Assembly (NCBI GenBank): GCA_029218505.1
Contig: JAQXRL010000158.1
Span: 1-34,120 of the forward strand
Length of the DNA stretch: 34,120 nt
Direction: 5' to 3'
Source: Eubacteriales bacterium
GTDB lineage: Bacteria > Bacillota > Clostridia > Christensenellales > Aristaeellaceae
The stretch's first letter is position 1. Each line of letters begins with the position of its first letter. The position numbers were made by a program, and so were the translations under genes. The notes beneath the pieces were generated by a model. The model made no database searches, was not told where the DNA came from, and saw nothing but the letters and a program-made list of their open reading frames with translations. Positions 1-34,120 of the stretch are shown here, piece by piece.

Positions 1-2320
1 CCAGGTTCAGATACATCGTCTCCGTCATGAAAGGAATATAGGGCGCCAGCAGCTTCGACAGCGTGGTCAGCACGGTGTACAGCGTTTCAAACGCCGCCAG
101 CTTGTCGCCCTCCATGCCCTTGCCCCAGAAGCGCTGCTTGCAAAGCCGCACATACCAGTTGGACAATTCGTCCACAAAGGCAGAAATGGCGCGGGCGGTT
201 TCCGTAATCTTGTATTGTTCCAGGCCCTCGTCCACATACTGCACCAGCGTGTTCAGCTTGGACAGCACCCATTTGTCCATCAGGGCAAAATCTTCCGGCT
301 TTGCGTGCTGCGTGGCTGGCTTGTAATCGTCAATGGACGCGTACAGCGTAAAGAACGCGTAGGTATTCCACAAAGTGCCCATAAACTTCGACTGCATTTC
401 GCTGACCAGTTCATGAGAGAACCGGGTGGGCAGCCACGGCGCGCCGTTCGCGTAGAAATACCAGCGAACCGCGTCCGCGCCCTGCCGGTTCAACACATCC
501 CATGGATCCACCACATTGCCGATGTGCTTGGACATTTTCCGGCCTTCGGCATCCTGCACATGTCCCAGCACAATGCAGTTTTCAAAGGGCGCCCGGCCAA
601 ACACCAGCGTGCCGATGGCAATGAGCGTATAGAACCAGCCGCGGGTCTGATCGATGGCCTCGGAAATAAAATTCGCCGGGAAGTTCGCCTCAAAGATTTC
701 CTTGTTTTCAAAAGGATAGTGCCACTGGGCGAAAGGCATGGAGCCGGAATCATACCAGCAATCGATCACTTCCGGCGTGCGATGCATTACGCCGCCGCAT
801 TTCTCGCAGGGAATGGTGACCGCATCGATATAAGGACGATGCAATTCGATGTCTTCCGGCACGTTGGCGCCCAGCCGCCGCAGTTCTTCCCGGGAACCGA
901 TCACATGAATGTGTCCGCAGGAGCAAACCCATACCGGCAGCGGCGTGCCCCAATAACGTTCTCTGGACAATCCCCAGTCAATGACGTTTTCCAGGAAGTT
1001 GCCCATGCGCCCTTCCTTGATGTTTTCCGGCATCCAGTTTACCGCCCGGTTGGAAGCCACCAGTTCGTCCCGGATTGCGGTCATGCGAATGAACCATGTC
1101 GCGCGGGCATAGTAAATCAGCGGCGTATCGCAACGCCAACAGAAGGGATAATCATGGGTAAACTCCGCCGCCCGCACCAGCAATCCGCGCTGATCCAGAT
1201 CCGCCAAAATCATGGGGTCCGCTTTTTTCACAAAGGTTCCTGCCCAGGGCGTGGCCTTGTCCATGCACCCTTTGGCGTCCACCAGCTGCAAAAAGGGGAT
1301 CTCGTTATCGCGGCCCACCCGCGCGTCGTCTTCGCCGAATGCCGGCGCAATATGCACGATGCCGGTACCGTCCGTCATGGTGACATAACCGTCCGCCACC
1401 ACGCGGAACGCCTTCTCCGGATGCTCCAGCAAGGCCGGCTGGAAGTCAAACAGCGGCTCGTAGCGCATGCCCACCAAATCTCTGCCGGGCATGGTGCGCA
1501 TGTCGGAAATCTGGGCGTCGTCGCCCAGCACTGCGCCGATAAGCGCCGTGGCCATGATGATGGTTCTGCCTTCGCAGACGAAGCGGCCGTATTCCTCGTC
1601 CGGATTGACGCACAGCGCCACGTTGCTGGGCAGCGTCCATGGCGTGGTCGTCCAGGCATATAAATACGTGTTTTCCTCGCCGGTTACCTTGAAGCGCACG
1701 AACGCGGATTTCTCCGTCACGCTTTTGTATCCCTGGGAAACCTCATGGGAGGACAGCGCCGTACCACAGCGCGGGCAATAAGGCACAATCTTATGCCCTT
1801 TGTACAGCAGCCCCTTGTCCGCGATGGTCTTCAGCGACCACCATTCGCTTTCGATATAATCGTTGTCATACGTGATGTACGGATGTTCCATATCCGCCCA
1901 GAAGCCCACCCGGTCGGACATCTTTTCCCATTCGCCCTTGTATTTCCAAACGGATTCCTTGCATTTGCAGATGAACGGCTCGATGCCATATTGTTCAATT
2001 TGTTCCTTGCCGTCCAACCCGAGTTGTTTTTCCACTTCCAATTCCACCGGCAGGCCGTGGGTATCCCATCCTGCCTTCCGGGTAACGCTTTTGCCCTTCA
2101 TGGTCTGATATCGGGGAATCAAATCCTTGATGGCGCGCGTTTCAATGTGACCAATATGGGGCTTGCCATTGGCCGTCGGAGGACCATCATAAAAGGTAAA
2201 CACATCGCTGCCCTTGCGCAGATCCATCGTTTTTTCAAAAATGCGATTGTCATGCCAGTACTTTAGAACCGCTTCCTCCCGGGAAAGAAAATCCATGTTG
2301 GCAGGCGCTTTCTCAAACAC
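1..2320 (-). CDS. ileS: Isoleucine--tRNA ligase, type 2 (partial, C-terminus off the left edge)
   Basis: This class I aminoacyl-tRNA synthetase charges tRNA-Ile with isoleucine in the cytoplasm. The gene runs off the left edge after 773 codons; family members have about 1030-1050 residues, so most of the anticodon-binding C-terminus is missing. Near residue 53 the HIGH motif reads PHIGHIETRAIKDLIPRY, followed by KAGWDTHGLPVELEVEK. That context matches the type 2 (eukaryote-like, typically mupirocin-insensitive) IleRS group. The KMSKS loop is present in frame as KMSKH (Met 596). I chose the GTG start at 2320 because GGAGGG sits at 2327-2332, just upstream; the ATG at 2296 lacks such a site. 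Expression is probably controlled by the T-box leader immediately upstream. Confidence 0.96.
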   Translation of the reverse strand, partial: MFEKAPANMDFLSREEAVLKYWHDNRIFEKTMDLRKGSDVFTFYDGPPTANGKPHIGHIETRAIKDLIPRYQTMKGKSVTRKAGWDTHGLPVELEVEKQLGLDGKEQIEQYGIEPFICKCKESVWKYKGEWEKMSDRVGFWADMEHPYITYDNDYIESEWWSLKTIADKGLLYKGHKIVPYCPRCGTALSSHEVSQGYKSVTEKSAFVRFKVTGEENTYLYAWTTTPWTLPSNVALCVNPDEEYGRFVCEGRTIIMATALIGAVLGDDAQISDMRTMPGRDLVGMRYEPLFDFQPALLEHPEKAFRVVADGYVTMTDGTGIVHIAPAFGEDDARVGRDNEIPFLQLVDAKGCMDKATPWAGTFVKKADPMILADLDQRGLLVRAAEFTHDYPFCWRCDTPLIYYARATWFIRMTAIRDELVASNRAVNWMPENIKEGRMGNFLENVIDWGLSRERYWGTPLPVWVCSCGHIHVIGSREELRRLGANVPEDIELHRPYIDAVTIPCEKCGGVMHRTPEVIDCWYDSGSMPFAQWHYPFENKEIFEANFPANFISEAIDQTRGWFYTLIAIGTLVFGRAPFENCIVLGHVQDAEGRKMSKHIGNVVDPWDVLNRQGADAVRWYFYANGAPWLPTRFSHELVSEMQSKFMGTLWNTYAFFTLYASIDDYKPATQHAKPEDFALMDKWVLSKLNTLVQYVDEGLEQYKITETARAISAFVDELSNWYVRLCKQRFWGKGMEGDKLAAFETLYTVLTTLSKLLAPYIPFMTETMYLNL

Positions 2321-2345
2321 GCGTATCCCTCCAAAACAAAAATAA

Positions 2346-2592
2346 GCCTCGTCCGACATGGGACGATGGCTCGCGGTACCACCCAACTTGGCGCATTTGC
2401 GCCCTCTCATGGCGCGCATGCACGCGCCTTCGCGATAACGGGCGAACCCGGCGCTGCTTAATTGCGAAACGATCGCGTTCGGCATGCGGCTCCAGGGCGA
2501 TTTCCCTGCGGCGGCGCTTGCCGGACTTCCACCATCCTCCGGCTCGCTTCAAAGCCCTTTCCGCGGGCGTTCCCTATCAAAGCGTTTCCTAT
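2346..2592 (-). promoter_or_regulatory. T-box leader (tRNA-Ile-sensing) controlling ileS
   Basis: The hallmark T-box TGGGTGGTACCGCG is exact at 2372-2385 on the minus strand. Upstream lie the usual companions: a stem I region with GGATGGTG-like and GAAG elements (about 2527-2545), CCGTTATCG at 2433-2441, and TGAGAGG just before the antiterminator. A transcription terminator follows at 2346-2370. Its arms are GCCATCGTCC and GGACGAGGC, paired with one bulge and followed by a T-rich run. An ATC triplet at 2499-2501, in the 3' strand of stem I, is the likely specifier codon and fits tRNA-Ile. Known family behaviour: uncharged tRNA stabilises the antiterminator and permits readthrough into ileS. 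Motifs are seen directly; the specifier position is inferred. Confidence 0.93.
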
Positions 2593-2598
2593 GATTTT

Positions 2599-2627
2599 AT
2601 TATAGCCGATCAATACAAAACCAGAAA
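2599..2627 (-). promoter_or_regulatory. Probable promoter of the T-box/ileS transcript
   Basis: On the minus strand a perfect -10 box TATAAT (2599-2604) is preceded at 17 bp by a weak -35 TTTCTG (2622-2627). Transcription would begin near 2592, exactly ahead of stem I of the T-box, which supports the assignment. It lies just past the J-domain gene's stop codon. Confidence 0.6.
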
Positions 2628-2648
2628 GCGTGGGCGTGTTAATTTCCA

Positions 2649-3152
2649 TCACTGCGCCCTTCCCACGCGAAACCTGTGGCTTCGAAGCCCGCCGCATGCC
2701 GATGAAGCGCAGGCATCCCGCGCGGCGCGTTCTGCCCGAACATATTTGGGATTTCCGGGGCACTGGTGCATCGCTACGGTGAGAAACGTCAGCGCTTTTT
2801 CATATTCCCGCAGCCGATACAGCACCGCGCCAAAGAGATAATTCCATTCCGCGCAGCGGGTGCTGAACCGCATCAATTGCGCCCGGGCGTCCTGCAGCAA
2901 ACCGCCCTGGATCATCGTTTCTATCTTCTGCAATTGCTCCGCTTCGGCGCAGCGCTGCCCATCCGCCTTTGCTTCGCTCAGGCATTGCCGGTATGCCGCG
3001 TTGATCTGCGCCATCTTCTCGTTGGCCCAATCCCGTTCCGGTCCGGCCATGAACCGGTCCGGATGCCAGCGCCGGGCCAGTTTTCGATAAGCTTCCCGAA
3101 TCTGCGCCTGGGTCGCTCCATGAACCACGTTCAAGATCTCATAGGCGTTCAA
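2649..3152 (-). CDS. Small J-domain (DnaJ-like) protein with a TPR-like C-terminal part
   Basis: The N-terminal 55-60 residues form a J domain: YEILNVVHGATQAQIREAYR followed by the HPD signature at residues 30-32 (WHPDRF). J domains stimulate the ATPase of DnaK-type Hsp70 chaperones. The remainder (about residues 70-140) is helical with TPR-like pairs (LLQDARAQL, WNYLFGAVLYRLREYEKAL). There is no G/F-rich region and no CxxCxGxG zinc-finger repeat, so this is not DnaJ itself but a type III J protein; its client is unknown. The start is TTG at 3152, behind GGAGTG; an in-frame TAG two codons upstream excludes anything longer. It has its own promoter at 3264-3292. The last about 25 residues are basic and low in complexity. 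Confidence 0.85.
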   Translation of the reverse strand: MNAYEILNVVHGATQAQIREAYRKLARRWHPDRFMAGPERDWANEKMAQINAAYRQCLSEAKADGQRCAEAEQLQKIETMIQGGLLQDARAQLMRFSTRCAEWNYLFGAVLYRLREYEKALTFLTVAMHQCPGNPKYVRAERAARDACASSACGGLRSHRFRVGRAQ

Positions 3153-3263
3153 CGTCTATCACTCCATCCTGAAAGTCGCGCAAGCCCGTTCGTCCGCAAA
3201 AGATTTTATGCATTCCAACGCCAGCGCAACCCAATCCAACAAAAAAAATCGCCAATATGATAC

Positions 3264-3292
3264 ATTTTATCAGCCGTTCGTTCTTCTGTCAA
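3264..3292 (-). promoter_or_regulatory. Strong promoter for the J-domain gene
   Basis: Minus strand: perfect -35 TTGACA (3287-3292), 17-bp spacer, -10 TAAAAT (3264-3269). The start site would be near 3257, about 105 nt ahead of the TTG start. The leader contains a run of Ts at about 3241-3248 (minus strand) and no clear structured element. Confidence 0.8.
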
Positions 3293-3380
3293 GCACAGAT
3301 TTCTTCCTCGGGAAATCATTTCAAAAATGTTGCAAATATTATCCACTTAGGAAATTTCTATCAAAATGCCGTCCCGCCTG

Positions 3381-3409
3381 TTTACTATGTTCCCAAAATA
3401 TACTACAAT
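3381..3409 (+). promoter_or_regulatory. Probable promoter for the 3.4-5.0 kb operon or a short RNA
   Basis: TTTACT (3381-3386), 17-bp spacer, TACAAT (3404-3409). Transcription would start near 3416, leaving about 160 nt before the first gene. A terminator-like hairpin lies inside that leader. The -10 region overlaps a small inverted repeat, TACTAC ... GGTAGTA. Confidence 0.6.
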
Positions 3410-3516
3410 ATTCTTTGGTAGTATTGGGATTTTTGTCAATTCCTGGCGAATAAAGGACGTGACTTCCTTGCAGCATCGCGCAAACCGGCGCACTTTCGAC
3501 AACGCTCGCAGGCGGA

Positions 3517-3550
3517 AACAAAACAGCGCTCATATTTTGCGCTGTCTTTT
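3517..3550 (+). terminator. Terminator-like hairpin between promoter and first gene
   Basis: ACAGCGC (3523-3529) pairs perfectly with GCGCTGT (3539-3545) across a 9-nt loop. It is flanked by A-rich sequence on the left and CTTTTGTTG on the right, so it could act in both directions. No gene ends here on either strand. It therefore either ends a short transcript of about 130 nt from the promoter at 3381 or acts as an attenuator for the downstream operon. Confidence 0.6.
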
Positions 3551-3578
3551 GTTGTGCTTTCCGCATGGATTGGTGCTG

Positions 3579-4013
3579 ATGTGGAAAAACAGCTGCACGT
3601 GGCGGCGTTCTTTGAAAATCGCCATAACCTGCGTCTATGTGGCATTGGCGCTCACGGTGGTGCTATATCCCGCTCCCGGCAAGGAAAAATCGGGCAGCGT
3701 GGAAATCGTCGGTCTGCAACGCGAAGTGGAGGTATTTGGTCCGGAACTTCCCGAAACCATGCCCGAAAGCAATTACGCCTATACCGCGACCGATTCCGTC
3801 GTGTTAACCTCAAACGGCGACGACGACACCGTATACGTATATGCATCCAAGGGCGCCAGCTGCTATCATCTTTTTGAATGCAAATACGCGTTTGCCAGCG
3901 CGCAGCGCCTGACGGTTTACGAAGCAACATTCCTGGGATACACGCCTTGCGGGCTGTGCCATCCGCCGGAATATGGTCAAGAAAACGCGCCCGCCGAAGG
4001 AGAAAACCCATGA
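3579..4013 (+). CDS. Membrane-anchored protein with C-terminal YHxxxC...PCxxCxPP motif
   Basis: I do not recognise a named family for the whole protein of 144 residues. It has one hydrophobic segment at about residues 13-31 after a basic N-terminus (CTWRRSLK), so it is probably anchored with the rest outside. A linker of about 55 residues follows. The C-terminus reads VYVYASKGASCYHLFECKY ... LGYTPCGLCHPP, with Cys95, His97, Cys101, Cys124 and Cys127. This resembles the small putative metal-binding tail found on some secreted nucleases and ComEC/MBL-like proteins of Firmicutes; metal binding is inferred. I prefer ATG 3579, just before the hydrophobic segment, although its ribosome site is weak; the open frame extends further upstream. 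The stop overlaps the rnhB start (ATGA), implying translational coupling. Confidence 0.65.
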   Translation: MWKNSCTWRRSLKIAITCVYVALALTVVLYPAPGKEKSGSVEIVGLQREVEVFGPELPETMPESNYAYTATDSVVLTSNGDDDTVYVYASKGASCYHLFECKYAFASAQRLTVYEATFLGYTPCGLCHPPEYGQENAPAEGENP

Positions 4014-4636
4014 CAAGGGAAACCGCAACGCAAAAGCTCGAACGCATGACGGCGATCGAGCTTTCTCTGTGGAAAGACAATCTGTCCGTGGCAGGCATTG
4101 ACGAAGTGGGCCGGGGACCTTTGGCAGGCCCAGTGGTAACGGCGTGCGTCTGCATTCCCCGGGAAAAACTGATTCCCGGAGTAGACGATTCCAAAAAGCT
4201 TTCGGAAAAACGCCGGGAAGCGCTGTTCCATCCCCTGCTTGATGCTGCCGACTATGCAAAAACCGCCTTTGTGTCCCCGCAGCGCATTGATCAAATCAAT
4301 ATTCTAAACGCCACCAAAGAGGCCATGGAAGAATGCGGCCGCGATTTCCGCGGCATTTTCCTGGTGGACGCGGTAACGGGGCTTTCCCTGCCGGGAGAAG
4401 TCCGTTCTCTGGTTCACGGAGACGCCATCAGCTATATGATTGCGGCGGCGTCCATCGTGGCAAAGGTCACGCGGGATCGGTATATGATCGCCCTGGACGA
4501 AAAATATCCCATGTATGGCTTCGCAAAAAACAAGGGATACGGTACCGCTGAACACATCGCCGCGCTAAAAAAATATGGCCCGTGCCCGGAGCACAGGCGC
4601 AGCTTCATCTCCAAATTCGTGGTGAATGCGCCGTGA
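4010..4636 (+). CDS. rnhB: Ribonuclease HII
   Basis: RNase HII cuts the RNA strand of RNA/DNA hybrids and starts removal of single ribonucleotides from DNA. The 208-residue product has the full catalytic set: Asp31-Glu32 in AGIDEVGRGPLAGPVV, Asp120 in LVDAV and Asp138 in HGDAISYMIAAASIVAKVTRD. DDSKKLSEKRRE (residues 59-70) is also typical. The ATG at 4010 overlaps the previous stop by four bases, and GAAGGAG lies about 8 bases upstream. Its end overlaps the yraN start (GTGA), so the three genes form a tightly coupled operon. The rnhB-yraN pairing is common in bacteria. Confidence 0.96.
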   Translation: MTRETATQKLERMTAIELSLWKDNLSVAGIDEVGRGPLAGPVVTACVCIPREKLIPGVDDSKKLSEKRREALFHPLLDAADYAKTAFVSPQRIDQINILNATKEAMEECGRDFRGIFLVDAVTGLSLPGEVRSLVHGDAISYMIAAASIVAKVTRDRYMIALDEKYPMYGFAKNKGYGTAEHIAALKKYGPCPEHRRSFISKFVVNAP

Positions 4637-4989
4637 ACCGCCGGCAAATTGGCGCGGAAGGCGAAGCCATTGCTCGCCGGATGTTGGAACAGGCAGGCAT
4701 GGTCATCCTGCAAATGAATTATCGCTGCCGCTATGGCGAAATTGACATCATTGCCCGGGACGGCGAACGCACGGTGTTCGTGGAAGTCAAGCGGCGTTCC
4801 GGCGTGGGATACGGTTCTCCCGGGGAAGCCGTGGACGCAAGAAAGCAACGCAAAATCGTGCTGACCGCCCTGGCGTATATGCAGGCAAACGGCCTGCTGG
4901 ACAGCCCCATTCGCTTTGACGTCGTGGAAATTCTTCCGGACGCGGCGCGGCACATTCCCGGCGCCTTTGACGCTACCGGCGTCTGCTGA
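4633..4989 (+). CDS. yraN: YraN/UPF0102 family endonuclease-like protein
   Basis: The 118-residue length is normal for this family, which adopts a PD-(D/E)XK nuclease-like fold and is often linked to DNA metabolism; its biochemical role is not established. The signature residues are all present: RYGEIDIIARD (residues 33-43), VFVEVKRR (48-55) and YGSPGEAVDARKQRKI (60-75). Glu36, Asp38, Glu51 and Lys53 would form the nuclease-like centre. The start is GTG at 4633, overlapping the TGA of rnhB. The gene ends 31 bp from the convergent regulator, with no T-tailed terminator between. A 13-base direct repeat (TTCCCGGCGCCTT at 4955 and 4997) spans the 3' end. Confidence 0.9.
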   Translation: MNRRQIGAEGEAIARRMLEQAGMVILQMNYRCRYGEIDIIARDGERTVFVEVKRRSGVGYGSPGEAVDARKQRKIVLTALAYMQANGLLDSPIRFDVVEILPDAARHIPGAFDATGVC

Positions 4990-5020
4990 GGCAAACTTCC
5001 CGGCGCCTTGGCCGCCTTTG

Positions 5021-7453
5021 TCAGCGCGTTTCCTCCATGTTTCGGCGGTATTCGCTGGGGGACATATCATAGAATTTCCGAAAACACCGGGTAAACGTCC
5101 GATAATTGTTAAAGCCGGCGCGCTCCGAAATCTCCGCAATGGTAAACGCGCTGTTTCCCATCAGTTCCCGCGCCCGTTCCACCCTGCAATGGCTCAGATA
5201 ATCCGGAAAGCTTTCTCCCGTCAGATTTTTTACAATTTTGGAAAAATACCCCTCGGAAAGCCGCCAATGCTCCGCCGCGCTGCAAAGGCTGATATCCCGG
5301 TTCCAATTCGCATGGATGTATTCGTCCAGTTCCTTTTGCCCCACCGGCAACCCGCTGGTCTCCATTTGAATCGCGCTGCCCGCCCGTTCAAACATGCCGT
5401 GCAAATATGTCATGGCGTCTTCAAACGTGTCGCAGTTCTCCAGCCGGGCGCACATGTCCCGATAATCTCCCAAGATGAATTCCGCGTCCCGGCCAGAGGA
5501 TGTCATCGCTTTGTACAGCACATCCAGTCCGCCCACCAGCAATTTCCGCATGACGGAACAAGAGATGCCGTCTTCGCACAGCCGTTCATGCAAAAAGCCC
5601 TGCATTTCGTTCCAGGCTTCGTGAACCTTTCCCACATGCAGCAGGGCGATCATCCGGGTTTCCAGGCGCACCGGAGTCAATGCCGGAACCTTGCCATCCA
5701 CGGTTTCCTGCCGAAGAACATCCCACACGCCGCCGGAAGACTGGCTGCGCAAAAAGCATCCCTCAAAGCCCTGGGCGCATTGATCCGCCATTTCCCGCAA
5801 AAGCGCCGCGTTTTCCCGAGCGCTCATGCAGCGCGGACGCGGCATGGACGCCGCATACAGCACCGTTGCGCCAAAATTCGCGATTGTCTGCTCCTGAACC
5901 TGGTCCATTCGCGCGGCGGCTTTCAATCGAAAGGCCTCCGGCGACATGTCATGCGAAAACACGACAAAGATTTCCCCGTCCATCACCGCCGTGCGCACAC
6001 AGAACGCGTCGCTCATCAGTCCATGAATGCTGTGCGCCACCAGGCGCAGCATGCGATTCAGGGATTCCGGCATATGTTGCTGTCGCATTACGTGAGAATG
6101 GGAAAAGCGCACCACCACCAATTGCAAATACTTTTCAGAAAATGCGTTCAGCCATTCCACGCATTCCGGGCCTTCGCTGTTATGCAGCACATGATAGAAC
6201 GCCAAATCGTCCAACATGGGCGTCAGCGCATCCACGGTACGGTTCAGTTTGGCGTTGTCCATCAGCACCTCGTCCACCAATCTGCCGATCGCGGTCAGCT
6301 CATCGGGCGACTTCCCGGCGGCAATTCGCCCCTGGGCCACAAGGGCGTTGATGAGCGTGCCCACGGGCTGATACAGCTTCCTGGAACATCGCAGCGCAAT
6401 TACCGTCACCGCCAGGGAAAAACACAGCGTGAGCATGGCGGAGGTGATCCATGCCTTGTACACATGGCGGTTTTGAAGCGCATTGGACGTGAGATAAACG
6501 TATTGCAAATTGCCAAACGGCAGCTTCTTCTTGCTGATCTGATATTGCCTTCCGTTTAGCGCAACATGGGTGCTTTCGTTTTCCAGCAACGCTTGAATTT
6601 CGGCATCCGTGGGCAAATCGTCCTGATCCAATCCCGCGAAGCCCAACAGTTCCGTGCCGTTGCAAAGCATCTTCGCATCCGTCAGCTTTTCCCCGAATTG
6701 TTCCACCCGGGGCTGGATCACCGCGCAGACATACGCCTTGGGCTGGGATTCCCCCAGGGGCAAGGGCATGATCTCCAGCATATATCCAACCCCCATTACC
6801 CCCTGGGGATTGGGCACATACGTGAGCCTCTTTACGGACAAAATCTGCTGCTTCAACGTTTGCGCCTGATCCCAGTCTCCCGTGATGCGATATCGCAAAT
6901 ATGTATCCGCGCCCTCGCTGCCAATGCTCACAATGATATCCAACCGCGGCACGTACAAAAACAGGCTCTTCAAGCCCTCCGCGCTGGACATCACGCTTTC
7001 AATGCGCTCGGATATGCCCAAAATGGCCTGTATCCGCGCCTGTTCGCCGGAACGGCCCGCTTGCAGCAGCGCGACATCCGATGAACTGGCCAAATTCAAA
7101 ATGGCGCCATTGATTCCCGCAAGCTGCATGCGAATGCTTTCCACGTCCTGATCGCAAATCTGCGTGCGCAGATTTCCAATCTGCTGATCCATATACCGGG
7201 TCAAAAAGAAGGATGTGCACAATCCGGACACAAGCACCGCCAGCACCACCAACACCGTCGTCGTCCGCATCAACCGCATTTGATAGCTGTGCACGCCCGA
7301 AGCCTCGTGAAACAGATTCCCGAGACGCCGCACATATCCTGCGGACTTTTCCAAAGGCCGGCCACACCCCATTGGCGCAAAACCGCCTTGACGGACATCC
7401 TTCCTCAGTCGCTTCACACGATCACTCCAAAACCAGTTTTCATTTTTGAACAT
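5021..7453 (-). CDS. Membrane-anchored AraC-family regulator with extracellular sensor domain
   Basis: The 810-residue product has two membrane segments, at about residues 65-86 (TTTVLVVLAVLVSGL) and 333-355 (SAMLTLCFSLAVTVIAL). They enclose an extracytoplasmic domain of about 245 residues, the layout of YesN/YtdP-type sensors. After a linker and a variable cytoplasmic region, the C-terminal 100 residues form the two-helix-turn-helix AraC DNA-binding domain (LSEGYFSKIVKNLTGESF ... ISERAGFNNYRTFTRCF). Such proteins usually sit beside sugar importers and activate them in response to an external ligand; the adjacent permease/binding-protein genes fit this. Start uncertain: ATG 7453 would leave an almost leaderless mRNA from the promoter at 7468-7496, while ATG 7372 has AAGGCGG upstream. 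The gene converges on yraN. Confidence 0.9.
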   Translation of the reverse strand: MFKNENWFWSDRVKRLRKDVRQGGFAPMGCGRPLEKSAGYVRRLGNLFHEASGVHSYQMRLMRTTTVLVVLAVLVSGLCTSFFLTRYMDQQIGNLRTQICDQDVESIRMQLAGINGAILNLASSSDVALLQAGRSGEQARIQAILGISERIESVMSSAEGLKSLFLYVPRLDIIVSIGSEGADTYLRYRITGDWDQAQTLKQQILSVKRLTYVPNPQGVMGVGYMLEIMPLPLGESQPKAYVCAVIQPRVEQFGEKLTDAKMLCNGTELLGFAGLDQDDLPTDAEIQALLENESTHVALNGRQYQISKKKLPFGNLQYVYLTSNALQNRHVYKAWITSAMLTLCFSLAVTVIALRCSRKLYQPVGTLINALVAQGRIAAGKSPDELTAIGRLVDEVLMDNAKLNRTVDALTPMLDDLAFYHVLHNSEGPECVEWLNAFSEKYLQLVVVRFSHSHVMRQQHMPESLNRMLRLVAHSIHGLMSDAFCVRTAVMDGEIFVVFSHDMSPEAFRLKAAARMDQVQEQTIANFGATVLYAASMPRPRCMSARENAALLREMADQCAQGFEGCFLRSQSSGGVWDVLRQETVDGKVPALTPVRLETRMIALLHVGKVHEAWNEMQGFLHERLCEDGISCSVMRKLLVGGLDVLYKAMTSSGRDAEFILGDYRDMCARLENCDTFEDAMTYLHGMFERAGSAIQMETSGLPVGQKELDEYIHANWNRDISLCSAAEHWRLSEGYFSKIVKNLTGESFPDYLSHCRVERARELMGNSAFTIAEISERAGFNNYRTFTRCFRKFYDMSPSEYRRNMEETR

Positions 7454-7458
7454 GTATG

Positions 7459-7496
7459 CCCGGAGAGATCATACAATCTCTCCGGGTTCATGTCAA
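7459..7496 (-). promoter_or_regulatory. Promoter of the AraC regulator gene overlapped by an 11-bp palindrome
   Basis: Minus strand: TTGACA (7491-7496), 17-bp spacer, TATGAT (7468-7473). A perfect inverted repeat, CCCGGAGAGAT (7459-7469 on the plus strand) and ATCTCTCCGGG (7476-7486), covers part of the spacer and the -10 box. No T-tract follows on either strand, so a protein-binding operator is more likely than a terminator. Transcription would start only about 8 nt from ATG 7453. Confidence 0.7.
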
Positions 7497-7515
7497 TGGT
7501 GCAGCCGCAACAAAT

Positions 7516-9036
7516 TCACTTGCTCAGGTTATAATTGTCATTCACTTCCTGGGTAATCTGATCCATGCCATACTCCTTCAGTTCCTTCAACAGGCTTTCG
7601 AAGGAATCCCAGTCGGAAATGCCCATGATGTAATTGTCCATTTCGTCCTTCATCGGGGACCAGATATCGGCGCTCAGCTTGCGGTTGGTTTCCGTGTCCG
7701 TGAGGGAAGCGGGCAGCGCGTAATAGGCAAATTCCGCATTGTCCACATACGCATGATAGGCCAGCGCGTCTACCTCGTCCAACTCCTCCAGCGTTTTGCC
7801 CTGGAAGGTGATCTGCAGGAAATTGTCCTCCGTCCAAACCTGCGCCCATGTGCCCTTTGCAATGCCTGCGCCCCGGGCGTTTTCCCAGCTGGTGCAATAG
7901 GGTTCCAGCAATCTGGGCTCGCCGTCCACCTTTTCGTGATGTACGCCCTCAACCCCGAAGTTCGTCAGTTCAATGCCCTCGTCGGAGAACAAGTAGTCGA
8001 TGAACATCATGCAGGCTTCGGGATCCTTCGCCGTGGAGGAAATGGCCATGCAGGTGCTGTAGGGATAGCGGCCCTGAATGTTCTGGCCGCCCACGCCCTT
8101 CATGGGCGGAATGTATCCCAGCAGCGCTTTTTCAAAGCCGTTGGCGCGCAGGGACTTGGTGAGCTTCGTGGATTCATTGCCGGTGGCATACGTGACGCCC
8201 ACCTTGTCCGTGGAAACCAATTCGTCCCGGGAAGGAATATCTCGAACGGTGTATTCGGAATCAATCAAGCCCTCGGAATACAGCTGCCGGAGCAAATCCA
8301 CGCAGTTTTTGAATTCCGGATGCTCATACATGGGAATCAGCTTGCCTTCGTATTCCGTGTAATCCCCCACTACCCGCTTGATGCCGAACGCATCCAGGAA
8401 CACCTGCAAATCGCCGTTCAAAACCATAAACGGGATCTCATCCGCCATGCCGTTGCCGTTGGGGTCGTCGTTTTTGAAGCGGCGCATCACTTCCACGAAT
8501 TCTTCCACGGTGGTGGGCGCTTCCAGATTCAGCGTTTCCAGCCAATCGTAACGAATCATCATGGAATTCAAATACGGGAACGCGTTGTACTGCTTCACGG
8601 AATAGATGCCGCCGTTATAATCGTACTGATAGGGCATGGATTCCTCCGTCCAGAAGCGGGTAATGTTCTGGCCGTATTTTTCCAACAGGTTGTTTTCCGG
8701 ATCGTCCAGGCGCAGCACCGCATCCTGCTCCACCCACGCGGCGGGAACGGCCTGCTTCCAAAGGAAGCTGATCACGTCTGGCAGTTCGCCGGACGCCAGC
8801 ACGGTGTTGATTTTCTCGTCAAAGTTTGCCGACGGCACATAGGTGTATTCCAGCTTGATGTTCAATTTTTCCTGAACCGCCTGTTCCACCGCGTTGTTTT
8901 CCTTGTTGGAATTGACGCCTTCCAAAATGGTAATGGTGATCGTCTCATCCTCCGGCAGGGAACGAGCCGCTTCGGCCAGCCCGCCCGTGCTCAGCAAACA
9001 CAAAACCAGAATCAACGCCAAAATGGTTTTTTTCAT
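7516..9036 (-). CDS. ABC-transporter solute-binding protein (sugar type, LplA/YtcQ-like)
   Basis: The 506-residue secreted protein begins MKKTILALILVLCLLSTGGL, a signal peptide with a probable signal peptidase I site near GLAEA-A. It then has the usual start of this family (ITITILEGVNSNKENNAVEQ and KLNIKLEYTYV). YDWLETLNLEAPTTVEEFVE and DPNGNGMADEIPF are typical of large oligosaccharide-binding proteins partnered with LplB/YtcP permeases. The expected lipobox is absent: Cys13 is in LVLC, without a small residue at -1. That is unusual for a single-membrane host, where binding proteins are normally lipid-anchored. Start ATG 9036 follows GGAGGAG. Substrate unknown; the neighbouring hydrolase suggests an oligosaccharide. 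It lies 117 bp after the second permease and 62 bp before the AraC regulator. Confidence 0.92.
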   Translation of the reverse strand: MKKTILALILVLCLLSTGGLAEAARSLPEDETITITILEGVNSNKENNAVEQAVQEKLNIKLEYTYVPSANFDEKINTVLASGELPDVISFLWKQAVPAAWVEQDAVLRLDDPENNLLEKYGQNITRFWTEESMPYQYDYNGGIYSVKQYNAFPYLNSMMIRYDWLETLNLEAPTTVEEFVEVMRRFKNDDPNGNGMADEIPFMVLNGDLQVFLDAFGIKRVVGDYTEYEGKLIPMYEHPEFKNCVDLLRQLYSEGLIDSEYTVRDIPSRDELVSTDKVGVTYATGNESTKLTKSLRANGFEKALLGYIPPMKGVGGQNIQGRYPYSTCMAISSTAKDPEACMMFIDYLFSDEGIELTNFGVEGVHHEKVDGEPRLLEPYCTSWENARGAGIAKGTWAQVWTEDNFLQITFQGKTLEELDEVDALAYHAYVDNAEFAYYALPASLTDTETNRKLSADIWSPMKDEMDNYIMGISDWDSFESLLKELKEYGMDQITQEVNDNYNLSK

Positions 9037-9153
9037 GTTTTTCTCCTCCGATGTGAATTCTATTCAGCCACGCCGGCCGCCTTTTCGGAAAAAACCGCTT
9101 CCGCTAGCAAGAAACGCTCCCCTTCCAAGGCTTTGCGGCGCGTACTTCTGCGT

Positions 9154-10029
9154 TCAGCCCTTGACCGCACCGATCATGACGCCCTTGACGAAGTATTTTT
9201 GCAAAAACGGATACACCATCATGATGGGCAGCATGGTCAGGATAATGTTGGCATAAATCAGGGAATCCGACACCACGTCTATCGTGTCCGCGCCTTCGAT
9301 GTACTGGGCGATGGTGTTGGTAAAGACGATGTCCCGCAGCACCAGTTGCAGGGTAAATTTGCTTCTGGTGGACAGATACAAAAGCGCGGGCGTGTATGCG
9401 TTCCAATACCCCACCATCACCCACAGCGTCACCGTTGCAATGGACGGCATCGACAGCGGCACAAGAATCTGAAACAACACCACCAAATCATTGGCGCCGT
9501 CCAGCATGGCGCTTTCTTCCAGGGAAACAGGAATCGTATCAAAAAAACTGCGCATGACGATCACGTTGTACGCGCTGATGGCCGACGGCAGGATCAGCGC
9601 GAACAGGCTGTCGTACAGGCCGATTTTCCGCACCACCAGGAACAGGGGGATCATGCCGCCGGAAAACCACATGGTCAGGGTAATCAAAACGGTAATGATC
9701 TTTCGCCCGGGCAGATCCCGCCGGGACACGATAAACGCCGCCATGGTGGTCAGCAGCATGGAGATGCCCGTTCCTACCGCCACCACAAACAACGTGTTGC
9801 CATAGGCCCGAAAGAAATAATCGTTTTCAATGACCTTGGCGTATGCGCCCATGCCAAAATCCACCGGCCAAAGCGTTACCTTGCCGGAAATTACCGCCTG
9901 TTTTCCGCTCAGAGACACGGCGATGATGTTCAAAAACGGCAGCACCACCACCGCGCAGCACAGCAGCATCACAAATACGATTACGGCGTGGGCCGCGCGT
10001 TCGCCCCTGGAGTCAAATCCGTTTTTCAT
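9154..10029 (-). CDS. Sugar ABC-transporter permease (LplC/YtcP-like, second subunit)
   Basis: The 291-residue inner-membrane protein has about six hydrophobic segments and the cytoplasmic EAA loop, EESAMLDGANDLVVLFQILV, which docks the ATPase. The N-terminal loop (SLSGKQAVISGKVTLWPVDF) and the ending QKYFVKGVMIGAVKG are characteristic of the YtcP/LplC branch of MalG-like permeases. I chose ATG 10029, preceded by GAGGTG; a longer reading from an overlapping GTG at 10044 is possible. It starts 8 bp after the first permease's stop, so the two are one operon. The EAA-loop partner ATPase is not encoded in the window. Confidence 0.93.
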   Translation of the reverse strand: MKNGFDSRGERAAHAVIVFVMLLCCAVVVLPFLNIIAVSLSGKQAVISGKVTLWPVDFGMGAYAKVIENDYFFRAYGNTLFVVAVGTGISMLLTTMAAFIVSRRDLPGRKIITVLITLTMWFSGGMIPLFLVVRKIGLYDSLFALILPSAISAYNVIVMRSFFDTIPVSLEESAMLDGANDLVVLFQILVPLSMPSIATVTLWVMVGYWNAYTPALLYLSTRSKFTLQLVLRDIVFTNTIAQYIEGADTIDVVSDSLIYANIILTMLPIMMVYPFLQKYFVKGVMIGAVKG

Positions 10030-10037
10030 ATCGCACC

Positions 10038-10976
10038 TCACCACAGCGCTTCGCCGGCCAATTTTTTGCTGATGCCATTGGAAATCAAAATGAGCGCCAG
10101 ACTGACCAGGGAATTGAAAAAGCTCACCGCCGTTGCATAACCATAATCGCTGTTGAGCACGCCGCGCTCATACACATACGTGGAAAGCAATTGAGACACC
10201 GACTTGTTTCCGGAGGTTTGCATCAGCATGACCTTTTCAAAGTCCGAATTCATCATTTGTCCCATCCGCAAAATCAGCATGATCAGAATCGTGGAACGAA
10301 TACAGGGCACCGTGATGCGCCACATCTTCTGCCACCAATTGGCGCCATCAATGGTCGCCGCCTCGTAATACACCGGGTTGATTCCCGATATGGCCGCCAA
10401 ATAAATGATGGAATTCCATCCCGTGCCCTGCCACAAACCTGAAATAATGGACAGGGGCCGAAAGTATTCCGCTTTGTTCATAAAATATATCGGCTTGTTT
10501 CCCAGCTTCATCAGCATCTGGTTGATGACTCCGTTGGTGGGCGACAACAGCATATGCATCATGCTGACCACAACCACCGTGGAAATAAAATGCGGCATGT
10601 ATGTAATGGTTTGCACCGTCTTGCAGAATGCCCGGCTGCGCAGTTCGTTCAGCAAAAGCGCAAACAGAATTGGCGCCGGAAACGTAAAGCACAGCGATTG
10701 CAGATTTAAGATCAGCGTGTTTGCAATCACCTGCGCAAATTGCCGGCCATGGACGAAGTCCGAAAAGTTTTGCAATCCGACCCATTCGCTTCCCCATATG
10801 CCCTTGAACACCTTATAATTTTGAAAAGAAATCAAAAGTCCCCACATGGGAACATAGCAAAAAATCAGAAAATAGGCCGCCACGGGAATCAACATGAAAT
10901 AACAATATTTTCGTGCCCACATGCGCTTCAGAAGCGGCGACGCGCTCCGCCGGCTCACAGCCATGTTTCCATTCAT
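10038..10976 (-). CDS. Sugar ABC-transporter permease (LplB-like, first subunit)
   Basis: The 312-residue MalF-like permease has an N-terminal membrane segment (YCYFMLIPVAAYFLIFCYVP) followed by MWGLLISFQNYKVFKGIWGS, a signature of the LplB/YteP group. The EAA loop reads YEAATIDGANWWQKMWRITV. Start ATG 10976 has GGAGGG 6 nt upstream; a longer open frame to 11036 lacks such a site. This is the first gene of the minus-strand importer operon, behind an extended -10 promoter at 11014-11043 and a direct-repeat operator candidate. With the second permease and the binding protein it should import an oligosaccharide across the cytoplasmic membrane. Confidence 0.94.
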   Translation of the reverse strand: MNGNMAVSRRSASPLLKRMWARKYCYFMLIPVAAYFLIFCYVPMWGLLISFQNYKVFKGIWGSEWVGLQNFSDFVHGRQFAQVIANTLILNLQSLCFTFPAPILFALLLNELRSRAFCKTVQTITYMPHFISTVVVVSMMHMLLSPTNGVINQMLMKLGNKPIYFMNKAEYFRPLSIISGLWQGTGWNSIIYLAAISGINPVYYEAATIDGANWWQKMWRITVPCIRSTILIMLILRMGQMMNSDFEKVMLMQTSGNKSVSQLLSTYVYERGVLNSDYGYATAVSFFNSLVSLALILISNGISKKLAGEALW

Positions 10977-11013
10977 TTGCGTCCCTCCGTGCGTTTTTGC
11001 AATTTGTATTTGC

Positions 11014-11043
11014 ATTGTAGCAGGATATTTCAGCAAACGTCAA
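11014..11043 (-). promoter_or_regulatory. Promoter of the sugar-importer operon
   Basis: Minus strand: TTGACG (11038-11043), 18-bp spacer, TACAAT (11014-11019) with an upstream TG one base away (extended -10). The start site would be about 30 nt before the first permease's start. The direct repeats at 11051-11081 lie just upstream of the -35, where a class II activator would bind. Confidence 0.8.
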
Positions 11044-11050
11044 TGTACAG

Positions 11051-11081
11051 ATTCTAGAATTCATGGACAAATCGTAGAATT
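11051..11081 (-). promoter_or_regulatory. Direct-repeat operator candidate for the AraC regulator
   Basis: Two copies of an 11-base unit, ATTCTAGAATT (11051-11061) and ATCGTAGAATT (11071-11081), match at 9 of 11 positions and are spaced exactly 20 bp, two helical turns. AraC-family activators commonly bind such tandem half-sites next to the -35. The sites sit between the divergent importer and hydrolase promoters, so they could control both. Binding is inferred. Confidence 0.55.
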
Positions 11082-11136
11082 TTGGTTAAATTCCGTTCGT
11101 TTTCGCCACTATGTCCAAAAGTCTTCAATTCGTCCA

Positions 11137-11165
11137 TTGCCTTCTTCGCGTCATTCTGATACATT
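11137..11165 (+). promoter_or_regulatory. Promoter of the glycoside-hydrolase-like gene
   Basis: TTGCCT (11137-11142), 17-bp spacer, TACATT (11160-11165). The start site would be about 40 nt ahead of the ATG at 11214. It diverges from the importer promoter. Confidence 0.55.
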
Positions 11166-11213
11166 ATGCGCAGTGAATGGATTCACAATGTGAAAACGAA
11201 AGGAAGTTACAAC

Positions 11214-13289
11214 ATGAACGTCATTCCATCGCCCTGGACGCCCATGGAATCCCGTCAAACCGGGAACACCGTGGAAGCGCGCGTATGGGGCCGCAGTTAT
11301 CGCCAGGAAGGCGCATGCTTGCCCACCAGCATTCAAACCCAGCGCCGTGAACTGCTCTACGCGCCCATGCGCCTCCTGGGCGAAGCCAACGGCGAGGCGA
11401 TTCAATGGGAAGACGAAGGCTGCTATCTGCTGAATCCCACGGATACATCCGCCTGCATCAACGGATATGCGCAAAGCCAATGCCTCATCGTCAATTCCTG
11501 TCTGCAACTGGAATACGATGGCGGCGCCCGATGGGATATTCGCGTCATGCCCCGGGGCATGACCGTTCCTCAGGTATTCGGGCTGGAGCCATGCCCCATC
11601 AAGGGTTGGAACCTCACCAAGCTGCAATTGAAAATTCCCCTTCGCAAAGACATCGTCTCTCTGTACAGCAGCTGGCGTGATTCCTGGGTCGGCGACAACG
11701 GCATTCTCTCTCTGAAAACCGGAAAAAAGCTCATGGAAAACGGTTCCATCCCGGAAGGCGGTTTTGCCATGCCCTTCATGCCCGCCCTGTGGCTGGGCGA
11801 CGAAAAGGCCGGCATTCAATTCGTCGTGGAAAGCGACGAATTCTGGCAATGCGCCGATCCCAACCGTGCCATGGAACTGAAGGATTGCGGCGATCATTGG
11901 GAACTGTGCTGCAATCTGCTGGACAGCCTGCCTCGTTCTTGGGAAAATCCCGACGTATCCTGCCCGGCCATCAGCTACACCTTTGGCCTGATTGCCACGC
12001 CCGTCAAGCCCATTCCACAGAATTTTTTGAAGCGCAACGCCATCCATATCGACTGCTTCACCAAAATTGCCGGAGATTACTGGCCCTTTCTCAACGGCCC
12101 GGTGCGCCCGGAAGATCCCGAAACGGTCATCGACCGGCTGTGCCGCGCAGGCGTCAATCTGTTGATTCTGCATGAGAAATGGAACAAAATTCAAAACAAC
12201 TGGAACGTCGCCGTGTCCACGGAAGAAGAAATTACCAAACTGGTGCGCCTGTGTCACAGCCGCGGCATCCAGGTCATTCCATACTTCGGCTATGAAATCA
12301 CGTCCTCCATGCCCGAATTCACCCAGGTGCGCGACGACGTGATCTGGCGCAAGGAAGGCGGACGGGAAAACGTCAGCGGCTGGTATCGCGTGCCCTATCA
12401 GCGGGCAGCGCGCGTTTGTTACAACAGCAGCTGGGCAGACAAACTGGTGGAAGGCATTTTGAACTGCATCGACCATTTCCACTTTGACGGCGTGTATCTG
12501 GATTCCACCAGTCAGCCCTGCGGCTGCGTCAACACCCGGCATGGCTGCGGATATGCCGACGCCTCCGGTCACGTCCATCCCACCTTCCCCATGTTCGCAT
12601 ACCGCGAGCTCATGAAGCGGATTTGCACCGGCGTACATGCCCGGGGCGGCATTGTCAATCCGCATCCTGCGGGCGCGACGATTCCGTTTATTTCCAGCTT
12701 CTGCGATATGCTGTGGGACGGCGAGCATTTGCAAACCCGCATTCGGGAGGAAGGCCTTCAAACCTTCTCCCTGGACTATTTCCGCGCGGAATACCTGGGC
12801 GGAAACTTCGGAATTCCGGTGCAGTTTATCGTGTACGAGTTCCCCGGCGTTTGGGATTTTGACATGGCGTTGAGCCTTTGCATGATCCACGGCGTATATC
12901 CCCGCCCGAATTCCGTTTTGCATCCGCTGGACGTCATGGAAAAAATTTGGAGCATCACGGGCACCTTCGGCATCAGCGAAGCGGACTTCCTGGGCTATTG
13001 GGAAAACCAGCCGGCCGTGCGCACCAGCAACGACGCATGCAAGGTCAGCTTCTATTCCAGAAAACAAGTGGACGGCTCCATGCGGCTTTTGCTCATTGCC
13101 TCCAATCCCACCACCGAGCCCTGCGAAAACTGCTCCATCGCGGTGCAAAGCGAATTCTTCGGCCTGGGCCGGGTTGTATCGGCATACGACGCCATGGAGA
13201 AGCGCCGCGTTTCCACAGACAACGGAGAGATCCGCCTGTCCCTGAAACCCTATGCCTACGCCATCTATGAAGTCGTCATCGACCGTTGA
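11214..13289 (+). CDS. Glycoside-hydrolase-like TIM-barrel protein of unknown specificity
   Basis: The 691-residue product has no signal peptide, so it should be cytoplasmic and act on imported oligosaccharide. The first about 270 residues look beta-rich. From about residue 275 (NAIHIDCFTKIAGDYWPF) a TIM-barrel-like region follows: GVNLLILHEKWNKIQNNW, then CHSRGIQVIPYFGYEI, then HFHFDGVYLDSTSQPCGC with Asp430 at the end of a strand, then MLWDGEHLQTR with Asp502 and Glu504. These acidic residues are the obvious catalytic candidates. A small beta domain ends the protein (LKPYAYAIYEV). The strand pattern resembles uncharacterised glycoside-hydrolase-like families such as DUF6067/GH123-related proteins, but I cannot assign one. 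Start ATG 11214 follows AAAGGAAG. It diverges from the importer operon and ends at a strong terminator. Confidence 0.7.
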   Translation: MNVIPSPWTPMESRQTGNTVEARVWGRSYRQEGACLPTSIQTQRRELLYAPMRLLGEANGEAIQWEDEGCYLLNPTDTSACINGYAQSQCLIVNSCLQLEYDGGARWDIRVMPRGMTVPQVFGLEPCPIKGWNLTKLQLKIPLRKDIVSLYSSWRDSWVGDNGILSLKTGKKLMENGSIPEGGFAMPFMPALWLGDEKAGIQFVVESDEFWQCADPNRAMELKDCGDHWELCCNLLDSLPRSWENPDVSCPAISYTFGLIATPVKPIPQNFLKRNAIHIDCFTKIAGDYWPFLNGPVRPEDPETVIDRLCRAGVNLLILHEKWNKIQNNWNVAVSTEEEITKLVRLCHSRGIQVIPYFGYEITSSMPEFTQVRDDVIWRKEGGRENVSGWYRVPYQRAARVCYNSSWADKLVEGILNCIDHFHFDGVYLDSTSQPCGCVNTRHGCGYADASGHVHPTFPMFAYRELMKRICTGVHARGGIVNPHPAGATIPFISSFCDMLWDGEHLQTRIREEGLQTFSLDYFRAEYLGGNFGIPVQFIVYEFPGVWDFDMALSLCMIHGVYPRPNSVLHPLDVMEKIWSITGTFGISEADFLGYWENQPAVRTSNDACKVSFYSRKQVDGSMRLLLIASNPTTEPCENCSIAVQSEFFGLGRVVSAYDAMEKRRVSTDNGEIRLSLKPYAYAIYEVVIDR

Positions 13290-13304
13290 CCGAATTGCGC
13301 AAAA

Positions 13305-13342
13305 GCGCCCCGCACGAAATTCCGTGCGGGGCGCCTGTTTTT
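13305..13342. terminator. Strong bidirectional terminator between convergent genes
   Basis: GCGCCCCGCACG (13305-13316) pairs perfectly with CGTGCGGGGCGC (13323-13334) across 6 nt. It is followed by CTGTTTTT on the plus strand and preceded by AAAA, giving TTTT on the minus strand. It can end both the hydrolase and the aminotransferase transcripts. Confidence 0.92.
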
Positions 13343-13348
13343 GAACCC

Positions 13349-14548
13349 TTATTCCAATTCTTCCACAAATTCTTCGATGCGGCGCATGCCCTCCACAATG
13401 CGTTCGCGGCTGGTGGCGTAGCTGAGGCGCACATGCGTGTCGTCGCCAAAGGCCTTGCCCGGCACCACCGCCACATGCTTGTTCTCCAACAACTGCGCCG
13501 CAAAGGTCTCTGAACCATCGATCAGCACGCCGTCATGGCTGAGCCCCATGATGCCGTTCAAATTCAGCATCATATAAAACGCGCCCTTGGGCAAATGGGC
13601 ATACAATCCGTCAATGCTGAGAATCAGCGCATGCATCAAGTTGCGCCGCGTCTGGAATTCTTTCAGCATTTTCTTAATATACGTCGCGCCGGAGGTAAGC
13701 GCCACGCTGGAGGCATACTGGGCAATGGAATTCGCGTTGCTGGCGGAATGGCTCTGGAAAGCCGTCATGGCCTTGATAATGGGCCGGGACGCCGCCGCAT
13801 AGCCAATGCGCCATCCGGTCATGGCATACGTTTTGCTCACGCCGTTTACCACCACCGTCTGCCGCTTGATTTCTTCTCCAAGGGACGCAATGGACACATG
13901 TTCCACGCCGTCGTACAGCAACCGTTCGTAGATTTCGTCCGAAATTACGTAAAATCCCTTTTCCACCGCCAATTCCGCAATGCCCATCAACTGTTCCCGG
14001 CTCCACACGCAGCCGTTGGGATTGTTGGGGCTGTTGATAATCAGCGCCTTGGTGCGCTCCGTCACATAGGGACGAATCTCTTCCGCCGTTACGATAAAGC
14101 CATTCTCTTCCGCGCCCGGCACCATGACCGGCGTGCCGCCCGCGATCATGACCATTTCCGGATAACTGACCCAATAGGGCGACGGAATCAGCACCTCGTC
14201 GCCGGGATTCAAAATCACGCTGAGCGCCGTATACAGACTCTGCTTTGCGCCGCTGGAAACAATGACTTCTTCCGGCGTGTAGGAAAGCGCGTTGTCCCGG
14301 AAGAACTTTTCGCAAATGTGTTCCCGCAAATCCAACGTGCCTGCCACCGGCGTATATCGCGTATATCCCGCGTCAATGGCAAATTTGCCCGCATCGCGAA
14401 TGTATTCCGGCGTGTCAAAATCCGGTTCGCCCACGCCAAATCCAACCACATCCACGCCGTCCTTGCGCAGCGCCTTTGCCCGGGAATCAATGGCCAGCGT
14501 TACCGAAGGCGAAATTGCCAAGGCCCGCTTGGATAGTTCAAGTGACAT
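13349..14548 (-). CDS. Class I pyridoxal-phosphate aminotransferase (aspartate aminotransferase-like)
   Basis: The 399-residue cytosolic enzyme belongs to fold type I, subgroup I-gamma/1b, like the AspB/AspC of Firmicutes and Thermus. The PLP lysine is Lys239 in VSKTYAMTGWRIGY. Asn176 lies in NSPNNPNG and Asp204 in ISDEIYERL. Arg-containing elements include GVGEPDFDTPEYI and, near the C-terminus, HVRLSYATS. Family members interconvert aspartate/oxaloacetate and glutamate/2-oxoglutarate, but related enzymes use aromatic or other amino acids, so the substrate is inferred. The ATG at 14548 follows AAGGGCGG. The gene is monocistronic, convergent with the hydrolase gene and divergent from glgP. 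Confidence 0.93.
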   Translation of the reverse strand: MSLELSKRALAISPSVTLAIDSRAKALRKDGVDVVGFGVGEPDFDTPEYIRDAGKFAIDAGYTRYTPVAGTLDLREHICEKFFRDNALSYTPEEVIVSSGAKQSLYTALSVILNPGDEVLIPSPYWVSYPEMVMIAGGTPVMVPGAEENGFIVTAEEIRPYVTERTKALIINSPNNPNGCVWSREQLMGIAELAVEKGFYVISDEIYERLLYDGVEHVSIASLGEEIKRQTVVVNGVSKTYAMTGWRIGYAAASRPIIKAMTAFQSHSASNANSIAQYASSVALTSGATYIKKMLKEFQTRRNLMHALILSIDGLYAHLPKGAFYMMLNLNGIMGLSHDGVLIDGSETFAAQLLENKHVAVVPGKAFGDDTHVRLSYATSRERIVEGMRRIEEFVEELE

Positions 14549-14730
14549 CGTATACCGCCCTTCCGCGCATACATCCGCGCTCCGTTCATTCTATATGATA
14601 TATTACGCCTTCTCATCATCCGGATTCACGCCAAAAACCGTGAATTTTCCGTTAAATATGAATTGCACGAAATCCAAATATTCAAATTTTGTTTTTGGGG
14701 GCTTCATCTTCCGCAAATTCCGCGCGCTAC

Positions 14731-14759
14731 TTTTCAAATTTACCATGATGTGATATACT
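14731..14759 (+). promoter_or_regulatory. Promoter of the glgP operon
   Basis: TTTTCA (14731-14736), 17-bp spacer, TATACT (14754-14759) with TG one base upstream (extended -10). The start site would be about 27 nt ahead of the glgP ATG. The 14549-14730 stretch is AT-rich and holds no gene; any promoter for the divergent aminotransferase there is weak. Confidence 0.7.
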
Positions 14760-14793
14760 GAAAAGCAGTTCTGACGGAAGGGGAGGTGCATTC

Positions 14794-17241
14794 ATGGAAC
14801 CGGATCGCATGAGCGTTGAGGAAATCAAGGAATCCATTCGTTTGAAGTTGGAAAACAATTTCGGCTGCGGAATCTCCGACGCGACGCAGCAGCAGCTGTA
14901 TCACGCCATCGCGCGCACGGTACGGGACGAGGTAATGCAGCGCAGAACGGCCTCCCGTGGCATGCGCAAGCAGGCGGGCGCCAAAAAAGTGTATTACCTC
15001 AGCGCGGAATTTTTGGTGGGGCGGGCGCTGCACGCAAATATGGTGAACCTGGTAAACGAATCAAACTATCGGCAGGCATTAAAAGAGCTGGGCATTGACA
15101 AAAACGTCATTTTTGAACAGGAGCCGGAACCGGGCTTGGGAAACGGCGGTTTGGGCCGGCTAGCGGCATGCTTTCTGGACAGCCTGACCAGCATGAATCT
15201 GCCCGCCATGGGTTGTACCATTCGATACGAATACGGCTTGTTCCGTCAAAAGATTGTAGACGGATATCAGGTGGAAGTGCCGGACAACTGGCTGGATGAC
15301 GGCAACCTGTGGGAAGTGCCGCGACCGGATCAAACCGTAGAGGTGCATTTTGGCGGCAAATTGGAGGAATATCACGAAGACGGCCGTCTGAAGTTTCGCC
15401 ATCTGGATTATTCCACGGTGGAAGCCGTTCCTTATGATATTCCCACCGTGGGCTACGACACCAGCATGGTCAACATGTTGCGCACCTGGTCCGCCCGTTC
15501 GCCCAAGCGCATCGACATGAACGAATTCAATTCCGGGCAATACGTTCGCGCCGTGGCGGAAAAGGAATTGGCGGAAGTCATTTCCAAGGTGTTATATCCC
15601 AACGACGGCAATTACGAAGGCCGGGAATTGCGCTTAAAGCAGCAATATTTCTTTTCTTCCGCCTCCGTGCAATATGCCGTAAACGATTTTGTGAAAGTAT
15701 ACGGCAAAAACTGGAGCATCTTCCCGGACAAAGTGGCCATTCACATCAACGACACGCATCCCGCCGTTGCCATTCCGGAACTGATGCGCATTCTGATGGA
15801 CGAACAGGAGCTTTCCTGGGACGACGCGGAGGACATCTGCCGCCGCACGTTTGCCTACACCAATCATACGGTGCTGCAGGAAGCGTTGGAAAAATGGCCG
15901 GAAGAAATGATCAAAGTGCAGCTGCCGCGCATCTACATGATCCTGGAAGAAATGAACAAGCGGCTGTGCGCCCGGCTGTGGAACGTCTATCCCGGACAGT
16001 GGGAGCGCATTGGGCATATGGCGATTCTGGCATACGGACAGGTGCACATGGCCAACCTGTGCGTGGCGTATTCGCACAACGTCAACGGCGTTTCCGCCAT
16101 CCATACGGACATCCTGAAGCGCCAAACGTTCCATGATTATTACCTGATGGAGCCATCCAAATTTGTTTCCATCACCAACGGCATCACCATTCGCCGGTGG
16201 CTGATGCAGGCGAACCCGGATCTTTCCTCCCTGTTGGACGAATCCATCGGCCCGGCATGGCGCAAGGATTGGCGCAGGCTTTCGGACGCCGCACCCTTTG
16301 CGGACGACGCGGCCTTCCGGCAAAAATTCGAGGCCGTGAAGCGGGAAAACAAGCGCGCGCTGGCCCAGCATGTGCTGGACAGCCAGGGCGTATCCATCGA
16401 TCCGGACAGCATCTTCCTGTGCCAGGCCAAGCGGTTGCATGAATACAAGCGCCAGCTGATGAACGCGCTGGGCATCCTGATGCTGTACAACCAAATCGTG
16501 GAACACCCGGATATGGACATCCCGCCCCACACCTTCCTCTTTGCCGCCAAGGCGTCGCCGGGATACTATCGCGCAAAGCTGATCATCAAGCTGATCAACG
16601 CCATTTCCGACATGGTCAAACGGCATCCCGTGGCGTCCAAGCGCATCAACGTATTGTTTTTGGAAAACTACAGCGTTTCCGTGGCGGAAATGCTGATGCC
16701 CGCCGCGGACGTATCCATCCAGATTTCCACCGCAGGCAAGGAGGCCAGCGGCACCGGCAACATGAAATTCATGCTCAACGGCGCCGTAACCCTGGGCACC
16801 ATGGACGGCGCAAACTGCGAAATCTACGACGCCGTGGGCGCGGACAACATCTATATTTTCGGTCTCTCCGCCGAAGAGGTGGAACGCGGCTACACCACCT
16901 ATCGTGCGGGCGCGGTGTACGAGCAAAACCCTGCCATTCGCAGGGCGATGGAGCAATTAATCGACGGAACGTTGTCTCCGGACAACCCGCGCCTGTTTTC
17001 CGAACTGTACCACGCACTGCTGTTCGGCGACAACGGCGGCATGGCCGATCCCTATTTCGTGCTGAAGGATCTGCCCGAAATGATGGCGGCAGAACGCAAA
17101 ATTGCCGCCGATTACCGCAAGCGGGAGCTTTGGCTGCGCAAGGCCATCCTCAACACCGCCAATGCCGGCTTCTTCTCCTCGGACCGCACCATTGCCGAAT
17201 ACAACGACAAAATCTGGCATTTGAAGCCCTTAAATCTATAG
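14794..17241 (+). CDS. glgP: Glycogen/maltodextrin phosphorylase
   Basis: This GT35 enzyme releases glucose 1-phosphate from alpha-1,4-glucans using phosphate and pyridoxal phosphate. Its 815 residues are full length for the family. The PLP lysine is Lys658 in EASGTGNMKFMLNGAVTLGT. The active site is complete: YYLSAEFLVGR, EPEPGLGNGGLGRLAACFLD, HINDTHPAVAIPELMR, ITNGITIRRW, and QAKRLHEYKRQLMN. GGGGAGG precedes the ATG. The GH13 gene follows 61 bp on and lipoate ligase after that. Glucose 1-phosphate made here could feed the phospho-sugar mutase encoded at 26.4-28.2 kb. Confidence 0.97.
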   Translation: MEPDRMSVEEIKESIRLKLENNFGCGISDATQQQLYHAIARTVRDEVMQRRTASRGMRKQAGAKKVYYLSAEFLVGRALHANMVNLVNESNYRQALKELGIDKNVIFEQEPEPGLGNGGLGRLAACFLDSLTSMNLPAMGCTIRYEYGLFRQKIVDGYQVEVPDNWLDDGNLWEVPRPDQTVEVHFGGKLEEYHEDGRLKFRHLDYSTVEAVPYDIPTVGYDTSMVNMLRTWSARSPKRIDMNEFNSGQYVRAVAEKELAEVISKVLYPNDGNYEGRELRLKQQYFFSSASVQYAVNDFVKVYGKNWSIFPDKVAIHINDTHPAVAIPELMRILMDEQELSWDDAEDICRRTFAYTNHTVLQEALEKWPEEMIKVQLPRIYMILEEMNKRLCARLWNVYPGQWERIGHMAILAYGQVHMANLCVAYSHNVNGVSAIHTDILKRQTFHDYYLMEPSKFVSITNGITIRRWLMQANPDLSSLLDESIGPAWRKDWRRLSDAAPFADDAAFRQKFEAVKRENKRALAQHVLDSQGVSIDPDSIFLCQAKRLHEYKRQLMNALGILMLYNQIVEHPDMDIPPHTFLFAAKASPGYYRAKLIIKLINAISDMVKRHPVASKRINVLFLENYSVSVAEMLMPAADVSIQISTAGKEASGTGNMKFMLNGAVTLGTMDGANCEIYDAVGADNIYIFGLSAEEVERGYTTYRAGAVYEQNPAIRRAMEQLIDGTLSPDNPRLFSELYHALLFGDNGGMADPYFVLKDLPEMMAAERKIAADYRKRELWLRKAILNTANAGFFSSDRTIAEYNDKIWHLKPLNL

Positions 17242-17255
17242 GAAATCATTCGCAT

Positions 17256-17279
17256 GCAGGGAGACTTCGTTCTCCCTGC
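17256..17279 (+). other. Intercistronic hairpin between glgP and the GH13 gene
   Basis: GCAGGGAG (17256-17263) pairs perfectly with CTCCCTGC (17272-17279) around an 8-nt loop. Only ACTTTCC follows, so full termination is unlikely. It could stabilise or process the upstream mRNA, or cause partial termination. Confidence 0.55.
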
Positions 17280-17302
17280 CGCACTTTCCCGGAGGTGGAA
17301 AG

Positions 17303-19129
17303 ATGTATCACGACTCGAGAGATCCGCAGTATCGCACGCCCGTGGGCCCCGCCAAGTGTTGCGCTTCCATAACGCTGCGATTGCGCGCGGACGAAGCCCG
17401 AAGGGCATGGCTGCGGCTTTGGTGGGAAGATAAGCCCATCCTGCAGGAAATGGTCCGCGACGAAAGCGGCCTGTTTTGCTCGGAAATCCTGCTGCCGGAG
17501 CACCCCGGGCTGTTGTGGTATTATTTTATCGCGGAACTGGAAAACCAGGAGCGCGTCTATTACGGAAACGCCGCCGATCAGTTGGGCGGAGAGGGCAATC
17601 CATGCGCTTGGGAACCGCCTTCTTATCAAATTACGGTATACGACCCGAATTATGACACGCCTGACTGGATGCGGGACGGCGTGATGCTGCAAATCATGGT
17701 GGATCGCTATCATCCCAGCGGCACGCCGCGTCGGGAAAATTACCCTGCCTCCGCGCAATTGCACCAGCGTTGGGACGAGGAGCCGCTTTTGCAGCTGGAC
17801 GCGGCGGGAGACAACCAAGCCAGCGATTTTTTCGGCGGCAATCTGCGGGGCATTGCCGAAAAATTGGACTATATTCGCTCCCTGGGCGTATCGGTTCTGT
17901 ATCTGAATCCGATCTTTCTTTCCCCGTCCAACCACAAATACGACACGGCGGATTACATGCGCATTGATCCTGCCTTCGGCACGGAAGCGGATTTCCGGCA
18001 TTTGTGCCGGCGGGCGGCGGATTTGGGCATTCGCGTAATCCTGGACGGCGTATTTTCCCATACCGGCGCAGACAGCGTATATTTCAACCGTTTCGGCCGG
18101 TATCCCGAGCCCGGCGCATATCAATCCAAGGAATCGTGTTATTATCCATGGTATCACTTTGATCGTTGGCCGGAAGCATACGACGCATGGTGGGGCTTCC
18201 CCATGTTGCCCAACGTCAACGAAGATGAGCCTTCTTATCGGGAATTCATTTTGGGAGACGGCGGCGTGATGGACAAATGGTTATGCGCCGGCGCCAGCGG
18301 GTGGCGGCTGGACGTAGCGGATGAACTGCCGATGGATTTCCTGCGCCTGATGCGGTTTCGGGAAAAGCGCAAATACCCGGATGCCGCCCTGATCGGAGAA
18401 GTGTGGGAAGACCCCAGCAACAAGGTCGCTTATGGCAAACTGCGCAGCTACTGCCTGGGAGACACCCTGGATAGCACCATGAATTATCCGTTGCGCCAGG
18501 CGATTTTTGATTTTCTGCTGGGCAAATCAGACGCAAATGCCCTCAAGCGCAGCCTTGATTCCATGACAGAAAAGCTGCCCTTGCCATTTCTGTATGCGCA
18601 AATGAATCTGCTGGGCAGCCACGACCGGGCTCGCGCCGTCAGCGTGCTGGCGGATTGCGGAAACATGGAACCCGAACGCCGGTATCGTTATCCCCGCGCC
18701 TTATCTCCGGAAGAGTATCTTCGGGGCCGAAAGCGCTTCATTGCGGCATGGAAACTTGTGTGCGCCTTGCCGGGCATGCCCTGTCTGTATTATGGAGACG
18801 AGGCCGGCATGACCGGCATGACCGACCCCTTCTGCCGCGGTCCGTATCCCTGGGGACGGGAAGACGCATACCTGACGGAACAGGTGCGGGAAGCCGCGCT
18901 GCTGCGCAATCGCCAATCCGTGCTGCGCAGGGGAAAAATGCGGTTGTATGCCCCTCATCCCGACGTCATCCTGGTTGAACGCTTCGACGACGCCTTCGAT
19001 CCCGCCGCCCGGGAACCCCGCGCGGTGTTGGCCGTGCACCGCGGAGACGAAGATGTGGAATTTTATTTTAACGAAAGGAACTGCCGCATGTCCTCTGTAA
19101 CGGCCATGTGGCTGGTAAAACCGGAATGA
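17303..19129 (+). CDS. GH13 alpha-amylase-family enzyme (neopullulanase/maltogenic-amylase-like)
   Basis: The 608-residue cytosolic enzyme has an N-terminal starch-binding-like beta domain (residues 1-110), a (beta/alpha)8 barrel starting at WMRDGVMLQIMVDRYHPSG and a short C-terminal part. All four conserved GH13 regions are present: VILDGVFSHTG, GWRLDVADE with nucleophile Asp337, LIGEVWED with acid/base Glu366, and LLGSHDRAR with Asp441 (usually HDTPR). Barrel strand ends such as YLNPIFLSPSNHKYDTADY are typical of neopullulanase/cyclomaltodextrinase-like members. It would hydrolyse alpha-glucans or maltodextrins beside the phosphorylase. There is no signal peptide. The ATG at 17303 follows GGAGGTGG; the stop overlaps the lipoate-ligase start. 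Confidence 0.92.
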   Translation: MYHDSRDPQYRTPVGPAKCCASITLRLRADEARRAWLRLWWEDKPILQEMVRDESGLFCSEILLPEHPGLLWYYFIAELENQERVYYGNAADQLGGEGNPCAWEPPSYQITVYDPNYDTPDWMRDGVMLQIMVDRYHPSGTPRRENYPASAQLHQRWDEEPLLQLDAAGDNQASDFFGGNLRGIAEKLDYIRSLGVSVLYLNPIFLSPSNHKYDTADYMRIDPAFGTEADFRHLCRRAADLGIRVILDGVFSHTGADSVYFNRFGRYPEPGAYQSKESCYYPWYHFDRWPEAYDAWWGFPMLPNVNEDEPSYREFILGDGGVMDKWLCAGASGWRLDVADELPMDFLRLMRFREKRKYPDAALIGEVWEDPSNKVAYGKLRSYCLGDTLDSTMNYPLRQAIFDFLLGKSDANALKRSLDSMTEKLPLPFLYAQMNLLGSHDRARAVSVLADCGNMEPERRYRYPRALSPEEYLRGRKRFIAAWKLVCALPGMPCLYYGDEAGMTGMTDPFCRGPYPWGREDAYLTEQVREAALLRNRQSVLRRGKMRLYAPHPDVILVERFDDAFDPAAREPRAVLAVHRGDEDVEFYFNERNCRMSSVTAMWLVKPE

Positions 19130-20076
19130 GAAACTTGATTCTGTTGGGAAAGGGCGTCAATCCCCACGAAAACCTGGCACTGGAAGAAGCCTTGATGGAC
19201 GCCATCCAGCCGGGAGACGCCGCCATGTATCTTTGGCAAAACAAGAATACCGTCGTCATCGGCCGAAACCAAAACGCCTGGCAGGAATGCCGTTGCGAAC
19301 TGCTGAAGGAAGAGGGCGGCGTTCTCGCCCGCAGAAGTTCCGGTGGCGGCGCGGTATTTCACGATTTGGGCAACCTGAATTTCACCTTTGCCGCATCCCC
19401 GGAACGCTATGATTTGCAAAGGCAATTGAAGGTCGTGCAGGAAGCGCTGCTTCCGCTGGGCATCGAATCAGAATTTTCCGGGCGCAACGACATTCTTACC
19501 ATGGACGGCCGCAAATTTTCCGGAAACGCGTTCAAGCACACCAAGACCTGCTCCATGCAGCACGGAACGCTTTTGGTGCGCGTGGACATGCAGAAGCTGG
19601 GCCGGTATCTGAATCCTCCGGCGGAAAAGTTGAAGGCCAAGGGCGTCGCCAGCGTGCGATCCAGGGTGTGCAATCTGTGCGAATTCAATCCGGACATCAC
19701 CATAGAAGCCGTTCGCGCCGCCCTGATGGAAAGTTTTCAAAACCTTTACGGCCCGGCAGAGGCCCTGCGCGCAGACGACTTCGACATTACGGAAAAATAT
19801 GCCCGATACTCCAGTTGGGCTTGGAATTACGGCGAAACGCCCGTGTTTGATCTGGAACTGCGAAAACGCTTTGATTGGGGCATTTTGGAGGTTTTGCTTC
19901 AATTGCAGCATGGTGCGGTTTCCAATGTCCATGTGTATTCCGACGCCATGGACGCAGAGCTCCCGCCCAAGCTGGAACAGGCGCTTGCCGGCAAGCCCTT
20001 TGGTTCCTCCCTGCCGGATGCGGTTTCTCCATATCCCGATATTGCGCAATGGCTGCGGGAAGAACTTCCCCTGTAA
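19126..20076 (+). CDS. lplA: Lipoate--protein ligase A
   Basis: This enzyme attaches lipoate to lysines of lipoyl domains in 2-oxoacid dehydrogenases or the glycine-cleavage H protein, using ATP. The 316-residue product has the RRSSGGGAVFHDLGNLNFTF motif (69-88) and GRKFSGNAFK with Lys130, equivalent to the substrate-binding Lys133 of E. coli LplA. It also has the C-terminal accessory domain (about residues 235-316, DWGILEVLLQLQHGAVSNVHVYS). I chose ATG 19126, whose ATGA overlaps the GH13 stop; an in-frame GTG at 19108 is an alternative. No lipoylated enzyme or lipoate transporter gene is in the window, so its place behind starch genes is not explained by pathway. Confidence 0.93.
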   Translation: MRNLILLGKGVNPHENLALEEALMDAIQPGDAAMYLWQNKNTVVIGRNQNAWQECRCELLKEEGGVLARRSSGGGAVFHDLGNLNFTFAASPERYDLQRQLKVVQEALLPLGIESEFSGRNDILTMDGRKFSGNAFKHTKTCSMQHGTLLVRVDMQKLGRYLNPPAEKLKAKGVASVRSRVCNLCEFNPDITIEAVRAALMESFQNLYGPAEALRADDFDITEKYARYSSWAWNYGETPVFDLELRKRFDWGILEVLLQLQHGAVSNVHVYSDAMDAELPPKLEQALAGKPFGSSLPDAVSPYPDIAQWLREELPL

Positions 20077-20098
20077 TTTCACGAGCCTTCGAACAAAG

Positions 20099-20129
20099 CG
20101 ACGCGGAATGGCCGATCCATTCCGCGTCG
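20099..20129. terminator. Terminator hairpin between convergent lplA and Na/Pi genes
   Basis: A 13-bp perfect stem: 20099-20111 with 20117-20129, core GACGCGGAATGG/CCATTCCGCGTC, loop CCGAT. The plus-side tail ATCTTTA is only moderately T-rich. Its place between two convergent stop codons supports a shared terminator. Confidence 0.75.
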
Positions 20130-20133
20130 ATCT

Positions 20134-21885
20134 TTATGCTTCGGGCAGGGTGTATTTTTTCAAATATCCAACCAACCGCTGTTGGAATTCGCTGCTGTTG
20201 GCCTTGACTCTGCTAAGGTATTCATGCATGTCAAAGCTTCCATGGGCAGTTTCCAGCACGCATACGGCAATATTGGAACAATGGTCCGAAATGCGTTCGA
20301 AATTGGTCAGCAAATCCGTCAGCACAAACCCCAATTCAATTGTGCATTCGCCCTTGGTCAGCCGTTCAATGTGCCGCGCCTTGAGCATGGATTTCAGCAC
20401 GTCTATGGTTTGCTCCAGGGGCTCCACCTGCGCCGCCGCTTCTAAATCCGTTTGGTCAAACGCGCGCATGGCCAAATCCAGGATTTCTTCTACCGCGTTG
20501 ATCATGATGCTCAATTCCTGACGCGCCTTGGGCGTAAAGGCGAGCTCCTTCTCGTGCAGTTCTTCCGCTGATTCCAGAATGTTCAACGCATGGTCGGATA
20601 TGCGTTCAAAATCGCCGATCAAATGCAGCATTTCCGTGACTTCCCGGCTGCTGGCTTCCGAAAGGCTCATGGTGCTCAGCTTTACCAGATAGGTTCCCAA
20701 ATGGTCCTCCAGCCAGTCCACCCTGGTTTCGCCCTGTCGAACGGCCTCCGCCGTCTTTTCATCATAAACGCGCAGCGATTGAATGGCGTTTTTCAGCGTT
20801 TCCCAGGATGTCTTCGCCATGGTTCGCGCCACGCTGTCCGCTTGCTCTATGGCTACCACGGGCGTTACAAACAGGCGTTCATCCAACAGCTCCGCTTCCC
20901 GGTCACCCTTGCCGTTGGGCACAGATATGTATGCCAGTTGCTCCAATTGCTTGCCAAAGGGCATAAGAAGCGCCGTGGACAGCAATTTGAACGCCGTATG
21001 CGCGAAGGCAATGCCCAAAGGCGAGGCCGCTTCAGAAACAAATTGCAGAGGCACCAGCGCCTGCACCAGGCAAAATACGCTTAGCCAAACCACCATGCCG
21101 ATTACATTGAAATACAAATGAATCATCGCCGCCCGCTTTGCGTCCCGGGACGTGCCCAAAGAGGACAGCAACGCCGTTATGCAGGTTCCGATATTTTGGC
21201 CCATGATAATGGGAATCGCGCTGCCATATGTGATGGCGCCCGTCATGGACAGCGCCTGCAAAATGCCAACCGACGCCGACGAGGACTGGACAATGGCGGT
21301 AAGCACCGTTCCCGCCAGCACCCCCAAAATCGGATTGGAAAACATCAGGAAAATATTCGCAAAATCCGGCATGTCCTTCAGCGGCGCCACCGCGCCGGAC
21401 ATGGTTTCCATGCCGAACATTAACACCGAAAATCCCAGCAGAATCATGCCCGTATCCTTGCGCTTCTGCCGCTTGGAAAACATGTTGAACCCAATGCCCA
21501 CCGCCGCCATGACCGGCGTAAACGTCGCGGGTTTGAAAATCGTCAGATACCAGGCGTCTCCCGTAATGCCTGCCAGAGACAAAATCCATGCCGTTACCGC
21601 CGTTCCCACATTGGCGCCCATGATGATGCCAACGGTTTGCTCCAGTTTCATAACCCCGGAATTCACGAAACCCACCACCATCACGGTGGTTGCCGAAGAG
21701 GATTGAATGACGGCCGTTACACCCAGGCCCAGCAAAAATCCTCTGGCAGGACTGGAGGTCAGCCGGCCCAGAATATTCTTCAACCGATTGCCGGCACGCT
21801 TTTCCAACGCTTCTCCCATCAGGTTCATGCCAAATAAAAACAACGCCAGTCCGCCCAATAGGTTCAGCACGTCCGTGAGACCCAT
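20134..21885 (-). CDS. Na/Pi-cotransporter family protein with PhoU-like C-terminal domain
   Basis: The 583-residue integral membrane protein carries the duplicated QSSSA signature of the Na/Pi cotransporter II family: VTAVIQSSSATTVMVVGFV in the first half and TAIVQSSSASVGILQALS in the second. GIIMGANVGTAVTAWILS and IPIIMGQNIGTCITALLSS are the matching repeats. From about residue 340 the protein is soluble and helical, with PhoU-like pieces (MLHLIGDFERISDHALNILE, LTNFERISDHCSNIAVCVLE). It should take up phosphate with sodium, or regulate phosphate flux through the PhoU-like part; related proteins are also called YjbB/NptA-like. The ATG at 21885 follows AAGGAG. Two 12-base direct repeats lie about 80-110 bp upstream. 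Confidence 0.93.
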   Translation of the reverse strand: MGLTDVLNLLGGLALFLFGMNLMGEALEKRAGNRLKNILGRLTSSPARGFLLGLGVTAVIQSSSATTVMVVGFVNSGVMKLEQTVGIIMGANVGTAVTAWILSLAGITGDAWYLTIFKPATFTPVMAAVGIGFNMFSKRQKRKDTGMILLGFSVLMFGMETMSGAVAPLKDMPDFANIFLMFSNPILGVLAGTVLTAIVQSSSASVGILQALSMTGAITYGSAIPIIMGQNIGTCITALLSSLGTSRDAKRAAMIHLYFNVIGMVVWLSVFCLVQALVPLQFVSEAASPLGIAFAHTAFKLLSTALLMPFGKQLEQLAYISVPNGKGDREAELLDERLFVTPVVAIEQADSVARTMAKTSWETLKNAIQSLRVYDEKTAEAVRQGETRVDWLEDHLGTYLVKLSTMSLSEASSREVTEMLHLIGDFERISDHALNILESAEELHEKELAFTPKARQELSIMINAVEEILDLAMRAFDQTDLEAAAQVEPLEQTIDVLKSMLKARHIERLTKGECTIELGFVLTDLLTNFERISDHCSNIAVCVLETAHGSFDMHEYLSRVKANSSEFQQRLVGYLKKYTLPEA

Positions 21886-21963
21886 GGTTTTTCACTCCTT
21901 CTCGTTTCCGGGCGACCTTGCCGCCCACTTTCGTTTTCATCTTCTTTATCACAATGATACAAT

Positions 21964-21997
21964 ATCATGCTCAGGTTAATTCACCATTATCCTCAGG
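21964..21997 (-). repeat. Direct-repeat pair upstream of the Na/Pi transporter gene
   Basis: ATCATGCTCAGG (21964-21975) and ATTATCCTCAGG (21986-21997) match at 10 of 12 positions and are spaced 22 bp apart, about two helical turns. They lie in the 276-bp divergent region between the transporter and the NlpC/P60 gene. A regulator site (for example phosphate-responsive) is a guess. Confidence 0.4.
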
Positions 21998-22098
21998 ATA
22001 TAATCCAAAAATTCTTCCTTTTTGAAATTTTTCCTTCCATCGTTTGCAATTTTCCAGAGTTCCTATGGAAAATAATTCAAGAAAATGCCTCGAACCAC

Positions 22099-22127
22099 TT
22101 GCAATTGTCACACAGTTGCAATATAAT
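22099..22127 (+). promoter_or_regulatory. Promoter of the NlpC/P60 gene
   Basis: TTGCAA (22099-22104), 17-bp spacer, perfect TATAAT (22122-22127). TTGCAAT is repeated at the -35 and again directly before the -10. The start site would be near 22134, about 28 nt before the ATG. Confidence 0.75.
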
Positions 22128-22161
22128 GTCATAAGGAAGTCTATATTATGGGAGGGTGCTT

Positions 22162-23172
22162 ATGCCTCAGAAATTGCGAAGGGCACTGACCGCTGTCCTC
22201 ATGTGTTTGATGCTTCTGTCCATGTTGCCTGTTTCCGCCATGGCGGAAACATACGAAGCCAAAGTGTATACATCCAGGATGAACGTATACTCCAGTACGA
22301 GCACGTCATCCCGGTATTATCTGGGATATTTGAAGAAGGGAACCATCTTTACGGTACATGCCATCAAAGGCGAATGGGCAAAGGTTTCCTACAAAGGCAA
22401 GCGCGGTTTTGCGCAGTTCAAAGACATCATTATGCGGAAACGTCTTCTTCGCTACACCAAGAAAGCCGCTCCCGTATACAAAAGCGCCAGCAGTTCTTCC
22501 AAAAAGCTGATGACGCTGCCCATCGGCACGGAGGTGTATCTCGTCGGCAAAGACGGAAGCTATTGGCTGGCACAGAACAAAAGCGGCACCATGATCGCCT
22601 ACATTCACGAAAAATACGTAACATCCAAAAAGCCAACCGTTAAGCCCACGCCTACGCCCACCCCTGTTCCCGACGAGGATGATGGTGAGGATGTAAGCTG
22701 GGGCAAACCGGCCGCCACGCCAAAGCCATCCGCCACTGCCGGCGCTACGCCAACCCCAACTCCAAAGCCCACCTATGCCAGCAAAGCGGATCAGGTGATT
22801 GCGCTGGCCCAGGAACAGCTTGGCAAACCCTACAAGGAAAAATGCAATCCCCCGGACAGTTTTGATTGCGCGTTTTTGGTATATTATTGCTACGAGTCCG
22901 CAGGCGTGGATGTAAAAAGCTCCGCCGAATCCATCGGCTATGACTCCAGCATGGACAAGATTCCCAAAATTTCCGATCTCGTTCGGGGAGACATTGTTTG
23001 CTTCGATACCAACAGCTCGGATTCCGACTTGAGCGACCATGTGGGCATTTACATCGGCAACGGCAAATTCATCCATGCTTCTTCCAGCGCGGAGAAAGTA
23101 ATTGTATCCGATTTGTCGGATCCGGATGGATATTATGTGCGAACCTTCTCCTGGGGGCGCAGACCCTTCTAG
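22162..23172 (+). CDS. Secreted cell-wall hydrolase: signal peptide, two SH3b domains, NlpC/P60 peptidase
   Basis: The 336-residue protein has a signal peptide (residues 1-29, ending AMA-ET). Two bacterial SH3-like segments follow, at about 30-95 (SRMNVYSSTSTSSRYYLG) and 97-160 (APVYKSASSSSKKLMTLPIG). A Pro/Thr linker rich in PTPTP (about 164-208) leads to a C-terminal NlpC/P60 domain. The catalytic Cys is Cys236 in SFDCAFLVYY, with His293 in DHVGIYIGNGKFIHAS; the motif is FDCAF rather than the usual FDCSG. Such enzymes cut D-Glu-diamino acid bonds in peptidoglycan stem peptides. ATG 22162 follows GGAGGG at 5 nt; an in-frame GTG at 22156 lies inside that site and is rejected. It is monocistronic with its own promoter and terminator. 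Confidence 0.93.
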   Translation: MPQKLRRALTAVLMCLMLLSMLPVSAMAETYEAKVYTSRMNVYSSTSTSSRYYLGYLKKGTIFTVHAIKGEWAKVSYKGKRGFAQFKDIIMRKRLLRYTKKAAPVYKSASSSSKKLMTLPIGTEVYLVGKDGSYWLAQNKSGTMIAYIHEKYVTSKKPTVKPTPTPTPVPDEDDGEDVSWGKPAATPKPSATAGATPTPTPKPTYASKADQVIALAQEQLGKPYKEKCNPPDSFDCAFLVYYCYESAGVDVKSSAESIGYDSSMDKIPKISDLVRGDIVCFDTNSSDSDLSDHVGIYIGNGKFIHASSSAEKVIVSDLSDPDGYYVRTFSWGRRPF

Positions 23173-23206
23173 CGCTGCCCTTGGAGCCATAGGGTTTTGT
23201 ATTCCA

Positions 23207-23237
23207 GGAACCACGGCATTGCTGTGGTTCCTTTTTT
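23207..23237 (+). terminator. Rho-independent terminator of the NlpC/P60 gene
   Basis: GGAACCAC (23207-23214) pairs with GTGGTTCC (23224-23231), followed by six Ts (23232-23237). It lies 35 bp after the stop codon. Confidence 0.93.
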
Positions 23238-23298
23238 GCAAAGTTTCGGCGATCTATTGTGAAAAAAACAGCCAAGTCAGGACATATCTCCTGCGGAT

Positions 23299-23324
23299 GC
23301 TTGTCAATCCCACGCTTCGCCAAT
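23299..23324. repeat. Direct repeat copy 1 with following hairpin (non-coding region)
   Basis: A 26-base unit beginning GCTTGTCAATCCCACGCTT is repeated at 23555-23580 with 23 of 26 bases identical. Directly after it a hairpin forms from AATCCT and AGGATT (23322-23340). The surrounding 23.24-23.73 kb holds no supportable gene. The unit is read in different frames in the two copies, which argues against coding. Confidence 0.75.
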
Positions 23325-23351
23325 CCTATTTCCGAGGATTCCTGGTGTTTC

Positions 23352-23367
23352 CGCCTGTTCGGCGAAT
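23352..23367. repeat. 16-base repeat with a small stem, copy 1
   Basis: CGCCTGTTCGGCGAAT is identical at 23352-23367 and 23715-23730. CGCC and GGCG inside it can pair across a 5-nt loop. The two copies bracket most of the 23.3-23.7 kb non-coding region. Confidence 0.7.
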
Positions 23368-23554
23368 ACGGCATAACCACCTTGGGCGGTTTGATCAAGC
23401 CCTGCAAGGGCTTTCAGCTTATCCAAACAGACTTTTTGACAAGCTGGCGGACGGGGAAGCAGGCTCTCCTCGCCACGGCCGTGCTCTCCCTGCGTTTTTC
23501 GACCGTCTGCAGGGGCTTTCCTCCTGTGGCCGCCCTCGAAAGAGGCGTCGAGAG

Positions 23555-23580
23555 GCTTGTCAATCCCACGCTTTGCAAAT
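23555..23580. repeat. Direct repeat copy 2 with following hairpin
   Basis: Second copy of the unit at 23299. It is followed by a hairpin of different sequence, AATTCCC paired with GGGAATT (23578-23595), at the same place as the hairpin after copy 1. Keeping the pairing while the bases change suggests selection on structure. Confidence 0.75.
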
Positions 23581-23714
23581 TCCCTTTTGGGAATTCGTTC
23601 TGCATTCTCTACTATCGATATCTCGCTGTTCCCGGCGGAGTCGCACCTTTGATATGGCTTCATGCCTTTTGCGAAAGCTTTTTCTTCCTGTCCCCCAGTT
23701 CAACCGGGAGGATA

Positions 23715-23730
23715 CGCCTGTTCGGCGAAT
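23715..23730. repeat. 16-base repeat with a small stem, copy 2
   Basis: Exact second copy of CGCCTGTTCGGCGAAT, just before the rlmH-side terminator. Confidence 0.7.
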
Positions 23731-23734
23731 GCGC

Positions 23735-23776
23735 AAACACGCGCTCAATCCACTTGCCATGATTGAGCGCGTGTTT
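23735..23776 (-). terminator. Terminator of the rlmH operon
   Basis: A perfect 16-bp inverted repeat: 23735-23750 with 23761-23776 (AAACACGCGCTCAATC and its complement), 10-nt loop. It starts 10 bp beyond the rlmH stop. On the minus strand the stem ends in TGTTTG; the A/T ends make it potentially bidirectional. Confidence 0.85.
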
Positions 23777-23785
23777 CGACGCCGA

Positions 23786-24262
23786 TTATTTATGGTAACG
23801 TTCTCCCGCCAGGATGCGCTCCGCCCGATAAAGCTGTTCCAGCAGCACCACGCGCATCAGGCCATGCGGAAAAGTAAGATTGGAAAACGACAGGCGCGCA
23901 TCCGCCCGGGCCAGCACTGCGTCACTCAGGCCATTGGAACCGCCTATGACCAACACCAACCTGCGACCGTCCGCCATCCAATCGCTGAGTTTCCGCGCCA
24001 ATCCGGGAGAATCCGGCGCGGCTGCCTGCACACACAAAGCGACCACGCGGTCTGTGGGACGAATCTGCCGGAGCAACGCCTCGCCTTCCTTTTCCATGCC
24101 CTGGCGGATGAGCGCATCGGACGGGCGTTCCGGATCCCGCACGTCTTCCACCTGCACAATTTCATATTTCCCATATCTGGAAAGGCGCTTCAGATATTCC
24201 TCGCACCCCTGGCGCTGCCATGGCTCCTTCAGTTTGCCCACGCACAGAATCGTAACATTCAT
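23786..24262 (-). CDS. rlmH: 23S rRNA (pseudouridine-1915-N3)-methyltransferase RlmH
   Basis: RlmH is a SPOUT-class enzyme that uses S-adenosylmethionine to methylate pseudouridine 1915 in helix 69 of 23S rRNA, acting on assembled ribosomes. The 158-residue length is standard. The N-terminus VTILCVGKLKEPWQRQGCEE and the knot region LVLVIGGSNGLSDAV are typical, and the C-terminus FPHGLMRVVLLEQLYRAERI-LAGERYHK ends in the conserved YHK. It starts 12 bp after the CPBP gene and is the last gene of the six-gene run, followed by a terminator. Confidence 0.97.
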   Translation of the reverse strand: MNVTILCVGKLKEPWQRQGCEEYLKRLSRYGKYEIVQVEDVRDPERPSDALIRQGMEKEGEALLRQIRPTDRVVALCVQAAAPDSPGLARKLSDWMADGRRLVLVIGGSNGLSDAVLARADARLSFSNLTFPHGLMRVVLLEQLYRAERILAGERYHK

Positions 24263-24274
24263 ACGGCGCCTCCG

Positions 24275-25267
24275 TCACGATAAAATCCCCAGCATCAAAA
24301 GAATATCCTCCGCGTACAGCACCAGCGTGGTCACAATGCCGGAAAGCAACACCACCAGCTCTGCGGCGGATGTTTTCACGCCCGTATCCTGCGCCAATGA
24401 AACATTCCGCCGAGTCATTCTGTGTTTGAAAAGATACATAAGCGCCGCAAACAGTCCGAATTGGTAGAAAAACTCCAGCGCCAGCATTGCCATTTCGGAA
24501 ATGTCCGCCTGCATGGCGGCGCTTTCCTGAAGCATTTCTCCGGAGATGGAATTGAACCGCAGCATCGCAAAGTTGATCAACAATACGATGGCGTTGTGGG
24601 CGGTGTGATAAATCATGCCGGCATAGATGGAATCACAGGCCGTTACCAAAAAGGCAATGACCACTCCCAGCAGCAATTGCGAAGGAATTCCCTGCACGGA
24701 TCCATGCAGCAGCATAAACAGCACCGCCGAATACAGCATCGCCTTTCTGCCGCCCCTGCGTTCCCACGCGGAAAGAATCATGCCGCGAAACAAAAATTCT
24801 TCGCAGATGCCCGGCAACACGCAGGAAGAAAACACATACAGCGTCAATCCCCGGGTGCTGGTGGGAATGGTCATCTGCGCGTAAGAAGTATCGCAGCCCA
24901 ACCATTCCAACAGCAGCGTCCAGAAATAGGACAGCACCGTTACCACCATGACCCCGGCGAACGCCGTGAGCACAAGAACGACCGTCGCCCGAAAGGACAG
25001 CGGATTCAAGCGAAGCGCCGGCAAACATTCCGGCCTGCGCCGAGAATACAGCCACACAGGAATGGCCATAAACAGCAGATAGTACAGCGCGTTGAACAGC
25101 AGCATGGCCGCCTCCGCCGAAAGCGACGGGAACAGCGCATACATGCCCCGAAGAATGGGCGCCGAAAACAACCCAAGCACGACCAGTCCGGCCGCGGCCA
25201 GCAGAAAAAGGGCGTTTGCCGCAAACACCGACGGCCTTCGCCCATAACACATTTTTTGATCAGACAT
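24275..25267 (-). CDS. CPBP-family intramembrane metalloprotease
   Basis: The 330-residue membrane protein has about eight hydrophobic segments and the CPBP (CAAX protease/bacteriocin-processing, Abi) motifs: ICEEFLFRGMILSAWERRG with Glu156-Glu157, LLHGS with His188 and YHTAHNAIVLL with His221/His224 and Asn225. These residues coordinate the catalytic metal within the membrane. Family roles include prenyl-protein processing and bacteriocin self-immunity; nothing here points to one substrate. The ATG at 25267 overlaps the ychF stop by 8 bp, implying coupling. A C-terminal extension of about 90 residues with two more hydrophobic segments follows the motif core. Confidence 0.92.
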   Translation of the reverse strand: MSDQKMCYGRRPSVFAANALFLLAAAGLVVLGLFSAPILRGMYALFPSLSAEAAMLLFNALYYLLFMAIPVWLYSRRRPECLPALRLNPLSFRATVVLVLTAFAGVMVVTVLSYFWTLLLEWLGCDTSYAQMTIPTSTRGLTLYVFSSCVLPGICEEFLFRGMILSAWERRGGRKAMLYSAVLFMLLHGSVQGIPSQLLLGVVIAFLVTACDSIYAGMIYHTAHNAIVLLINFAMLRFNSISGEMLQESAAMQADISEMAMLALEFFYQFGLFAALMYLFKHRMTRRNVSLAQDTGVKTSAAELVVLLSGIVTTLVLYAEDILLMLGILS

Positions 25268-26357
25268 TGAACCGGAACAGCGTAACGTCGCCGTCTTTCA
25301 TTACGTAATCCTTGCCTTCGCTGCGAACCAATCCCTTTTCCTTGCAGGCCGCCATGCTGCCTTCCCGGATCAGATCGTCATAGGCGACAATTTCCGCGCG
25401 AATAAAGCCGCGCTCAAAATCGGAATGAATCTTTCCCGCCGCCTGGGGCGCTTTGTCGCCATTGCGAATGGTCCAGGCGCGAACCTCCTTCGGTCCGGCG
25501 GTCAGGAAACTGATCAGGCCAAGCAGACGATATCCCGCCTGCACAAGCCTGTCCAGGCCGGACTGGCCAATGCCCATTTCTTCCAGGAACATGGCCTTTT
25601 CTTCCGGATCCAATTGGGCGATTTCTTCCTCGGCCTGGGCGCAGATCACCAGCAGCTGCGCGCCCTCCGCATCGGCAATTTCCCGAACCCGCGTTACCAG
25701 GCTCAGTTCCGATTCCGGTTTCCCCAGATCCTCTTCGCCAATGTTGGCCGCATAGATGACTTTCTTCATCGTGAGCAAAAACCAGCTGTCCGCCACGGCC
25801 CTTTGATCCTCCGTCAGCGCGGCGGTGCGGGCCGGCTTGCCCTCGTTCAGATGCTTCAGCAGGATCTCTCCCGTTTCGTATTCGTCCACCAGCTTCTTTT
25901 CGCCGTTGCGCACCAGCTTCTGCGCCTTGTCCCGGCGCTTCGTCACGGTTTCAATGTCCGCCAGAATCAATTCCGTGTTAATGGTATCGATGTCTCTGAC
26001 AGGATCCACGCTGCCGTCCACGTGAATTACGTTCTCGTCCTCAAAGCAACGCACCACATGCACAATGGCGTCCACTTCCCGAATGTGGGAAAGGAATTTG
26101 TTGCCCAAGCCTTCTCCCTGGCTGGCTCCCTTGACCAGGCCAGCAATATCCACAAATTCCAGCACCGCAGGCGTGTATTTTTCCGGATGATACATCTCCG
26201 CCAGCACATCCAGCCGATGATCCGGCACCGCCACCACGCCGTTGTTCGGCTCGATGGTGCAAAACGGGTAATTTGCCGCCTGTGCGCCTGCATTGGTAAT
26301 GGCATTGAACAACGTGCTCTTGCCCACGTTCGGAAGTCCGACGACTCCGAGTTTCAT
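25260..26357 (-). CDS. ychF: Redox-regulated ATPase/GTPase YchF (Obg family)
   Basis: YchF is a TRAFAC P-loop protein that binds ribosomes and, unlike other Obg members, prefers ATP. The 365-residue product has the P-loop [15 protein letters not shown], the [10 protein letters not shown] switch region, [20 protein letters not shown], the NMKK-like NVYA-type G4 replacement region ([13 protein letters not shown]) and the C-terminal TGS domain ([20 protein letters not shown] ... [13 protein letters not shown]). I chose ATG 26357, preceded by GGAGGAATG; the open frame runs 12 codons further without a comparable site. It lies 78 bp downstream of the phospho-sugar mutase gene. Confidence 0.97.
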
Positions 26358-26435
26358 TTCTGCATTCCTCCGTCTTCCTGGGATTGCCGGCATGCGATTT
26401 CCTATTCTCCGCCTGCCAAACCTCGAATTTCCTGC

Positions 26436-28151
26436 TTACATCAGCGCCTGTGCAGCGTCCACGATGCGCGTCAACAGCGCCTCCGTAGCATCGTGAGATT
26501 GCGTCACCGCATTGGCATAGAGCTTGATCTTGGGCTCGGTGCCGGACGGCCGCACGCATACCCACGCGCCTCCGTCCAATTCATAATAAAGCACATTGGA
26601 CTGCGGCAACGAAAGCTTCTGTGTTCCGCCATGGGCATCGGTGCGAACGCCCGTGAGATAATCGTTGACCGCCTCCACCGCTACGCCGCCGAAATCCCGG
26701 GGACAATTTTCCCGCAGGCGCGTCATGATCCCGCTCATCTTGGCCAGACCGTCCTTGCCCGGCAACACCACGGAAACCACCTTGTCGCCATAGCAGCCAT
26801 ACTTCCGAAACAGACCTTCCAAGCCGTCCAGCATCGTCATGCCTTGCTTTTTGTAATAGCAGGCCGCTTCCGCAAGAAGCATACAGGCATTTACGCCGTC
26901 TTTGTCCCGAACGTCCGTGCCGGAAAGGAATCCAAAGGACTCCTCAAAGCCAAACACAAAGGTATATCGGCCGGTTTCCTCAAAATGCTTGATCTGTTCC
27001 GCGATATACTTAAATCCCGTGAGCACCGGAATGTACGTCACGCCAAAATCCTGGCATATTGCTTTGGCCATATCCGTGGACACGATGGAGGACACCACCG
27101 CCGCGTTTTCCGGCAACGTACCCAGCAGCTTTTTCTGCGACAGGATGTAGTGCAAAAGCACGCAGCCGATCTGATTTCCGGAAAGCAGGCGCACGCCGCC
27201 ATCCTCCTCCATGCAGGCGACGCCCACCCGGTCGCAATCCGGATCCGTTCCGATGCACAAATCCGCGCCCACCTGCTTTTGCAGTTCCACCGCCAGGGCA
27301 AACGCGCCTGGATCCTCCGGATTCGGCACCTTCACCGTGGGGAAACGGCCGTCGGGCAATTCCTGCTGTTCCACCACATACACGTTCTCCATGCCGATTT
27401 CCCGCAAAATTCTGCGCACGGGAATGTTTCCGGAGCCATGCAGCGGCGTATAAACGATTTTCAGTTCCCTGCCCATTTCCCGGGCGAGTCCGGGATTGAC
27501 GGACAGCTTTTTGACCGCGGCAATATAATCGTCGTCGATCTTTCCGCCCAAAATGGTGAGCAAGCCTTTCTGAATCGCTTCTTTTTCCTCCATGGGCTGC
27601 GCCTGAGTATAGGAAATGCCCGGCAGCCGGTCCGTAATGGCCCGCACGCTATCGGGAGGCATTTGCCCTCCGTCGCTCCAATAGACCTTGTAGCCATTGT
27701 AAACGCTGGGATTGTGGCTGGCCGTAATCACCACGCCGGCAATGGCGCCGGTATGGCGCACGGAAAAGCTCAGCACCGGCACGGGACGCAGGGATTCAAA
27801 CAGCATGGCCTTCACGCCCATGCCCGCCAAAACCAGCGCCGTCTGCCGCGCAAACACATCGGACTTGATGCGGGAATCATAGGCAATTACCACGCCCCGG
27901 TCCTTTCCGCCGGGAATCGCCAAAATCGATTGCGCCAACGCCAAGGTGGCGCGACGCACCGTGTATATATTCATGCGATTGGTTCCGGCGCCCAGAATTC
28001 CGCGCATGCCCGCCGTGCCGAATTCCAATTCCCGATAGAACCGGTCCTCAATTTGGGCGGCGTCATTCCGAATGTCGGTAAGTTCGCGGATCGTCTCCGC
28101 ATCGTCGGCAAAATCCGACAGCCATTGGCGATACAGTTCCATGGCGTTCAT
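26436..28151 (-). CDS. Phospho-sugar mutase (alpha-phosphoglucomutase, PgcA-like)
   Basis: This alpha-D-phosphohexomutase interconverts glucose 1-phosphate and glucose 6-phosphate through a phosphoserine. The 571-residue length matches the PgcA/PGM2-like group of Firmicutes. The active-site serine is Ser145 in ITASHNPSVYNGYKVYW. The metal loop reads GTDPDCDRVG, the sugar loop FGFEESFGFLSG and the phosphate loop RPSGTEPKIKLY. The N-terminal FGTAGMRGILGAGTNRMN is also diagnostic. Phosphomannomutase activity cannot be excluded. ATG 28151 follows AGGAGG. It starts 10 bp after the ferritin-like gene and could process glucose 1-phosphate from glgP. Confidence 0.95.
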   Translation of the reverse strand: MNAMELYRQWLSDFADDAETIRELTDIRNDAAQIEDRFYRELEFGTAGMRGILGAGTNRMNIYTVRRATLALAQSILAIPGGKDRGVVIAYDSRIKSDVFARQTALVLAGMGVKAMLFESLRPVPVLSFSVRHTGAIAGVVITASHNPSVYNGYKVYWSDGGQMPPDSVRAITDRLPGISYTQAQPMEEKEAIQKGLLTILGGKIDDDYIAAVKKLSVNPGLAREMGRELKIVYTPLHGSGNIPVRRILREIGMENVYVVEQQELPDGRFPTVKVPNPEDPGAFALAVELQKQVGADLCIGTDPDCDRVGVACMEEDGGVRLLSGNQIGCVLLHYILSQKKLLGTLPENAAVVSSIVSTDMAKAICQDFGVTYIPVLTGFKYIAEQIKHFEETGRYTFVFGFEESFGFLSGTDVRDKDGVNACMLLAEAACYYKKQGMTMLDGLEGLFRKYGCYGDKVVSVVLPGKDGLAKMSGIMTRLRENCPRDFGGVAVEAVNDYLTGVRTDAHGGTQKLSLPQSNVLYYELDGGAWVCVRPSGTEPKIKLYANAVTQSHDATEALLTRIVDAAQALM

Positions 28152-28161
28152 GGAGTTCCTC

Positions 28162-28650
28162 CTATTCAGTCAGCGCCCGCTTCCGCTGAAGCCGGCGCAT
28201 ATGCTGCTGTTCCTGATGGGCGATTTCCAGAAAAACATCCCGCGCGCAGGCATCCCGGGCCTTCTGCGCCAATTCCAAATAGAACAGCACCGAATCCTTT
28301 TCCGACTGAATGGCATAAGAAAGCACCGCCTCGGGGTTATCAAAACCCTCATGCCGAATGGCCATCAGTCCGCCGGGAAATACGACATCCGCGGCAATCG
28401 CCGAAAGATACGCGTTGGTTTCGTCGTCATACGGATCATCCGACGCGTTTTCCATGGCGCGCCTGCGCTGATAAAGGCGCACAAATTCCGCAAAATGCGC
28501 GCGTTCGTCCTCCGCCAGCGATTCCAGCAGCGCTCTGGTGGCTTCGCAATGGGTCAGCTTCGCTGCGCGAAGATAAAAAGCTTCGCCCCGCTTCTCCATT
28601 TCACCCGCGATGCGAAGTCCCTCCAAATCGCTGAAAACATGGGTAAGCAC
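28162..28650 (-). CDS. Ferritin-like (rubrerythrin-type) diiron protein
   Basis: The 162-residue four-helix protein carries a complete set of diiron ligands: Glu17 in EMEKRGEAFYLRAA, Glu50 and His53 in EDERAHF, Glu117 in SEKDSVLFYLELA, and Glu147 and His150 in EIAHQEQQHMRRL. There is no C-terminal rubredoxin domain, so it is not a classical rubrerythrin. Related proteins scavenge peroxide or handle iron in anaerobes. I chose GTG 28650, preceded by GAGGAGG; the frame extends to 28698 but that would overlap the upstream gene without a ribosome site. It sits 28 bp after the DUF1858 gene, which may be its redox partner. Confidence 0.88.
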   Translation of the reverse strand: MLTHVFSDLEGLRIAGEMEKRGEAFYLRAAKLTHCEATRALLESLAEDERAHFAEFVRLYQRRRAMENASDDPYDDETNAYLSAIAADVVFPGGLMAIRHEGFDNPEAVLSYAIQSEKDSVLFYLELAQKARDACARDVFLEIAHQEQQHMRRLQRKRALTE

Positions 28651-28678
28651 GGCGTTTTCCTCCTCTTTGGAGCGAATT

Positions 28679-28885
28679 CTATTCGCCCTTTTTCGCAAAG
28701 TAATCGTTCAATTCCTTCACCAGGTCATCTGCGTTAACGCCATGGGCGGCGCACGCCATTTCCAGGCTTTCCATGGTGGCATGGGGGCAACCCAGGCAAT
28801 GCATGCCGTAAGACATCATAATGGGCGCGGTATTGCGATCCAGACGGAGCACCTCGCCGATGGACATGGTTTTTTCAATGGTCAT
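28679..28885 (-). CDS. DUF1858-domain redox-disulfide protein
   Basis: The 68-residue cytosolic protein matches the DUF1858 family (redox disulfide domain first noted beside hybrid-cluster proteins). Its signature is GMHCLGCPHATMESLEMAC, with Cys30 and Cys33 as a CxxC pair and a third Cys at 45. MTIEKTMSIGEVL is the typical N-terminus. The ATG at 28885 has GAGGAGG 8 nt upstream. It is the first gene of the minus-strand run and directly precedes the ferritin-like gene, suggesting a thiol/iron redox job; the partner is unproven. Confidence 0.93.
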   Translation of the reverse strand: MTIEKTMSIGEVLRLDRNTAPIMMSYGMHCLGCPHATMESLEMACAAHGVNADDLVKELNDYFAKKGE

Positions 28886-28918
28886 ATTTGCTTCCTCCTC
28901 ATTCCATAGGATGTACTT

Positions 28919-28947
28919 AGTTTACCGCAATCCGCGAAGGAATGCAA
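28919..28947 (-). promoter_or_regulatory. Possible promoter for the DUF1858-to-rlmH gene run
   Basis: Minus strand: TTGCAT (28942-28947), 17-bp spacer, TAAACT (28919-28924). The boxes are imperfect, but the spacing and position about 34 nt before the DUF1858 ATG fit. No stronger candidate is seen up to 29092. Confidence 0.5.
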
Positions 28948-29092
28948 GCCAATTTCCGCCAATTTCCGCCTTCCCGGGAAGATGACAGGAATTTTTACAC
29001 CGCACGCTTCCCCGAGCCTTCCGGCGTCTTTCCGCATCGCCGCCAAAATCTTGTCATCCGGCCGCGAATTTGCGAACGTTGCGGCCGCGCCC

Positions 29093-29797
29093 TCAGCGCG
29101 CTTCCAGCGTGCTCGGCGCCTTGGGCAACGCTTCATATTGCTCCGTCCAGTGGGCATAGATGATTTCCCCGCCGGTTTCCCGGGCAATGCGCGTCACCTT
29201 TTCTATGGAGTCTCGATAGTTGCCGGCATGATACACATGCTTCGGTTGATGTTCCGGCATCATGTTGTACGGGCCATACATGCAGTCCGACGGAAACAGC
29301 AGCGTCCCTTCCGGCAGCGTCACCTGAAGCCCCAGCAGGTTGGCGGTATGTCCCGGAAGCGTCAGCACGCGAACGCCTTCCAGCAAATCAACCTCTTCGC
29401 CGACGCCAAGAAACCGCAGCCGTTCACGGGGCTGGAACGAATTGCCCAGCCATTTTTCCGCGCCAGCCCATTCCTCCCGGGTGAGATAAACCCTGGCCTG
29501 GGGAAACAAGTCGATATTTCCAATATGATCCCCATGCAAATGCGAAACCACCACTATATCCACGTCCTCCGGGCGAATGCCCGCCAGCGCCAACTGGTGA
29601 ACCATCGTTTCGTCCGGCGCATGGGTATACCCTTCGTCGCCCTCCCGGCTGCCCAAATCAAACAGCAAATTTCCCGCCTCATGGCGAATCAGCAACGCGG
29701 AAATCGGCGCCAATGCGGTCGATTCTTCCGGCGCGCTCCCATCCAACACGCTTGCGGGCACCTGCAGCCAGCCCAGCTTCAGTATGTACAGCTTCAT
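29093..29797 (-). CDS. Metallo-beta-lactamase-fold hydrolase (AHL-lactonase-like)
   Basis: The 234-residue cytosolic protein has the binuclear zinc motif VVSHLHGDHIGN (HxHxDH), then LPGHTANLLGL, LFPSDCMYGPYN and the late histidine in IYAHWTEQYEAL. The arrangement and length match the N-acyl-homoserine-lactonase-like (AttM/AiiA) branch, but the substrate cannot be read from sequence, and many such proteins cleave other lactones or thioesters. I chose ATG 29797, with GGAG 3 nt upstream; an in-frame ATG at 29806 lies inside that site. It has its own promoter at 29876-29904 and diverges from the symporter gene. Confidence 0.88.
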   Translation of the reverse strand: MKLYILKLGWLQVPASVLDGSAPEESTALAPISALLIRHEAGNLLFDLGSREGDEGYTHAPDETMVHQLALAGIRPEDVDIVVVSHLHGDHIGNIDLFPQARVYLTREEWAGAEKWLGNSFQPRERLRFLGVGEEVDLLEGVRVLTLPGHTANLLGLQVTLPEGTLLFPSDCMYGPYNMMPEHQPKHVYHAGNYRDSIEKVTRIARETGGEIIYAHWTEQYEALPKAPSTLEAR

Positions 29798-29875
29798 AAA
29801 CTCCATCCCCTATTTTCACCATGATCCCTGCAAACGCCCTCAAAACGCAAACCCGCGCTTCCTTGACGCATCGAT

Positions 29876-29904
29876 ATTATACCATTCTTTTGCGGCGCGG
29901 GCAA
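29876..29904 (-). promoter_or_regulatory. Promoter of the MBL-fold gene
   Basis: Minus strand: TTGCCC (29899-29904), 17-bp spacer, perfect TATAAT (29876-29881) with TG one base upstream (extended -10). The start site would be about 70 nt before the ATG. Confidence 0.75.
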
Positions 29905-30030
29905 GAAAAAGCCCCGGCCCGCATGGAACGCCGGCATTCCGTCATGGATTTCTTCTTCGGGGCGTATCTGTTTAGAGAGGCCTGCTTGCCGGCGCAACAA
30001 TCTTGCATGCCTGAAGGAGTGGTTTCCATC

Positions 30031-31554
30031 ATGGACCGGATCGTTTCCATCCACGAAGAACTCCGCCAAATCGTATGGGGATGGCCTATGATGCTGTTGA
30101 TTCTGGGCGCAGGCGTTTACTTTACCCTGGGCACGCGTTTTCTGCAATTTCGGAAATTCGGCCGCATTATGGCGGGCACCATTGGCAAAATGTTTGACCA
30201 AACCGCCGTGGAGGACAAAGGCGCGGTCAGTCCCTTCCAGGCCCTGACCACCGCGCTGGCCGCCACCGTTGGCACGGGCAACATCGCAGGCGTGGCGGGC
30301 GCCATCGCCATGGGCGGGCCGGGCGCCGTGTTTTGGATGTGGATCAGCGCCCTGCTGGGCATGTGCACCAAATATGCGGAAGTTGTTCTTTCCATCAAAT
30401 ATCGGGAACGAAACGCGCAGGGGGAATGGGTTGGAGGCCCCATGTATACCATTCAAAACGGCCTTGGCCCGCGTTGGAAATGGCTTGCCGTCACGTTCGC
30501 CGTGCTGGGCATGACGGCCGCCTTCGGCATAGGAAACATGACGCAGATCAACACCATTGCCGGTTCCGTCAATATGGCGATCGCGTTTTTTGTTCCCGGC
30601 GCGGCAAATTTCCGGAACGCCATCAATGCCGTCATCGGTCTGCTGGTGGCGGCGCTGGCGGCAATGGCGCTGTTTGGCGGCGTCAAGCGCATCGGCCGCG
30701 TCACGGAAAAGCTGGTGCCGATGATGAGCGGACTGTATATTTTCGGCTGCCTGGTGGTGATCTTTGTCAACATCAGCCGCGTTGGCGCAGTGTTCGTCGC
30801 CATTTTTCGCGCGGCGTTCCAGCCCGCTTCCCTGTTGGGCGGCGCAACGGGCATTGGCATCGTCTCCGCCATGAAGCGCGGCGTTTCCCGGGGCGTTTTC
30901 TCCAACGAGGCCGGGTTGGGTTCCGCTCCCATCGCCTATGCCGCGGCCAGCACCGAAAGCCCCGTAGAGCAGGGATTTTACGGAATTTTTGAAGTGTTTG
31001 CAGACACCATCGTCATCTGCACGCTGACGGCGCTTGCAATCCTGACCAGCGGCGTCATTGGCGTTTCGGAAACCGCCGCCTTCGCCTATGGAGACGATTC
31101 CCTGGGCATAAACATGTCCATCGCCGCGTTTGGCACGGTCTTTGGCAACGGCATGGCGGGCATCATCATCTCCATCGCAAGCACGCTGTTTGCCCTGGCC
31201 ACCATTCTCAGCTGGTCGTTGTATGGCGCGCGCTGTTTTGAATATATCTTTGGCGTCAAACACACGCGCGTTTATCAGATGCTGTTCGTGGCGTTTATCA
31301 TGGTGGGCGCCACCATGAAGCTTTCCCTGGCATGGAGCATTGCGGATACCCTGAACGGACTGATGGCCCTTCCAAATCTATGCGCTATCTTAGCGCTTTC
31401 CGGCACCGTATTCCGCTTGACAGCCACATACCGGAATGGTATTCTATGCTCAAAATGTGTGTGTCATCGTTCCACCGCGCTGGCGGAGCAGAAGCCTTCA
31501 GGATTTTCCGCGAAAACGGAAATCAACGGGAATCATGGCATAAAATTGCCTTGA
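30031..31554 (+). CDS. AGCS-family sodium:alanine/glycine symporter
   Basis: The 507-residue integral membrane protein imports alanine or glycine with sodium. It has the AGCS signatures: FQALTTALAATVGTGNIAGV (residues about 70-89), GGPGAVFWMWISALLGM, the EWVGGPMYTIQNGLG loop, and FSNEAGLGSAPIAYAAAS. About eleven hydrophobic segments can be counted. I chose ATG 30031 before DRIVSIHEELRQIVWGWP; AAGGAG lies 11 nt upstream, a slightly long spacing. The conserved part ends near LNGLMALPNLCAILALSG; the final about 33 residues (after TYRNG) are unlike the family and run into the leader of the next gene, so a late frameshift or read-through extension is possible. Confidence 0.93.
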   Translation: MDRIVSIHEELRQIVWGWPMMLLILGAGVYFTLGTRFLQFRKFGRIMAGTIGKMFDQTAVEDKGAVSPFQALTTALAATVGTGNIAGVAGAIAMGGPGAVFWMWISALLGMCTKYAEVVLSIKYRERNAQGEWVGGPMYTIQNGLGPRWKWLAVTFAVLGMTAAFGIGNMTQINTIAGSVNMAIAFFVPGAANFRNAINAVIGLLVAALAAMALFGGVKRIGRVTEKLVPMMSGLYIFGCLVVIFVNISRVGAVFVAIFRAAFQPASLLGGATGIGIVSAMKRGVSRGVFSNEAGLGSAPIAYAAASTESPVEQGFYGIFEVFADTIVICTLTALAILTSGVIGVSETAAFAYGDDSLGINMSIAAFGTVFGNGMAGIIISIASTLFALATILSWSLYGARCFEYIFGVKHTRVYQMLFVAFIMVGATMKLSLAWSIADTLNGLMALPNLCAILALSGTVFRLTATYRNGILCSKCVCHRSTALAEQKPSGFSAKTEINGNHGIKLP

Positions 31555-31598
31555 AGAGTCCATCGCGAACCAAATTTTTGAAAGGGCGGGGGTTATTC

Positions 31599-33680
31599 GT
31601 GGAAATTACCATGTCGTTCGTCTACGCCGTCTCTCTGTTCACGGTGCTGGTCGCGTTTGCCTTTGCTGCCTACCTGTTTTTGTGGGTGCGCAGGCAAAAG
31701 GAAGGAAACGCGCGCATCATGGAAGTATCTGCGCTCATCAAGGCGGGCGCCAACACATTCATGCGCCGGGAATACGGAATTCTGGCGGTGTTCGCCTGTA
31801 TTGTGGCTGCGCTGATCGTCCTGTTCCTGCCCAAGCCATTCTGGCAGGGAGATTTTTCGCAAAACCTGGCTATGATGGTCGCCTATCTGGCAGGTACCAT
31901 TCTATCCGCCATTGCAGGCAAGATTGGCATTCTCGTGGCTACATCTGCCAATGCGCGAACCGCCGAAGGCGCGCGGCAGGGCATCAAGCCCGCCTTCCTC
32001 ATTGGATTCCGCGGCGGCGCCGTCATGGGCCTTGCCGTGGTGGGCTTCAGCCTGCTGGGCGTTTCCCTGGTGCTGATGCTTCTGGGCGACTCCTCCATTC
32101 TGTTGGGCTTTAGCTTTGGCGCAAGTTCCCTGGCGCTGTTTGCCAAGGCCGGCGGCGGCATTTTTACCAAAACTGCCGATGTCAGCGCCGACCTTACCGG
32201 CAAAGTGGAACTGGGAATTCCCGAGGATGATCCCCGCAACCCCGCCGTCATTGCGGACAACGTGGGCGACAAGGTGGGCGATGGGGCGGGCATGGGCGCG
32301 GATCTATTCGATTCCAACGTGGCGGCCATGACCGCGGCGCTGGTCATTGCAGAAGGGCTGGGCGGAGCAGCAAACACCATGATGGTTTTCTGTTACGCGG
32401 CGCTGGGGTTGATCGCTTCCATCATCGGCATCGCCACCGCGCGCATCAACCAAAACGGCAACCCCACGCGGGCGCTGAATTCTTCCACATATGTTACCAC
32501 CGGTCTGTTCATCGTCCTAACCGCGCTGGCAACGGCGATTTTCCAAGGGTTTTCCTGGCGCGTGTGGGGCGCTTCCACGGTTGGACTGTTGGTGGGCGTA
32601 ATCATCGGCATTACCACGGACTATTTTACGGACGACAGCAAGCCCATCGTGCGCCGCGTAGCCCATGCGTCCCATTCCGGTTCCGCCTTCACGGTGCTTT
32701 CCGGGATCTCTTATGGTTTTATCTCCGTGCTGCCCGCCATGATCGGCATTGCCGTATCCGCGCTGGTAGCATACAAGCTTTGCGCCCCCATGGGTGATGG
32801 CTACGCCATGTACGGCATTGCCATGGCAGCGGTGGGCATGCTTTCCATCGTCGGCATGATCATCAGCAACGATGCCTACGGCCCCATTGTGGACAACGCT
32901 CGCGGCCTTGCGGAAATGGGCAATCTGGGCGAAGAAACCATCCGTGTGGCCGACGAGTTGGACAGCGCGGGCAACACCGTCAAGGCCGTGACCAAGGGCT
33001 TTGCCATTGGCGCGGCGGGACTGACGGTCATCTCTCTGTTGGGCGCATACATGTCCGAAGCCAACGCCGCGCTGATTGCAGCGGGCCGCGAAATCATCAC
33101 CGGGTTCGACGTCATGAATCCCCTGGTATTTTTCGGCATTCTGATTGGCGCAGCGATTCCGGCGGTGTTTTCCGCTATGCTGATGCTGGGCGTAGACAAA
33201 AACGCACAGCGCATGGTGGAAGAAATCCACCGGCAATTCCGGGAAATTCGCGGTTTGAAGGAAGGCAAGGAGGGCGTTCAGCCGGATTACGGACGTTGCA
33301 TCCATATTGCCACCAGCGGCGCGTTGATGGAATTGATTCCTGCGGGACTTGTGGCGATTCTTTCTACGATGGTCGTAGGGTTCATCGGCGGCCCGTTGGC
33401 CATCGGCGGTTTCCTGCTGGGCAACATTGTTAGCGGATTGCTGCTGGCGTTGTTTATGTCCAACGCGGGAGGCCTGTGGGACAATTCCAAAAAATATGTG
33501 GAAGCGGGCAACGAAGGCGGAAAAGGTTCGGAAGCCCACAAGGCTGCCGTCGTCGGGGATACTGTGGGCGATCCCTTTAAGGATACGGCAGGTCCTTCCA
33601 TCAACACGCAAATTACGGTCGTTTCCCTGGTTGCTTCCCTCATGTCCGCCATCTTTGTCGCGTATTCTCTGTTCCGCTGA
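31599..33680 (+). CDS. hppA: Membrane-bound proton-pumping pyrophosphatase (K+-independent type)
   Basis: This enzyme hydrolyses pyrophosphate to pump ions out of the cell. The 693-residue protein has about 16 membrane segments and the catalytic loops TADVSADLTGKVELGIPEDD, IADNVGDKVGDGAGMGADLF and VVGDTVGDPFKDTAGPS. Lys462 in GNTVKAVTKGFAIG, plus Thr three residues on, are the residues that mark K+-independent H+ pumps; K+-dependent enzymes have Ala and Gly there. Departures from canonical sequences are DVSAD for DVGAD, GDK/GDG for GDN/GDC, and LFDSN for LFE(S/T)Y. I chose GTG 31599, preceded by GGGCGGGGG; ATG 31611 is an alternative. A terminator follows. Confidence 0.94.
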   Translation: MEITMSFVYAVSLFTVLVAFAFAAYLFLWVRRQKEGNARIMEVSALIKAGANTFMRREYGILAVFACIVAALIVLFLPKPFWQGDFSQNLAMMVAYLAGTILSAIAGKIGILVATSANARTAEGARQGIKPAFLIGFRGGAVMGLAVVGFSLLGVSLVLMLLGDSSILLGFSFGASSLALFAKAGGGIFTKTADVSADLTGKVELGIPEDDPRNPAVIADNVGDKVGDGAGMGADLFDSNVAAMTAALVIAEGLGGAANTMMVFCYAALGLIASIIGIATARINQNGNPTRALNSSTYVTTGLFIVLTALATAIFQGFSWRVWGASTVGLLVGVIIGITTDYFTDDSKPIVRRVAHASHSGSAFTVLSGISYGFISVLPAMIGIAVSALVAYKLCAPMGDGYAMYGIAMAAVGMLSIVGMIISNDAYGPIVDNARGLAEMGNLGEETIRVADELDSAGNTVKAVTKGFAIGAAGLTVISLLGAYMSEANAALIAAGREIITGFDVMNPLVFFGILIGAAIPAVFSAMLMLGVDKNAQRMVEEIHRQFREIRGLKEGKEGVQPDYGRCIHIATSGALMELIPAGLVAILSTMVVGFIGGPLAIGGFLLGNIVSGLLLALFMSNAGGLWDNSKKYVEAGNEGGKGSEAHKAAVVGDTVGDPFKDTAGPSINTQITVVSLVASLMSAIFVAYSLFR

Positions 33681-33694
33681 TTTGTCCGTCGATG

Positions 33695-33726
33695 GGATCC
33701 CGGCCGTTGTGCCGGGATCCTTCTGT
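33695..33726 (+). terminator. Terminator after the pyrophosphatase gene
   Basis: GGATCCCGGC (33695-33704) pairs perfectly with GCCGGGATCC (33711-33720) around a 6-nt loop, followed by TTCTGT. It starts 15 bp after the stop codon. Confidence 0.85.
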
Positions 33727-33748
33727 AAATACAATCATCCCTGTCATC

Positions 33749-33777
33749 TTGACAAAGACCGCTTCTCATGGTAAAAT
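33749..33777 (+). promoter_or_regulatory. Near-consensus promoter upstream of the tRNA-Arg fragment
   Basis: TTGACA (33749-33754), 17-bp spacer, TAAAAT (33772-33777) with TG one base upstream. It is one of the strongest promoters in the window. The only downstream feature in the window is the tRNA fragment about 170 nt away. Confidence 0.85.
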
Positions 33778-33783
33778 ATACTC

Positions 33784-33950
33784 TGGTTTTCCGTTCTGCA
33801 AAAAACCGCAGATGCGTTCCGTGGGGCACGATGCAAAGGGTTGTTTGCGAAACCATGTGCGCCCATCGCGCAGCAGGATGGGGCATCCGCCTTCCAGGGC
33901 GAGGATGGGACGCCTTCGGGACGGGCCTCTTCCGCAAAAATTTCCGATAT
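33784..33950 (+). other. Structured gene-free leader between promoter and tRNA fragment
   Basis: No supportable gene is present. The stretch is GC-rich and can form several local hairpins: GGTTTT/AAAACC near 33784-33806, TGCGC/GCGCA near 33868-33882, CATCCGCC with GGC-GA-GGATG at 33884-33907, and a CTTCGG tetraloop near 33912-33919. It could be a long tRNA precursor leader or a separate small RNA. I could not match it to 6S, SRP, RNase P, tmRNA or a known riboswitch. Confidence 0.4.
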
Positions 33951-33990
33951 GTCTCCGTAGCTCAGCAGGATAGAGCGTTCGCCTCCTAAG
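33951..33990 (+). pseudogene. tRNA-Arg(CCU), 5' half only
   Basis: The sequence matches the 5' half of a tRNA-Arg: acceptor strand GTCTCCG (33951-33957), TA, D-arm GCTC/GAGC (33960-33963 with 33973-33976) with loop AGCAGGATA, anticodon 5' strand TTCGC (33978-33982) and loop CTCCTAA (33983-33989) with anticodon CCT at 33985-33987. After the next G the match stops. The expected GCGAA anticodon 3' strand, a T-arm pairing properly, and a CGGAGAC acceptor strand are not found in the remaining 130 bases. The half-gene keeps a strong promoter upstream. Interruption by an integrated element, or less likely an intron, is inferred. Confidence 0.75.
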
Positions 33991-34120
33991 AATATGTTAA
34001 TCACGGGCCAAATGATTTTTTGAAATCTGAAGTCCGGTTCGAATGGAGTCGCGATTTCGGCGTTTTTCTAACGCCGGGGAAGAGGAACATTTTTAAGAAA
34101 ATTGCTTTCAAGGGGCAAAA
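33991..34120. other. Sequence replacing the tRNA 3' half; possible element end
   Basis: These 130 bases are more AT-rich than the neighbouring DNA. They hold a hairpin, CGGCGTT/AACGCCG (about 34058-34076), without a T-tail on the plus strand. On the minus strand a frame is open from the right edge to a TGA at 34001-34003 (ending SDFKKSFGP); I recognise no family in it. It may be the tail of a gene lying beyond the window. Confidence 0.35.

Follow-up and report, generated by a model that had tools for sequence, protein, structure and literature searches.

The window, which is the entire contig C158 of 34,120 nt from a MAG of 3.29 Mb in 399 contigs, very probably ends in the left junction left by an element whose tyrosine integrase targets tRNA-Arg(CCU), and probably represents a scar or an array of such junctions rather than an occupied site. 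The contig stops at the right edge of the window, shortly behind the break in the tRNA gene. The features of this region are collected in Table 1.

Table 1. Annotated features near the right end of the window.
Feature	Position	Strand	Evidence
Membrane H+-pyrophosphatase gene, host, upstream of the tRNA	31332..33680	+	PF03030, E 1.5e-228
Promoter-like site TTGACA-17-TAAAAT of the host tRNA gene	33749..33777	+	11/12 consensus positions
Orphan 5' half of the host tRNA-Arg(CCU), acceptor strand to anticodon loop	33951..33989	+	GTCTCCGTAGCTCAGCAGGATAGAGCGTTCGCCTCCTAA; 41-bp identity to the C46 tRNA
CTCCTAA anticodon loop, 7-bp exchange core	33983..33989	+	Identity jump to L096; same 7 bp at junctions of relatives
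First 131 bp of a foreign leader segment, continuing past the contig end	33990..34120	+	94% to L096, 74% to G445:C15
TTTTTCTAACGC region, possible arm-type integrase site	34064..34075	+	Kept in the L096 and L279 alignments; putative function

The junction in the window

The 5' half of tRNA-Arg(CCU) is perfect in comparison with the complete tRNA-Arg(CCT) gene on contig C46 of the same genome, with exact identity over the 41 bp from 33950 to 33990. A strong promoter-like site lies about 170 bp 5' of the half; two such sites were found in the region compared with a mean of 0.3 in shuffles. Both observations agree with an earlier note on this DNA, which had described a tRNA-Arg(CCU) 5' half behind a strong promoter. 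Within the window no tRNA was found by ARAGORN, and the Rfam tRNA match at the half remained below threshold with 13.3 bits. If 33951–33990 is joined to the 3' half from C46, ARAGORN recognizes tRNA-Arg(CCT), whereas the unjoined window junction yields no tRNA. A structured tRNA-like RNA at the junction was considered and dropped, as the folding was no better than that of shuffles (z −0.10). Elsewhere in the window, a T-box leader was observed at 2356–2589 on the minus strand (Rfam RF00230, 97 bits).

In the intact gene the CTCCTAA loop is flanked by the inverted repeat TTCGC/GCGAA. Since the G at 33990 is common to tRNA position 39 and to the foreign DNA, the exchange point lies inside CTCCTAA, at 33983–33989. 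The break had previously been placed after the anticodon loop, at 33990; its location in the loop region stands, and the exact point is corrected to within these seven bases.

The tail behind the core, 33990–34120, is not a tRNA 3' half and gives no Rfam match at threshold. The 3' half is found only on C46, so that the earlier description of a 3' half missing from the window and replaced by unrelated DNA is borne out.

Recurrence of the leader in other genera

The tail is identical at 123 of 131 positions (94%) to the DNA that follows CTCCTAA in a locus of Cand. Faecousia faecavium (L096). Upstream of the tRNAs, 18 of 60 positions agree between the window and this locus, compared with 25 of 33 in the halves and 123 of 131 downstream of the core. 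An identity that starts exactly at the 7-bp loop between unrelated flanks is characteristic of site-specific exchange. The homologous leader segment in L096 measures 279 bp and ends in another tRNA-Arg 5' half, and it is situated within a longer array at a contig end. A third copy of the tail, 74% identical, occurs in G445:C15 (L279). We know of no intact element with the leader shared by the window and L096. Among the matches listed, eight of nine leaders longer than 200 bp contain [TG]CTAA[CT] sites.

Comparison of the tail with phage and plasmid records gave short chance matches only, and four scans of viral contigs revealed neither the tail nor the right end. The first viral-contig scan returned one relevant contig (L201) as well as four complete tRNAs with no more than a match to the pattern.

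Arrays of orphan halves in Clostridia

One genome per GTDB species was scanned for two tRNA-Arg(CCU) 5' halves at a distance of 35–65 bp, which revealed at least 120 loci; in an order sample the close-spaced pattern occurred in 11 of 396 genomes. Orphan 5' halves preceding a complete tRNA-Arg(CCU) are present in dozens of Clostridia. Among the matches listed, 85 of 104 groups consist of one to four orphan 5' halves followed by one complete tRNA-Arg(CCU), and the leaders mostly measure 92–93 bp from core to core, with nine exceeding 200 bp. Leader families recur across different genera and orders.

A tyrosine integrase of one family is encoded within 600 bp of the complete tRNA in 43 of the 59 loci with enough downstream sequence (among the matches listed), so that the integrase adjoins the att site in these relatives; none was found for the window genome. 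These integrases are always convergent with the array, and their open frames end about 140–390 bp from it (again among the matches listed). In a test of the scar step proposed below, complete pairing between the first half and the neighbouring 3' half was seen in 7 of 21 integrase-free loci vs 6 of 46 integrase-bearing loci (p ~0.06–0.09). An AT-rich motif, loosely defined, precedes 68 of 136 element-borne halves compared with 25 of 114 first halves.

Several individual arrays were conspicuous. In G032:C172 (L087/L267; 1–620) five 5' halves stand in a row, and the final complete tRNA shows an anticodon-stem mismatch, CGAGC/GCCCG, as would be expected if it had been put together from two tRNAs. 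In G310:C16:66-245 (L291, L298) a 92-bp leader with its half is present in two nearly identical tandem copies, possibly a simple duplication of an att unit. Outside Clostridia, a Gastranaerophilales MAG (L166; 45–250) contains two closely spaced tRNA-Arg(CCU) halves with an integrase of the same family approximately 2 kb downstream. A T-loop-like GTTCGA was observed within about 30 nt of the core in 57 of 136 orphan leaders, for example in L077 (2557–2836) and L119 (3888–3980). The motif could be a remnant of tRNA 3' halves that have decayed, or a signal kept for the recombinase or for processing.

Left and right ends in relatives

To locate the opposite ends, tRNA-Arg 3' halves were searched in 45 carrier genomes. 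The right junctions consist of non-tRNA DNA followed by CTCCTAA and an orphan 3' half, and one identical right end stands before different 3' halves in six genomes. Every junction examined in relatives, left or right, contains CTCCTAA. Once right junctions had been found, the idea that the orphan halves stem from elements carrying a 5' half only was dropped.

Both ends were found in 14 genomes. There, the first 5' half and the far 3' half pair at 162 of 168 acceptor and anticodon-stem positions, a value that none of 20,000 genome shuffles reached (maximum 153). The two genomes that fall short (L103, L182) show 12/12 pairing once a half further along the array is taken, which would fit insertion of the element into a locus where orphan halves were already present. 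According to ARAGORN, the rejoined pairs are tRNA-Arg(CCT) in 14 of 14 cases, compared with none of the 28 junction pieces. From the far-half pairing and these results we conclude that integration cuts the host tRNA in the loop and that the element supplies a complete tRNA of its own, one leader further in. In the relatives, this complete tRNA-Arg(CCU) is located between the left junction and the integrase; integration uses the short 7-bp core CTCCTAA in the host tRNA, and the cut tRNA is not rebuilt. For the element of the window, a carried tRNA is indicated only indirectly, by the complete gene on C46. The suggestion of the earlier note that the element restores the tRNA comes close to what is seen in relatives, with the difference that restoration proceeds via a separate whole gene just inside the left junction and not via repair of the cut gene.

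In the closed genome of C. asparagiforme DSM 15981 the left junction lies at about 75.9 kb and the right junction at 107.6 kb. The element in between is an ICE of approximately 32 kb and not a temperate phage, with genes for an integrase (PF00589), a MobA/VirD2 relaxase, VirB4 (CD1110), VirD4 (CD1115), a TrbL-like protein and ArdA. Only two CCU 5' halves were found in this genome, the orphan and the copy of the element (a tRNA with a divergent D-arm would be missed), and hence the ICE carries the only intact CCU tRNA of C. asparagiforme. With no other CCU copy, the host would be expected to depend on the tRNA of the element.

A second arrangement was found in G009: a 280-bp leader, then the replacement tRNA, then genes for a helicase and a DNA methylase. 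An integrase of the same family is encoded about 13 kb from there. The island (L265, G009:C1:14000-25000; 300–8724) encodes a SNF2/ResIII-type helicase of 1097 aa and an N6/N4 DNA methylase according to Pfam matches, and is possibly a defence (restriction-modification) island. The element behind the window junction may differ in kind from the C. asparagiforme ICE.

Proposed mechanism and origin of the window junction

In the mechanism we propose, the integrase exchanges strands in CTCCTAA, with the anticodon stem supplying the flanking inverted repeat. The host tRNA is thereby split, its promoter and 5' half remaining on the left and its 3' half coming to lie behind the right end of the element, which carries the complete replacement tRNA-Arg(CCU) one short leader inside the left junction. 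The relatives bear out the exchange in the core, the split tRNA, the replacement tRNA and the linked integrase. The host promoter, here the site listed in Table 1, probably reads through the orphan half and the leader into the replacement tRNA. Because the replacement tRNA has the same core, later elements could insert into it in turn. Excision through the inner core would leave a leader and a 5' half as a scar, and repeated rounds of insertion and excision would produce arrays of orphan halves.

In the rest of the MAG the sole complete tRNA-Arg(CCU) is located on C46 (17858–17934, minus strand; tRNA-Arg(CCT) by ARAGORN), with its 5' and 3' halves contiguous and the contig edge 2 bp upstream of the gene. 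Past the tRNA, C46 encodes an AraC-type response regulator and ABC permeases, and it looks chromosomal. This copy means that the CCU tRNA has not been lost from the genome, an option that the earlier note had left standing. The same note had proposed to look for a second CCU tRNA, for the missing 3' half and for a recombinase gene. The first is the C46 gene; the 3' half occurs once in the assembly, in this same gene and not adjoining the orphan half; a cognate integrase was not found in the bin, whose own recombinases are distant from the family. Neither was a right junction found in the bin, and when the gene order around the pyrophosphatase and on C46 was compared with that of relatives, no shared locus emerged that could serve as an orthologous empty site.

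The simplest reading of the window is an orphan half, a leader of about 280 bp, of which 131 are seen, and then the complete tRNA of C46. If the window is a scar or an array, the C46 tRNA would most simply consist of the 5' half of an element and the 3' half of the host.

The main rival is a mixture of occupied and empty cells, in which a whole element is integrated in the population or part of it, the window is its left end, and C46 derives from empty-site cells or from the far end. We regard this as possible, but rather doubtful. It would account well for the contig ends, as C158 breaks 131 bp into the leader and C46 starts just before its tRNA, as with two coexisting genotypes, and islands with long leaders do exist, as in G009. 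The lack of a right junction and of a cognate integrase in the bin speaks against it, although binning often misses mobile DNA. The base preceding the shared 41 bp is A in the window and C on C46, which argues weakly against C46 being the empty site with the same flank. Overall, a scar or a strain mixture fits the window as well as or better than an element now integrated. Of the junction of an integrated element described in the earlier note, the junction itself is retained, with a tail that recurs at the same loop break in unrelated genera and with breaks that adjoin tyrosine integrases; a present integration is disfavoured by the chromosomal-type genes of C46 and by the absence of a right junction and cognate integrase from the bin.

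An assembly chimera, in which unrelated DNA was joined at the 41-bp repeat, is very unlikely. The fragmentation of the MAG into 399 contigs and a break near a contig end, at a repeat that also ends C46, would suit such an error, but it would not place at 33990 exactly what follows the same 7-bp core in another genus, and 5' halves with leaders occur in isolate genomes as well, one of them closed. Even less probable is an island of the conventional kind, which would use a 3' half of its own to restore the cut tRNA at the left junction, the commonest layout for tRNA-targeting integrases (PMC4383910). In the window no 3' half follows the core, and in relatives the left junction is broken, with the complete tRNA one leader further in. 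A group I or other intron whose 3' part lies past the edge, as had also been suggested, deserves hardly any weight: the anticodon loops of tRNA-Arg(CCU) are known intron sites in other bacteria and the break does lie there, but neither the window nor the homologous L096 segment gives an Rfam intron match, that segment ends in a 5' half and not in a 3' exon, and the C46 gene is contiguous.

Beyond the scar or array at the window end, a broader picture may be put forward tentatively. The CCU locus of Clostridia could act as an integron-like landing array, where elements insert into the spare tRNA of each other and the cores shuffle gene-less leader cassettes between elements, hosts and orders, thereby recording past integrations. 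In that case the window and C46 would preserve this kind of record in a cell from which the element has disappeared.

Significance and comparison with known systems

No description of these elements was found in the open-access literature, and other papers may exist. What appears to be new is the occurrence of such elements in Clostridia and as an ICE, their use of tRNA-Arg(CCU) as target, a spare tRNA placed downstream of the host promoter, and the existence of arrays. A host whose sole CCU tRNA resides on an ICE cannot freely lose it, which bears on the persistence of elements in gut bacteria. The orphan halves provide a simple marker for finding such elements and mapping both ends, and their arrays look like natural traces of repeated insertion. 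They will also confuse tRNA annotation and island finders that expect a rebuilt cut gene.

The closest parallel is the tRNA-dependent lysogeny described for Fionnbharth, Gaia and other actinobacteriophages by Guerrero-Bustamante and Hatfull in 2024 (PMC10865867). These authors name the Lactobacillus prophage Lj965 as another candidate, raise the question of how common the strategy may be, and speculate that a second element could insert into the tRNA of the first. How far the strategy extends beyond phages of Actinobacteria was left open there; gut Clostridia, dozens of them, and a conjugative element now appear to use it as well. Both systems share a tyrosine integrase, a short core in a host tRNA and a junction that is not rebuilt. 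In Fionnbharth the tRNA is located elsewhere in the genome and has its own promoter (PMC10865867), whereas in Clostridia the host promoter is followed by the left junction and, one leader further in, by the replacement tRNA. The Clostridial elements, known here from sequence alone, further differ in including at least one ICE, in targeting tRNA-Arg(CCU) and in forming arrays. Since the C. asparagiforme element is an ICE, they work like tRNA-dependent lysogeny, but are not phage lysogeny.

With Islander-type genomic islands (PMC4383910), the elements have in common the tyrosine integrase, the tRNA target and a displaced fragment at the far end. Such an island restores the cut gene itself, whereas the Clostridial elements leave it broken and provide an entire second gene in its stead.

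Integron cassette arrays resemble the Clostridial arrays in that both line up several short segments that end in a common recombination core and are shared between taxa. The segments described here are, in contrast, gene-less; an anticodon loop serves as their core, and recombination is assigned to an integrase of the ICE and phage type. Finally, the VirB4 CD1110 and VirD4 CD1115 equivalogs, the MobA/VirD2 relaxase, the TrbL-like protein and ArdA connect the C. asparagiforme element to the CD1110/CD1115-type ICEs of Clostridia, which are Tn1549-like. What sets it apart from these ICEs is that the integrase and its target define the site.
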